From: Hexactinellida sp. DTS-2022
Lineage: Eukaryota > Porifera > Hexactinellida
DNA length: 64,000 nt
Direction: 5' to 3'
Assembly: GCA_028753945.1 (NCBI GenBank)
Contig: JAPNXP010000015.1
Location: 496,001-560,000, forward strand
The translations under genes and the position numbers were made by a program. Numbering within the stretch: the stretch's first letter is position 1; each line of letters starts with the position of its first letter. The notes beneath the pieces were generated by a model. The model was given only the letters and a program-made list of their open reading frames with translations. It had not been told where the DNA came from and ran no database searches. This document shows positions 1 to 64,000 of the stretch, in pieces.

Positions 1-3000
1 TGTCCACCATTCCATGGTAACCAGGTTACCGAACCACTGGTGTGCCAGCTCGTGTGCCACCACCAGAGCCACGCGGCGCTTGGTCATTAGGGAGGACTGA
101 TGTGGGTCGATAAGAAGGAGTCTCTCTCGATAGGTCACGAGTCCCCAGTTCTCCATCGCCCCTGCCGCGAAATCTGCTATGGCTATAAGGTCCATCTTAA
201 CCAGGGGGTATGGTATGTCGAAGTACTCTCTGAAGAATGCCAGGGCCTTGACAGATACCTCCAGGGCCCATCTGCCCTGCTCCCTCTTCCCGAGCGGCGT
301 GTACACTCTGTGGAGCACCCCGTACTTGTCGTGCTCCTCTACAAACTCGAACTCACCTACAGTGTTGGGCAACCATGGATACTGTATGTGACATGTCGTA
401 TTAAGCTGATAGTATTGATAAAGCTTAACTGCACACCATATACAGTAGAACCTCGTTAGTATGGACTGCCAAAATGCGTTCGCCTTATCCGAAATTAGTA
501 ATAAACTAATAACTTATATTAATGTTACAATGGTTTAATAATAGTTACAATGTGTATTAATAATACACAAGTTTACTAATTATCAGCTAGTTTAGGTATT
601 TCTATTTGGGAATCCTTATATAGAGTTGAGCTTCGTAGAGTTCAGATTTTTTCCCATACTAAAAGCCCAGGCTTACTTTCTAAAGGTCAATTTCAAACTC
701 TGGAAAAAAACTGACCTTTCTCAGTGCATGAATACACATAGTGAAAAACTGAACTCTACAAAGCTCAGCTCTATATAAGTAATTTCTTTCTATATTTATG
801 ATCTCTCCAAGCTAAACAAAAGTCCTGTTGTTGTCCAAAAGTAGTCAATAAATATGCGTTTCAATTTAATATTCGTCCAAACGAATATTCATTTCGAAAC
901 GAATATTCGTTCAATCATTTCGAACGAATATTTGGTATATTCGTTTCAGCCCTATATATGTTAGAGTTAAAACGTATAATCAGTTATTATCTATAAGAGG
1001 TAACTTATATGTAGATCGTCTATTTCTAGACCAGGTTTTCTTAAATAATATACATTATTACCCATACATTGCCGGCGCCACGTATTATGAGGTGTGGGTG
1101 TAGTGGGTGTCCACTGTATAGTCTAGTGCAGAGGTTCCCAACCTGGGAGGAATTCCTCCCTGGGGAGGAATTTGGCCATCCTTGGGGAGGAATTCGACAT
1201 AGGTGTACTTTTAAATATTAATGAAATTTTCTGGATTGCTTTGTCTCACTGAATGATTTAATCACTGAGTAATAAAAATTACCTAGTATTAATAATATTG
1301 ACAATTCTCATTGACAGTATTATATGTATTTCACTTAGTTTTTCAGTTATTTCAATACCAAAATTCTACATTGTAGTGCTGGGGGGAATTATAGCAAAAA
1401 TATAGGTTAGGGGGGTAATATCGTGAAATTTTTTGGAAAAGGTTGGGAACCACTGGTCTAGTGGGTGTCACTGTCCAAGCACCGCTTCATTTCCTTGAGG
1501 CAGTGTGTGTCCGGACACCCAGGACACCGGCCCTGCCATAAAAAGCAGGGCAAGTGGTCTACAGAATTTATAAGACGGCTACAAATTTTTGGCTTATTTG
1601 TATGGGCTTTTATAGACCGTCAAAAAAGAGTAAAAAAAAAAGAGCATCCGTAAGGATGCTCTTTTTTTTTTAAAACATGTTTTTTTTAAAACATGTTTTT
1701 TTTAAAACATGTTTTTTTTAAAACATGTTTTTTTTAAAACATGTTTTTTTTAAAACATGTTTTTTTTAAAACATGTTTTTTTTAAAACATGTTTTTTTTA
1801 AAACATGTTTTTTTTAAAACATGTTTTTTTTAAAACATGTTTTTTTTAAAACATGTTTTTTTTAAAACATGTTTTTTTTAAAACATGTTTTTTTTAAAAC
1901 ATGTTTTTTTTAAAACATGTTTTTTTTAAAACATGTTTTTTTTAAAACATGTTTTTTTTAAAACATGTTTTTTTTAAAACATGTTTTTTTTAAAACATGT
2001 TTTTTTTAAAACATGTTTTTTTTAAAACATGTTTTTTTTAAAACATGTTTTTTTTAAAACATGTTTTTTTTAAAACATGTTTTTTTTAAAACATGTTTTT
2101 TTTAAAACATGTTTTTTTTAAAACATGTTTTTTTTAAAACATGTTTTTTTTAAAACATGTTTTTTTTAAAACATGTTTTTTTTAAAACATGTTTTTTTTA
2201 AAACATGTTTTTTTTAAAACATGTTTTTTTTAAAACATGTTTTTTTTAAAACATGTTTTTTTTAAAACATGTTTTTTTTAAAACATGTTTTTTTTAAAAC
2301 ATGTTTTTTTTAAAACATGTTTTTTTTAAAACATGTTTTTTTTAAAACATGTTTTTTTTAAAACATGTTTTTTTTAAAACATGTTTTTTTTAAAACATGT
2401 TTTTTTTAAAACATGTTTTTTTTAAAACATGTTTTTTTTAAAACATGTTTTTTTTAAAACATGTTTTTTTTAAAACATGTTTTTTTTAAAACATGTTTTT
2501 TTTAAAACATGTTTTTTTTAAAACATGTTTTTTTTAAAACATGTTTTTTTTAAAACATGTTTTTTTTAAAACATGTTTTTTTTAAAACATGTTTTTTTTA
2601 AAACATGTTTTTTTTAAAACATGTTTTTTTTAAAACATGTTTTTTTTAAAACATGTTTTTTTTAAAACATGTTTTTTTTAAAACATGTTTTTTTTAAAAC
2701 ATGTTTTTTTTAAAACATGTTTTTTTTAAAACATGTTTTTTTTAAAACATGTTTTTTTTAAAACATGTTTTTTTTAAAACATGTTTTTTTTAAAACATGT
2801 TTTTTTTAAAACATGTTTTTTTTAAAACGTTTTTTTTAAAACATGTTTTTTTTAAAACATGTTTTTTTTAAAACATGTTTTTTTTAAAACATGTTTTTTT
2901 TAAAACATGTTTTTTTTAAAACATGTTTTTTTTAAAACATGTTTTTTTTAAAACATGTTTTTTTTAAAACATGTTTTTTTTAAAACATGTTTTTTTTAAA

Positions 3001-5196
3001 ACATGTTTTTTTTAAAACATGTTTTTTTTAAAACATGTTTTTTTTAAAACATGTTTTTTTTAAAACATGTTTTTTTTAGAGATATCTTATATGTAGACCG
3101 TCTAGAAATAGACCAGGTTTTATTCCCTATACATTAGTATTACCCATAAAAAGCAGGGCAAGTGGTCTACAGAATTTATAGACGGTCTACAAATTTTTGG
3201 CTTATTTGTATGGGCTTTTATAGACCGTCTATTTCTAGACGGTCTACATATAAGGATGCTCTTTTTAAAACATGTTTTTTTTAAAACATGTTTTTTTTAA
3301 ACAAAGTTAACCAGTGTCATTTGTTTGGAAAGGCTCTGAGGGACTGAAATAGTGTTCCTGTTGCAGTGTATATGCACTTTTGGTGTATATGCACTTTATG
3401 AACTATATTGGCTACAAGTGTACATATGTTACGGAAGATGTTGGCGATTGGAAGATGTTGGCGTTTAGCCAACATCTTCCAATCGCCAACATCTTCCGTA
3501 ACATATACACCAGTGTACACGCACTTTTGCTTGTTTTTTGTGTCAATGGGTGCTTATTAATTTTAATTAAGTATTGTGAATTCGTGTGTATCTAAGTTAT
3601 GATATAACATTGATTCTGAAATTGTACATATATTCCCTCGATGTAATAAAGCTAGTATTATACATACGTATGTTATTATGACATACGGCGCGCGTAAATT
3701 ACTTTGATAAAATTGCAATCGATTAGATTTTCACACGTGCAATTGTAGGATGCATTGCTGGGAATATAATTAGAATTAACTTCAAAGAATTTGTGTTTAT
3801 TGAAATGCATTGCAGATTATAATTGTTATCTTATCAATTAGAATCAAATGTTATACAGTCGAAACCGGTTTATTCTAAACAATTCATTTCATGGAAATAA
3901 AGTAAGAAAAATCCGATAGTTAGAATAAACCGATTGAAGATAAAACAAAATTGGAATTTCTTACACATTTAGAATAAATAGAAAACGATTAGTTACAAAA
4001 AACTGGGATTAGAAAAACCTGTTTCGACTGAATCATAACTAGATAAGATACACAGGAATTCACAATACTTATTTAAAATTAATAAGCACCCATTGACATA
4101 AAATATAAGCAAAAGTGCGTGTACACTGGTGTATATACACTTGTAGCCAATATAGTTCATAAAGTGCATGTGCACTGGTGTACATGCATGTACACTGCAA
4201 CATTCCTACTAACGAGGTTCTAATGTATAAAAGTTGTGATTGCACCCATTGCTTACCGACGATAAATGCCAGAAGGTATGTAGACATGACTGGGGTCCTC
4301 TCGAACAGGATTTCCCGCTTCTCTCCCAAATCCTTAGCCGACTTCTCTGGCATGTTAGAGAGGGCAGTTCGGCCCTTAGGGACACAGAGTGTGACGTCAA
4401 AAGTGGCCTTAAGGGCCGGCTCGTCCCAGCAGGGGAGAGCTCTTCGGGCGTCCGTCGGTTCGAACTGAGTGACGGCTGCGATCCGCTCCTCGCCAGAGGG
4501 AGTCGTGTACTTAGATCTAAATATAGAATATATATGTATACTGGACAGTCGAAACCGGTTATTTTATAACTAATCGGTTTTTCTAACTATCGGATTTTTC
4601 TTTCTTTATTTCTATGTAAAGAATTGGTTAGAAAAAACCGGTTTCGACTGTACATATACAATCTAGACAGATCAGTAAATTATCATCAAAGCAGAGGAAA
4701 TTCATTCTAACGACATTTGTAGTCTATCTATTAATACTATATAGAGATTGTTAGAGAGTTGAGGAGTTTTTATTTCGCATTTACTATACCTGTCCTATTT
4801 ACGGAGGTACATACTACATATACAATCTATACAGTACACTATGTACCTGTAGAACCCCTTCATGAGTCCGTTTAGGTTCCCGGTATACTCAAGAGTTAGA
4901 GTTCCCTCTCCCACAGCTAGCTGCTGGGGGAACACGGCGCTTATCGTCTCGGCCGTCTCGTCGTACTCCACCGCGCCCGCCTGGGCGACACCTCCACTCC
5001 TGAAGTGGCACGCTGCCACTTTAATGTCCACCGAATTCAAAACAATCTTATCTGTCTGCTCCTTGACCGTCACAACAACGGATAGCTTCCCTTGGAATGT
5101 TAGCGCGCTTAGGTCCGGAGTTATGTACAATTCGTAGTGTTTGGGCGCCACTTTAGTGGGCAGTCGCTGGAAGGGCTTCTTCTCTACCGCAGCCAT
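1..5196 (-). CDS. NPEPPS: Puromycin-sensitive aminopeptidase (M1 family), 5' part, gene runs off the window
   Basis: M1 zinc aminopeptidase that trims N-terminal residues from cytosolic peptides. Three exons are seen: 5196-4847 (start MAAVEKKPFQRLP), 4516-4257 and 356-1, the last cut by the window edge. Donors read GTACAT and GTAAGC, acceptors TTTAG and TGTAG, and phases (2, then 1) join cleanly. Exon 1 ends in GLMKGFYR and exon 2 starts SKYTTPSGEE. Exon 2 carries the PVMSTYLLAFIVG stretch. Exon 3 carries the exopeptidase motif GAMENWG and the zinc motif HELAHQWFGNLVTMEWW, with both histidines and the following glutamate present. Order and spacing match human NPEPPS closely. Intron 2 (357-4256) is inflated by satellite DNA, a hAT element and small palindromic transposons; intron 1 (4517-4846) also holds a small transposon. 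The 3' two thirds of the gene lie outside the window. Confidence 0.95.
443..540 (+). mobile_element. Left end of a TA-flanked palindromic MITE (CAGTAGAACCTCGTTAGTA family)
   Basis: After TA at 441-442 the sequence starts CAGTAGAACCTCGTTAGTA and continues with a stretch also seen in the complete copy at 8381-8557 (AATGCGTTCGCCTTATCCG). No matching right end is visible, so this is a truncated copy. The ends resemble pogo/Tigger-type terminal repeats. Confidence 0.6.
615..779. mobile_element. Palindromic MITE-like element, 165 bp
   Basis: The left end CTTATATAGAGTTGAGCTTC and the right end form an inverted repeat of about 35 bp with a few mismatches, extending through GTAGAGTTCAG. There is no coding capacity. 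The target duplication is ambiguous (TA or TATA), so the superfamily is not assigned. Confidence 0.6.
868..955. repeat. ATTCGT-rich repeat, possible terminal remnant of a hAT element
   Basis: The motif CGAATATTCGTT/TTCGAACGAATATT recurs here in both orientations and the block ends TTTCAGCCCTA. On the other strand that reads TAGGGCTGAAA, similar in style to the hAT terminus TAGGGCATTAG at 11941. No opposite end was found. Confidence 0.4.
1129..1455. mobile_element. hAT-type non-autonomous element, 327 bp, exact 8-bp TSD
   Basis: The terminal inverted repeats are CAGAGGTTCCCAACC and, at the right end read on the other strand, CAGTGGTTCCCAACC (one mismatch). They are flanked by the exact 8-bp target duplication GTCTAGTG at 1121-1128 and 1456-1463. 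Both TSD length and terminus style (CAGTGGTTCCCAACC-like) are typical of hAT transposons. There is no transposase frame. GGGAGGAATT repeats occur near the left end. Confidence 0.93.
1632..1671. repeat. Perfect A/T-flanked hairpin at the satellite border
   Basis: AGAGCATCC, loop GTAA, GGATGCTCT, extended by an A-run on the left and a T-run on the right, gives an 18-bp stem. It resembles a bacterial terminator but lies in a eukaryotic intron. It marks the junction between the palindromic module and the satellite. Confidence 0.6.
1662..3078. repeat. 16-bp satellite array (GTTTTTTTTAAAACAT), about 88 units
   Basis: Almost perfectly homogeneous tandem repeat: 8 T, 4 A, then CATG, giving the 12-bp palindrome AAAACATGTTTT in every unit. 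The only variant noticed is near 2829, where a unit lost AT. It lies in intron 2 of the aminopeptidase gene. The homogeneity points to recent expansion. Confidence 0.97.
3340..3605 (+). repeat. Repeat copy carrying a perfect 75-bp hairpin (3428-3502)
   Basis: Homologous, in opposite orientation, to 4034-4218. Shared stretches include CTTTATGAACTATATTGGCT and GGGTGCTTATTAATTTTAA. Relative to the other copy this one has an extra segment at 3424-3506: a 35-bp stem starting GTTACGGAAGATGTTGGCG, a 5-nt loop GTTTA, and the exact reverse complement. The pairing extends another 4 bp (ATAT) on each side. Confidence 0.85.
3855..4030. mobile_element. TA-flanked MITE, CAGTCGAAACCGGTTT family
   Basis: Starts CAGTCGAAACCGGTTTATTC after TA and ends CCTGTTTCGACTG. 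Internal AGAATAAACCG and TTGGAATTTCTTACA stretches recur in the copy at 25659-25823. No coding capacity; terminus style is pogo/Tc1-mariner-like. Confidence 0.8.
4034..4218 (-). repeat. Inverted copy of the 3340-3605 repeat without the hairpin
   Basis: Read on the minus strand it matches 3340-3605 on both sides of the hairpin, but has only GTGTATATACACC where the other copy carries the 80-odd base palindrome. It therefore looks like an empty site. Its outer end also contains an AACCTCGTTAGTAGGAA terminus of the 443/8381 MITE family. Confidence 0.75.
4546..4650. mobile_element. TA-flanked MITE, CAGTCGAAACCGGTT family, 105 bp
   Basis: Left end CAGTCGAAACCGGTT and right end AACCGGTTTCGACTG are inverted repeats; TA follows on the right. 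Lies in intron 1 of the aminopeptidase gene. Confidence 0.8.
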
Positions 5197-5253
5197 TAAC
5201 TAATTGTTATAGTTCCTATTGGAACCGAGTAGTAATGGGACATCCACAGGGTA

Positions 5254-5321
5254 CAGTAGATGCCGGATATAAGAACATTATATGCAGTTCCCGACGATGT
5301 TCTTATAACCGGCATCCACTG
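5254..5321. mobile_element. TA-flanked MITE, CAGTAGATGCCGG family, 68 bp
   Basis: CAGTAGATGCCGGATATAAG and its inverted partner CCGGCATCCACTG are flanked by TA on both sides. It sits in the 379-bp divergent spacer between the aminopeptidase and the HAD phosphatase, so it may be transcribed or lie within promoter DNA. Related copies: 10732-10892, 22391-22562, 49036-49104. Confidence 0.85.
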
Positions 5322-5575
5322 TACCGATTAAATTAAACGGTTTAATTTATATCCGAAAATAGTTGGTAATCAGTATTTTCGGGACTTGTTGTTTCCTGGT
5401 TATTATTTTCTCATTTATCGGACTCGACTAGTATGGAGAATTCACTGGATATAAGCTTGTATTTTGAAATCAATACTCTCTATTATGCACATAACTGCAT
5501 AATATTTCCATAATTAACATTCCATGTATAACCAGGAATTTGATCCTGTACTTATCTGAGTGCTATTAGGTAGGA

Positions 5576-6460
5576 ATGGAGCTCGTGAGTGGGGCTAGCT
5601 GGGATCAGCTGATCCGGACTAACGACACGTTCCTATTCGACTGCGACGGGGTCCTGTGGCGGGGCGAAACAGCTGTTCCGGGAGGTGTCGAGGCCATACA
5701 ACTGCTGAAAGCGCGAAATAAGAGAATATACTTTGTTACTAATAATAGCACCAAATCCCGCCTGGAATATATGGATAAGTTCAGAAGGCTGGGCTACCCA
5801 ATAGAATTCGAGCAAATTATATGCACGGCCTTCGCAACGGCATACTACATGAGGAATGTTATCAAATTCCAGGGCAAGGCTTATTTGCTGGGGCGGCCTG
5901 GCTTCAAGAAGGAAATGAATGAAATCGGAATTCACACCTCCGAGGTGGGTCCGGATCTCACCTCCGGGGATCTGAAAGAATGGGCTCACATTCCTTTGGA
6001 CCCGGATATCACTGGGGTGGTTGTCGGGTTCGACGAGTACTTCAATTACAAGAAACTGACTCTCGCAACCACCTACCTTTCGGACCCGAAGTGTCTATTT
6101 ATAGCCACTAACGAGGACAACATGCTCCCTACCGAATCACAGGTTGTCCTGCCCGGAAGTGGCAGCCTGTTGGCAGCTGTTAAGTACGCCTCTCAAAGAG
6201 AGCCACTTGTGATAGGCAAGCCGCACGCGCCCATATTCCAGTGCCTAGAGAGCATAACGGATATAGACAGGGCCAGGACAGTAATGGTGGGAGACAAGCT
6301 GGCTACGGACATCGCGTTTGGGAACAGAAATGGAATTAAGACGGTGCTCACTCTCTCGGGGGTGACGAGCAGAGAACAGCTGATCGCAGAGCTGGATAAA
6401 CACCAATCAGATTGCAGACCTGATTTCTATACAGACTCCGTAATCACACTTACTAGCTAG
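5576..6460 (+). CDS. PGP: HAD-family phosphatase, PGP/PDXP (phosphoglycolate phosphatase) type
   Basis: Cytosolic Mg-dependent phosphatase of the HAD-IIA class with C2 cap; the family hydrolyses phosphoglycolate, glycerol-3-phosphate or pyridoxal phosphate. 294 residues, single exon; human PGP is 321. All four HAD motifs are visible: DCDG (22-25, with nucleophile Asp and acid/base Asp), VTNNST (54-59), Lys215 in IGKPHAP, and GDKLATD (239-245). The ATG at 5576 is the first in frame and gives the normal spacing to motif I. Divergent from the aminopeptidase and convergent with the NAA10-type gene, whose stop lies about 65 bp away. Whether it is closer to PGP or to PDXP cannot be decided by eye. 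Confidence 0.93.
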   Translation: MELVSGASWDQLIRTNDTFLFDCDGVLWRGETAVPGGVEAIQLLKARNKRIYFVTNNSTKSRLEYMDKFRRLGYPIEFEQIICTAFATAYYMRNVIKFQGKAYLLGRPGFKKEMNEIGIHTSEVGPDLTSGDLKEWAHIPLDPDITGVVVGFDEYFNYKKLTLATTYLSDPKCLFIATNEDNMLPTESQVVLPGSGSLLAAVKYASQREPLVIGKPHAPIFQCLESITDIDRARTVMVGDKLATDIAFGNRNGIKTVLTLSGVTSREQLIAELDKHQSDCRPDFYTDSVITLTS

Positions 6461-6525
6461 AAATATAATAGGCCAGGCATTATACATAGTCAATCATTCT
6501 ATAGCAATTATTCTAATTAATGATT

Positions 6526-7107
6526 CTATTTATCTGTTTCTGTCTCTGCCAGGTCAGCTGGCCCCCCACACGCCCCATCCAGCGACACCTGTTCCAACTG
6601 CTGCGTAACCTTGGTAACAGATATATCTTTCTCGGTTCTGCGTTTCCACGGTTTCAGGTCTTTCCGCATGGCATAGGCGTCCTCTCCGTCCGCGTAGTAC
6701 TTGGGCTCGATCCCTGTCGTTTGGAACCCCAGGCTCTTAACGTATAACTGCAGCGCGGCCCGGTTGCTGCGTCGCACGTGCAGCGAGCAGAACTCGGCTC
6801 CGAAGTTGTCCACCATGGCCTGTGAGGTCTGGTCCATCAGTTTACGGGCCAGGCCGAGTCGCCTGTAGGTGCGACGCGTGGCGAGTGACGTGATGTGTCC
6901 GTGGGGCGGGTCGTCCGACTCCTCTTCCATCTTACCGAGCACGTAGCCGATAATCTTACCGCTTTCGTCCTCCGCGACGTAGGATAGCTGGGGCCACGAG
7001 AGTCCATGGTACAGGTAGTACTTAAGCTGGTAGTTCTCGGGCAGGCACAGCTGGTTGCAGTGCTGCATGTTGATCATGTCGTCAACGGTACAACTACGGA
7101 TATTCAT
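6526..7107 (-). CDS. NAA10: N-alpha-acetyltransferase 10 type (NatA catalytic subunit)
   Basis: Catalytic subunit of the ribosome-associated NatA complex, which acetylates N-termini after Met removal. 193 residues, one exon. The start MNIRS at 7107 is chosen because human NAA10/11 starts MNIRNARPEDL; the frame is open further upstream to 7191, but those 28 codons have no counterpart. Near-identical stretches to the family are [42 protein letters not shown] and [14 protein letters not shown]. The acetyl-CoA loop is RRLGLA (82-87). The C-terminal tail from about 155 is divergent, acidic and low complexity, as in other family members. Confidence 0.96.
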
Positions 7108-7370
7108 GCTACCGGCTATAGTTAGTGCGTTTAGCCTTATTAGGGGTGGTCTTATGGGATAATTATAGACAGGTCTGTTTATTGTGAACACTTTATATTA
7201 TGAACAAGCCCTATGGTCCCAATTTAACAACTTACATAGGGTTTGTATTAAGTTGAGTTCGCTTATTATGAAGTCTCTCTATTATGAACAAAAGATTAGA
7301 TATTGTTAGTTGACAGAAGTGACAGCAAGTGAATAAATTGGATTAATTAAGGGAATTAGTTGTAGAGCCG
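7108..7370. other. Intergenic spacer with a degenerate inverted repeat
   Basis: Between two minus-strand genes. About 7166-7290 contains repeated TTATTATGAA(C/G) and TATTATGAACA segments in a loosely palindromic layout, possibly a decayed MITE; ends are not clear enough to call. Confidence 0.3.
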
Positions 7371-8931
7371 TTAGTCTTCATCTTCCGAGAAATCGTCAGT
7401 TTGTTGTTGTTGTTGTTGTTTGTGTTGTTCGATCAGATTATCGATTTTGGATTTCTGCGCGATAACTTTAGCAGATCTCTCCTCCAGTTCTTTCAGTCGC
7501 TGGGTTATCTCCTCAACCTGGCCGGCCGTTACACCTACGTTCCTATTTTTCTTGCTCAGCTCGATACTCTGTCTCCGCTTGCGACGGTCCCTGAACTCCT
7601 TCGGGGAATCACCATGGATATTCTCAACTGCATTCGACATTTTCTCGAGTTTCTTGTATTTGTCTTCTTTCAAACGTTTCCATTTTTCCGCCACGTCCGA
7701 TTCGGACTCGCTGCTTGTTCCAAACGCGTCGCTTTCGTCGCTGGACTCGTCTGTCTCGGGTTTCCGTCCCTTTTGGGACAACAGCTTTAGCATCGCCATT
7801 TCGGTCAGTTTATCTTTGGTATCCGAGAGCATCGCTCCTTTCGGGAGACTAACCTTTCCCGACTTCTTTCCGCTGAGAACAGAGATGTCCTTAAGCATCT
7901 TATCTTTCTCTAGTTTCAGTTGCTCCATTTGGCTGCGCATGCGTTTCATGTCGCCCCCCTTTCCCGCGGTGAGCTCGCCGCGCGGCTTTTCTCGCAGCAG
8001 GGTCTTCAGCTGCACCAGGTCCGCTAGGCTCTTCCTGGGAGCCTCCCCCTGCGGACAGGGGTACGCGCGTCGGTACCTCTCGTAGACGTTCCGCCGGTGC
8101 GCCGGTATCACAGCTGGCCCCTGCTCCCGCCTCCGCCGCGCCCCCTCCGGGTCCAGATGCACCCCCGTCCCCCTGTAGAGCTCGTAGTAGTCCTTGAGCC
8201 GCTCGTTAGCCCTCTCTAGGTCGGCTATCATGTCCTCGAATGCTTTCGTCTCGTGCCGCTTGTCCGCTATCCGGGCGCGGTAGATGTGCTCCTTTCTGTG
8301 CACCTGTTCCCGCAGGCTCAGTCCGTGCTCTCTCAGCTAGCAACATATGTTAGTGTTAGCGCAGATATAATCAGATACTACAGTGCAACCTCATTAGTAG
8401 GAACACCAGGGGACCGTCAAATGCGTTCGCCTTATCCGGAATTCGTAATAACCAATATCATTTGTATTATAAATGTTTGAAGGGGGATTGAAATAGTGTT
8501 CGTATTAACCGGAATTTCGATTTTTAACCGTGTTTTCCTACTAATGAAGTTCTACTGTATATTCATTAATAAATAAAAACACTAGCCTTTCAATACAAAT
8601 GATATTGGTTATTACGAATGTCGTATAAGGAGTACACATATTGACGTTCCCCTGTTATTCCCACTAACGAGGTTGCACTGTGTATCGCACTGTATATTGC
8701 AGTGTGTATGCTCACCCGTTTGTTCTGTCGCATGAGATGCCTCACGATATCCATATCGTCGTCGGTGGGTGCGGACACGAGGGAGTCTGTTATGGCGCAG
8801 TCTATGTCCTGCTGGAGTCTCAACAGGTGTCTCCTGCGGTCCGATTCGCTGGACACCGGATACCGCCCCCCCTCCTGGGAGTCCAGGTCCCGTAGCATGG
8901 CCCGGGACTGTATTCTCTGCCAATCCGCCAT
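7371..8931 (-). CDS. Coiled-coil protein, family not recognised
   Basis: Two exons: 8931-8716 (72 codons, start MADWQRIQSRAMLRDLDSQE) and 8336-7371, with donor CGG/GTGAGC, acceptor CTAG, phase 0. The product is 393 residues, highly charged and mostly helical. Exon 2 opens LREHGLSLREQVHRKEHIYR, followed by ADLERANERLKDYYELYRG, a conserved-looking PAVIPAHRRNVYERYRRAYP segment, a Lys-rich middle, an acidic DESSDESDAF/SSESESD region and a C-terminal coiled coil ending in poly-Gln and DDFSEDED. Nothing identifies a catalytic domain. It could be a cytoskeletal or ciliary coiled-coil protein, but that is a guess. The 379-bp intron holds one complete and one partial MITE. Confidence 0.75.
8381..8557. 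mobile_element. Complete TA-flanked MITE, CAGTRGAACCTCRTTAGTAGG family, 177 bp
   Basis: Starts CAGTGCAACCTCATTAGTAG and ends CTAATGAAGTTCTACTG, with TA on both sides. Inside are AACACCAGGGGACCGT and AATGCGTTCGCCTTATCCG, shared with other copies. Lies in the intron of the coiled-coil gene. Confidence 0.85.
8597..8680 (-). mobile_element. Partial inverted copy of the same MITE
   Basis: Reads in reverse ATTCGTAATAACCAATATCA to the terminus CCACTAACGAGGTTGCACTG. It forms an inverted pair with 8381-8470 inside the same intron, so the transcript could fold there. Confidence 0.75.
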
Positions 8932-8999
8932 GCTAGTTAGTGGCTATCCCAACACAACAGTATTACACACACATACAGACTAGTATATCCCAATGATAT

Positions 9000-9179
9000 A
9001 AGTGTATTATACAGCCATTTGTATTAACGCTCCTAATCCTGGTATGATCCAATTTCATACGTCTAAATCACAAATTAATGTTATGGTATAGAAGAAGATT
9101 CAAATTTTCGGGCTCCTGATTCAAATTTTCCAAAAATCATGCTCCAAAAGGAGCGTCTCGCGCTCCTGGATAATTCCTT
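9000..9179 (+). repeat. 180-bp interspersed repeat, copy 1
   Basis: Matches, in opposite orientation, 53424-53604. Shared blocks are GTGTATTATACAGCC, CCTAATCCTGGT, AAATCACAAATTAATG, TCCAAAAATCAT, CTCCAAAAGGA, CGTCTCGCGCT and GGATAATTCCTT. The boundaries agree on both sides. No terminal inverted repeat, target duplication or polymerase III box was recognised; class unknown. Confidence 0.75.
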
Positions 9180-9335
9180 TTGAGATCAGTTTAGAAATGG
9201 ACTTTATGTGATCTGTACTTGCAATATTACGTAACACACAACACAATTAATTAAAATAGCAAAGTAGTTAAGAGATCTAGGTAAGTTAGCAAACTAAGAA
9301 TAGAAGTGAGGGATTGCTTATAAGAGATTGCGATT

Positions 9336-9790
9336 CTAATAAAACTCATCTTCACTCGTCTCTGAAAAGTTATAACCGTCCTTGCTGGGAATGCATTCTT
9401 CTAGCACAGAGAAATCCTATGGGAAGTTATACAGTAGAACTGGTTATAACATACCTGGTTAGTACGTACTCATTTGTATACAAGTTTATAGAGCAGTATG
9501 TATTTCTATGTAGGGTAAACTCGGTTAGTACGACACTCGGATATTTAAATTCCTATGCGGTATATAGGTTGTTAGGCTTACTTCGTCCCAAGGAGCGAGG
9601 CTCGCCAGTCTCTTGCTAAGTTTTTTCTCTGCGGCTAATTCCGATGGCCCGAATGCGTATCTAGGGGGGTACTTGGGTCCCTTTTTCCGCTCCTTGGAGG
9701 TGAGAGGGGGCGAGTACTGGTCCCGACTCAGCTGCTCGAAAATATCCTACAAACAACAAATATACAAACACACATAAAATGAGTTCAACC

Positions 9791-9823
<33 letters not shown>

Positions 9824-12800
9824 GCTAACTAGATATGTAAGATAATCTCCATTTTGGTTTATAATTTTATGAAAGTAAACAAAATAATAATACAAACAAT
9901 AGCATCAGCTCATAACTGAATAAAGTTAGGGATAAACTTCACAACCAAATATAACACTGGTATGTATACTAATTAGACAAATGTATAATTACAGCTGGTG
10001 ACTATATAGGGTAGGTTAGGAAATTGTATATATCATAGGGGTCGTAGGGGTCATAGGAGCCATAGGGACCGTGGGGCGAGTATCGGTCTCGTTTGCCCCT
10101 AACTGGAGGGGGCAAGGGGAAGAACTCCCTGTGATAGAGGGGAGAGTCGACCTTTTTAATTTCCTTAAATGCTCTGTTTGCTTTCTTGAGTTCTTTCTCA
10201 GCGTTTTCTTTCTTTTCTTTTTCACTTTTGTGTTGGCTTTTAGCTTTCCTTAACTAAATATAGATACATTAACACAGGGAATTCACATAGCACTACACTC
10301 TGTTTTCTCTAATAGTCCACCAGTCGGCAAATGCCCAAAGTGGACTATTAGAGAACATGGACGATTACACATATAGAAATAGTTGATTTGGACAAGTAAA
10401 TAAGTGGACTATTAGAGAGAACAGACTGTATTACTATTCACATAGCACATAGCACTATTACTAACCTGGTCTTGTAGTTCTGTTACCCTATCGTCTAACA
10501 CTCTATACTCATTAACGTGCTTCTTCTCCTTATCTTTCATTTCGCGAATAGTGACGGCCAGGTCTCGTATCTGCTCCTTAGCCGCCAGCTCCTCGTTAAC
10601 GTCTTCCTCGTATAACTTCTCTAGCGTGGTGAGCCGCTTGGCGAGCTTAGTCTTCTCGCAATCCAGGTCCTCGTTGTGTTGCTCTAGAACCTATACAGTA
10701 CACATACATATTAACCCCATTCATTGATATACAGTATATGCCGGATATAATAACATGCTGGGTATAATAACACCAGTTATAATAACATTCTACTGGAAAA
10801 CAGTTGGCATATACCCTATATAATTTATGCCAGTTATAAGAAAACATTATATATTCAGTTTCCGACGATGTTCTTATACCCGGCATCCACTGTATTGTAT
10901 TTAGAAAGTATAGTAGACTCTGTTAATAGGAACACCAGGGGACCGTCTAAATTTGTTCGTGTTATCTGGAATTCGTATTAACTGCATGTATTTGTATAGG
11001 CTAGGTCACTAGGGGATTTAACCTTGTACTCCTTAACCGTGTTTTATTAACGAATTATATTATAGAGAGTCCCCTGTACCTGTTTGTCCTGTGTGAGCAT
11101 TAAATTTGAAGTTTTGATCTTCTTAATCAGCTGATCGGTGGCTTGGTCGTTCTCATTCAGGTCTCCGTCGAGTTTTGCGATCTGTCTCTCCAAGGCATTC
11201 TTCTCGCCCTCCAGGTGCTTAATCTGGTCAGTCATAGACTTTCGTATGTTCTTGTACTCCTCTGACCACTCGTGGTTAACTTTATACAGCTACACATTGT
11301 AAACAGTAACAGTAAAGCAACATGTTATGTTATGTTTGTAACATGTTACGTTTGTAACATGTTACGTTTGTAACATGTTACGTTTGTAACATGTTATGTT
11401 TGTAACATGTTATGTTTGTAACATGTTACGTTTATAACATGTTATGTTTGTAACATGTTATGTTTGTAACATGTTACGTTTGTAACATGTTACGTTTATA
11501 ACATGTTACGTTTGTAACATGTTATGTTTGTAACATGTTATGTTTGTAACATGTTACGTTTGTAACATGTTACGTTTATAACATGTTACGTTTGTAACAT
11601 GTTATGTTTGTAACATGTTACGTTTATAACATGTTACGTTTATAACATGTTATGTTTGTAACATGTTACGTTTGTAACATGTTACGTTTATAACATGTTA
11701 CGTTTGTAACATGTTACGTTTATAACATGTTCGTTTGTAACATGTTACGTTTGTAACATGTTACGTTTGTAACATGTTACGTTTGTAACATGTTACATTT
11801 GTAACATGTTACCTTTATAACATGTTATGTTTGTAACATGTTACGTTTATAACATGTTATGTTTGTAACATGTTACGTTTATAACATGTTACGTTTGTAA
11901 CATGTTATGTTTGTAACATGTTATGTTTATAACATGTTACTAGGGCATTAGTCGATCGCCAAAAAATTGATCGCGATCTCGATCCCGATCTTCACTTAAA
12001 ATAATATCGCGATCTCGATCCCGATCGCATTTTTACAAATGATCGCCGATCCGATCCCGATCATTTTTGCGATCATTTCTTATTTGCCGTAGTAACTATT
12101 CAGGATGCTCAGGTTTCAACTTGACCAACTTTTAGAAACAGTGAAGTTAGATTTTTAAAAACCTGAAAAATATTTTATTGTTACGGGCCTGTTTATGGAT
12201 TAATTTAATAAATAATCGTATTCTAATTAAATACATAAGTGTTAAACAAATTAGGTGGTTTGGTGGATGAATTTAATTGGGCAAACTTTTCTAAAAGATC
12301 GGAATGTAGGATCGAAAATTTGTGCAAAAAAATGATCGCGATCTCCATTTCGATCGTTCTGTAAAATACGATCGACGATCCTGCTTCGATCGTCAAAAAA
12401 GGATCGCGATCGTGATCGCGCGATCTTTGATCGTTTGATCCTAATGCCCTACATGTTACGTTTGTAAGCGAGTGCTACTGTATCTGCCTACCTCGTTGTT
12501 CTTGTCCTCCAGTCCCTTTATCTGCCCCTGATAGTTGGCAATCTCCTCCTGGAGAGCGGCTATGTCCCCTGCCGGGTCCGGACCGGGGGCGCCGGGGGCC
12601 CGCCCCCCCACCGAGCGTCGCAGCGCCGCGTTGTCCAACTCCAATCCTACAAAATACATACAGTCAGTTAGTCAGTTAGTTAGTTAGCTAATTAGCCGGC
12701 TTATTATACTGTAATACTATTCGTAAACCCTGTGATATGTGGACCTAATTAAGCGACTTATTTTACTGTAATTCTATTCCGTAAATCTTGTGAAACATTG

Positions 12801-12994
12801 ACCCAATAAGGACCTATTAACAGGAGTCTACTGTATACTATAATATGACTATATTGTACACCGTACTTACTCCTGAGAGATTGGAAGAGCATAGCGACTT
12901 GCTGCTTGACTTCTGTGGCCAGTCTGTCCTCCTCGACTGACCCGACCAGCTGATTGATCTGATCCTCAATCGCGGTTTGGTTAGGCGCTTCCAT
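9336..12994 (-). CDS. Seven-exon coiled-coil protein, family not recognised
   Basis: Proposed exons: 12994-12871, 12646-12492, 11289-11080, 10690-10466, 10253-10104, 9746-9582, 9380-9336; about 357 residues. Phases join throughout (first junction phase 1, the rest 0). The first four exons and the frame of exon 6 are well supported (donors GTAAGT, GTAGGC, GTACAG, GTTAGT, GTAAGC). The exon 5 end (donor GTTAGG at 10103) and the last small exon, ending SEDEFY, are weaker guesses; exon 5 can alternatively read through to a stop near 10016. The protein starts MEAPNQTAIEDQINQLVGSV and is almost wholly coiled coil, for example HLEGEKNALERQIAKLDGD and LAAKEQIRDLAVTIREMKD. The tail is basic and proline-rich. 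A cytoskeletal or ciliary role is possible but unproven. Confidence 0.65.
9433..9540. mobile_element. TA-flanked MITE fragment, CAGTAGAACTSGTTATAAC family
   Basis: Starts CAGTAGAACTGGTTATAACA after TA and continues TTAGTACGTA, similar to 49708-49905. The right end is decayed around AAACTCGGTTAGTACGAC. Confidence 0.55.
9793..9824. repeat. (GTT)n microsatellite
   Basis: About ten GTT units in the intron before exon 6 of the coiled-coil gene. Similar AAC/GTT tracts recur at 26421-26448, 44245-44275 and in the poly-Gln end of the gene at 7371. Confidence 0.9.
10296..10428. mobile_element. TA-flanked MITE, CTCTGTTCTCTCTAATAGTCCAC type
   Basis: Left TCTGTTTTCTCTAATAGTCC and right end GTGGACTATTAGAGAGAACA are inverted repeats of about 23 bp; an internal GTGGACTATTAGAGAAC repeats the end. 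TA precedes and follows. Lies in an intron of the coiled-coil gene. Confidence 0.75.
10732..10892. mobile_element. TA-flanked MITE, CAGTRGATGCCGG family, long version
   Basis: Starts CAGTATATGCCGGATATAAT, ends CCGGCATCCACTG, TA on both sides. Contains the TCCGACGATGTTCTTATA block shared with 5254-5321. Confidence 0.85.
10905..11070. mobile_element. Decayed MITE related to the 8381 and 29694 copies
   Basis: Contains TAATAGGAACACCAGGGGACCGTC and, in reverse, the same AGGAGTACAA..CCCCTAG..CCTATACAAATACATGCA order as 29694-30089. Ends are degraded. Confidence 0.6.
11318..11940. repeat. 16-bp satellite array (GTAACATGTTAYGTTT), about 39 units
   Basis: Each unit holds the 12-bp palindrome GTAACATGTTAC or a one-base variant plus a 4-bp spacer. 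Units vary at two positions (ACG/ATG; GTAAC/ATAAC). It fills most of the intron between exons 2 and 3 of the coiled-coil gene. A last unit continues at 12452-12467 beyond a hAT insertion. Confidence 0.96.
11941..12451. mobile_element. hAT-type non-autonomous element, 511 bp, inserted in the satellite
   Basis: Perfect 11-bp ends TAGGGCATTAG/CTAATGCCCTA are flanked by the exact 8-bp duplication CATGTTAC (11933-11940, 12452-12459), which is part of a satellite unit. Both ends are rich in GATCGCGATC-like subterminal repeats, which could be transposase sites. No transposase frame. Confidence 0.95.
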
Positions 12995-13637
12995 TCTGAT
13001 TCTGTGTTCCTGTAAGTAATTATAAGGTGTGAAATGTGTATCTATCTTATATACACATATACGCTCTAATAGGCTATTAGCAGAATCCTAATCTGGCTTA
13101 GAAGCCAGTTTAAATTAGCCACAATCAGTCAAGGAGCAAACAATTAAAGGAATTTGTATAAACATACGTGTGGTTGAATGGGTGTGAACGCTTGGGTTAA
13201 TCCTAAATGTGCAGTCACCTCGCTGAGCGGAGAACCAGGAATGTTAGAAATAAATCTTTTCTGGAAATTTGGTAAATTTCTGAGTTCTGAAATGAGCAAA
13301 TCTGGTTTGGGCGGGAGTTCCGTGGGTAACTAACCGATGAAACGATTTTATAATTATAGCTAACAACTTAGTGATGGGTTTAACAGGTTGGAATGTAGTT
13401 TACTTGTCTCGCTTACAAATGCACTTGATATCATCAGTGTTAAAGTTATACAAATTAGTAAAATTATACATTTTAACTCCCAAATCCCAGTGTTAGCAAA
13501 ACTGTTAAATCCTAGTATTCATTGAATAAGAGATGACACAACATTGACAATTAATTGAATTTATTCACTAAAGAAGCGTGGCACGGTTCAGAAATATATG
13601 GACCACCCTGGCGACGCGATCCTCCCTGGAATGTGTG
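12995..13637. other. Intergenic spacer, 640 bp
   Basis: Lies upstream of the coiled-coil gene and downstream of the CHD gene. No open frame, repeat or recognisable element was seen beyond AT-rich unique sequence. Confidence 0.5.
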
Positions 13638-16600
13638 TTAGCTATTTGACTTTTCGAAGTTTATAAGTGGGATGGATATGAGCATGGCTTCCGCTTGTTC
13701 GGCGCCTGGGGAGGGGGAGGGTCCCTCTGTGTCCGAGGTGTCGCTGTTGTCGGAGGAGAAATCGGACTGACTGGAGTTGGAACTGGAACTGGAACTAGAG
13801 GTGTCGCTGTCGGAGCTGTCAGCTGCGGCGCCTCGGTCGAATGGGATCCGGACTATGAGCTCCAGCGCCTCTGTTGAGGTGTTTGTGTTGTTGTTTGCTT
13901 CCTGTGTGTGCGCGTGGGGCCCATATAGGGACAAGTCGAGCTCTAGAGGGGGCAGCAGGGGGAGGGGCTTGGACCAGAAGGCCTTCTTTAGCAGGTGCAC
14001 CAGTCTTGTTAAGCGCCGGAAAACGTGTTTGTAGGAGGGCCAGTTGTTGGGCAGGGTCTGAGCCAGCTTCTTCCCCGAGACGGGCGGCTGCTGGCTGCAC
14101 GGCGCGGTCTGCGAGAAGGAGAGCTCCGGGTCCAGGTATATCCTGAGGTCGCTGCGCGTCATCCCGTGCTTGGCCACGCCCCTCAGCAGGTCCAAGTCGT
14201 GTGCGGGCACCTGCCACCACGCGGGGACCTCTCCCGACCTCTCGGCCAGCTGGAGTCGCTCCTCCAGTCCCTCCTCCGCCAGGGTCTCGCGGACCAGGGA
14301 CAGGAGCTGGAGGCGCTTCAGGAACTTGTGCGCGCGCTCCTCCTTGACAGGTGTGACCCCCTGTCCCCTCTCAGGGGCCCGCCCCCCCGCGATCACCGAG
14401 TGGCACATGGCCACGTACTCGCGGTAGAAGCTCTCGATCTGTCCCTCCCTCTTCCGGAGGCGCGCCTGTGTCCGGACGCGCCCCCAGGAGTGCGCGCCGG
14501 TCTCGCGGTCCCAAGTGACCCCGTGCGAGTAGAGAGCCTTGGCGAAGTCGTGCTCCTCGCGTCGGCTCCAGAGGGACGGGTGTCGCGAGGAGGGCGCGTC
14601 CGATCCGGACAGGCGCCGCTGCTCCTGCTTCTGGGCCTTCAGGGCGCGTCGCGAGGAGCGGATAATTATCTTCTTAAGATTCCTGTCCGACTCCGTCACC
14701 ATTTTCTTGAGTCTGTTGTTGAGCTCTGAGGCGGAGGGCCACTCCCTCGGTCCAGAGGTCCCCTCTGTCTCTTCCGGGCCGCCGGGGCCAGGGGGCGGAG
14801 CCAGCTGCAGACAGGGGTCCCCTGCCATCAGCTGATAGTTCTCGTATCCGTGCTTAATGGTTCCCAGGATGAGCGACTTGTCAGCCGTGGGCCCCCACCA
14901 GTCGGCCGGCGGGTTGTCTATCTCGGGGAGGTCGGCGTCGAACTGATCAGCTGTGAGGTCCCCACTCATAAGCCTATCGTAGTTCTCCGCTATGATGTAC
15001 GTCCTTATGTGGTGTAGCACCCTAACGCGCTGGAGCACGCGCCCGCTCACGCGTTGCAGGTGTCGCTTGTAGGCCGAGTCCGAGAAGAGGGAGTCCGCGG
15101 GGTGCGGCCCCTCCCGCTCCTCCCCGGGCGGCCCCGCCTCCAGGAGAGACGCAATGGTGGACTTAACCTTCTCGTCGCCTCGGAAGTGCTGCAGGCTGAA
15201 CGCGAGTATCTGTCTGCAGATCAGCTCCAGGTCGCGGGGCTGGAAGGAGCGCTTGAGGTCCGTGTGACGTAGCATCATGGCCCACCGGCCCCACCCATAG
15301 GTCATCAGCGCGAGCTCTATCTTCATGCACACGCCGCGGTACAGGGGACAGAGGGGCTCCGTCTCGAGGGGGATCTCCTCCTCCTCGCCCGTGGAGGTGT
15401 TAGAATCCGGTTCCAGCGCTGCGGCATCGAAAGAGGGGTCCTGTATCTCGAAGCGCTTGGTTTGTCTCCGCTCGCGCGGCTCGCTCAGAATGAGTCCCTC
15501 CTTCTTCTCGAGCTTGGCCAGGTCCACCTCGGCCTTGAGGGCCCACTTCTGCCAGAAGTCCGGGTCCTCCATCGATATCTCCGAGTCCCCCTCGCCGGAC
15601 ACGAAGCTGGCCTTCGCAAAGGTGGAGTTGTTGTGTCCCAAGGTGTCGATGGTCACCACCTGGGTGCGTCTCTGCAGGATATCCTCAATGTCTTCGTTGC
15701 AGAACCTAGCGGCCGTCTCGTCCTCGTCTAGGATGGCTCCGTACGCCCCGAGTCGCAACAGCTGTTCCACTTCCGCCTTGCTCAGGTGGGGGGAGCCCTC
15801 GCTCTGTCCGTTGTTAACCGACTGAAGCACCGCTTTATCCAGACCCAGCTTCTTGCTAGCCTTGTCGAACATCTGCCGCTCGTACGAGTTACGTGTCAGC
15901 AGTCGATACACCTTGACGGGCTTGTCCTGTCCGATGCGGTGACAGCGGGCCTGCGCCTGGAGGTCGTTCTGCGGGTTCCAATCTGAGTCGTATATTATAA
16001 CGGTGTCCGCAGCCGTCAGGTTAATGCCCAGCCCGCCGGCGCGCGTGCACAGGAGGAACACAAACCGGTCAGAACCGGGTTTGGAGAACCGGTCGATCGC
16101 GGCTTGTCTCAGATTGCCGCGGATCTGTCCGTCTATCCGTTCGTACGGATATCCCATCGCGAGCAGGTAGTCCTCCAGGATGTCCAGCAGCTTAACCATC
16201 TGCGAGAACACCAGCACCTTGTGGTCGCCCTCCCTCAGCTTGGGAAGGAGCTTGTCCACGAGTACCAGCTTTCCGGAGGCCTGGACCAGGGACCGCCAGG
16301 CCGGCTCGGAGGGGTGGAACTTCTGCCACTCCTCCGTGATGTGTGTCTCCGCCCCCTTTATAAGGAACGGATGGTTACAACACTTCCGGAGCTCCATAAA
16401 CAGGTTCATTAGGTTCGGCACATTCCTAGAGGTAGCCTTAGCGACAATGAATGAGAAATTCTTCTCCATAATAGCTCTGTAGTATTTCTTCTGAATAGAA
16501 GTTAGTTCCACTTCGATTATAGTCTCTTCTTTCGGAGCCAAGTTCTTCTCGACGTCTTCCTTGAGCCGTCGGAGCATCATCGGCTTTAACACCTTCTGGA

Positions 16601-18647
16601 GGTCCACCACCTGGCTCTCCGACTGAAGCTGTCCGAATTTCGCGAGGAACTCCTGGTCCGAATCGAACTTGAGTGGGTCCAGGAAATTAAGGAGCGACCA
16701 CAGTTCCTCCACAGAGTTCTGTAGCGGAGTACCGGTCAATAGAATCTTGTGTTCCATGTCAAACTCCTTGAGATGAGAAGTCAGCTTCCCACGCGTGTTC
16801 TTAAGTCTGTGTCCCTCGTCGATAACAGTGACTCTCCAAGGAATGTTTATGAGTTCACCTCCCTCTATCATCACGGCCTCGTAAGTGGTGATGACGCAGT
16901 TGAATTTGAACAGTCCCTTTCTGTCGCCTAGCGTCTTAAAATAGAACTCGCTCTCCTCTATAAGCTTCCGACTGGTCAGGGTGCCGTGGTACACGATTAC
17001 GTTCATGTCTGTCCAGCTCTGGAACTCCCTATACCAGTTCTGTATCGTCGAGAGAGGCGCTATTATCAGGAACGGACCACGGATGCCGTAGTCAATGACT
17101 GTGTTCAAGAATGCTATTGTTTGTATGGTTTTCCCAAGTCCCATCTCATCAGCGAGAATACAGTTCTTTCGCGAGAACCACTTCATGACGAGCCAGTTTA
17201 GCCCGACCAGTTGGTAGGCCCTGAGGTAGTTGTTGTTCTTGTACTCCTTGTGGGTGTTGGAAACCGGAACCTCGGAGGAGGGCCGCGGTTTCTGCGAAAG
17301 CGCGGACAGGGGAGGGGGTCTGTTTAGCTGCTCGTACAGCCGCACCTTGTGCTCGTCTAGGATGCTATCCTTCAGCTCCCAAGTGGCCTCTTCATACGAG
17401 AGAGAGCACCACTTCACCAAATAGTATACCGACACACCGCCCCCTATCTCCCGGACCCGATCCATGTCTAGGATCCGGTCCACCTGTATGTAGTCCGGAT
17501 TGAAGGGCTCCTCTTCCAAAACCGCTAGGTCCGCCTGTCTCTGCCGGTACCGGTTTATCTTCTGCACGGCCCGCTTGTCGCCCTGGTTGAGTAGCGACAG
17601 AGTTGACCACTTGGAATGCAGATACGAGTACCCTTTGAACTTCACGTAGAACTGCTCGCTGTCCTCCTCTCCGTCCGTGGTCCGACTGCCCAGAACCTTG
17701 TCTATGACGTATTCCTCTTCAGCGGGCCACTGGTCGAACAGGTCTCCGGTGTGCGTCATGAGGGTGGGTCTCCGCGGGAACAGCTGGGAGGGGCGCGCCA
17801 GGGGACTGCCCTTCTTCTTGGAGGGCCGCGACCCGTCCGAGGAGCCGTCGTCACTCAGGTTGAGGTCCACTTCGTAGCGGTACTTCTGCGTCTTCCCGAT
17901 GTTCCGGTCGGAGCGTCGGCAGAGGAGCGGATTCGACTCCTCGTCGGTGTCGGTGGAGATCCCGGGGCTGTCCAGCTTCTGCTTGAGGGGCTTCTTAGAG
18001 GGGGGCGCGAGCGGGGCACCCTTGCCCCTCCGCTTGCCCCCCCGACCGAGGGGTCTATTGGAGAAGGGTCTGTTGGAGAGGGGTCTGTTACTGAGGTCCC
18101 TGGGGGCCTGGGGGTAGAAGCTGGATGCGCTGATGAGCGGGCGCTTGGGGAATAGGGCCCGCGGGACGGGGCGCGGGGACCCCCGGGAGAGGAGCGCCCG
18201 GTCCGAGGAGAAGAGTCCCCTGGGGGCGGACAGGGGGCTGGGTCGGGCCGGGTTCAGCTGGAGCAGCCGTTGCAGCATGAGGGAGGAGGTGGGGACCGCA
18301 GGCGCGTAGGCCAGACGGAAGGGGGGAATAGCGGCGCCGAGGGCGGTGTTGTCCTGGGGCCGGGAGAGCCGCGGCCTCTTGGGGGCGGGACTGAGACCGG
18401 CGGGAGAGGAGGGCGAGTAGCAGTGGTCGCAGAGCGTAGCTGAGACCCGTAGCTTGCCGCTAGGGGGCGTGAGCCCGCTCTCTCGCTCTTCGGAGGAGGA
18501 ACTGGTTAGCAAGGGGTCGTGTGACGTAGGTGTGAAGGTGTGTGTCGCTCCGTGGTCGAGTGTCATCGGCTCTGAGGTGTCAAGTGGCTCAGGTGTCGCG
18601 TGGTTGGTTGGCAGGGGTGAATCAGTTGGCACGTCATCTTGTGACAT
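13638..18647 (-). CDS. CHD6-9 class chromodomain helicase (Kismet/CHD8-like), intronless
   Basis: ATP-dependent nucleosome remodeler of CHD subfamily III. 1669 residues in one exon, start ATG at 18647. Residues 1-300 are Ser/Pro-rich with short repeats (SNRPLSNRPFSNRPL). Tandem chromodomains lie at about 311-370 and 386-440. The Snf2 N lobe has ADEMGLGKT (about 499-507) and DEGH (610-613, where relatives have DEAH). The C lobe has FLLCTRAGGLGINLTAAD and QARCHRIGQ. The class III signatures are KPMMLRRLKEDVEKNLAP and the post-helicase motif DPDFWQKWA with STFAKASF. SANT/SLIDE-like segments follow to about 1450. No BRK domain was seen, and the protein is much shorter than vertebrate CHD7. The tail is a Ser/Asp-rich tract. 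Confidence 0.93.
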   Translation of the reverse strand: MSQDDVPTDSPLPTNHATPEPLDTSEPMTLDHGATHTFTPTSHDPLLTSSSSEERESGLTPPSGKLRVSATLCDHCYSPSSPAGLSPAPKRPRLSRPQDNTALGAAIPPFRLAYAPAVPTSSLMLQRLLQLNPARPSPLSAPRGLFSSDRALLSRGSPRPVPRALFPKRPLISASSFYPQAPRDLSNRPLSNRPFSNRPLGRGGKRRGKGAPLAPPSKKPLKQKLDSPGISTDTDEESNPLLCRRSDRNIGKTQKYRYEVDLNLSDDGSSDGSRPSKKKGSPLARPSQLFPRRPTLMTHTGDLFDQWPAEEEYVIDKVLGSRTTDGEEDSEQFYVKFKGYSYLHSKWSTLSLLNQGDKRAVQKINRYRQRQADLAVLEEEPFNPDYIQVDRILDMDRVREIGGGVSVYYLVKWCSLSYEEATWELKDSILDEHKVRLYEQLNRPPPLSALSQKPRPSSEVPVSNTHKEYKNNNYLRAYQLVGLNWLVMKWFSRKNCILADEMGLGKTIQTIAFLNTVIDYGIRGPFLIIAPLSTIQNWYREFQSWTDMNVIVYHGTLTSRKLIEESEFYFKTLGDRKGLFKFNCVITTYEAVMIEGGELINIPWRVTVIDEGHRLKNTRGKLTSHLKEFDMEHKILLTGTPLQNSVEELWSLLNFLDPLKFDSDQEFLAKFGQLQSESQVVDLQKVLKPMMLRRLKEDVEKNLAPKEETIIEVELTSIQKKYYRAIMEKNFSFIVAKATSRNVPNLMNLFMELRKCCNHPFLIKGAETHITEEWQKFHPSEPAWRSLVQASGKLVLVDKLLPKLREGDHKVLVFSQMVKLLDILEDYLLAMGYPYERIDGQIRGNLRQAAIDRFSKPGSDRFVFLLCTRAGGLGINLTAADTVIIYDSDWNPQNDLQAQARCHRIGQDKPVKVYRLLTRNSYERQMFDKASKKLGLDKAVLQSVNNGQSEGSPHLSKAEVEQLLRLGAYGAILDEDETAARFCNEDIEDILQRRTQVVTIDTLGHNNSTFAKASFVSGEGDSEISMEDPDFWQKWALKAEVDLAKLEKKEGLILSEPRERRQTKRFEIQDPSFDAAALEPDSNTSTGEEEEIPLETEPLCPLYRGVCMKIELALMTYGWGRWAMMLRHTDLKRSFQPRDLELICRQILAFSLQHFRGDEKVKSTIASLLEAGPPGEEREGPHPADSLFSDSAYKRHLQRVSGRVLQRVRVLHHIRTYIIAENYDRLMSGDLTADQFDADLPEIDNPPADWWGPTADKSLILGTIKHGYENYQLMAGDPCLQLAPPPGPGGPEETEGTSGPREWPSASELNNRLKKMVTESDRNLKKIIIRSSRRALKAQKQEQRRLSGSDAPSSRHPSLWSRREEHDFAKALYSHGVTWDRETGAHSWGRVRTQARLRKREGQIESFYREYVAMCHSVIAGGRAPERGQGVTPVKEERAHKFLKRLQLLSLVRETLAEEGLEERLQLAERSGEVPAWWQVPAHDLDLLRGVAKHGMTRSDLRIYLDPELSFSQTAPCSQQPPVSGKKLAQTLPNNWPSYKHVFRRLTRLVHLLKKAFWSKPLPLLPPLELDLSLYGPHAHTQEANNNTNTSTEALELIVRIPFDRGAAADSSDSDTSSSSSSSNSSQSDFSSDNSDTSDTEGPSPSPGAEQAEAMLISIPLINFEKSNS

Positions 18648-18853
18648 AATAAAGCGACAGCTAACTGGCTAATCTTCTATTCACTAATAACATTACAATC
18701 AAGTTTACAAAAAGTGTAAAGTTAAATATCCCACTTTATTGTGTCTTTTATATTACTGTTATATAGATAAATACAGCTGTTTACATAAATATTAAATTTG
18801 TGATACCTCTTTTGGTTAATTACTAAGTTATAAATAAAATGAAATACAAACAG
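18648..18853. other. Short intergenic spacer between same-strand genes
   Basis: About 200 AT-rich bases upstream of the CHD start and downstream of the MFS transporter stop; no element recognised. Confidence 0.5.
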
Positions 18854-20248
18854 TCAATAAGTTGTTTTCAACTTTCTCCAAGACAGAAAGGTCATAACTA
18901 GCACAACAAGGAACAACACCTCCATCACAGTACCCATCACCATCGGACGGTGCACGTTTCCGCCGGCCCACAGCGGTCCCATTATGGTCCCCAGACACAG
19001 GAACGATCTCCGAATTCCTTGTGACACTCCCTGTATCTGCGGAGGCACTAGCTTTGAGAACATTGAAGATGCGCCCACGAAATAGAACGGGAGGCATATT
19101 ATTATAAGCGTGGAGGTGCAGTAGAGCTTTAGGAGATTCACGTTCCCCTCGTGTGTTCCCATTCTGTGTGGGGTTATGCTCGGGAAAATGAATAGCAACA
19201 CTATATACGCTAATGCATTTCCTCCTAGGCCTATAACCATAAGCCACCGGTCCCCCATATACTGACTCAGTATACTAACGAACAGATACGAAATGAGTCC
19301 TTCTATCGAGCAGATTATATAGAACACACTCAGATATTCCTCGTTCCAGTACAGGTTAGCCTCAGCCCAGGGCACAACGAATGTCTCTATGCAGGTTTGG
19401 TTAAACATAGTCACGAACGTGAGCGCTAGCAGCAGTATAACCTCGTGACGTAGGAGCGTACTGGCCACTGTGCGCCAGGAAAAGTACGGATGTATACCGG
19501 ATTGGGAACGACTGTTAGAGGAGGTTAATGTGTTCCTGTGTGCGTCTGGTGGTGTCAGAGGTTTGGCCTGTATTAGAGGGGCGCCCTCCGAGTTAATGCT
19601 GGGCCGCATGGCGGTTGTGAGGTTGCTATCTACCGGATACTGCTGCTTAGGGGCCGACTTGACACAAACAACAAATATGAGCAGCAGCACACTCCACAGC
19701 ACTGCCATGACTAACCCTGGTACTGACAACGCGTCTATGAGAAAGGGACCGATGTAGAAGTGTAGGTATATAAGGAAGAAGTTAAGCCCCGGGCCCAGGA
19801 GCAAGCCCAGCTGAAAACAAGCGAAGAAGAGAGAGAAAACTCGCGTCTGTTTCTCCTTAGGGACCGTCCAGGCCAGCTCGCTTATGAGCGTAGCCCCGGC
19901 AGATGCCCCGAGTCCATTAACAAATCTAGCGCCCAGAATGGAATACTGCGAGAACCCCATGAAGTACAGGATGTTCCCGCTTATCTCGAAAACAGTCGCT
20001 AGACTCATAATGACTTTGAGTCCGTGTGTCTTGTCGTACCAGTATCCGAAGAGGGGACCGAATAGCAGACGGGCCACACTGAAGATAGAGAGGGACAGTC
20101 CATAGAAAGCCTCGGTTGCCCCGTAGCGAGACAAGTAGTTCCATAAAGTGGGAATAACAACCGCGTACTCGACTCCACATAGAAAGTTATAGCTCGTAAA
20201 GATAAAGAAGTTCGTCAGCTGACGGACACTAGACCAATCATAACTCAT
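18854..20248 (-). CDS. Major facilitator superfamily transporter, MFSD8-like
   Basis: Polytopic membrane transporter, 464 residues, single exon, ATG at 20248. About twelve hydrophobic segments are visible; the N-terminal half includes the loop GYWYDKTHG between helices 2 and 3 (an MFS motif A variant) and GARFVNGLGASAGATL. A hydrophilic central loop of about 60 residues separates the halves. The C-terminal half has VPPQIQGVSQGIRRSFLCLG, comparable to the [21 protein letters not shown] region of MFSD8/CLN7. MFSD8 is a lysosomal protein, but I cannot tell orthology from membership of a broader MFS-SPX-like group. The substrate is not inferable. Confidence 0.8.
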   Translation of the reverse strand: MSYDWSSVRQLTNFFIFTSYNFLCGVEYAVVIPTLWNYLSRYGATEAFYGLSLSIFSVARLLFGPLFGYWYDKTHGLKVIMSLATVFEISGNILYFMGFSQYSILGARFVNGLGASAGATLISELAWTVPKEKQTRVFSLFFACFQLGLLLGPGLNFFLIYLHFYIGPFLIDALSVPGLVMAVLWSVLLLIFVVCVKSAPKQQYPVDSNLTTAMRPSINSEGAPLIQAKPLTPPDAHRNTLTSSNSRSQSGIHPYFSWRTVASTLLRHEVILLLALTFVTMFNQTCIETFVVPWAEANLYWNEEYLSVFYIICSIEGLISYLFVSILSQYMGDRWLMVIGLGGNALAYIVLLFIFPSITPHRMGTHEGNVNLLKLYCTSTLIIICLPFYFVGASSMFSKLVPPQIQGVSQGIRRSFLCLGTIMGPLWAGGNVHRPMVMGTVMEVLFLVVLVMTFLSWRKLKTTY

Positions 20249-20811
20249 TTTATTCCAGCACCAAAGTATCTATTATTTATTTTGCCCTACGGCCTATTTG
20301 CTATCCCTGTGACATGAAATCCATCCTAATTAGTAATCACACATGACCAACCGAGTATACTCAATCAGATATTCAATACTATTAATAGAGACTACTGTTG
20401 ATTGTCTCTGTACAAACACAATTGTATTGCCGCCCCCAGACCAGATGGTATCTGGTGTCCGCTGAGCTATTTTAGGAACAACAGGGGACATCCCACTGAG
20501 ACCGTGAGTGTACAACAAATATATTTAATTTTAGAATTACTTATAGAGAGAAATTTTAGAAATTTTAGAAATACTTATAGAGGGAAAAAGGTTAATGGAA
20601 TTTAGTAGTATAGTATTTAGAATAAAACTGATTTATTTAGGTGCAGGCAACTCTCGTTATAACGAAGTGCTTGGGACCTGTAATTTCCTTCGTTATAAGC
20701 GGATACTAATTAATGCATTTAGTGCTCTGGGGGAAATTTCCATTTCGTTATAAGCGGTTATTTCTTTATATCCGACTTCGTAATAACGGGAGTTCGCTGT
20801 ATATTTCTTAA
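20249..20811. other. Intergenic spacer with a MITE
   Basis: Upstream of the MFS gene. AT-rich; the only recognised element is the MITE at 20644-20799. Confidence 0.5.
20644..20799. mobile_element. TA-flanked MITE, CAGTGAACTCTCGTTATAACG family
   Basis: CTCTCGTTATAACGAAGTGC, CTTGGGACCTGTAA, the middle TTAGTGCTCTGGGG and inverted end GGGAGTTCGCTG are shared with copies at 26861, 36464 and 61444. TA follows the right end. Confidence 0.85.
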
Positions 20812-21126
20812 TTATAAACTCACAGTTAATTGAGGAGCAGAGGGTTTTAAGCTTGTCTGGCGGATAATTTCCCCGGGGTGAGTGAGTTCCTGTTTGGTAC
20901 CAAAAAAGTTGGAAACTTGGCTTGAAGGTGTCAAGTCCTGTCTGTGAGTATCTGTCTCTTCCGATGGGAAGAATACCTTAGTGCCCTTGCTGTTGCTAGT
21001 GGGCTTATAGGGGTCTGGTAGGATCGGGGGTCTCAAGTGCTTACCTTTGTATTTTGGTTTATTAGAAGTTAAGTCGTTGCCCATTACAGAGCATTGTACA
21101 ACTAATGTTAATAAATTGGGATTCAT
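20812..21126 (-). CDS. Small hypothetical protein, possible N-myristoylation signal
   Basis: Open frame of 104 codons ending just past the MITE. The first ATG is at 21126, but an internal ATG at 21084 gives MGNDLTSNKPKYKGKHLRPP, which fits the N-myristoylation pattern (Gly2, Thr6) followed by basic residues; that start gives 90 residues. The rest is polar, proline-containing and without a known domain (LRPPILPDPYKP; SSQVSNFFGTKQEL). There are no introns. Codon usage looks coding and the flanking spacers suit a separate gene, but homology was not recognised. Confidence 0.45.
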   Translation of the reverse strand: MNPNLLTLVVQCSVMGNDLTSNKPKYKGKHLRPPILPDPYKPTSNSKGTKVFFPSEETDTHRQDLTPSSQVSNFFGTKQELTHPGEIIRQTSLKPSAPQLTVSL

Positions 21127-21223
21127 GTGTGTGTTAAATATTTGTATTTGTATTCGTGTAAGTCAATCAATAAAACATTTGTATATCATGGCGAGTAAAT
21201 AAGTGTCAGTTTGTTGTTGTTTA

Positions 21224-22357
21224 TCAAATCTTTCCGTGTGCCACGAGTTTTTGCAACTCAGCTGTCATTTCTCTGTCAAAGGAATGCGCCTTTGAGTATA
21301 GCCCCTCAGGTGTCAGCCCCTCAAACTCCCCCTGCGGCCTCGCGATTCCGCGAGCGAGACACCGCGCCAGGAGGAACAGACCCAGAGAGACCCCGGCGCA
21401 GGCCAGGTGCGGGCGGAACTTTAGCTTCGTCGCTTCTTCGATTACTTCCTCTCTACTCTCATACCTGCAAACAAAGTATAAATATACATACAGTCGACTC
21501 CGCTTATTAATAGAGCCATTGGTAATAGATTTCTCCGCTTAATCGGGTCATAATTTCACAGGATTTATAGGACGGAATTAATTTTGTATTAAAATATTTT
21601 CGGTTAATCACTTTATGAGCTCGGAGGCTAGCTGTTTGGTCTTTGTATAGAACTGGTTTCTGTAGTAGGCATACACCAGCTGTCCCTTGGCGTAGGCGCT
21701 GCTCTGATTGGCTGCCGCCGTCAGACAGCGGAAGGCCTGACTCAGGTCCCGCGCGGACCCCTGTCCTTCTGTCAGGAACACCCCCAGCACCGATAGGGAC
21801 TCCACCGAGCCGCTCCTAGCAGCCAGGCGGTGCCAATGGAATGCCCGCTTTATGTCTAGGGTGTCGGGGCGGGTGTAGTAGAATCCCAGCATATTCATCG
21901 CTTCCGCATTTCCAGCTTTCGATGCCGACTCCCAATATTCAGCGGCTCTATAACACAACACGATTAGATACTCACAATCCTAAGAGAGATCTAATTACTT
22001 CTTAGTGTCTGGCCATACACCGAACCCCTCGTAGAATGCCTTCCCTACGTGGAACTGTGCACTGGCCCTCAGATGCTCCGTCTTGGAGTCAGCTGAGTCC
22101 GCGAGACTCCTCATCAGCTCCACCCCTCTCCGGGGGTCCTGCTCTGTCCCGAGACCCTCGAACAGCATGACCCCCACCTGGTACTCACTCTCCCTGCTCC
22201 CGCTGTCTCTGCCGCGCAGGAAGGAGAGGAACCCGGCAGAGAAGCTGCCCGCATCACACAGGTACTGTCCCATCTGGAAGTGGGCCTGGGGCAGTCCCCG
22301 CTCGCAGAGGAACTCCAGCTGGCGCAGCCACACGCCCTCCTCTAGCTCTGCTGCCAT
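21224..22357 (-). CDS. LRP2BP: Sel1-repeat protein, LRP2-binding protein (LRP2BP) like
   Basis: Three exons, 22357-21999, 21947-21612 and 21464-21224, give 311 residues. Donors are GTAATT and GTGATT, both phase 2; the acceptor AGs are clear. Sel1-like helical repeats run through the protein: QAHFQMGQYLCDAGSF, SEYQVGVMLFEGLGTEQD, AQFHVGKAFYEGFGVWPD, AMNMLGFYYTRPD, SLSVLGVFLTEGQGSA and, in exon 3, SLGLFLLARCLARG. Size and repeat layout match LRP2BP, a cytoplasmic adaptor that binds the megalin tail. The family call is firm for Sel1 repeats and moderate for LRP2BP. Intron 2 carries a MITE-like sequence. Confidence 0.8.
21494..21600. mobile_element. MITE-like sequence with CAGTCGACTCCGCTTATTA end
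   Basis: After TA the end CAGTCGACTCCGCTTATTA resembles pogo/Tigger termini. The right end is not clear. Lies in intron 2 of the Sel1 gene. Confidence 0.5.
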
Positions 22358-22390
22358 GACACCCTGGTATGCAACTAGTGACCCCAGGTA

Positions 22391-22562
22391 CAGTGGATAC
22401 GGTTATAAGCACATCGTAGGGAACTGCACTTGATGTCTTATAACCGTCATGTTCTTATAACCGACATAAATTATACAGGCTATATGGCAACCGTTTTCCA
22501 ACTTAGTGTTCTTATATCCGATATGTTCTTATAACCGGTGTATTTATATCCGACATCTACTG
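22391..22562. mobile_element. TA-flanked MITE, CAGTRGATGCCGG family
   Basis: CAGTGGATACGGTTATAAG at the left, CCGACATCTACTG at the right, with internal GTTCTTATAACCG repeats. It lies directly upstream of the Sel1 gene, within about 35 bp of its start codon. Confidence 0.8.
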
Positions 22563-22769
22563 AATTAACGGCAGTTAAATTTATTTAAAATATCCCGCCC
22601 ATCGTGACAAATGACCAAAGGAATCTTCAAATGGTTATTACTTTAAAATCATGGCTCCGATTGAGTTGAAATTTTCAGTGTAGGTGGTACTTATGTATGT
22701 ATATTGTACTAATCTCAATTTATTATGATGACTAGAGATAAGAATATCTGATTATATATAATGTACAAA

Positions 22770-23243
22770 CTATTTTCTTTTTGTTAATTTATTTATTTCA
22801 CTCTGGCTGACTTTAAGAACGCCCCCTTTCAGCCGCCCTAAAGTTGGACCGAACTTAATTTTCCCATCCTTCCATCTCCCTCTCCCCTTAACAACCGCCT
22901 TCTTCTTAAATATGTGAGCTCCCAATATCCGTTCCTCCTCTTTTCTCTTAACTTCCTGTTCCCGTTTATCTTTCTGCTCTAGCATGAACTGCTTGTAGTT
23001 AACACACCTCCGCTTGGGCTGTTTCCCCCCCAGTCGCTGCACCCTCTCCCGGACGTACTCCCGCCGCTTGCTGCCCAGCAGACTGCGCATGTTCATGCAG
23101 TGGATCTCGTTCATAAGACCGGTCAGGTCTCGCTTCACGTCCAGAGGGTTAGTTGGCGGAGTTACCAGCTGATTTTTTAGGGGGACGTTGGTTTTATTTT
23201 GAAACAAATCTAAATTTCGGTCGGAGGCTTTTTTCTTAGACAT
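22770..23243 (-). CDS. C1orf131/Faf1-like pre-rRNA processing protein (DUF4602)
   Basis: 157 residues, very basic, single exon. Start MSKKKASDRN. The C-terminal half fits the DUF4602 family (human C1orf131, yeast Faf1): GGKQPKRRCVNYKQFMLEQK, a helical EQEVKRKEEER stretch, a DIFKKK-like HIFKKKAVVKG and the terminal GRLKGGVLKVSQSEINKL, equivalent to human GKFKNGTLILSPVDIKKI. Family members act in the nucleolus in the small-subunit processome. The N-terminus is shorter than in the human protein. Another component of the same complex, UTP21, is encoded at 46399-49619. Confidence 0.72.
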   Translation of the reverse strand: MSKKKASDRNLDLFQNKTNVPLKNQLVTPPTNPLDVKRDLTGLMNEIHCMNMRSLLGSKRREYVRERVQRLGGKQPKRRCVNYKQFMLEQKDKREQEVKRKEEERILGAHIFKKKAVVKGRGRWKDGKIKFGPTLGRLKGGVLKVSQSEINKLTKRK

Positions 23244-23426
23244 TTCGGCGCCTGTGAGCTAGAATTTGTAAACAACAACAACAGAGGTGTCAATATATAC
23301 ACACTGGAATAATAATAATCTATAAAATCATATATACAGAACTTCAGCAATAAAAATACAAAGTCCTCCTAGAAAACACAAAGATAGGGAGTTTGTTAGA
23401 AAGTGATTTTGGAGAGCGGGTCACAG

Positions 23427-26417
23427 CTAAATCTCTCCGATGTATTTGAGACATTTCCCGGTGGCGTCGATCTCCTGCAGCTGTCCCGACAACACGTGGG
23501 TATCCAAATGAATCTCAGTTCTCTCCAGGAGCGCTTCTAGTGCGGTCTGGCGAAGCAGAATGTTGTTCGCGAACTCCCGTAGCTCGTTAACCTTACTCAC
23601 CTGGCCGCTAAGCTGTACCCGTAGAGCCAGTATACGCGGGTACGTGCCGTTAAGCACTCGGAACCTCTCGTTAATGGTCGCGCTTATCTCCTGTATAGTT
23701 TGGGACAGCTGAGAGGCCTGGGGTACCAACAGGTTGGACCTGTCTGTCAGGGTGTTAATGTCATCAGCTGTGTCCCTTCCCCTCTGTGTGAGCTCAGCCA
23801 GTCGCCCCTGATTGCTCTCCCGCAGCTGGAGACTCTCTCCCAGATTTGCGCTCGCGTTATTAACCCGCTCGGTCAGGGAGGGCAGCAGCGCTGTCACCGC
23901 CCCCACGTCAGATATTATTCCCCGGACGGTCTCACTCAGGTTCCTCACGTGCTCCCTCAGCTGCTCCAGCTGTTCCAGCTGATCGGCAGCAGAGGCGGAG
24001 TCAGCTGAGAGCCCGGGTCCCAGCGCCAGGAGCCGGGAAAACGACGTATTAAGCAACAGCTGACTGCCGACTAGAGTATCGAGGTACGGCTGTATCAGCT
24101 GTAGGCTGCTCTCCCCATTAACTAGGATCTGTTCGTTACTCAGCACCTGCTCCAGAGTCCGGTTTATGTACACAGCTATCTCAGCTGCTTCTGAGACCGT
24201 TAGGGATACGGTCAGCTGTAGAATCTCAGCTGATAGCCTGCTCAGCTCGCTCGCGTCAGCTGACTGCTGAATGCAGACACTAACGCTCTCAACAGAGCTC
24301 TCTAGCACGGGCACCAGCTCGCATAGACTCCCGTTAATCTGAATAAATACGTCACGCAGTTGCACCAGTCGGTTCAACAGATCCTCAAAGGTGGACCTGT
24401 TAGCGATGAGAGCAGAGAGCGGCTCAATCAAATCGCCCTCTCGGACTCGCAAGCGTGCGATGTGGGACTGGAACAGGTTGGCAACGACGACGAGACGTTG
24501 GTATGTGCCACTCAGACACTGGGTGCTCTGTCCGCAGAGAGAGGCACGCGCGGCAACTGACACCTCTGTGACAGCATTCCTGTGCTCCTCTAGGGTCGCT
24601 ATCTGCCCGGGTACCCCCGCTATGTCTATGGTTAGGTATAGCTCTATGCTGCGACTAATGGCGATACCAGCCGCGCTTAGGGAGCCCCTGAGGGCCCTGG
24701 CGTCCGTGTACAGGCCGCTGCTGGCGTTAAGGAGGGAGGACAGCTGGGAGAACTGAGCGGATAACTCGGTGCTGTTGAGAGGGGCCAGGAGCGTCTCTAT
24801 GAAGTTATCTAGCGGCGCCGTCTGCAGCTGAGCTAGGTGTGTGGCTAGCAGCTCCACCAGTACCTGGATCTCCCCGAGAGAGCGGGAGGGGGTAACCGCG
24901 AGGGAGGAGAGGATCAGTGAGGTCCCGTTAAGGGCCCCTCTCGTGTCTCGGAGGGAGGAAGCCAGGGGACAGACGAGTGACGCGTCGCTCAGCTTAGCTT
25001 CAGAAATCAGCTGTTTCAGCTCTGTTATGTTAGCTTGCAGTCTCTCGAATAGATCGAACCCGCTGTCCCATCCCTGGCAGGTCTGCACGAACTGCTCCAG
25101 CGCCTGTATTTCTGTCGGGACACCGGCTGATAGCGACAGGTACCTATCGTAGCACGCGTCGCACCTCTCACAGGGCACCCCGGCCCCTGGGTCCCCTCTG
25201 TACCCCTCCAGACACCCCTCGCACCCCGGCCCCCTGTAGCCGACCGGACACGCGCAGATGTGTCCCGCCAGCGGCCGTGAGGCGTCCATAGCGACGCACG
25301 AGTTGGAGACTTGGAATGCGGAGGCGGGGCCGGTGGGACACTGGCAGGGGTAGCAGCCCTCGGGGGACCCGGCCTCCCCGAAGTGGCCCTCTCGACAGAG
25401 GTGGCAGTACCGCCCCCTGGTGTTCTGTCGGCAGTCGCGGCAGGTACCCTCCTCGGAGTCGCAGAGGCCGGAGTGTCCCGAGCAGGAACAGGGGACGCAA
25501 GGGGCGAATTGGCCCCCTCCCTCTGGGGACCGCGTGTAGCCGGTAGAACACCTATAACAGCAGGCATGCATTAATACAGGCAGGTATACATAGTGGTGTC
25601 CTCCTAATAGCAAGTCACATTTTGCATGAATTTTGCTTGCTAATAAGCGAACTTACTACAGTTGAAACCGGTTTTTTCATTTCTTTTCAGATAAAAATAG
25701 TAAGAAAAAACCGATTAAAAACACTAGTAAAGTTGGAATTTCTTACAAAAGATTGTATCACTAATAGTTAGAATAAACCGATAAGTTAGAATAACCAGAG
25801 TTAGAATAAACCGGTTTCGACTGTATTAGACTTAGAGGAACAGAAATAACATTAATGCTCGCTTAGGGAATGAAATTAACTTGTAACTCCTCACCTCTCG
25901 CAGAACTGTCCCGTGTGTCCCTCGGGACACTCGCATTCCTCTACGTTGCTAGCCAGCTCCCCGCCGTTTCCGGTCGGCACGGAGTCCCACAGATCCGCGG
26001 CGAATAACCGCACGTACCGGTCCCCCCTGCCGGCGCTGGAAACCGCAGAAACCACCAGCTGTAGCCCCCCCAGCTCTGCCAATGAGCTCCTCAGCTCTGC
26101 CTGCGTAGCCTGGTCTCCGGAACCGGATAGGAACCGGTTTCCCACGAGACTAATGCGCAGCGCGTGCTCGAGAGAGAGAGCCGTCACTTCCTGAGTAAGC
26201 CGAGATGAACCATGGATATCGGTTAACACAATCTGTATGGACTCTGGGACGAAGTTAGAGCTGAGACTAAGAGACAGTACTGAGGAGTACGCATTCCTTC
26301 TGTCGCCAAGGTAACCAGGAGGGAATGTTATTGTGAGACTCAAATCCGAGGCGGTCAGGTTGTACAGGAGATGTCCCTCTACAACCTAAGTAAACAGAGT
26401 AAATAATCATCAATGTT

Positions 26418-26448
<31 letters not shown>

Positions 26449-29426
26449 TACCTGTATCTGTCCAGAGGCTTGTCCCACCCAGTTCTGAGATCCGGTGTCG
26501 AGAGAGGTCAGCTGTCTCCTCCAGCCCCTGGCAACGGAGCATTCCTGAGAGAACCCGTTACAGAAACAGCTGATACAGTCCCCGATGGCGGCGGAGGCTC
26601 TCGGACACAGCCCGCACACGCCCTCTAAGCGGGTGCACTCGCCGCAGTCCCTCCCAGCTGTGAAGCCCTTGCAGTCGCACTGCCCCCCGCACTTGTCGCA
26701 GGTGTCGGATTGTGTCCCGTTAACGTGGCAGTCGCAGGAGAGAGCCCCGTCGTTCAGGTAGACAGAGATTAGCTTTTGGGAATAGCTGCAGCAGTTGTCC
26801 GAGTCCAGGTCTTCTTCACACCTACACACACACAGACAGAATTAAACACAGAGACAAATACAGTGAGCTCTCGTTATAATGAAGTGCTTGGGACATGTAA
26901 CTCCTTCGTTATAAGCGGATAATAATTAACGCATTTAGTGCTCTGGGGAAAATCCCCATTTCGTTATAACAGACTTCGTTATAACGAGAGTTCATGTATT
27001 AAGAAACATACTATCTACCTTTTGTTCTGAGAGGTCTCGTCCAGCCAGATCCCCGCCAGGTCGCAGGCTGCCGCTGCCCCCCTCTCACAGGCGGGAGAGA
27101 CCCTGGTGTCTACGTCCCCCTGTCCCACCTCTCCCACGTAGTGCCCGTCCCGCACCCGCGAGCAGGTGTCCCCCTCCACGCCCCCTCTGCAGACACAGGT
27201 CCCGTTAATAGGGTGGCAGATTAGCGGGAGGAGGGTGGTCCCTATGGAGCAGCCGCAGGGGCGACACCCGAACGTGTCCGCGGGGAAGGGGCCGTGGTAC
27301 CCGTTTCGACAGGTCTGGCAGAGGAGGCCGGCGGCGTACTTCTTGCAGAGACAACGTCCGGTCTCCGGATCGCAGCCCCTGGCCCCGGACCCGCAGAGAC
27401 AGGGCCGACATCCGTCCGGGTCCGAGGGGGACAGACCGTAGAACCCCGGCTTGCACCGGTCGCACCGCGCCCCTCGGACGTTCCTCTTGCACGGACAGTA
27501 TCCATACGCGTCGCACTGGGGCCCGAGAGCCCCTGTGACGTCACAGCCGCAGTGGCTACAGATCTGGGAGTGGAAGAGCCAGCCCCGCCTCAGGTAGACC
27601 GGGTTCTGGTAGAAGCCGGGCAGACACCGGTCGCACAGGTCTCCCGTGGTGTTGTGCTCGCACTCTCGGCAGAGCTAGGAGACAATAGTAATAGTAATGA
27701 GACTATAATAAAGCTAATAGACTAGTGAATAATCAGTTATACAACAATAGAGCAATAGCCATATTCGTGAATAATCAGTTATAACTATTGAGCAATAGCC
27801 ACCTAATTATAACTACATATAGAGCAATAGCACTATTAGCTGTTCCAATCTAAAATGGGTCAAATATTACTGTTATTGAACAATCATAAATAATCAATAA
27901 TTCTTGCCATTTTCAATGAATTAGTCAACTTAGGTTCCAATTATACAATATTCGCGGTTTTATGAATGGTAATAGGAATGCAGACTTGCACATCTGCAGA
28001 AAGTAAGAATAACCACTGAGTATTAAGCCGCCTCCCTCCCATACAAGATATCATCTTGGTAACCAGATAGGGGATTAGGAATGCAAGTTATCTGTAACAA
28101 GATATTAGTGCATACCAATCTCTGAAATTATGATTAATTGCAGGATCTAATTTAGGTCGATTAGAACAATTTAAGTCAACAAAATATTAATAATAAAGTT
28201 GACTAAAACTGAGTTAAACTTTTCAATTAAAAACCAAATTGCCTGTAATATCAAGTTGTGCTAGACAGAATAGTATAGTATAGTCATGTGGTATAGCAAA
28301 TACCTGGGTTTCTCTATCTGTGTCGTAGTAGCAGTTATCGGAGTGGGAATTGCACCTACACATCTCGCAGAACCCCGGGTATGTGGGTGTGGAGGGTGCC
28401 CATCTCTTCCGATTGTATCCGTACTGGCACTGCCCACAGTGGGGCCCGTCTGTGTTGTGTCTACACTCACAGACCCCCGGGACAGAGGCCCCCTCCTGCC
28501 CCCCTAGAGGGGTACAGGTGTCCGCGTGCCCGTGGCAGTGGCAGGCCCCGAACACCTGGAAGCTGGAGATGCTGTAGCTGATCGGCAGGAGCGAGTTAAC
28601 CGGCTGTAGGGCCAGCAGACGGAGTCTCAGGTTGGTCACGGTCAGCTGAGCGGTGGGCAGAGACAGATGGAGGGGATCCGAGGCCCAGAAGGGGAGGTGT
28701 GCCGGGAGGACCAGGTCAAACAGGAGGCTGCCTCCGAACTGATTGACACCTAAGGACAACAAGTCATACAGTAGAACCTGTTAATCCGATCCCGTTGGGA
28801 TAGGAATAAATTATACAGGCTCTAATGCATAGTCCGACGCTCATTGGGATAAGCAATAAGTATGCAGGTTCTACTATATACGAATATAAAGCGAGTATTA
28901 ACTAAACTCACCGAAGTAATCAGGTGTGCACACCACGTCTGCTACCGCCGCCCTGTCGCCGGCTGACCGATCTGGCATCCGGAAGTACCACGGACAGTCC
29001 GTAGCGTAGAACTGCAGAGCTCGCCAGGTGTCTCCCCCGTCGGTAGATACCTCAACTACCGCAGAGGCGGGGAGGAATGTGGCGAAGGTAATGTTAACAC
29101 CCAGCAACTTGAAACTCGTCTCTAAATCCAACTGAGATTTTATAAAATATGTTTTCTGTGTGTAGTTACAAACTAACCTGAATAGTGGCATTTTGTTGTC
29201 CAGGCTCTGACACCCATTTGGTGTCCGCATTCCTATCGTTAAGATACGTATCCAGGCTAGAGCAGAACTGGGAATTCTCACAAGACCCACTCACTTGCAG
29301 ATCGCGACCAAAAGCCAAATCGCCACTCGGCGGATAACAAAACTTCTCATCGCAAGACGAGCACAAGGAAACGCCTATGCTCACAACACAAAACAACAAC
29401 AATTGTGACAATATACTCCGATCCAT
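23427..29426 (-). CDS. Laminin subunit, gamma/beta type
   Basis: Secreted basement-membrane chain, 1518 residues, seven exons: 29426-29178, 29131-28912, 28749-28304, 27674-27019, 26821-26452, 26385-25895, 25551-23427; all phases join (0,1,0,2,0,2). Signal peptide MDRSILSQLLLFCVVSIGVS. The laminin N-terminal domain opens CYPPSGDLAFGR (beta-like) and ends SISSFQVFGACHCHGHADTC (gamma-like). Laminin EGF-like repeats follow, for example CDRCKPGFYGLSPSDPDGC. An L4-type domain (FPPGYLGDRRNAY) interrupts an EGF repeat, then more EGF repeats, then about 490 residues of coiled coil. A single Cys near the end (ATGKCLKYIGEI) suits the interchain disulfide of beta and gamma chains; no C-terminal LG domains, so it is not an alpha chain. 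Confidence 0.9.
25659..25823. mobile_element. TA-flanked MITE, CAGTCGAAACCGGTTT family
   Basis: Left CAGTTGAAACCGG, right AAACCGGTTTCGACTG, TA on both sides, internal TTGGAATTTCTTACA shared with 3855-4030. In the last laminin intron. Confidence 0.85.
26421..26448. repeat. (AAC)n microsatellite next to a splice donor
   Basis: About nine AAC units directly downstream (minus strand) of the exon 5 donor of the laminin gene, so the intron starts GTATGTTGTTGTTG. Confidence 0.9.
26861..26996. mobile_element. TA-flanked MITE, CAGTGAACTCTCGTTATAACG family
   Basis: Left CAGTGAGCTCTCGTTATAAT, right CGTTATAACGAGAGTTCATG, with the shared middle TTAGTGCTCTGGGG. In a laminin intron. Confidence 0.88.
27675..28303. 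other. Laminin intron 3, with short tandem-like repeats
   Basis: 629 bp. Around 27724-27830 a segment of about 50 bp (GTGAATAATCAGTTATA then AGAGCAATAGC) occurs two to three times imperfectly. The rest is AT-rich unique sequence. Confidence 0.5.
28769..28875. mobile_element. TA-flanked MITE, CAGTAGAACCTG type, 107 bp
   Basis: Left CAGTAGAACCTGTTAATCCG, right TATGCAGGTTCTACTA; internal inverted CCGTTGGGATAGGAATAAAT and CATTGGGATAAGCAATAAGT. In a laminin intron. Confidence 0.75.
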
Positions 29427-29693
29427 TTACCTGCAATCAGACTATTCTACTACGCCGGACAACTATAGCATTAAATAAGCTCAGCGAACGCATATTGCAT
29501 GCGTTATATCTTATTACACTGTGTAGGCTGCGGGGTAACTTGCAGCATTGAGAATTCAATGAAAATAATATTTGGTTTAGCTTATTGAGATGATCAATAT
29601 TTGATTATCCAGAGTGGTTTTATTATGGTGGTTGAATTAGGAGTGTTGCATTTATAATTATACAAACTTCAATATGGCTATATTGCAATATAT

Positions 29694-30089
29694 GTACACT
29701 CATAGGAACACGGATAAGGCGAAGCATAGGTTATAAGGAGCACAAAGTTTAATTCCCCTAGACCAGGCCTTCATCTAGCCCTAAGAGATCCGCGCACCCA
29801 AAGTGATGTTCATTTTACAATCGCGCACCCAAATTTACCAAAATAGGACATTTATCAAAAAAAAGACCAAAATTAGTATTAAAATACTCTGGGTGCGCAC
29901 TTCGCACCCAAATTAATTCCAATTTCACGCACCCTTCCAGCAATTTTTCTTGAAATCACGCACCCCTGGGTGCGCGCCGCGCACCCAGATGAAGGCCTGC
30001 CCTAGCCTATACAAATGCATGCATGTGACTCCGGTTAATACGAACAAATTTAAACGGGCCCTGGTTCGTATTAACAGAGGTTACTACTG
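29694..30089. mobile_element. Degenerate TA-flanked MITE interrupted by a hAT element
   Basis: The left part GGAACACGGATAAGGCG..AGGAGCACAAAG and right part TATACAAATGCATGCATGTG..AGAGGTTACTACTG are split by 29764-29999. The order of these blocks without the insert is seen at 50997-51150 and, inverted, at 10905-11070. TA follows the right end. Confidence 0.7.
29764..29999. mobile_element. hAT-type MITE, 236 bp, 8-bp TSD (7/8)
   Basis: Inverted ends CAGGCCTTCATCT/AGATGAAGGCCTG, flanked by CCCTAGAC (29756-29763) and CCCTAGCC (30000-30007). Internal GCGCACCC repeats, in both orientations, lie near both ends. Upstream of the laminin start. Confidence 0.88.
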
Positions 30090-30249
30090 TAAATGCTATG
30101 GATAAGTAAATTAAACTCTCATATTTATTGAGAGTAAATGGCCAAATATAGCATTGTGACTGTACTATATTAAAGAAATACCGAATAGGTAAACTAGAGT
30201 TGTATCAAACTACAAGAAGTTGGAAACAACAATAAATCTGTTAGAACAA

Positions 30250-30534
30250 TTAGCTCTTAGTATCCATGGTGCTGTGTTCCTTCTCTTTATCCTCGTCATC
30301 CTCCTCCAGGCCCCGTATGTACAGCACGTTGTTGCACCGGATCAGAACCTCCCCCAACATGCCCGCCATCTTATCGCCGATCCACTCCTCGGTGCTGGCC
30401 AGCTGCAGGTTCATGTATCCGTCGGTAGAAACCAGATACCCCCTGTACTCCATGCCCCACTTAAGCTTAACCGCAACTGGCTTGCCAGTAAGGCCCTTAA
30501 GGAAGGGCTTAGGGTTCATAGTAACAGTTGCCAT
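30250..30534 (-). CDS. SNRPF: Small nuclear ribonucleoprotein F (Sm protein F)
   Basis: Core Sm-ring subunit of spliceosomal U1, U2, U4 and U5 snRNPs. 94 residues against 86 in human, one exon. Sm1 includes [20 protein letters not shown] and [14 protein letters not shown]; Sm2 is [15 protein letters not shown] (61-75). The acidic tail [18 protein letters not shown] is longer than in human. ATG at 30534 gives the expected N-terminus. Very high conservation makes this call secure. Confidence 0.98.
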
Positions 30535-31307
30535 AGTAAATACTAATAGTATAATTGGTTATTAACAAGGGTCTTAAGTTATTCGTTTAAAAGTATTCTC
30601 CCAACAAACACATATAGCTTCAATTATAAAGCGTTTAATGTATTCAAACAAAATACCATCTTTTTAAACAGATATAACAGTACTTTTGGTGGCAACTGTC
30701 AAAATGATGAACTTTTAATAGATTCAATTACCAATTTAGGACATAATTGCAGAACAGTAGTTAGTTGATGTGTAACTATTTCCCATTTGCCTTTAAAATG
30801 CAAATTTGATTTGTCAACACAGGCAGTAATTATGGAAGATAATTCCTTTTGCTCCTTGATGTTGCTAACATAAAGTCAATCATTTTACAAGCTACGTCGA
30901 TTAAGATAAAGGGAACTCTCCTAAAATATTGATCTCATAAGAACAGTATTTGAGACAAATTGAAGCACTGATTAACTACAAAACTGATGGAATAATAACT
31001 TGTATTAAACACATGTTAATTAAGGGAAATAACTGACAAATACACATCAATTTGATAAACAAATCACTGCATTATAACTATGGCAAGTTAAGGAATAGAT
31101 ATTTGTTAATAATAGCAACCTTCTTTGGATAATAAAATAAATAATAAGCGAAAATATAAAAGTAAATAAACATAAATAAAGTTAATAAACGAATAATTAA
31201 TATATTTTGTAAATTCTAAAAAGGGTAACAAAATTTAGTAAATTATTATTTCAAAATAGCCCTAAATTGTTTAAGATAAAGTTAATAACACGAAATAGAA
31301 ACATAAT
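30535..31307. other. AT-rich intergenic spacer, 770 bp
   Basis: Between snRNP F (upstream side) and the elongase (downstream side). No open frame or repeat was recognised. Confidence 0.5.
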
Positions 31308-32093
31308 TCATTGATTCTTCTTATTGGCGTAGTATCTATCGACGTAGAATTTAAGAAACAGCAAGGCATAACTACCGTACAACACCATTGCTACCCAAAA
31401 CGAATTTTCCTTGAACATACAATCGGGATGGTCGCCAGATTTAAGTCCGTAATAAGAAGAAAATGTGAAGAACAGTCCAAAGAACATCTGTCCCAGTTGG
31501 ATACGCGTTACGAATTTAGATATAAAGTTCGGCAGTCGCCTCCCTGATGCGCAGTACGCGTAGTACGTATACATGAATGAGTGAATAATGTAGTTCATTG
31601 AGCCAAAGTAGTGACCTAGGGCTATCTCATCTTTGAAGAGGTAGCAAGTGAATATTAGGACCGTTATATGATGGTACCAGTGTAGGAATATAACGTCTCT
31701 CTTGCGTAGAACGAGAAAAAATGTGTCCATAAATTCCCAAACTTTGGAGAAGACAAATAAATAGGACCAGACAGCTAAATCCGGGTTAATGTGTCCGTCA
31801 GTGAAACAGACCGAGCCGATATATCCCCTTTCCGCGACTATTCGGAGCAGGGGGGGCACACTCCTGCAAGCTCCGATTATACTAAACACCGCGAGGAATA
31901 TGTTCCAACAATAGAGTAAACGTCTCATCTCAAATGCCGGTCTGTTTTTCATATACATTTTCCCGAAGAATATTAATAGTAGGTACAAGATCGATAGAAT
32001 CACAGATATCCACCAGTAATTCTGGACGGCTACATAACTGTTCTTGAAGTCGAATGTATGTTCAAAGTCTCTTAAAACCTGTATGTATGGCAT
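31308..32093 (-). CDS. ELOVL6: Very-long-chain fatty acid elongase, ELOVL6/3 type
   Basis: ER membrane condensing enzyme (3-ketoacyl-CoA synthase) of fatty acid elongation. 261 residues, one exon; human ELOVL6 is 265. The active-site box FLHWYHH is at 136-142, preceded by KVWEFMDTFF (117-126) and followed by MNYIIHSFMYTYYA. About seven membrane segments are apparent. The C-terminus YANKKNQ is dilysine-like and could act in ER retrieval. The pattern with HWYHHITVL and the MNYxxHxxMY box fits the ELOVL3/6 branch (saturated and monounsaturated substrates) rather than ELOVL1/2/4/5/7, which use HVFHH. Confidence 0.94.
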   Translation of the reverse strand: MPYIQVLRDFEHTFDFKNSYVAVQNYWWISVILSILYLLLIFFGKMYMKNRPAFEMRRLLYCWNIFLAVFSIIGACRSVPPLLRIVAERGYIGSVCFTDGHINPDLAVWSYLFVFSKVWEFMDTFFLVLRKRDVIFLHWYHHITVLIFTCYLFKDEIALGHYFGSMNYIIHSFMYTYYAYCASGRRLPNFISKFVTRIQLGQMFFGLFFTFSSYYGLKSGDHPDCMFKENSFWVAMVLYGSYALLFLKFYVDRYYANKKNQ

Positions 32094-33162
32094 CGCGACA
32101 CATTAACAGTATACGCTATAAGTAAACAAATATTCGTCAAATTCAAGGATACACTGATTATATTGTGTTTTGTAATTTAGGACTATTTGTATTTTGATCC
32201 TAGGAGGGAGGTTAAAATAACCCGTGCCTCCTAAAACATAATACTGTAGTAGTACAGTCAGGGCTGTATCAACTCATTTTGAGTTGGCAAAATCAACTCA
32301 TTTTTCTGAATGAGTTGAATGAGTTGGTAGTGGTCTAAATGAATGAGTTGAATGAGTTGATAGCTCACTTGAATGAGTTGAAATGAGTTCAACTCATTTT
32401 AGAAATGAGTTGGTTTGAACCAACTCATTTCTAAAATTGGTTAAAATATATATCATAGACAATAATTGTCCTGCCATGTGGCATAAGTAATATTTGCGTC
32501 AACCCATAGTGAGATGCAGATCCCATCTCAATACTCGAAAAATACTCGAAATCATGAAAATAGTACTGAAGCAAGTTTTTTAGCAACAGTGGCTTGCATC
32601 GCATATGTATACAATTTTTTAAATGAGTTAATTGCATGTGAGTTACATGCATTTGAATGTGTAATTAAATGAGTCGAGTTGAACGAGTTTTAAAATGAGT
32701 TGAAATGAGTTGAATGAGTTGAAATGAGTTGGTTGCATAAAACTGGATAAATTGAATGAGTTGAATGAGTTGGTTACATCCAAATGAATGAGTTGAATGA
32801 GTTGGTACAATATAAATGAATGAGTTGGTTCCGAGGAAATCAGTTTTTTTACCAACTCAAAATGAGTTGATACAGCCCTGAGTACAGTGTACTAATTAAG
32901 CAGGAAATACACAACTTATAAATTAAGCTATCGTATGGCTGTTATTTTGAAACGACACTAATGGAATCCAATGCAACCACTCATACAATATTAAATATCA
33001 AATGCTCATTTCGTAACTAGGAAACTTAACCCCGTAAACGTTAGAAGCTTAAAAGTTAATCTCTTAGATTAATCAATTATTAATAAGTGTTGTGCAAATA
33101 CATTAAATCAGAACCTGGACATACAAAAATAGTATGAAATATATTTCTATGAAAGACCTTGG
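32094..33162. other. Intergenic spacer dominated by a hAT element
   Basis: Upstream of the elongase. Contains the hAT element at 32259-32880; the remaining sequence is AT-rich and unremarkable. Confidence 0.6.
32259..32880. mobile_element. hAT-type non-autonomous element, 622 bp, exact 8-bp TSD
   Basis: Perfect inverted ends of at least 29 bp start CAGGGCTGTATCAACTCATT; flanks are the exact duplication AGTACAGT (32251-32258, 32881-32888). Both subterminal regions are made of AATGAGTTGAATGAGTTGG repeats, dozens of copies of the terminal GAGTTG core. No transposase. Confidence 0.96.
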
Positions 33163-36100
33163 CTAGTCTATCTCCGTTGGAGTTTCGAATCCACCCAGAT
33201 CTGAATCCAAACTATAGGAGAGAGAGAGAGACAGTAAATAGGATCACAGGGGGGGGGGGGGGGGGCTGTATAGGGGTACAGGGTACTTACTCAGGTTTGT
33301 CCTCTGTATTAGAATTGTGTGGTTTCTTAATGGGGGTGCTCTCGAGGGGGCAGCTCCTTGTCCCGGATACCTCTTCGTTGTCAGAACTGTCCTGAATAGG
33401 CGGAGTAACCTCTCCACCTGTCTCCTCAGGTGTATCAGGTGTATCAGGAGTATTAGGCTCACCAAAGCTGGCATCCGAGGGGACAGGGGGCCTGGGCGGG
33501 TAGTGTATCTCCCTCGCGGGAGAGCCGCTGGGAGAGAGAGCCTCGGTCCAGGAGTGGGGATAGAGAATCTCCTTGTCGCCGGTAAAGCTGGATTCGTTAT
33601 TGAAGTGGAAACTCGAGCTCTTGTTGGGGAAGCAAGAAGTGCTCGGTTGTCTAATAACATCTTTACGGGGCGGATAGCGGATGCGTTTGTGGTCTGACGG
33701 GGGGTAGTATATGACCTGTTTCTTGGGAGAGGTGGTGGGTTCGAGCCCCGGGGGGTACGATATTTCTCTCTTGCAGGGCTTTAGAGGAGAAGGGGATCTC
33801 GAGGTGTCTAGAGGGGGTCGCTTTATCTCCCTAGGGTGCTTGGTTACGGGGCGAATGGGGGCCGGATTAGGAATGTGCTCGGGAGGGTACAAGATCGGTT
33901 TGATGGGTGTCCACGTGAGCTCAGAGGTGGGGGGGTAGTATATAGGGAGAGGGAGAGGGGAAGGGATGTCCCTAGGGGCATTTTGAGGCACGCTGTAATG
34001 ATTTGTAAGTTGCTCATTGAATGAAAGTGTTTCATGAGTTTCTGTATAGTTTTGATTTGGGACATTTTGAGGTATGTTGTATTGATTAGTTTGTTGCTCA
34101 TTGAAATAATGTGTTTCATGAGTCTCTATGTTGTATTGATTAGTTAGTTGGTGTGTCTCATGGGTCTCTGTAGAGTTTTGAGTTGGGATATTTTGGTTGT
34201 TGAAAAGTGTTGCGTGAGAGGTGTCATGTGGAGGAGGTGGCATGGGATGTGATTTGTTGACATTTGAGTTTTTCATTCGTGAGAGAAAGGCGGGTAATAT
34301 TTTAGTTGTTTCATTATCTGTAATAAAAGGAAAATTGTAAATAATGTCTTAGTTATTTTGTTCGTTTACATTCAAAAAAGTTCGTTTACATAAAAAATTA
34401 CGTTTAATTTTTTATAATATTTAAAAGCATACCTTTGGTAGGTCGTGGTACGTTGCTAGGTTCCTCATCAGAGGAATTTAGCGGGAGAGACGGATAGCAA
34501 ATTCTCTCCGATTGGGAATCCTCTGTAAGACATTCCTGCGGTTGCGATTCGCACTGAAAAGAGGAGTCACATTTTTCGGGCTCCGGAGAGTTGGGGACTA
34601 GAGGGGACATGTTTTCTGTCTCCTGGGGATCAGTTTGGAAGTGATGGTTCGGTTTATTTGTCTGTCTGTCTGTAAATATATTCATGTGATTGTCCCCGTA
34701 TTTATCTCTCAAAATCCGTTTTTCTTTTAACATCAAATCTCTTTTCCATTCGGCATCATCATCCTCTAAGATTAAATAAATAAATTGTTTATAGCTTACG
34801 GTGAAAGCCAAATAAAAACAATTTTTATCTGTTATTCAATAATTATTTAATTGAGTACCATATGCTTGATTGAATAGTTAGTTGGAGAGTAAACACAAAT
34901 TGTTATCTACAAGTTGTAACATGATCTTGTAAATATTCTTTCGTTAAAAACCGTTACTCAGAAAGTGTTATTTAATAGTTAAAGTAAGGACTTACATAAA
35001 ATATATGTCGGCCAATATAAAAACTATTATCTTAAAATGACCTTGCAAGTGAATGAAATTTCCATTAGAAAAACTGAAAAAGTGTTAGCCGATATATAAG
35101 TACTGTATTAATTCCTTAAATTAGTGGGTTAACTAACCATTCCAGGTTTCATTTGATTCAAATTGTCCCTCATTAAAGTGCCCGAAGGGAGCGGACATAT
35201 TGTTAAAGTTGTGCGGAGAAAAGTTTTGGAATCCAGTCATGAAGTTAGCCGGCATAATATTATTGGGATGGACCTGTAGACGAACATGTTCAAATGTAAA
35301 ATATATAATTTCCATTTCTCTGTTGAGGTAATTGAAATGGAGTTTAAATACAAAATACAAAGGACAGAAGGAAATTTACGCTCGCCGCAAAAAGTTAAAT
35401 TAAGGTTTCCAAACTATGAAACAATAACTAACATTCCTTAACAACAAGTCAATGCCTCTGGCATGTAGTAAGTTAATCTAATTACACCACAAATGGCTAT
35501 GATTGCAATCAGTTGCTTCCAGTATTAAAAGATAACATAGGATGGTAATTAGTCGGAAAATGAATTACCCGCTATGAGTAAACACAGAAATAAAAATTTG
35601 ACACGCAATTAACTAGCGATAGACAGTTAATGAGAGGAATTATGTTAATTGGGTTTAATTAAAATGTCACACTGACAGTTGTAATCAAATACTCAGGCAA
35701 TAGTATCAATTATCGGATTTAACTTTAATCAGATCAACATTAGGGGCAGCTGAGCTCGCCAGGGGGACATTAAGGATTGGGAGGGGGGATCTGAATGCAA
35801 TTATTTTAATCGGGTGATCAATAAATTTTGCAAAAACCCGAAGCATAAGTTTATATTAATAGAGTTAAGCTAAATTATTCTATTGTGCTAATATCAGGGT
35901 ATTATACAGGACAAGAATTGAACACTTGAACACTAGATAATGAAATTTGTACGTCTAAAGGATTAGTTTTGCATTACTCAATGGGGACTTTCGGCAGTTT
36001 CCGCGCTCCTAAACGCAAACATATAAAAAAACCCTAGCTATAATACTATAACAATGCGATCTGATTGTGTACTACGCTTACCTGGTGATGGAACGGGCCC

Positions 36101-36898
36101 TGGGGAATGCCGGCAGAGAGGTGCTGCGAGAGGGCCTGCTGCTGCGCTAGGATCAGCTGCTGGGTGAGGGGGTTCATGACCAGTCCGGGGGGCATAGCGC
36201 CCAGCAGCATCAGGTCTGGCAGGAGACAGGACGGCGGCTGCTCCGGGACAAATAGCGGGTTCCGCTCCATCTGGGGGAGGGCTTGCAGCCCCGAGGGGCC
36301 CTGAGTAGGAGGTGTTAATGGGGAGAGAGGGAGCCCCCCTCCCCACAGGGGAGGGGAGGACATGTCTAGCTGGGGGTACAACTTCTGGGGGTTAGCGGGG
36401 ACCACAGGATCCATTTGGGATTGAGAAGTCAGCTGATTTTGAGGGAGCAAGCCGTCTATAATACAGTGAACTCTCGTTATAACGAAGTGCTTGGGACCTG
36501 TAAACTTCGTTATAATGTGAGTTCACTGTAATTACAATCTGATTAACAAATTAGTTATGAATGGAACGAGAGGCTGACTGGCAAATTGTTATAGAGTGGT
36601 GAAGGAATGTTGGACAAGGGAAGCAAGATAACTGTCGGAGATACGAAGAGAGGGTTACAGGGAAATGATAGTTTTCTGAAACCGTGAATTTAGCACAAAC
36701 AATAGATTAGAGAAGTCAAACACACAAACAATAAGAAACCATTTAATAGACACCATATGGAGTTATAAGAATTCGGACGTTATTACCTGTGCAAAGGGGG
36801 CTGGGGGGCGGCGGAAAATCAGGCGTTAAGAGTCCGTTCCTTAGAGTCTCGTCCAGTAGCTCGCTTTCCGGCAGAGGAGGCAGGTCAGGGGTAGAAGG
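33163..36898 (-). CDS. Proline-rich protein with YPP repeats, family not recognised, 5' end unresolved
   Basis: Six consecutive exons join in phase: 36898-36787, 36455-36082, 35273-35138, 34765-34433, 34317-33291 and 33211-33163, giving 676 residues to the stop. The first listed exon opens with a phase-0 acceptor (CTCTAG), so at least one upstream exon is missing. The sequence is low in structure: Pro/Leu-rich (PPTQGPSGLQALPQ), Asn-rich (HNFNNMSAPFGHFN), an acidic-basic helix (EDDDAEWKRDLMLKEKR), three imperfect THETH..FNEQ..NQYNIPQN repeats, then at least seven [IVR]xYPP motifs (IYYPP, ILYPP, ISYPP, IRYPP, IHYPP). The C-terminus reads LDSDLGGFETPTEID. Short linear motifs suggest a scaffold or RNA-granule-type protein, but this is inference only. 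Confidence 0.7.
33249..33265. repeat. Poly-G/poly-C tract in an intron
   Basis: A run of about 17 G on the plus strand within the last intron of the YPP protein gene; on the transcribed strand it is poly-C, between the donor GTAAGT and a CT-rich tract ending CTATAG. Confidence 0.9.
35274..36081. other. Intron of the YPP gene, 808 bp
   Basis: AT-rich with no recognised element or frame. The same holds for the smaller introns 34766-35137 and 34318-34432. Confidence 0.5.
36464..36528. mobile_element. Minimal TA-flanked MITE, CAGTGAACTCTCGTTATAACG family, 65 bp
   Basis: Internal-deletion derivative: left CAGTGAACTCTCGTTATAAC, then CTTGGGACCTGTAA, then right ATAATGTGAGTTCACTG. TA on both sides. 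Only about seven bases separate it from the 3' splice site at 36456, so it supplies the branch/pyrimidine region of that intron. Confidence 0.88.
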
Positions 36899-37545
36899 CT
36901 AGAGAAATAAAATTCTAAAACCACATTCGATAGCTGACATGAAGCAGTAATATTAAAAGTTTCCAGTAAATATAATTAATGAATATTCCGTTATATAAAC
37001 GTTCTAATAATGTCGCATAAATAGCTAGATAAACGGTATAAAATATTGCAACAAACAATGCGTTAGTACCTGTCAATAAGTATACAAATAAAATATCAAT
37101 TAATAACAATTAATTGTTAAATCGCGAAAAGTAATTAGGGAAATTCAAACTGAGGTGTGATTAAACATAATATCTTTCATATTACTCACTTTAAGCGGGA
37201 AACAACTCAATAGATGGACTAGGAAATATAATATTATTGAAGCAATTAAATTCACAAAAGGAATTTGAGTTAATAATCAAACTTTTGTTATTGTTCTTTG
37301 TTTAAAACTGGATTTTATAAGACTTACAATTGTACAAGATTCTTTATAAGCCAGAGAGCAAATTTAGTGTACTATTTACAGTGTATTGTAGTGAGTAATC
37401 TAACAAATTCAATGTTCAAATATGAAAACTAATTTAACTATCAAATGGACTGTTTTGCAAGTAAAGCAAAAGCTAAAAGATCAGGAACAATTGAACAACA
37501 AATTCATACACAATGAATCATAATCTTGAATGGGTTTCTATTTTC
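36899..37545. other. AT-rich spacer between the YPP exons and the adenylyl cyclase
   Basis: A possible donor AAA/GTGAGT on the minus strand is at about 37193, after a 29-nt stretch open in one frame, but no convincing upstream coding exon or start was found. Confidence 0.4.
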
Positions 37546-40500
37546 TCACGAATTAACCTTTCTCCTCTTCCTCTCCCTTTGCAGTGAGTATATTTCCAAC
37601 TTCATTCTGTCGTATCTGCACTCCTGCCATAGTTTAGTGTCGCTGAACACCTCGACAACACCCGGCCCATATCTCTTGTTCCAGTAGTCCATGTGGTGCT
37701 GAATCCATAGAATCTCGAGGTTTGAGTTTAGAGAGTTCGCTTCCCTCTTCCCTTCCAACATTAACTTCTGACACTTGGCTTTACTTCCACTCTTAATCAC
37801 GTTAAAATAGCTCTTCAGTAATAGCAGTCTCGGCTTTAGTATGACGTAGGTCTGGCAGGCCTTAGTCAGCTGGCTGAGTGCGCGGAGTGCGGTTTTTCTC
37901 CGCTCTCTGCTTCTGTCTCTCGACCACAAGATAAGCGCACACTCCGTGAAGCGAAGCAGTCCCTTCGCCGCGAAGAACGATTCTATTTTCCTCGGAAGAA
38001 TCCTCTCTGTAATCGCGAAATGTATTTTAGCGTCCATCTCTATTTCCTTCCTGGCGTACCATAGCGCGAGACATGACAGAAGGAAGAATCTCTCTTCGTT
38101 GTTGAAGTGGAACACATCGTGGGAGGTGCAGGTGCGCGCGAAACTCTCGCACTCTATAACGTCCACGAGTCCCTCCACTATCCCTGTCTCCAGGATTATG
38201 TCGAACGCGTAGCTGAAGTAGAGGGCCTGCTGCTGCAGGTCGTCTGAGTCGAACGCGCACTCCCTGAGCTCCTCGAGTGCGCGCTGCACCTCGCCCAGCT
38301 CGAGGCTGTGCAGCTGGATGTAGCACCAGAGCGGGAGGATGTCCAGCAGCAGATCCAGGGCCCTGATGGAACGACTCAGTCGGATGGCTCGCTTCGCGTA
38401 GTTCTTAGCGGCGCAGAGGTCCCCGCTGTACAAGTGCTCGTTAACGAGTGTAGATACAAGCTCGATGTAGGCTATGAGCTCGGTGATGTTCTCGTTGCCT
38501 CTCGTCTCGCACTGGGTTATGGCCAGCGCAGTCTGGCTCTGGTAGTGAGCCAGTCCCCGCCGGAACCTGAACAGCTCGCAACACTTGAGCATCATCCTGT
38601 AGGATTCCAGCAGCGCCTTGTTGTTGCTACGGGAGGACTGTGCCTGGTTTAGCATGGTTAGTGTGGTGTTTAGCATGCGGTACCTCTGGTCAGTGAAGTA
38701 GTACGTGTTTATGAGGAAGGAGAGGAAGGACAGACGCTCGTTGGTTAAGAGCAGCTCTCTGGCACTGGAGAGCTGCTCGGGCCGCAGCGCGTACTCCCGT
38801 GTGTATATGGCGCGCAGCTGTGGGAGGCACTGCTTTAGGAGGGACGCGAAGAAAGCGACCCGCGAGGAGGGGAGGGGGCTGTTGAGGATCGAGAGTCCCT
38901 CTAGGAAGTGCAGCTGCGCCTCAGTGTAGTGGCGCCCATTGTAGAAGGACTGCCCTTTGATAAGCAGGAACCGGGATCTCTGCAGCAGGGTGGGCACGAC
39001 CTTGCCGGCCTGAATCAGCTCGCCTGCCTCCTCCAGGAGCGACTGCGCTTCTAGGGTCGCATGCACCTCTGTGCTAGCAAGTGCGGCTTCCAACAGGTAG
39101 TGGAACATCTTGGAGAAGTTGCTGGCTGCCTTCCAGTGCCGCACGAGCTGCGGATACACAGTGGCCAGCACCTCGCTGCAAGTGCAGTTACTGAGGTCGA
39201 TGGGGGAGTCGGGGTCCCTGGACATGGGGCTCTGCGTCAGGCTGTGAGTGGAGCTGTTCTTGGAGGGGGTCAGGGTGGCGCGGTACCTCCCGTTTCGCAT
39301 GTACACAGAGCTGCTACGCTTGCGCTTATTGGCGTGCGTGTGGTTGGTAATACTGCCGCGCCCTACGAAGACTTCGTCGAGAGTGTTCAGGGCGTCCTCC
39401 TGTCTGAGCTCGTGAATGGCAGTCTCGAACTGGTGGATTCCATTCAGGAAGGCCCCGCCCCCGCAGTTGCTGCACTTGTGCGCCTCCGACTCCAGACACT
39501 TGGCGCCCGTTTCGTGCAGCTGTCTCCTCTGACTGCTGGTCCAGAGCTCGTACACGATCTCCTGAATGTAGTTGTGTGTGAACTTGAGCATGTCGCACTT
39601 GAAGTATATGTGGTAGTGAGTCTGGTCGTGCAAGTGGAGACTGTGGAGATTGCGGGACTGCTTCTGTCCCACGTGCGCCAGGTGCTGTATGCAGGAACAG
39701 AGCTGCCGGTATCGGGCCAGGTTCTTGGTCGTGCTGCTAAGAAAGGCACTCGCGTACGCGCACTCCACCATCCCAGCCTGAATCAGCTTCTCGATAGCTT
39801 GGTCCAGTGTGGAGTCCCTAATGTTGTTAGGGGTTATCTGCTTCAGAATGCTCTTTGAGAACGTAGTGCCTATTATGGCGGCGCACTTTAGCACCAGCTG
39901 AGAGCTGGCGTTCAGCTTGTCCAGACGCGCCAGAATGAGGTCGTTGAGGGACTCAGGGAGCGGCAGGTTGATGGCCTCGGTATTCACGTGAGCCGCGAAC
40001 TGTATCCGCGAGTGTCTCCTTCCGCGCGTGGCGGGGGCGCCACTCTCCATGCTGGTGGCCTTTAGCTCGGAGTGCAGCTCTCTGTGGAGGGCCCCGGCGT
40101 CTAGACTGCCGCACTTCCGCCTGGAGACCTGCTCGATGTGGAACAGACCCAGGTTAAGCATCGTGTCCAGCGCCTCCTCGCACCACATGGGGTTCCCGTG
40201 GCTGCCAAGCCTCTCTTTCAGGAATTTAGCGAAATCGTCTCCGATGGTTGCGACGTTGAGGAGCCGCTTGGTCAGCTCTAGGATGCACTCGTGGTCCAGA
40301 CCTGTGAGGTGGCATACGCGGGCGTTCTTAGACTTGACCATTGTTCTGAGGTGCTCTGGGTACTTTGAGCTGGTCAGAGCTTTCATTGCAATCACGAGAA
40401 TAACCTTCTGGTGGTTGGACAAATCCTGAAGGAATTCCCAAGAATTCTTGTCCATGTAATGCGCATCATCTACAACAAACACACAGCTCTGATTGGAGGT

Positions 40501-43011
40501 TTCCTGCTCCACGATGTTGAAGAGGAGGCGGTGTAGGTGCGAGTGTCGCTGCTCTGCGGTCAGGTGTGACACCCTGTCGGTCTGTGTGTACTTTAGCATC
40601 AGCAGGTCGTTCAGTAGCGGGAGGTACTCAATGATGTCGTCATCGCATGCGTCCTGGAACTGAGTCAGGATGGCCTGCTCCCTCTCGTGCAGAGAGTGAC
40701 AAGTCTCGAGCTGCAGGAGTCGCTCTATGAGGACCCTGACTGTGTGGTAGTGACTGCTCATCTCCATTAGGCCGGCGCGGCAGGAGAGAACTCGGAAGGA
40801 GTGGGACCGCGCCAAGCTCTTCATGGACCTGAGGAGGGAGGTTTTCCCTATTCCGGTGTCTCCCGTGATTATCAAGATGTGACTCTCGGGGCTCTCGTCT
40901 AGAGTTATCTGGTTCAACATTCCCAGTAAGATCTCCATCTCCGCTTCCCTTCCCACCAGCTCTCTGCTAGCGTTCTTATCGCCGCTGCTGTGAGCGTCGC
41001 AATGCACGTCATAGTGCTCCAGCTGGGAATTGTCGCGGATCGAGAACATGTATATCGGCTCTGGATTCTCGATTCCCTTGAGAGGGATGGCTGGCATTTC
41101 TGTAAAGTTAGCCTCTGTGACCCCAGAGCGGGATTTGGTGGTGAGGTCACAGGTAATCTTGTCGCGGAAGTTCATCATTAACCTAGCGGCCATGTTGACC
41201 TTAGCTCCTATGACCGTATACTCGTGACGTAGGTTGTGTCCCACCACCCCGCAGAAGGCCTGTCCGGTGCTTATCCCAATCGAAGTGTGGAGTTTCAGGT
41301 GAGAACTGAGGTGCGAAAATATTTTCGCGGAAGCTTGAAGAGCGCGTGTTGAATCGTCTTCATGTTTCGCGTGTGGCAAGCCGAATAAAGCCAGAATTGT
41401 GCATCCTTTGTCGAACATGAATATCTTGTTGACAACTCCGTCAAAAGCATTCATTATCTCCTGCACGTACACAAGAGCCTCTTGGATAAGTTTTATTTTC
41501 TCTTCCGTGAGTTTCTGTATACAAACATCCAAGTTGATGAAGAGTACAGAAATGGTCCGTAGCTCCGACAGCCATTCCAACGACTGTCCGGATTCTATTT
41601 TCGAGCGGACCGCCTTTGGTAGGAACTTCCTGATATTATCCAGCATGCTAGGGGTCAGCTGTTTCGATATGGACAGCTGTTCCTGTAGTATCGTGTTAAG
41701 TGTGGACTTCCGGTTTCTGTAGTGCTTGGCTATTCCCGAGGAGTGGCGGCTGGTGCTCTCGGCGATTGAGCTCAGACGCGAAACGTCGTACGAAATAGTA
41801 TCAGTGCTACTGGCGTAGGCAAGCCTTCTTTGGCTAAGCGACTCTTGCACAGCAGAGACAGGCTTCTCGGCCTCGGTCTCTTTCAGAGTTCGGAACGAAT
41901 TGCTTCTAAACTGAAAGGTTGAGAGTCGTCTGAATCCGTTCTTAATATTCTCAGCAGCAGTCATCGCTTTGACTCGCTTGCGACGAGAATCACAGCTGTT
42001 CGCCTCGTGTCTGGATTTCTTGAGTCGCTTTTGAGTCCTCAGTTTTCTGTCGGTCTCGTTCTTAAGCATGCTCAGGAATATGTTGTGCATGAGGGGAGGG
42101 TTCTCTGATTTCGCTTGCAAATAATTATGCATCCATTGAGGATCGAAAATCAGATGGATAGCAGTAATTCTGTAGAAACTTCCCTCAACTTTAGAAAAGT
42201 CGAAATCTTTGGGAGTGCATATTTCCCAGGCTTCCGGTGATAGAATTACTGACCCAGACGTGGCTGCACTTTGTGCACGGTTAACTGAAGCGACTGCTGC
42301 GCCGCAAACTGCGAATTGTAACAGAGTGTTGCACCCGAATATGTGTGTGCTGTACTCCCCCACACTAATGGCAACTTTAACTCTCAGCACTGAATGCTCG
42401 TCTGCTTGGAAGTTATCATACTTTGTCTGCAGCAAAAGTGCGGTTTTTGTCACCCACATTAACACCTCGTAAGCCTCAGAAACATTGCAAGTCCACATAG
42501 CCAAGATAGCGTCGCCTGCGAATTTCAACACATCTCCGTTCGACTCGATAATGTGTTGCACGAGTTTCCCCAAATAGCGATTAAGAATGCTAGTGAGAGC
42601 GTCTATCCCTCTTTTTCCGGCGGAAATATCCGAACAGTATTTCTCGCAGAGAGCTGTGAACCCGGACACGTCTATGAACATGAAAACCGCGTGGCTTGAA
42701 GAGAGGGTTATCGGGAGTTTGTTGGTGTAGTGCATTTGTGTTAGTTTAATTAGGAGATTGGGGACATGAGTGAGCAGCTGCTGGAGAGTGTTAAAATGTT
42801 GTTGTGTCTTCTCCTCCAGAGAGAGATCCGAGTTACTCGAGAACAAACGAGATTCTGAATTCCTTTGCAAATTAGGTCTTTCGTCCCCAGACTGACCGTG
42901 TACCGGGTGTACTCTCAAAATAGGCGTGTTTGCTAAGAATACGTCATCGTCTTCACATTGTATAAGAGGCAATTTATGCTCCGAAGAATCGTCGACTGAC
43001 AAACTGCTCAT
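37546..43011 (-). CDS. ADCY10: Soluble (bicarbonate-responsive type) adenylyl cyclase, intronless
   Basis: Makes cAMP from ATP; the mammalian relative responds to bicarbonate and calcium in cilia, sperm and mitochondria. The first ATG in frame is at 43011, giving about 1821 residues; the frame stays open eight codons upstream but with GTG. Human ADCY10 is 1610. C1 domain: FMFIDVSGFTAL with metal Asp at about 114 and GDVLKFAGDAILAMW with Asp at about 167. C2: KIFMFDKGCTILALFGLP and FCGVVGHNLRHEYTVIG..VNMAARLMM, nearly identical to human. Next is an AAA/NACHT-like ATPase with Walker A ITGDTGIGKTSLL and Walker B-like CVFVVDDAH, then a long helical TPR-like tail. A linker of about 200 basic residues between C1 and C2 is longer than in human. 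All 5.5 kb are one exon. Confidence 0.95.
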   Translation of the reverse strand: MSSLSVDDSSEHKLPLIQCEDDDVFLANTPILRVHPVHGQSGDERPNLQRNSESRLFSSNSDLSLEEKTQQHFNTLQQLLTHVPNLLIKLTQMHYTNKLPITLSSSHAVFMFIDVSGFTALCEKYCSDISAGKRGIDALTSILNRYLGKLVQHIIESNGDVLKFAGDAILAMWTCNVSEAYEVLMWVTKTALLLQTKYDNFQADEHSVLRVKVAISVGEYSTHIFGCNTLLQFAVCGAAVASVNRAQSAATSGSVILSPEAWEICTPKDFDFSKVEGSFYRITAIHLIFDPQWMHNYLQAKSENPPLMHNIFLSMLKNETDRKLRTQKRLKKSRHEANSCDSRRKRVKAMTAAENIKNGFRRLSTFQFRSNSFRTLKETEAEKPVSAVQESLSQRRLAYASSTDTISYDVSRLSSIAESTSRHSSGIAKHYRNRKSTLNTILQEQLSISKQLTPSMLDNIRKFLPKAVRSKIESGQSLEWLSELRTISVLFINLDVCIQKLTEEKIKLIQEALVYVQEIMNAFDGVVNKIFMFDKGCTILALFGLPHAKHEDDSTRALQASAKIFSHLSSHLKLHTSIGISTGQAFCGVVGHNLRHEYTVIGAKVNMAARLMMNFRDKITCDLTTKSRSGVTEANFTEMPAIPLKGIENPEPIYMFSIRDNSQLEHYDVHCDAHSSGDKNASRELVGREAEMEILLGMLNQITLDESPESHILIITGDTGIGKTSLLRSMKSLARSHSFRVLSCRAGLMEMSSHYHTVRVLIERLLQLETCHSLHEREQAILTQFQDACDDDIIEYLPLLNDLLMLKYTQTDRVSHLTAEQRHSHLHRLLFNIVEQETSNQSCVFVVDDAHYMDKNSWEFLQDLSNHQKVILVIAMKALTSSKYPEHLRTMVKSKNARVCHLTGLDHECILELTKRLLNVATIGDDFAKFLKERLGSHGNPMWCEEALDTMLNLGLFHIEQVSRRKCGSLDAGALHRELHSELKATSMESGAPATRGRRHSRIQFAAHVNTEAINLPLPESLNDLILARLDKLNASSQLVLKCAAIIGTTFSKSILKQITPNNIRDSTLDQAIEKLIQAGMVECAYASAFLSSTTKNLARYRQLCSCIQHLAHVGQKQSRNLHSLHLHDQTHYHIYFKCDMLKFTHNYIQEIVYELWTSSQRRQLHETGAKCLESEAHKCSNCGGGAFLNGIHQFETAIHELRQEDALNTLDEVFVGRGSITNHTHANKRKRSSSVYMRNGRYRATLTPSKNSSTHSLTQSPMSRDPDSPIDLSNCTCSEVLATVYPQLVRHWKAASNFSKMFHYLLEAALASTEVHATLEAQSLLEEAGELIQAGKVVPTLLQRSRFLLIKGQSFYNGRHYTEAQLHFLEGLSILNSPLPSSRVAFFASLLKQCLPQLRAIYTREYALRPEQLSSARELLLTNERLSFLSFLINTYYFTDQRYRMLNTTLTMLNQAQSSRSNNKALLESYRMMLKCCELFRFRRGLAHYQSQTALAITQCETRGNENITELIAYIELVSTLVNEHLYSGDLCAAKNYAKRAIRLSRSIRALDLLLDILPLWCYIQLHSLELGEVQRALEELRECAFDSDDLQQQALYFSYAFDIILETGIVEGLVDVIECESFARTCTSHDVFHFNNEERFFLLSCLALWYARKEIEMDAKIHFAITERILPRKIESFFAAKGLLRFTECALILWSRDRSRERRKTALRALSQLTKACQTYVILKPRLLLLKSYFNVIKSGSKAKCQKLMLEGKREANSLNSNLEILWIQHHMDYWNKRYGPGVVEVFSDTKLWQECRYDRMKLEIYSLQRERKRRKVNS

Positions 43012-43804
43012 GACAGAGAGTTTCTGAAATGACACGCGACTTCAATTTATAGTCAAAGGGGTTCAGTTGTTCTATATCAGTTTTGTTTATGGATGTACTC
43101 TAACAAAGCCTTAGTTTGCCCTGATTCAAGCGAGGTATGAGACTAATAGGAAACGTACAACTGGTGGCATTAGTCAGTTTGTGCGTATTTATATGCAAAA
43201 TATTTAACAGAGCCTATAAATAGAATTGTGTCGGCCTATCAAAGGACAGATTGGGCCGAGGAAACTGATTGGCTTAATTACGAATCCCATGTGACTAATG
43301 GCGAGATTAAAATCAATGCTCATTGTTACAATGTGTAGCGTCCAAATAGAATAAAATTAGATCGAAAAATGCATTTGGAGTTAACTCAGATAATTAATTA
43401 GAAATAAATTCAAGATTGTTTTGGATATGCGAGATTTATTCAAGTTCGAACAAAGAGTATTCGGTTTTGATTTAATCAGAATAATTTAAATTTAATTATT
43501 AAAATGCGTTAATAATCAATATTTTCCCAATGGAATAATAATAATTTTCGAGTCGTATTAAATGATAGAAAAACCCTCAGTGACTAATAATTCAGAATTT
43601 TGATAAATAAACCCATAAATGTGTCAAGGACATAAATTTTTCGCATTTTACCATATGGTGAACAACAAATTTAATCTAGTCATCACTGAGAAAATGTGCG
43701 AAATGTATAGATGGTGGAGTCATTATTGGTAGCAAATTTAAATTTAGTGCAAACAAGTTGGACTTTAATATCTTAAAATAGAAGGGAGATAAGGGGAATA
43801 ATAG
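43012..43804. other. AT-rich spacer upstream of the adenylyl cyclase
   Basis: Probably promoter and 5' UTR of the cyclase and 3' UTR of the FFAT-motif gene. No repeat or frame recognised. Confidence 0.5.
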
Positions 43805-44847
43805 CTATTTAGGATAGATAGATGTGAAATCTCGCTGCCTAATAAAGGAAGGAAGCCAGTTAGCCTGGGATCGAGGCAGCAGGTTGATATTATCAACAAA
43901 TTCCTTGCAGCTTATCTCTAATAGCTTTGTGCTCTCTGGAGTACTCTGATGCTGACAAATAGAACAATTGTGCGGTGATAATATTAACATTATACTGCAT
44001 GTTTAACAGTTTGTATTGTATATCTTCCTACTATGTGTAAGCTAAACTAGATAGCTGTCTGTTCGTTCGTTTGTCTGTCTGTTAATCTACTTACGAATTT
44101 GTTCGTCCAGAATTAATATAAAGTAGATAGAAATGTGGCATCTGCTAAACCAATTCGATTTCAAATGATTGCCTTATATAACAGGAATTAGTAATCTCTA
44201 ATAGCTGCCTCAATTGCAATATTGCTCTATTTACAAGTATAAGTAATAACAACAATAACAACAACAACAACAATATAAACATACAGTTCAGAGCTTACCT
44301 CGACTGGTGCAAATGTGAACTCCTTGGTAGCAGAGTCTGGGTTTGGACTTAAGAAAGTTAGAATATTTGTAGTCCCCCCGTTAAAACATGGAATAGCAGT
44401 CTCCTCAGTGAGAACATCCTCTGTCTCCATTAACGGAGAGGCGGCGGCCCGAGGAACAGCTGTTATAGTTTCAGTTTCAGAAGCACTTTCTGCGCTGTCG
44501 AGAGAGCTGAAGTCTTCTCTTGTCGGACAGGGTGTTTCCAGCACGAATTTGGTTGGAATAATAAATTGGTTAGCTAGTGGTGACTCAAGTATAACAGGGA
44601 AAATAGGGGAATCGATTGGCTGAAGGGTGGGTGTCATATTTGTGGACACAAGAGGGGTGGAAATACGAGGTTCAGACGGAGACTCCGTCCGTGGGTGTCC
44701 ATGGTTCCCCAGACTCTCTGGGGCGTCAAAGAACTCGTCCTCACTGCTCCCGCCCGGCGAGGTGACCACCGAGTAGAAACTAGATCCGGTGTTGGGGCGA
44801 GTCAGCTCTGAAGCTTCAACTGGCATCGGAACAAGTCCGTGGTCCAT
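43805..44847 (-). CDS. Ser/Pro-rich protein with a canonical FFAT motif; 3' end uncertain
   Basis: Exon 1 (44847-44299, 183 codons) begins MDHGLVPMPVEASELTRP and ends with donor GTAAGC in phase 0. It contains SSEDEFFDAPES: the FFAT consensus EFFDAxE with an acidic/Ser lead, which in known proteins binds the MSP domain of ER-resident VAP proteins. The remainder is Ser/Thr/Pro-rich without a fold. A downstream exon 43951-43805 (acceptor TTTGTCAG, 48 codons, ending QRDFTSIYPK) fits the phase and gives a 231-residue product. However, the YPP-gene exon at 36898 is also phase 0, so exon 1 could instead splice over the intronless cyclase to that gene. The evidence does not decide. FFAT proteins typically act at ER contact sites in lipid transfer or tethering. 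Confidence 0.55.
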
Positions 44848-45745
44848 TCGTTAGTTGTATCAAATATCTGGCTGTGTGTAATGCCACAAATGGAGTTGAA
44901 ATAAATATAAAATGACTATCAATTGAAGAGTTCAGATAGTGTAGCAAATAATATTGTGAGAGAATTGTGCTATCTAATCAAAGATTGTAATCTGTAAATT
45001 ATCTAAAAGGAGGCATCACTAATAAGGGAAGACTGACAATCCAATTTGATTGAAACATTAGTGAACCAAAGGCATGCGCCGAGAAACATTAATAGAGAGA
45101 GTACGCTATAACATATATAGCACTTAGTAGCAGGTATGGGAGTCCAGTTGTCCAGACGGATTAGCATAGAACGAGACTGTTCTCTTAAAACACAGATTAC
45201 AGGATAGCAAATCTCAGTTCGCATAACTTATTGTATAAATATATAAGTATTCTTTAGGTTTATAAGGAGTAATGACAGTAACAAAACGAGATTAGCTCCT
45301 AAATAGTTCGAAGCAGACACTGAACAATAGCGAAACCAACTTACTTGTTAAGTGTTCTGTTAGTGTATTAGAAAGGACATTGTTAACAACATGTTGATCC
45401 CATAAGAGAATCAATTAAGCCATCGAAAGAACCAATATTCGATAAAGAAGAGTCGAGTCACAACTTGACAATACATTTCTTCCATTCAAACAGATTTACA
45501 CAACAATTACCTTACAACTTACCAATTAATGCAAATCAATTGATTGATCAAATTAACTCAATTAATTATATTGTTATTTGTAATAAAACAGAGTATAATG
45601 GAGTTCTGTAAATTTAATTAATGTTTGTTTGTTTCGCGTTTGTTCAGCCCTACTTAGTAGCTAAGTGGAACAATGCGATTACCAGTGTATTGAATGTCGC
45701 TATAAACTCCATTAAATTAAAAGAATGCCACTGAAAGTATCATTA
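44848..45745. other. AT-rich intergenic spacer, 900 bp
   Basis: Upstream of the FFAT-motif gene, downstream of the small membrane protein. A 73-codon frame at 45003-45224 looks fortuitous. No repeat recognised. Confidence 0.45.
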
Positions 45746-46246
45746 TTATTTCCTCAATTTAGCCTCAAGAGATTCCAATTTAGACTCGATCCTTTTCTGG
45801 TTTTCTAACACCTCTAAAATTCGCTCTCTCTCCTCCTTAAAAGCGGACACATCTTCCTCCAACTTTACCACTTTCTTGCGTAACAATAAACTGCTCACAG
45901 TTGACACCAAATAAGGATCGTCAGCTGCCTTTCGATACTCTTCTGTCACGACAAGTTTCCCTTTTTCGTTATACTCGAACATCCCCTGTTCTGTCATAGT
46001 TTCTATTCTGTACCTCTCTGCCTGTCTAAGCCAATACCACCAGGCCGAGGCAGTCGTAACCAGCACCATGAAGTACAGGAGTTTGTCGCTTCGTGTCTGT
46101 ATAATCGGAGACTTTGTGCCTAACACTATTTCTACCATGCGACGGATAACAGCTGATTGCTTCTTGTCTGGGTTAATGAATTCTAATTCCGGAGCACGCG
46201 GGGTGATACCATTGTTAGTTCGAATATGTTTCTTCTTAAAACTCAT
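45746..46246 (-). CDS. Small single-pass membrane coiled-coil protein, family not recognised
   Basis: 166 residues, one exon, ATG at 46246 (MSFKKKHIRTNNG). A short basic N-terminus is followed by one hydrophobic, aromatic segment LLYFMVLVTTASAWWYWLR (about 56-74), then a charged domain and a C-terminal coiled coil (about 120-166, KVVKLEEDVSAFKEERERIL). There is no signal peptide; basic residues lie on both sides of the membrane segment. This layout (tiny N-terminal side, coiled coil after the membrane span) is common in small mitochondrial or ER proteins, but I cannot assign a family. Confidence 0.65.
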   Translation of the reverse strand: MSFKKKHIRTNNGITPRAPELEFINPDKKQSAVIRRMVEIVLGTKSPIIQTRSDKLLYFMVLVTTASAWWYWLRQAERYRIETMTEQGMFEYNEKGKLVVTEEYRKAADDPYLVSTVSSLLLRKKVVKLEEDVSAFKEERERILEVLENQKRIESKLESLEAKLRK

Positions 46247-46398
46247 TATCTATTTGTGATCATTGATTTGAGGTAAATAGTTTGTTAGTTATAAGAGTTA
46301 AAGAAGTGATCTAATTAATGTATAAAATGCATTCGATATTTTCAACTAAAACCTTACTTACTTGCCTGTGCCTGCAACTAACTAATAGGCTATATAGC

Positions 46399-49300
46399 TC
46401 ATAGGGTGGGGGCCTTAAAGAACTCTATCAAACACAAACTGAACCTCATTAGCTCCGAGGCCTCTGACCAGCTGTTCTCCTGTGCGGTTACCAAAAGCTG
46501 CGTTTTAGTACTAAGCGTGTCTCCGTGAATAATCAGCTGTTTGCTATGCACGCGCAGAAACACACTCATTAGGGACTGCACTAGTTCGTAGTTGTGGCGA
46601 TGTTCTAGGGAGTTCTGTAGGAAATCTAAAAACGCTTCCAACTCCTCGACCCCCCCGCCCATCGCCGGGCCCAACAAACGGATTTCCCCGTCGATGCCCG
46701 CGGGCCCCATTCCCCTCAGGAGCTCCGTTAGACCCGAGTGGTCCCCGGAACGCAGCCGCTGCTGAAAGGGACTCTTCTCCGGGGTGTGTCGGGTCGCAAC
46801 GCGGGACTTTGAGGTGGCAGAGGTGGCAGAGGTGTCAGGGCGGGAGAATGTGAATGAGGTCATGTCGGGCTGAGTGGGTAGAAAGAAAGGCGCCTGTTTG
46901 GGTTTGGAGACAGGTTGAGTCGGTTTGTTCCTCTCCTTGAGAATATCCAGTCTGGAGAGGGAGAGCCACTGGCTGCTGGAGACACCCGAGAGACTCAGGA
47001 GAGACGCATCTGGAGAGATGGAATGTGTGTCAATTATCTCACGAAACTATGAGACTAATGGGTATAATATTTATTATCACCTTGCAAGTAATATTAATAT
47101 TTGCTGTTGTTAAGTCAATAAAACTAACTAAGAACAAGGCAGATAATCTAATCAATAAAGCGAGCTATCATATCAATTGACTCAATACTAACCCACCTAG
47201 TACAGCGGGACTTGTGTACTCTCCATAGTCCATTTCTTCCATTGAAAGCAGCCTGGCTTCATCCAGCTGTTCGGACTCTGCGGGACAACCGCTCCCCTCC
47301 TCAGGAATGCTCCTCGGCAGCTGGATGTCCGGAACGGGCGCCAGTTCGTCCACGGCCCTGAGAGAGACCCGTCCGTAGAGAGTCCGGTTGCTCCAGAGGA
47401 ACACGCCGGGGCTGTCCGCGTGCGCGGTCGCCAGCGCCTCTCCCGTCGGGGAGATGGCGAGTGACGTCACGGGAGAGGAGACGCGGAAACAGTCGATGAG
47501 GCGGCCCGTGGGGATGTCCCAGGTGCGAATAGTCGCGTCTGAGAGGCTAGCGATCAGCCAGCGAGCGTCCGGCGAGAATACGATATCCGTGGTCTGGCTG
47601 TGAGTCTGGAATGTTCTCACCACTGCGTGGCTGTCCGCATCCACAATCTGAATTGAGAAATCGTCCAAAACAACAGCCATCAGCCCCGAGTTCCTGAACA
47701 CGCAAACAATAAAACTGGCACAAATAACCATGGATACTCACCTGTCCGACACCAGGCGCGATACAGTCATTCTGAACGGGAGCTGCCACACCAGTTTCCT
47801 CGCCGAGAAATTCCAGAATCTAAGAACCCCGTCTGCGCCCAAGGAGAACAGGACACTGCAAGTGGCGTTGATAGCCAGCCCCCTAACCGGTCCCCTGTGT
47901 GCCCCCTCCCCCTCTGTCTCGTAGCCCCCCCTCTGCTCTCCCGACTGGATATTGAAGAGTTCCACGCGTCCCTCGGAGTCCCCCACCGCCACGAAGTTCC
48001 CGCAGGGGCTCGAACAGACGCAGGTGGGCGTACCCCCGCCCGGGGGCCTCAGGCGGTGCTGCCCGACGCTCCGCTTGAAGAGGTGCCAGCTCTGCACCCA
48101 GGGGAGGTTCGCGTGCACGCTGGCAACAGAGTCCCACTCGTTAGCCTGCGAGAGCTCAACCGAGAAGTCGGATATGGGCGGAAGTCGCATGCTCTCTACG
48201 CTGACGCCGCGCCGACGGCTCTGGGAGAGGGTGTGGCCCTGGGACAGCTCCAGAGAGACCCCCCGGACCAGCGAGAATATCCGGAAGGTCCCGTCCCGCG
48301 AGGCGGACAGCAGCGCCAGACCTCCGGGCGAGAAGAACCGGATTCGGGAGGGAGGGGCCGCGTGTCCGGTACGGGACCGCAGCAGTCTGGGGAGACCCTC
48401 CGCCTCGTCGAACACCCACATCTACAGACGGCACTATAAACTTCATATCTCATACCGGGTAATACACACATAGGGTTCCCCCCCCCTAGAAAAACCACTT
48501 ACACAACGAAGTTTTAATTTATGTCCCCTCTTAAGATTTTACATATCCCAGATTGCCCCCTTGCATACAAATCCCGTATGGAACACTGATGACACATACC
48601 TTTATGGAGTTATCGTTGCTCGCAGAGACAGCGACCTCCTGAGTGCCTATAAAGGAGAGGGAGGTGACGGTCCCCAGATGTGCGTCGCTGACGACCCCCC
48701 TGAGGCGCTCCCTCTCCAGGTCCCAGACGGACAGATGTCCCTCGGAGCTCCCGGAGACCAGCAGCGGCTCTCCGTCCCGCCGGAAGCTGAGACAGCTGAC
48801 GGGGGAGTCCTGCGAAAAGCGCAGAACCGACCGGTCGAACTTGATGTCGTGCAGGTGTATGGATCCGTCCATTAGGCCTATGGCTATGACGTCAGTGGAG
48901 GGGGACTGCTCCAGAGAGAGCACTGGGGACCCCCACCCTCCGAACTCGTATACGAGGATATTCTTTCTGATGTTCCACAGCTGGAGAGATCCCTGGTGAC
49001 TCCCAAACAACACCTAAGGATATCATATATCATATAGTATATGCCGGTTATAAGAACATCGTCGGAAACTGCATGTATAATGTTCTTATATCCGGCATCT
49101 ACTGTATAACAATAACAATGGATTTGAGGTATCATATAACTAATGGGTTACCTTGTTGACGTAAGTAACGGGATGGACTATGGATGTTGTCTTGAACACA
49201 GAGGCATCAAACTCGATGTGCAGATACTCCTCCCCCCAGTTGTCGCCCTCCCCACACTCCCACACCCTCACGGACCCGCCCCCCTCCACGGAGAGCATCC

Positions 49301-49619
49301 GGTCCCCACAACCCAGGAGCAAGCTCGCAGGATGCTCCGTCTCGTGCGTGCACACTATCCGTCCGTTCTTCCAAACGCGGATTGTAACACCCTGCGCTAC
49401 GTACAGTCTCCCGTTGTGGAACAGGATCCTCTGAATGCAGTCGGCCCCCGCGGGCCCGTACCCCACGTACAGCAGCCGCAGGGACTCCAGCGAGTACAGA
49501 TGGAAAGAGTCGTCAACTGCGGTGGCGAGCAGGTGCTGCTTTCCGCGAGATAGGAGAGAGAAGGGAACCTCCTGGCTGTATAGGCCGATAGCGTGATATG
49601 CCGAGAATAACTGACTCAT
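46399..49619 (-). CDS. WDR36: UTP21/WDR36, WD-repeat subunit of the small-subunit processome
   Basis: Nucleolar U3 snoRNP (UTP-B) component for 18S rRNA maturation. Five exons: 49619-49152, 49013-48600, 48421-47742, 47693-47197, 47009-46399, with phases 0,0,2,1, giving 889 residues (human WDR36 about 950). Many WD40 blades are visible: SGSSEGHLSVWDLE, SASNDNSIKMW, SASRDGTFRIFS, VAVGDSEGRVELFN, SLGADGVLRFWN, ASLSDATIRTWDIPTGR. After these comes MEEMDYGEYTSPAVLG, then the C-terminal Utp21 domain with FLDFLQNSLEHRHNYELVQSLM. The start ATG at 49619 is chosen over the open upstream frame because MSQLFSAYHAIGLYS matches the family start. It lies about 420 bp from the divergent sulfotransferase gene. 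Confidence 0.94.
49036..49104. mobile_element. TA-flanked MITE, CAGTAGATGCCGG family, 69 bp
   Basis: AGTATATGCCGGTTATAAGA and inverted CCGGCATCTACTG; the centre ACATCGTCGGAAACTGCATG is shared with 5254-5321. In intron 1 of UTP21. Confidence 0.85.
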
Positions 49620-49707
49620 TACCTGACAACTATAACAGGTCTTATTCAATTGCAAACTAAGTTTATTCAATAGCAAAACTATATTATTTCCCACAAATTA
49701 AAGTATA

Positions 49708-49905
49708 CAGTAGAACTCGGTTATAACGGGTTAGTACGTAATTCGGCTTAGTATACTAATTTCTTTAATTAATAATTATTCCGCAGAAATATCTAGTATG
49801 TAAATAATTTAATATTTCTATCTAGAGTAAAAATATATAGACTCGAATAATATACGTACTTATTTCTAATCCCTATAGGGGATACGTTATAACCGAGTTC
49901 TACTG
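49708..49905. mobile_element. TA-flanked MITE, CAGTAGAACTCGGTTATAACG family, 198 bp
   Basis: Inverted ends of 20 bp, CAGTAGAACTCGGTTATAAC and GTTATAACCGAGTTCTACTG, with TA on both sides. It lies in the divergent spacer between UTP21 and the sulfotransferase. Confidence 0.92.
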
Positions 49906-50042
49906 TATATTAATTATACAACAATTAAGTTTTATATTTTCAGAAACCTTTGTCTGAAATAGTATCCGTACTAGCAAGCAAACTCTAATAGCTTCAGTCT
50001 GTAGTTAATTAGCAAGTCTACAAATTGCAGCTACTATCAGCA

Positions 50043-51957
50043 ATGGTCTCTCACAGGCTAACAGCTCTGCTTATAGTTATCTCAGTTCTCCTAATAACCG
50101 AGGTGAAATGGTACTACGAACAGGAGCAGCGACTAGAGCAACTGACAGCGGATAGGGACAGGGTGGGGGGTGCGCTAATAGCGAGAGAGGGAGACATAGA
50201 GAGGTTGGGAGCTCTGGTGAGAGAAAGTGTGAATAAGTGCGAGAAAAAGAGAATCTCAAAGCTAGCGGATATCAGTGAATGCAAGGAGTCTATTGATAAA
50301 TATGATACAACAATAACAACACCAACAATAATAGGTAAAAAGTTGCTGATTTATAACGATTTACTTGAATACAATTCCTCAATAGGAACGAACAACAAAC
50401 AAATATATTTACAACAATTAATACGGAGAAGTCAAGTGGAGCTAGATAGTTGTTACCTCAACACGTAAGTTAATAGGAACGGAGTTTGTACCGTTAGATA
50501 TATAGTACATAAGTATATATGATCCCCCCCCCCCCCCCCCCCTTAGAAGCCGGTTAGAGAGAGAATACAAGGAGTGCGGGTCAGGGAAACTGAACAAGGA
50601 AGACACGAACAGTTCCCCAGACAGTGCCCCCCTACAGAGGGTCAACAGTTTCCTTCTGTTCCTAGGCTACGCTCGCAGCGGACACAGCATTATAGCGTCC
50701 CTGCTGGACGCACACCCACACGTGGTAATATCCCACGAGCTACACGCAGTGCAGAGGTGGGCAGAGCACTACAGCGAAGACGGGAGAGCAGACAGAGAGG
50801 GCCTGTTCAGAGAGATTATAGAGAACGCAGAATCAAACTTAAACGGAGTGAAAGGATTCAGGAGTCCTAACTTCACACAGAAGTACTACACACTGGAAGT
50901 GCCGGGTCTGTATCAGGGGAGATACGAGGACTACATACGAGTAATCGGAGACAAGAGTGAGTAGCTATTTGCAATAATTATGTATATAATTTTCTACAGT
51001 AGACTCTAACTAAATATGGCTAAGGCAAATATCAGTAAGGAGTTCAGGGTATATCCCTATACAATTACATGCAAGTGACTCCGGAAATACGAATTCCGGA
51101 AAATACTAACAATTTTCTACAGTACCTTGGTGTTCTTATGAACAAGATAATAATTGAAATAATGACATTCTCAATATGACATGTTGTTATGGAAACATCT
51201 AAAGAATGTCCTCATAAGTGGGTGTTGTATTGAACAACGAAAGCAAGTTTACATAGCAAGCTGCAGCTAGATTATTCTTCAAATTTCAAAAGTGTTGTGA
51301 TATGTCTTGTAAACTATGAAATGGGTGTGTTTGGGTTGTCTTATAACGCAATTAAAGTGTAGATGTTAATTATATATTGCAATAAGATGTACGTAGATTA
51401 AAGTACATTTAATTAACGCTAACCATTTAGAGGGCGGCTCGCTAGTCTCAATGTATAAGGGCACAGAGGAGGACTTTCAAGAGCTGGAAAAGTTCCAGAA
51501 TTTTGTTGGCTATCCTCTCAGAATAATACACATTGTAAGGAACCCTTATGACAACATAGCAACCAAATATCTCTATGGAATTTCGGGAGAGGCTCGCAAG
51601 GATGCAATAGAAGAAGACGCCTTTATTGAAAGCGAAGAGACGGATATAAATATTTATGTGAAAAGACATTTAAGTGCTTTCCAAAAAGTACAAAGATTCA
51701 TTGAGTACTTCGGAAATAGAATGATAACACTGCACCACGAAGATCTAATAGAAAACCCCATCCAGTTCCTAACTACTCTATGCAACTATCTGGTTATAAC
51801 CTGCAGTAACCAGTATTTAGAGAAAGCTTCCGAGGTTGTGTTTTCTACCGTGAGCAAGAGTAGGTATAATGTAAGGTGGAGTCAGGAGACGAGGTATAAG
51901 ATAGAGTCAGCCATAGAAAGGTACACATTTCTCAACAGATACTCTTATGGAGATTAG
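50043..51957 (+). CDS. Type II membrane sulfotransferase, carbohydrate-sulfotransferase-like
   Basis: Golgi-type PAPS-dependent sulfotransferase. Three exons, 50043-50464, 50547-50956, 51431-51957, phases 2 and 1, donors GTAAGT and GTGAGT, 452 residues. Start is ATG at 50043. An N-terminal signal anchor (LTALLIVISVLLITEV) is followed by a coiled-coil/stem region. Exon 2 holds the 5'-phosphosulfate loop FLGYARSGHSIIASLLDAHP; exon 3 holds the 3'-phosphate motif IIHIVRNPYDNIATKY with Arg and a downstream HHEDL. The GYxRSGHS loop variant differs from the usual PRSGT/S. The substrate cannot be inferred. The exon 2 acceptor is preceded by an uninterrupted run of about 19 C. Confidence 0.85.
50524..50542. 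repeat. Poly-C tract serving as polypyrimidine tract
   Basis: A homopolymer of about 19 C sits directly before TTAG, the 3' splice site of exon 2 of the sulfotransferase gene. Confidence 0.9.
50997..51150. mobile_element. Decayed TA-flanked MITE related to 29694-30089
   Basis: Starts CAGTAGACTCTAACTAAATA after TA; inside it TAAGGAGTTCAGGG..CTATACAATTACATGCAAGT and GTGACTCCGG match 29694-30089. In intron 2 of the sulfotransferase gene. Confidence 0.65.
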
Positions 51958-52381
51958 AAGGTTATTTGTAGAAATTTGTTAAAAGTTGATTGTGTATATA
52001 AAATATAGTTTAAATATAGTAACAGATCACTCAGTTTTGGAGGGACAATCCAATTAACTCAAATACACTAACACTGGTATTAAACTAGACAATTTGTAAG
52101 GTTTAAACCAACACAATTTGTGAGTGTTGTATTAACTAGACAATTAGTAAGGTTTAAACTCTAAACACGGTATAAGGAGTAATATATATCTGCCACAAAT
52201 ACAACTAAAAATCATTAATATATATTGAATTACCTCGGCTCTATTTATGAGTCATGGCCCAGGCATTAGGGCATGGATCGGTTAATCGGTTAATCGATAA
52301 CTAAGAATAACATAAAATACCGAGTTTTAATAACTAAGTGAAATGGTACAACTCTACAATACGATAGCAAAGTTGTTAATT
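51958..52381. other. Convergent intergenic spacer, 420 bp
   Basis: Between the sulfotransferase stop and the bS6m stop. Contains an imperfect direct repeat (ACTAGACAATT(T/A)GTAAGGTTTAAAC twice near 52082-52160) and nothing else recognised. Confidence 0.5.
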
Positions 52382-52699
52382 CTACACAGAAGTGTTGCCC
52401 TCCAGATTGCATCTAAATACGGACTCTCTCACTATGTCCGGGTTGTACCTTAGATTGTCTACAATACTCTTCTTGAACTTGGTAGTCCCGTAGAGTTTGA
52501 ATACAAAGGTGAGTCCGTGAGTAATCTTCTCTCTTGTCGTGGTCATCATTTGGGACGGGAGGGCTGTGCCCGAGAGCATATTGACTTCTGTCAAATGGCA
52601 TTCGAGTTTATAAAGTGTCTTACATAAATCTAGGAGTACGACCTTAGTGCTCTGTTTGCACTGGGCACGTAGGATGACAACCATCTCATAGAGAGGCAT
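52382..52699 (-). CDS. MRPS6: Mitochondrial small ribosomal subunit protein bS6m
   Basis: Component of the mitoribosome platform. 105 residues, one exon; human MRPS6 is 125. The N-terminus MPLYEMVVILRAQ matches human MPRYELALILKAM. It is followed by the second helix KLECHLTEVNMLSG, the conserved ALPSQM (human ALPYRI) and the strand THGLTFVFKLYG, as expected for the ferredoxin-like S6 fold. The C-terminal basic tail of the human protein is missing. No separate cleavable presequence is seen, as is usual for this family. Confidence 0.85.
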   Translation of the reverse strand: MPLYEMVVILRAQCKQSTKVVLLDLCKTLYKLECHLTEVNMLSGTALPSQMMTTTREKITHGLTFVFKLYGTTKFKKSIVDNLRYNPDIVRESVFRCNLEGNTSV

Positions 52700-54087
52700 T
52701 TAGGAACTAATTTATTAAATTTAATTATCCTGGTTTTCAGATTATACATAAGCAAAAAAATTAATTATCCTCGTTATCAGATTATACAAAAAGTAATTGG
52801 TAGTTTTTGTAGCTGCCCACAATCTTAATAATAATTTCCAGAAATGGCAACCAGTCTAATATATAATTTCAATTACCTTATTAGATGATGAGAGTCATCA
52901 TTTTATAATTAAATGCATGAATAGCCAGAAAAAGTCGGTACATAATTTGCAACTGTGTGCCAAGTTAAGTAAGTCTGTTAATTGTTTGGGTTTAGAATAG
53001 ATTGAAACCAATTAACTACTTTATTTAAGAAATATAATAATCACTTGTTTACATAATACATATTTCGAACTTAAGAAAACTTTAAACACTGTTCAAAAGA
53101 AAGAAGACTCAAAAATCTTAAAAACTAACCCTTGAATGAGAATAACAAAGTCGTTAACAATTAAATTTTGATTTATTATTAAAAGTGAACAAGCTGAAAG
53201 TCCCAGGTCAGCAATAAAGTCAGAAAGGAGCTCGTAGCAGTTTACTACTACACGGTATTGCATAACTTCAGACCATACAAATACCATACTATCGATAGCG
53301 TGATTATTGTCTTGTTCTAAAGTGCAAATTATTATTTTTAAGAGGTTCGATCGGTTTTAATACGAAGGCAACATTTTATGGATTCGTTTTGAGCAAAAAA
53401 ATAGTTTAAATTAGGTTTGACCCAAGGAATTATCCAGCAGCGCGAGACGATCCTTTTGGAGTATGATTTTTGGATAATATTAATTAGGTGCGCGAAAATT
53501 TGGAATTTTCTCCTTATACCGTAGCATTAATTTGTGATTTAGGTGTAATGAAATTGAATCAGACCAGGATTAGGACGTATTTACGAAAGGCTGTATAATA
53601 CACTGGTTTGACCTTACGGAGCCTTGTATACTCCTACTGCACTCGATAGTTCGCCTTGCGTGGTTAGTCAATCGAAATGTCTACAAACTCAAATTATAAT
53701 ATTAGCAAGAATAGATTATTGGATTATATTAAGGAAATAATTAGCTAACAGCAAAAATCAGCCAGAACAACAAACTTGTAAATTTGCAAAGATATTTATT
53801 CTTTGAAAGAGCGATTAGTAATGTCTGGGTGTCTGTTAGCAATAATATTATATTATAAAAATAATTAAGAGATTGCTTAGCGATATATTATAACTAATAA
53901 TTACCAAATACTATCTCGTTTGTTAATAAATAAATATACATATACGTCAACAAAGTCTCAATATCAAAGAGTTTGCTCAAAAATATATTTACAAACGGAT
54001 CAATTCTTCCACTACAGACAAAGACAGCATATATATAATTTAGGTGTAGGACTTTAAAAGATGATAAAAACAGCCTTAAAGTTTGGT
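52700..54087. other. AT-rich intergenic spacer, 1.4 kb
   Basis: Between bS6m (upstream side) and the Rap GEF (3' side). Only the interspersed repeat at 53424-53604 is recognised; a 64-codon frame at 53093-53287 has no support. Confidence 0.5.
53424..53604 (-). repeat. 180-bp interspersed repeat, copy 2
   Basis: Reverse-orientation relative of 9000-9179, about three quarters identical by eye, with the same outer boundaries (GGATAATTCCTT and GTGTATTATACAGCC). Confidence 0.75.
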
Positions 54088-57000
54088 TTATTTTGAGAGA
54101 AGCTCGACTGATCGAGTGCCGGATAAAGTTTTCTTTTCCGGTATAATTAGGTGGGTGGAAGAACCGGCTTTTACACTGAAGCTACTTATTCTGGACAATG
54201 AGGTGGTCCTCTTTTGCTGACTACTCCTTCTAGAGCCAGTCAGGGTGAACTCGCATAACTGGGATAAAACCTCTAACTGAACTTCATCAGATAGAATCCG
54301 ACCGGCAATGCCCTCGAGATAGCTATCGATCCGTCTATTCATCAGATCGTCTTCGTAGCGCTGTTTGTGTTCTTGGTTGTGTGAGTAGTTGCCAGACTTA
54401 CGGTGCTTCTTTAGGGGGGACGTGTTGTAGGAGATATGTTTAGCTTTCTCGCTTTGTGAAGTGTCATGCGTGGAGGGAGAAAGGAGAGCGGAATTTTGCT
54501 CTACGCTCGGATAAGGCTTAGGACAGAGCAGGCCTAGGTAGTGTACCTTTTCTGCTAGCAATCTGAGTTTATCAAAGTTAACCATCCCGTCGATATGTGT
54601 ATCGTTACTCAGGTGTATAACCGTCAGGTCCTTCTGGACAATGGGGAACATAGGGATGCATGGTACACCGGATTCCGAGACTGTTTTGAGGAGCGTCCTG
54701 TACTCGCCCATGTTCCTCATGGGGTTGAGGTATGTTTTTATTTCGTTCATAATTCGCTTGTATTTGGTAGGCACGCGGTCCCACGTGGTTTTGAGTCTAC
54801 TAACACTGTTGTGCTCCAATCCACTGATAATAGAAAACATTGCGTTAAAGTTGTTGAGCTCGCGACAGCAACTGGCGAGTCGGATAAACATCTTTATTAT
54901 CCTAGCTCGGACAAGGAGACTTCGTTCGTTCACAACTTCAGTGCAAACCCACCAACGCTCGGCATTCGATAGATCTATGAATGCCTGTAGCCGCTTCTCG
55001 TTGTTAGGAGAGTAGTACTTGAAAATATGAGAAAAGTATTCAGTGGAGGGAATAGCTTTGAACATGGTAGAGTCTCGGAAGGTTAATCTCGCCGCCAAAC
55101 GGTCGATATCTAAGTTCACAAGCTTAATCAAATCCAGAGACTCGCGGAACATTTCCTCTGCGACTTCGTCCGGACATATGCTGCCCACTACAAAGCTGGG
55201 CTTAACGTAGAAGCGAGACCCGGGCTCAAACTTAGAGGGGAGGTTCGAGAGGGTAGGCGGGAGAATTGATGTCTTCGCATTCCCATTGGCGTCTACGGTC
55301 GCTATGCAGAGGTGATGGTGTTCGTGGGAAGTGTAGAAAGTGGCTGAATCTGCGGAGTACTCCTGCAGACCCAGATGAATGAGGTCATAAGCCCGTGTGA
55401 GTAGGGAGATCGGGATGTACCTGAATGAGTGGTCGGCGTAGTACAGCTTGACAACGCTGGTCTTGAGTGGAATCCCGGAGTTGGCAGGGGTGGGTCGCAG
55501 GGTGTAGCTGCCTTCCTTCTGTCCGCAGTTGTAGTCGGAGAGAACTGAGTGCCGCCCGTTGGAACTAGAGGCAGAGTCGCTCTCCCCGAACACGGAGGAG
55601 TCCGGGGTAGCCGTGGCGGCTCTCTCGGGACGCAGGGGCTTGCTCCGGTCCGGCAGGGACTTGGTGCGCGATTTGGTGACAAAGTTCTTGGGGAGACTGC
55701 CTCTCCGCTTTAGGAACTTCTCGCACTGGTCCAGAGCAACGGAGGAGCCTACTGTGTGCGGCTTATCGTCCCCCGCGGCGCCGATGGGCTTTATTCGGAA
55801 GCTGCGTCTGAGGAGCCCGGCGGGGGACGGCTTGTGGGAAGAGTTCGTTTGTGAGTCCGACTCGGCGTTGAGAGAGCAGAGGTCCGGCGAGCTGATGGTG
55901 TTGGGGGTTATGTTCCCAGTAACGGAATGGGCCACATGGAATTCCCGTGGGAGACTCATGAACTTGTCGTATACGTCTCGCGAGTACTTGACTCCTACCT
56001 CCAGCTGTATCCCCGAGAAGAGCAGCTTCCGGGCCCAGTTGGAGGTGCGCCCCTCGCAGGAGCTTCCGTTTATAGACATCAACTGATCGCCCTGCAGCAG
56101 AGTGGTGTCGGCGAGTCGGCTCTTGGTGACCCGAGTAATCAGGAGGGGGAGGCCGATCTCGGCGCCGCCCCCAATGGCGATGGGGGAGGCGGTCTCGTGC
56201 AGCGCGGAGAGACGCACGTAGCGAATGGGCGCCTGTATGGCTCTCAGCTCGCGGATGCTGTCCGCGTAGCCGCCCATCTCCCGACCCGACACCTTGAGCA
56301 TGTGGATGAACTTATCCAGGAAGTCCTGCATCTCGCTGCTGTTCTCGAAGTCGGTGTAGTGGTTGCGCAGCCAGACCAGCAGCACTTGCACCGCCTTAAT
56401 GGCGTGGTTGGGCGTGGAGAACCAGTGCTCTATGCGGTAGGAGAGGCCGGAGGGCTGCGGCAGGAACACGCGGTAGGTTAGGAGGAAGTGCTCGATGTAG
56501 TTCTCGTCCACGCTGGTCTCGACCAGCTGGCTTAGCAACACCTCGGGAGTGGCCTGGAGTATGACGTAGCCGTACTGCCCGCCCGGGCCCTGTCTGAGCT
56601 CCTGCACCGACACGGGCTTGTCTCCTTCGAACTGCGTGACGCGCTTCTGCTGGTTCTCCTCCAGGATGGCGCGCAGGTGCTCAAGCGGGAGGTACCCGAA
56701 GGAGCAGTTCGGCTCCGCGGTGAGCATGTTGCCCCGACAGGTGAGGGGCGTCAGCTTGGGGCCGAGGCCGAACGAGCTGCCCATCTGCAGCTTGAAAGGG
56801 GACTGTCCGTCAATGAACACCTCCACCGTCCCCCTTAGGATGACGTACCAGCTGTCCACAGACTCCCCCTGCTTGAGCACTACCATGCCGACACTGGGGA
56901 CCGACTTGTGTCGCATCTTGGAGCAGATGAGCCACCTGACCGGGTCAGAGAACGAGGTGAAGGCGGGCGCGTTCTTGAGACAGATCGAAATGTTGGAAAT

Positions 57001-58122
57001 CTCCTCCTCGGTCCGCTCCTGGGGCGGCTTCGAGACGGAGTCGGTTATGAAGTCCGGCAGACACCTGTCTATGGAGTAGGAGGATATGTCGTGTGCGATG
57101 GAGGGGGGCTTGGGGTCCGACTTCCGCTTCTCCCCATTGTTATCGGAGGCGAGAGAGTAGTCGGTAGAGGAGTGCGAGTGCGCCGACTCGCTGCCGACAG
57201 AGCACTGGCTGTGTCGGGGCCGCGCCGCCGGGCTGGGAGAGACCCCGAAAGGAAAGCTGAGCCCCGTGCTGCCCTCGGTCCCGCTCGGACTCAGGAGTCC
57301 GTCCGAGTTGTTGCTCTGTCGCTTCTTGTGCGGACTGGGGCCCGTGCACATTATGAGCGGGTCTCGAGATACAAACTCGATGTCGGAGCTAGTCGTGAGG
57401 AACGGTTTCGCATCAATCGTGGAACTGTTGTTCCTGGCCCGCGGCGCTCTCGACCCCGGATAGAAACTGTCCTGTGAGTACGAGACGGAGATTCTGTTCC
57501 CAGCTCCAGCAGGGGGCTGCTTGCCTCGATCCGACACGACGCTCTCCAAGTGTGACGTCATAGAAGCCCGATACACGTGCGCGGACGCCTTCACCTCTTC
57601 CGGGAGATAAGTGAAGCGGATCAGAGAGCAATCAGTGGCGGCAACTGGGATTTGCAGGTCTTTGGGTTTCTTTCCCCATCGATGGTTATGTCCCTTCAAA
57701 ACCTCCTTACTGACCTCAAACACACTGCCCTTCTCCAAACGCTCGAATTCGTACAACAAGTTTCCAGACACCAGCATGTACCAGATACTCTCGTGTCTCT
57801 GTCGAAGGGAAGAACTTCGGAAATAACTATCCCTCACTTTGGTCTCAGCACGTTGCCAACTAATTTTACGTTTTAGCTTCTTGGCGGCTTTTCCCAGTTC
57901 ATCCCCTTTGGATAGCACCTCGAAGTGGGCGCACGGAATAATCGAGTATAGCATTTTAATCTCGCACCCCTGGAAAGCTGGGTATTGGAAGAGAGCATCG
58001 ACTATTGCGTCATAATCGGTGCGCGTACGCTCTGCCGGTTGTTTTAGCAAACTCCTGTAGAGTTTATCAGATTGCAAACCTACTCCATTCGGGACAATAT
58101 TATCTGCTTGCACGGAACTCAT
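54088..58122 (-). CDS. RAPGEF2: PDZ-GEF / Rap guanine nucleotide exchange factor (RAPGEF2/6 type), intronless
   Basis: Activates Rap GTPases at junctions and membranes. 1344 residues in one exon; human RAPGEF2 is about 1500. Domain order by motif: a degenerate first cyclic-nucleotide-binding region (about 60-180), a second cNMP-like domain (about 382-495, SWYVILRGTVEVFIDGQSPF), RasGEF N (REM, about 512-630), PDZ (about 634-715, GLPLLITRVTKSRLAD), Ras-association (about 905-990, SVVKLYYADHSFRYIP) and the CDC25 catalytic domain (about 1000-1240, AERWWVCTEVV, FNAMFSIISGLEHNSVSRL). The second cNMP domain lacks a clear PRAAT phosphate cassette, as in PDZ-GEFs that do not bind cAMP well. The C-terminus (RSVELLSK) does not end in the PDZ-binding motif of vertebrate forms. 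Confidence 0.94.
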   Translation of the reverse strand: MSSVQADNIVPNGVGLQSDKLYRSLLKQPAERTRTDYDAIVDALFQYPAFQGCEIKMLYSIIPCAHFEVLSKGDELGKAAKKLKRKISWQRAETKVRDSYFRSSSLRQRHESIWYMLVSGNLLYEFERLEKGSVFEVSKEVLKGHNHRWGKKPKDLQIPVAATDCSLIRFTYLPEEVKASAHVYRASMTSHLESVVSDRGKQPPAGAGNRISVSYSQDSFYPGSRAPRARNNSSTIDAKPFLTTSSDIEFVSRDPLIMCTGPSPHKKRQSNNSDGLLSPSGTEGSTGLSFPFGVSPSPAARPRHSQCSVGSESAHSHSSTDYSLASDNNGEKRKSDPKPPSIAHDISSYSIDRCLPDFITDSVSKPPQERTEEEISNISICLKNAPAFTSFSDPVRWLICSKMRHKSVPSVGMVVLKQGESVDSWYVILRGTVEVFIDGQSPFKLQMGSSFGLGPKLTPLTCRGNMLTAEPNCSFGYLPLEHLRAILEENQQKRVTQFEGDKPVSVQELRQGPGGQYGYVILQATPEVLLSQLVETSVDENYIEHFLLTYRVFLPQPSGLSYRIEHWFSTPNHAIKAVQVLLVWLRNHYTDFENSSEMQDFLDKFIHMLKVSGREMGGYADSIRELRAIQAPIRYVRLSALHETASPIAIGGGAEIGLPLLITRVTKSRLADTTLLQGDQLMSINGSSCEGRTSNWARKLLFSGIQLEVGVKYSRDVYDKFMSLPREFHVAHSVTGNITPNTISSPDLCSLNAESDSQTNSSHKPSPAGLLRRSFRIKPIGAAGDDKPHTVGSSVALDQCEKFLKRRGSLPKNFVTKSRTKSLPDRSKPLRPERAATATPDSSVFGESDSASSSNGRHSVLSDYNCGQKEGSYTLRPTPANSGIPLKTSVVKLYYADHSFRYIPISLLTRAYDLIHLGLQEYSADSATFYTSHEHHHLCIATVDANGNAKTSILPPTLSNLPSKFEPGSRFYVKPSFVVGSICPDEVAEEMFRESLDLIKLVNLDIDRLAARLTFRDSTMFKAIPSTEYFSHIFKYYSPNNEKRLQAFIDLSNAERWWVCTEVVNERSLLVRARIIKMFIRLASCCRELNNFNAMFSIISGLEHNSVSRLKTTWDRVPTKYKRIMNEIKTYLNPMRNMGEYRTLLKTVSESGVPCIPMFPIVQKDLTVIHLSNDTHIDGMVNFDKLRLLAEKVHYLGLLCPKPYPSVEQNSALLSPSTHDTSQSEKAKHISYNTSPLKKHRKSGNYSHNQEHKQRYEDDLMNRRIDSYLEGIAGRILSDEVQLEVLSQLCEFTLTGSRRSSQQKRTTSLSRISSFSVKAGSSTHLIIPEKKTLSGTRSVELLSK

Positions 58123-60171
58123 TCGCTTCTAATTAATCAGGGAACAAACAAAGTTAGAGATTCTTCAATTTTAAGATGTATTTCAAAGCCACGAGGCTTT
58201 GTAGTGCCTTTAAATAGTGGTTCGTTTGATTCAGAATAAGCTAATGGATACAAATGGACAATGGAAATAATACAGAGCAGAGCTTATAGTATGTCTATTT
58301 TCAAGAAGGATTCTCACAAATTGCATCTAAAAGTAGTTGATAAGATTTCTCTGTTTCAGTGGTCTCTGTACAAGGTTCCGATAATTTTGTATTGATTAGT
58401 AAGTGTAGAAGTATGGCTTTTAGTTATATTAAAAAAGAAAAGTTAATCGTTGAAGTATTCAAATTACTGTTTAGACGTGTTATGAATAGTGCTTGAATCT
58501 CCTGAAAAGGCAAATTGTTATATAAAACAACCCAAAGTGCAACGAGGTACAAAACTGATGTATAAAGCGAAATACCATTCTGAAGATAAGAATGATGATG
58601 GCAGAGATTACGATAAGTATAAATCTAACAGTAACTAATGGTTTCGTATCTGGAAGAAACTCGATTAGATACAGAAACACTTGTTCACATGTAAAAATTG
58701 GGGAGCACATAAAGTCTATCTATGAGCGAATTAAACTGTAATGTTATTATGGTAGATTAGTGATGTTATTGACAAATTATGAAGTCACAGCAAACAATGT
58801 TTATAATGATGCACTTCAGGTGAAATGGCTGTTAGATAATGGAACTGGTGAGCTCATTTTCCTGTATATTCTATTGCAAAACTCAATTTGCATACGAGAC
58901 TTCATTCCCGTATCATAATAAATGTTAATATTAATCAACAATCAGTCTTCCTACATGCTAACAGTTCGTATGTACCAACTGTAATATAAAACTTTGCAAG
59001 TTGAAACTAGCAATTACCAACTTGCTAGCAACATCTCTATAATATTGTGCATCATTGCTTTTAAAACCCTACCATTCGATACAGGGTCAGTGGATTAGGA
59101 ACTATAAATATATTTGGTTCAGTTTATAGATTGGATGAGCCACGGCTCTGAGCAAACCAAAAAGAAAGTAATTCTACCTCCAATATGAGCCTACAGCACA
59201 TTGGTCTGCTGGGGCAGTGCGGTTTTCGAGCTGTGCTGTCCTGGCAGTGCTCAGAGCCAATTCGACACTCATTCTTTTTGGAGAATTCTATAACTTTAAT
59301 TAATTAACGAAATAACCGCTTACTTACAACGAAATGGAAATTTTCCCCCGGAACACTAAATTTCTTAAATTATTATCCGCTTATAACAAAATTGAAATAG
59401 CGGATATAATTTACAGGTTATAACTACTAAAGTTAACTCTATTAACTCAAGTTAACTTTTAAAGTAGAATACGAAAAAGGAAAACGGAAGGTTTGTTAAT
59501 TAATAAATTAACCAGAAACTTATTCGTTTGTAGCATGAAAAATATCTAAGCTCACTTTTGTGAGTTCAGTTTATATGTCACAAATTCACAAATTATATTA
59601 CTTGCTTATCCCATTACAGCCGCCCTATTTTATGTGTTCAGTTATGCTTGCTTGCATCTACATATTCTATCTGATTCTAATACAAACGAAAATTTTAATT
59701 AATAATTAATTAATTCTGTAGCTCTCGATAAGTTCCTTATTTATTAATAATTGAGTGCGGTCGCAGTTGTTTCGTACCTTCCGAATTCCAGGTGGTTAGT
59801 ATAGTTACGAGACATTAATTTCCTATTATTATTACTTGCTAAATGCTAATGTTCTTAGTAAGTTAATTAATTATTTAAATCTCAGCTGTTGCCTCAACAA
59901 CAATGAGTAGCAGTTCATGAGAAACCCACGCGCTAAATTGTTATGGAACTTTTGCGTTGGTTAAATTCTCTTTAGGATGACCACAGTTAAGTCACTCTTC
60001 CATTATAACATCTCGCTAGCTATAAAGTTCAAGCCATGAGCGCCCACTACCTATGTGCTTATAGATTTGGCAATAATGATTGCAAACATTGCAAACACTC
60101 GGTTTAGGAGCTAATTATCGGGTGAGTCGAAGGTTCTAATCTACGTTTGCTGTCATTATGAGTTAGCTAGG
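58123..60171. other. Divergent intergenic region, 2 kb
   Basis: Between the Rap GEF (-) and the glycosidase (+), probably holding both promoters. A decayed CAGTGAACTCTCGTTATAACG-family MITE lies around 59310-59430 (TTTTCCCCCGGAACACTAAAT, TTATTATCCGCTTATAAC). Near 59140-59265 a GC-richer stretch contains inverted GGCTCTGAGC/GCTCAGAGCC. No coding frame was supported. Confidence 0.5.
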
Positions 60172-63100
60172 ATGAATCCGATCGATTACGATAATGATGA
60201 CGTCATCATTGAGGTCGAGGAACCTGTCCCCGCTGTGCCCCCTGTCTCGCACTCGTTCCTGGACCCGAGTGTCGTCATAACTCTGCTCGTGGCCTCTCTC
60301 CTGGTGCTGCTGCTGTTAGTACTGGTTAGGCGGTCGGAGCGGAGACAGCGGAGACCGCAGGCCTTCCCCGAGTGGGTGGAGTCCAGCGGGGATCCGAACG
60401 AGTCTCTAGAAGACCTCCGGTCCAAGCGGATCCGCTCCTTTCAGACCCGGTCCCAGGTGGGGGGCTCTGAGGAACCGGAAGCGTTCCCCTGTGAGGAGCC
60501 CGAGATTGCGCCCGCTGCGGACCGAGGGGCCGACTGGAGACCCCCTGACCGGCCCGAAGTTTCCAAGTCTCTCCCAGCATTGAAATCTAACTCCACTCTC
60601 CCTCCTCCCAAACACAGACCGTCCAACCAGGACACACAGGAAATATTCCTCAAGTCCAAGCCCAGAGGAAAGGCCCTGTCCCTCTGTCGCGACTCGGGTC
60701 TCCCCTGCATCTCCCCCATCCACTCCCTGGAGGAGCTGGACTTCTGGTTCCCCGGCCAGGACCCCTGGAACGTGGCTACAGTTCCCCTCCGAGTCTCCGA
60801 GAAGCATCGACAGCTGGGGGAGCCTCGGACTCTGCTGTGTCACGACATGATGGGCGGGTACCACTACGACAAGTACCCACAAGGACACTGGGAGTCCGGC
60901 AACTACTGCTTCTACCACTGGGCCTACATTGACACATTCGTATACTTCTCACACAGGTGCGATCTCTTACATAAATATACAGTAGAACCTGCTAATAGCG
61001 CCACTCAGGGGACTGGGAAAAAATGACCGTTTTGTGATGAATTGATTACAATTTGGGAAGTCATGTGGCGACCTATTCTAAGTGGCCGTTATAGACAGGT
61101 GACCCATGGCTGCTACTGTAACTCACACGTTATTTACTCAATATATTTCTAGTTTTCTAACAATCCCCCCCTCTTGCTGGACAAACGCGGCACACAGACA
61201 CGGAGTGGTGTGCCTGGGTACCCTCATAACCGAGGGGGAGAGGGGGTACGCCGGATGTCTGGAAATGTTGAAGAGCCACGCGTCTATCGGCCGGGCTGTG
61301 GACCAGCTGCTGAGCGTCACTAAGTATTACGCGTTTGATGGGTGGCTTGTCAACATAGAGAATCCCCTGCCGCCAAACTTAATAGAGAGAATGGTGGAGT
61401 TTCTCAAACAGGTAAGTTTGGCTGAATTTATACTTTAAGAATAGTGTGAACTCCCGTTATAACGAAGTCGGATAAAATGAAATACACGCTTATAACGAAA
61501 TGGAAGTTTTCCCCTAGAGCACTAAATGCATTAATTATTATCCGCTTATAACGAAGGAATTTACAGGTCCCAAGCACTTCGTTATAACGAGAGTTGACTG
61601 TATTAGTATAACTTATCTGTTTAGTTGAGTTTCGGGATTAAGCGCCTCAACCCGAATGGAGCGGTTATCTGGTATGACGCAGTGACCGTGAGGGGCGAGC
61701 TCAGCTGGCAGAACAAACTCAATCAGCTCAACAGACCATTCTTTGACGCCTGTGACGGCATATTCCTCAACTACCTGTGGTCGGACCTGGCTCTGCGAGA
61801 GAGCGGTCAGCTGGCCGGCCGGAGGGCCACTGACGTGTACGTGGGGATCGATGTGTTCGGGAGGGGGATGCCAGGGGGCGGGGGGTGGAACTGCGACATT
61901 GCTATGAAGATGATCCGTAACCATAAGCTATCCGCGGCCATATTCGCTCCTGGCTGGGTCTACGAGAATCTGGCCAAAGATAACTTTTTTAGGAACCAAA
62001 CGAAGTTCTGGGATAAGTTGAAGCCGTACATGAGAGCGCACCCCTACGTGACAAACCAGTTCGTGACGTCATTTTGTCGCGGGCTGGGGTCCCGCGGTTT
62101 CCATCAGGGCAGACAGCTGCTGGCCGCGGATTGGACCAATCACAGCGCTCAGCAGCTGCAGCCACACTTCCTGGACGAGTACTACCATCTCGGGAAGTCC
62201 GCTAATAAAATAATAGTCGACACTCTGTACGTGTCAGCGGCGAGCGGCGCGTTTAACGGCGCTCAGAGCCTCGTGTGTAACGGGGAGGTTTCCAGGAATG
62301 CAATTGGATCCGACTCCAGGCTAATCGTCCGTCTGTTCATGACGGAAATAGCTATCAACAGAGCCATACTAGTCACGTATACGTATAAGGAAAGACCTGA
62401 TTATGAGGGAAACATACGGCATTTGTTAGAGCTCAATCTCTCCAACCTGAAAGGGCCGAAGTACATAATACTAGACCCCAAGGCCAGTATCGAGGGGCCG
62501 GAGGAACTGGACAAACTCGACCAGCGGTTGCTGGAGCTGTACGGCGTTAGACGGTCCCCTGCTTCCCCCCTAACAGAGGTAGGGGTGCAGAGGGGGACAG
62601 AGGAACAGCACCTGGCCTACGCCCCTATATCCCATGAGTTCTTGGACAGACTGGACAGTTTGATGCTTGAGAAGGTGCACGAAGAATGGCACACGGCGTA
62701 TTTCCTAATAGCACATAAAGACATTGATAAGGCGAGCGTTCGTGAGATACGAATAAACCTGCTGCCCCCAGAACTCCCTGTAGCCGCAGCTAGCAACTAC
62801 AAATTCTCTTTCTCGATTGGAGAAATTAGAATAATGGACCCTGGCTGTCTCAATTCATTCAATCATTCTGTCCATAATCTGAAAGCTTCCAGCTTCGACT
62901 GGTCAGACGTCACGGCCCGTAGCCTGAGCGTCTCCTTTATGCTGAAATGGGACTCTCCCCCCCTGCCCCCCTCCGACCCTGCCTCACACTACAATGTGTA
63001 TCTAGCTACCGACAAGAATGTGTCTCATAACAACACTGAATTCTTGGGACAGTCTCACACCAACTATTTCTATGTCAGAAACGTTAAAATCAAGCTTAAC

Positions 63101-63208
63101 TCGGAACAGCTGTTCGTTCTATTCGCGGTTGTCCAGGCTGTGACCACCAGTGGGCTGTGTCTGGCAACCAAAAAGAGCGCAAAGTTAGAGCTCAAATGGA
63201 ACAAGTGA
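60172..63208 (+). CDS. ENGASE: Endo-beta-N-acetylglucosaminidase (GH85) with an N-terminal membrane anchor
   Basis: Cleaves the chitobiose core of free N-glycans in the cytosol. Exons 60172-60956, 61153-61411 and 61625-63208 (phases 2 and 0) give 875 residues; human ENGASE is 743. GH85 signatures: LGEPRTLLCHDMMGGY, YFSHR, SFLTIPPSCWTNAAHRHG, the catalytic DGWLVNIEN with Asn329 and Glu331, ADVYVG-like TDVYVGIDVFGRG and IFAPGWVYENLA. C-terminal beta domains follow. Residues 34-52 form a strong membrane segment (VVITLLVASLLVLLLLVLV), preceded by an acidic N-terminus and followed by RRSERRQRRP. By the positive-inside rule the enzyme would face the cytosol. The anchor plus a disordered linker of about 130 residues is unlike the soluble human protein. 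Introns hold MITEs. Confidence 0.93.
60979..61117. mobile_element. TA-flanked MITE-like element, CAGTAGAACCTGCTAATAGCGCC type
   Basis: Left CAGTAGAACCTGCTAATAGC after TA; on the right GTGGCGACC..GGCCGTTATAGACAGGTG..GCTACTG gives an imperfect inverted end with an insertion. In intron 1 of the glycosidase gene. Confidence 0.6.
61444..61600. mobile_element. TA-flanked MITE, CAGTGAACTCTCGTTATAACG family
   Basis: Left GTGTGAACTCCCGTTATAAC, right CACTTCGTTATAACGAGAGT then TGACTG, internal CCCCTAGAGCACTAAATGCA. TA follows on the right. Fills most of intron 2 of the glycosidase gene, close to its 3' splice site at 61624. Confidence 0.88.
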
Positions 63209-63449
63209 CTGAATACGATTTGTATATGTTTAATTAATTTTAATTAATCTAGTTGAATTGATTGCTAAAACCATTGTGAATGCCATGTATACATGAGCCC
63301 GCTACAATTTAATTAACAGATACTTATGATCATTAAATCACCGAACTGTGATCGGTAATTGCACTCAATTTATGCAATCACAGTTATTTGCTTATAAATG
63401 TAATTAATTAACCGCTGAGTAGCTGAAATGTCCCAGTAGAGTTATTGAA

Positions 63450-63986
63450 ATGAAGCTTGAGGTGTTTTTGATAATTTTATCAATAACTTGTGCCAGTTCT
63501 GTTATGATTCCCTCCATTGATATTGATGGAGATTATAACGAACAATCGCGTAAAAATGTAACTTTCGAATACCGCAACTGTGCAAGTAACTTCACATATC
63601 CGGCTCAAATAATATCCTTAGTAATAGACCCATTTCCTGTCGACTTCACCAGGAATATGAAAATAATCTACAAAATCGCGCTCCGCAAAAATCTTATAAC
63701 TCCTGCGGACTTAATTATAGTATTCAACTTTGGGTTTATTCACTATAAGCGGGTGCTCGACCTCTGCTCAGAGCTGGAGTACAAGCTAGACATGCAGTGC
63801 CCCTTGCAAAAGCAGTTATACCAAGGTTACTATAGGTTTTCTCTGAGACCATATCAGTTTATTGGGAAAAGCTTGGACGGTATATGGGCCAAGCTAATGA
63901 TTATTAGCGGCAGTGATGAGGAAGTGTTTATGTGTATCAAATTCAGAATCAGAGCAAAGAAGTACAACCAACCACTTAGCAATTAA
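63450..63986 (+). CDS. Secreted ML-domain lipid-binding protein (NPC2 / PG-PI transfer protein like)
   Basis: 178 residues with a signal peptide (MKLEVFLIILSITCASS). The mature part fits the ML (MD-2-related lipid recognition) fold: FEYRNCAS at the first strand, IISLVIDPFPVDFTRNMKI (compare IxSVxxxPDPPxxGxNLTI in fungal PG/PI transfer proteins), FIHYKRVLDLCSELEY, then MQCPLQKQLYQGYYRFSL, the conserved CPL..G.Y block, and a final FMCIKFRIR strand. Cys residues in NCAS, DLC, QCPL and MCIK suit the usual disulfide pairs. Such proteins bind a single lipid or sterol in a beta-sandwich pocket in lysosomes or outside the cell; the ligand cannot be inferred. One exon, tandem with the glycosidase gene, 240 bp apart. 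Confidence 0.75.
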   Translation: MKLEVFLIILSITCASSVMIPSIDIDGDYNEQSRKNVTFEYRNCASNFTYPAQIISLVIDPFPVDFTRNMKIIYKIALRKNLITPADLIIVFNFGFIHYKRVLDLCSELEYKLDMQCPLQKQLYQGYYRFSLRPYQFIGKSLDGIWAKLMIISGSDEEVFMCIKFRIRAKKYNQPLSN

Positions 63987-64000
63987 CACCTGTTTGTTGT

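Follow-up and report, generated by a model that had tools for sequence, protein, structure and literature searches.

A 77-bp palindrome in a hexactinellid sponge genome, probably a Ginger2/Tdd-type MITE of which only the two terminal inverted repeats remain

Transposable elements of the foldback type are made up almost wholly of inverted repeats, an example being Galileo, an element of the P superfamily. In the human genome, the mariner-derived element MADE1 (Tc1/mariner origin) measures 80 bp and consists of two 37-bp terminal inverted repeats (TIRs) with 6 bp between them, forming a near-perfect palindrome; it stems from a longer cut-and-paste element, occurs in many copies as well as in transcribed DNA, and is the source of mir-548 (PMC1784062, in excerpt). 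Ginger2/Tdd elements feature TGTNR ends, 4-bp target-site duplications (TSDs), an RTATAY target and a Gypsy-integrase-like DDE transposase (PMC2836005, in excerpt), with TSDs of 4 or 5 bp being given for Ginger2 in a further source (PMC10045372, in excerpt).

The hairpin described here lies in a stretch of 64,000 nucleotides from Hexactinellida sp. DTS-2022 (assembly GCA_028753945.1, contig JAPNXP010000015.1, positions 496,001 to 560,000), hereafter the window. It falls among the very short palindromic MITEs, which are known already, and is in this respect fairly ordinary: it shares with MADE1 the short, non-coding, almost completely palindromic build, the TIRs, a TSD, a probable origin by internal deletion from a longer cut-and-paste element and a probable location in transcribed DNA. 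Unlike MADE1 (PMC1784062, in excerpt), it has TGTTA ends and a 4-bp type of TSD, and its TIR-only relatives comprise four copies read, itself included, in two sizes (60 and 77 bp) that are set by the TIR units. With Galileo it has in common that inverted repeats make up nearly the entire element, whereas ends and TSD type are of the Ginger2 kind. The family of the hairpin shows the TGTNR termini, the 4-bp TSD and an RTATAY-like target, as Ginger2/Tdd elements do, but it additionally has 17-nt units in tandem in its TIR, together with a subterminal hairpin, which sets it apart from the elements described in the consulted sections of PMC2836005. A TIR-only palindromic derivative of Ginger2/Tdd was not found in the literature examined, including these sections. 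In our reading, the hairpin is very probably a Ginger2/Tdd-type MITE that was cut to its two TIRs by one repeat-to-repeat deletion. Element and host site are composed as follows:

3355..3358, plus strand: target duplication TTCC of the host MITE, left copy
3359..4202: host MITE, 844 bp, TGTTGCAG...CTGCAACA, TGTNR-type ends, with the hairpin inside its left terminal repeat
3423..3426, plus strand: target duplication of the hairpin, left copy CATA (empty sites read TATA)
3427..3503: TIR-only element, 77 bp, TGTTACGG...CCGTAACA, arms 36, loop 5
3427..3462, plus strand: left arm, the terminal inverted repeat of the family, two 17-nt units
3463..3467, plus strand: loop GTTTA, which longer members have in their subterminal hairpin as well (opposite strand: TAAAC)
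3468..3503, minus strand: right arm, reverse-complementary to the left arm at every position
3504..3507, plus strand: target duplication of the hairpin, right copy TATA
4124..4148, minus strand: empty site that the host MITE carries in its right terminal repeat (C7:500124-500148, 0 mismatches)
4203..4206, plus strand: target duplication TTCC of the host MITE, right copy

The palindrome that an earlier note on this DNA had reported at 3424-3506 is present, its arms 3424-3462 and 3468-3506 being fully complementary (39/39 pairs) around the 5-nt loop GTTTA at 3463-3467. It represents the longest short-loop palindrome of the window, and when the letters of the window were permuted within 500-base blocks, five such shuffles gave no arm longer than 11 nt. 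All of the paired bases are real, but the insert proper covers 3427-3503, while the pairs 3424-3426/3504-3506 belong to the target duplication. Likewise, the proposed internal direct repeat GGAAGATGTTGGCG exists, although its loop-side copy is completed only by one base of the loop. The short duplication postulated for the insertion proved to be of the 4-bp type; at the window copy, CATA and TATA agree in three of four letters and are thus not an exact 4-bp TSD.

Further palindromes and repeats were observed in the window. A perfect short palindrome at 32396-32437 (arms 20, gap 2) has a 32-nt core that recurs at seven exact loci (window included), at two loci with one mismatch and at one with two; by these copies it appears to be a further dispersed hairpin family. 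A satellite with the 16-bp unit TTTTTTTTAAAACATG occupies about 1664-3290 with 88 exact units and is broken near 3078-3265 by a stretch with the inverted ends TATATGTAGACCGTCTAGAAATAGAC... and ...TAGACGGTCTACATATA, similar to which AAAAGCAGGGCAAGTGGTCTACAGAATTTAT occurs ahead of the satellite near 1562-1600. At the satellite edge, 1631-1672 forms the palindrome AAAAGAGCATCC/GGATGCTCTTTT, for which no other genome copy was found at up to 3 mismatches, and its GGATGCTCTTT appears again near 3255-3266.

The host MITE is enclosed by a perfect TTCC duplication, and its terminal repeats are identical at 150 of 160 aligned columns once the alignment omits the hairpin and one of the duplication copies. 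The empty site that had been claimed for the inverted copy at 4034-4218 was located at 4124-4148, with TATATA at 4132-4137. Throughout the genome, the 25-nt empty-site pattern has 100 matches at up to 3 mismatches (control 0), and the occupied left-junction pattern has two exact matches, namely the window and C2:1283882, while two further loci, at 3 mismatches, continue into TGTTGCAG, with which the host family begins. At C2:1283882, a sister-subfamily element of 1972 bp is inserted at the same base as the window element, and on C5 (L072) another sister-subfamily end is placed 2 bp further along the host-MITE site; on account of these two insertions, the TATATA site can be said to have been struck several times. 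At C2:1283746-1283773 and C18:2192035-2192062, the host MITE family itself (TGTTGCAG) apparently lies in the TATATA of its own terminal repeat (3 mismatches).

A 25-nt core of the hairpin arm yielded 58 genome matches at up to 3 mismatches (control 0), and the outer 20 nt of the arm yielded 204 (controls 6). From the loci read, 35 end pairs were assembled, three of which (152 bp) were left out as mispairings with internal TIR-like motifs, so that 32 elements with both ends and lengths of 60-2922 bp were retained, 28 from the subfamily of the window element and four from the sister subfamily. Their termini read TGTTA...TAACA, including those of the window element, with the end search itself demanding TGTTA-like starts. 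An exact 4-bp TSD flanks 20 of the 32 elements, as compared to a mean of 7.1 and no instance of 20 in 5000 trials in which the right flanks were shuffled among elements; the remaining 12, the window copy (CATA/TATA) among them, feature no exact 4-bp TSD. With elements whose left four bases are all A/T left out, the duplication is found in 7 of 14 (0.9 expected). The TSD consensus is TATA (T 53, A 45, T 47, A 54 of 64), preceded at the outward position -5 by a purine in 60 of the 64 ends. Other duplication lengths were rejected or rare: 2-bp matches, as for a TA duplication of the Tc1/mariner type, amount to 15/32 against a shuffle mean of 14.7, a 3-bp length shows no excess over shuffles among the 32 elements, and 6-bp matches (7/32 versus 4.0 expected) are in mild excess because the flanks are TATATA. 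One copy, on C6, has a 5-bp duplication (TACTT). In one longer member, a 48-nt perfect loopless palindrome with the centre TCCGGA was observed (L012 position 1256).

A candidate transposase accompanies one of the family ends. In the Ginger2/Tdd superfamily, the transposase is further marked by an H2C2 zinc finger and by the lack of GPY/F and YPYY. The end at C18:5512397 (L060 position 1498) has open frames behind it, the open reading frame (ORF) in question being 0.85 kb away, with QSDNGKEF and GSVESAN in one piece and VDLID in the piece before. The 175-aa piece resembles PFV integrase (E 4.7e-7 over residues 9-120), its match to Pfam rve being sub-threshold (12.8 bits versus a cut-off of 32.6); on other pieces, and on the L077 and L082 ORFs, Pfam gave nothing above cut-off. 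The ORF of L071, taken up first, matched no Pfam family and was rejected. The C18 copy is interrupted by one TAA, and its frame runs on through the next 600 bases; to this continuation, an ORF of L077 is 59% identical over 73 aa. L077 belongs to the sister subfamily, measures 2201 bp, and has family-type ends on either side as well as the TSD TGTA. Proximity was evaluated with the best 110 of 144 transposase matches and 145 family ends (about 100 of the 204 outer-20-nt matches plus sister ends), 0.7% of the genome being no farther than 4 kb from a listed family end. Of the 12 best matches, five lie at most 4 kb from such an end (binomial P 1.4e-8), while among those ranked 13-110 it is 1/98, as chance expects. 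A second end of the element at C18:5512397 was not found in the DNA read there, and a complete element of the window subfamily with both ends and an intact transposase was not among the elements read. Long uninterrupted frames at C1:753107 and C17:123336 (972 codons each) and at C18:2334040 (666 codons) mark candidate intact elements; they are related to the linked transposase with 62% identity over 58 aa. We infer that the hairpin family would be mobilised by an integrase-like DDE transposase, with cleavage at TGTTA...TAACA termini and insertion into RTATAY-like targets under 4-bp duplication.

The longer members also offer a route by which the hairpin may have been made. Its core GGAAGATGTTGGCGTTTAGCCAACATCTTCC occurs at 16 places, of which 12 are ends of longer members and four are the TIR-only copies read, and in the longer members it is the subterminal hairpin, placed just inside one or both ends, whose far arm GCCAACATCTTCC directly repeats units of the opposite end. 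One deletion between these direct repeats would strip off the interior and leave a perfect 77-bp palindrome, and use of the outermost unit would lead to a 60-bp product instead; slippage during replication, or gap repair left incomplete following excision, could be the source of such deletions. Deletions were computed between the direct 13-nt units of six window-subfamily elements and an 11-nt unit of two sister-subfamily elements, i.e., for 8 of the 32 elements. L058 and either strand of L024 gave the window 77-mer letter for letter, and the exact 60-mer of C6:4786415 and C18:2538772 was obtained from L023, L024, and L058. L048 resulted in a 60-mer with one end differing, and L009 and L015, which are devoid of the subterminal hairpin, in nothing below 130 bp. 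Products of 93, 60, and 43 bp predicted for the other strand of L023 were not seen, and neither was a 110-bp product that L024 also permits, among the matches listed. For the sister subfamily, the model gives a 60-mer ending in ...GTC on one side and in ...GGC on the opposite side; at C1:7415833-7415894, known by coordinates only, ends with GGC and GTT stand 60 bp apart end to end, and exact sister ends among the matches listed have GTC in 29/29. The 77-bp product could either have transposed into the TATATA of the host MITE or have arisen there from a longer insertion. No function is needed to account for the hairpin.

Beyond the window, three more TIR-only copies were read, one of 77 bp (C18:5713437) and two of 60 bp (C18:2538772 and C6:4786415), and a fourth is indicated by coordinates only. 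The suggestion of a minimal foldback transposon in the earlier note was therefore essentially right, as the hairpin is a foldback-like insertion with related copies elsewhere in the assembly. The two 60-mers are identical to each other in unrelated flanks; TACTT borders the C6 copy on both sides and TATATA the two C18 copies. Compared to the window element, the 77-mer at C18:5713437 has just two changes, at positions 9 and 69, and these two bases form a pair; an end at C16:3423557 (L052) has the same outer letter and shares a 46-nt prefix with it. Because the change is paired in both arms and such an end exists, this copy may have originated by independent collapse of another parent or by arm conversion. 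Perfect identity of the arms had been taken as a sign of youth or of maintenance by conversion, which is not supported: conversion is not required because the nine longer elements that carry two units on either side have identical 36-nt ends as well (0/324 positions differ), and in the first 19 positions of all 28 longer elements 6/532 differ. As a proof of youth, arm identity was rejected, since arms of the same age would by chance show 36 identical pairs in about 1 of 10 cases, an estimate based on the 10 of 160 aligned columns at which the host terminal repeats differ.

Each of the two sizes was found twice in unrelated flanks, which fits transposition of the bare ends; in-place collapse, favoured by the repeats, would look alike. 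In our judgement the balance between these two is close to even, with a slight leaning toward transposition of the bare hairpin. The further-reaching proposal that TIRs of this Ginger2-type family have a shrink-to-ends design, collapsing repeatedly and in at least two subfamilies to fixed 60/77-bp palindromes that still transpose, is put forward tentatively and appears rather doubtful.

Three other explanations were weighed against the deletion between repeats, two of which concern how a palindrome could come about without it. In snap-back synthesis, a nascent strand would fold on the subterminal hairpin and copy its own end, no deletion joining two ends being involved. This would yield perfect arms as in both 77-mers and would explain why C18:5713437 is changed at matching positions of its two arms; still, it leaves the asymmetric 60-mers without an account, which the deletion model provides by the outer unit, and the copying would be expected to continue into the flanks, which are not palindromic beyond the target duplication. 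Snap-back synthesis is thus considered unlikely. An artefact of assembly or amplification, i.e., a foldback read, would agree with the palindrome being known from a single assembly, but is highly improbable, with the palindrome ending at the family termini TGTTA/TAACA next to target-like flanks and like elements occurring at three other loci with unrelated flanks.

The third explanation, a hairpin RNA gene (miRNA or siRNA precursor) whose palindrome is selected for RNA folding, draws on the gene context, for which the following open frames are relevant:

5199-4798, minus strand: open frame, Peptidase_M1_N
4072..4563, minus strand: open frame, second part of Peptidase_M1_N, exon upstream of the probable intron with the hairpin
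1..513, minus strand: open frame, Peptidase_M1, next recognised exon downstream

Since minus-strand frames of Peptidase_M1_N and Peptidase_M1 flank it, the hairpin probably sits in an M1 aminopeptidase gene, inside an intron of some 3.9 kb, with the exon edges set by eye. Besides this location, a predicted RNA fold of -68.5 kcal/mol for the 77 bases and the precedent of human MADE1, which gave rise to mir-548 (PMC1784062, in excerpt), speak in favor of an RNA gene. Against it, all Rfam matches (E-value mode) remained below the gathering threshold, the best being mir-4536 with E 0.0002 and 35.9 versus 76 bits; as miRNA evidence this match was rejected, as any perfect hairpin may score so. Moreover, the host-MITE site is empty in 100 matches, so the hairpin is not conserved at this site. 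Selection as an RNA gene is accordingly regarded as quite improbable, and we retain the reduction of a longer MITE by one deletion between repeats as the preferred origin.

With this origin, one genome displays the full path from a longer MITE to the bare ends, and an exact deletion model predicts the sizes observed. Should the bare hairpins be immobile, they would be an ordinary product of MITE decay. If they do move, they would show how little DNA a transposase of the Ginger2 type requires, the minimal substrate being about 60 bp should the bare 60/77-bp palindromes still transpose, and perfect hairpins would be seeded into introns as a starting point for small-RNA genes, as with MADE1 and mir-548 (PMC1784062, in excerpt).
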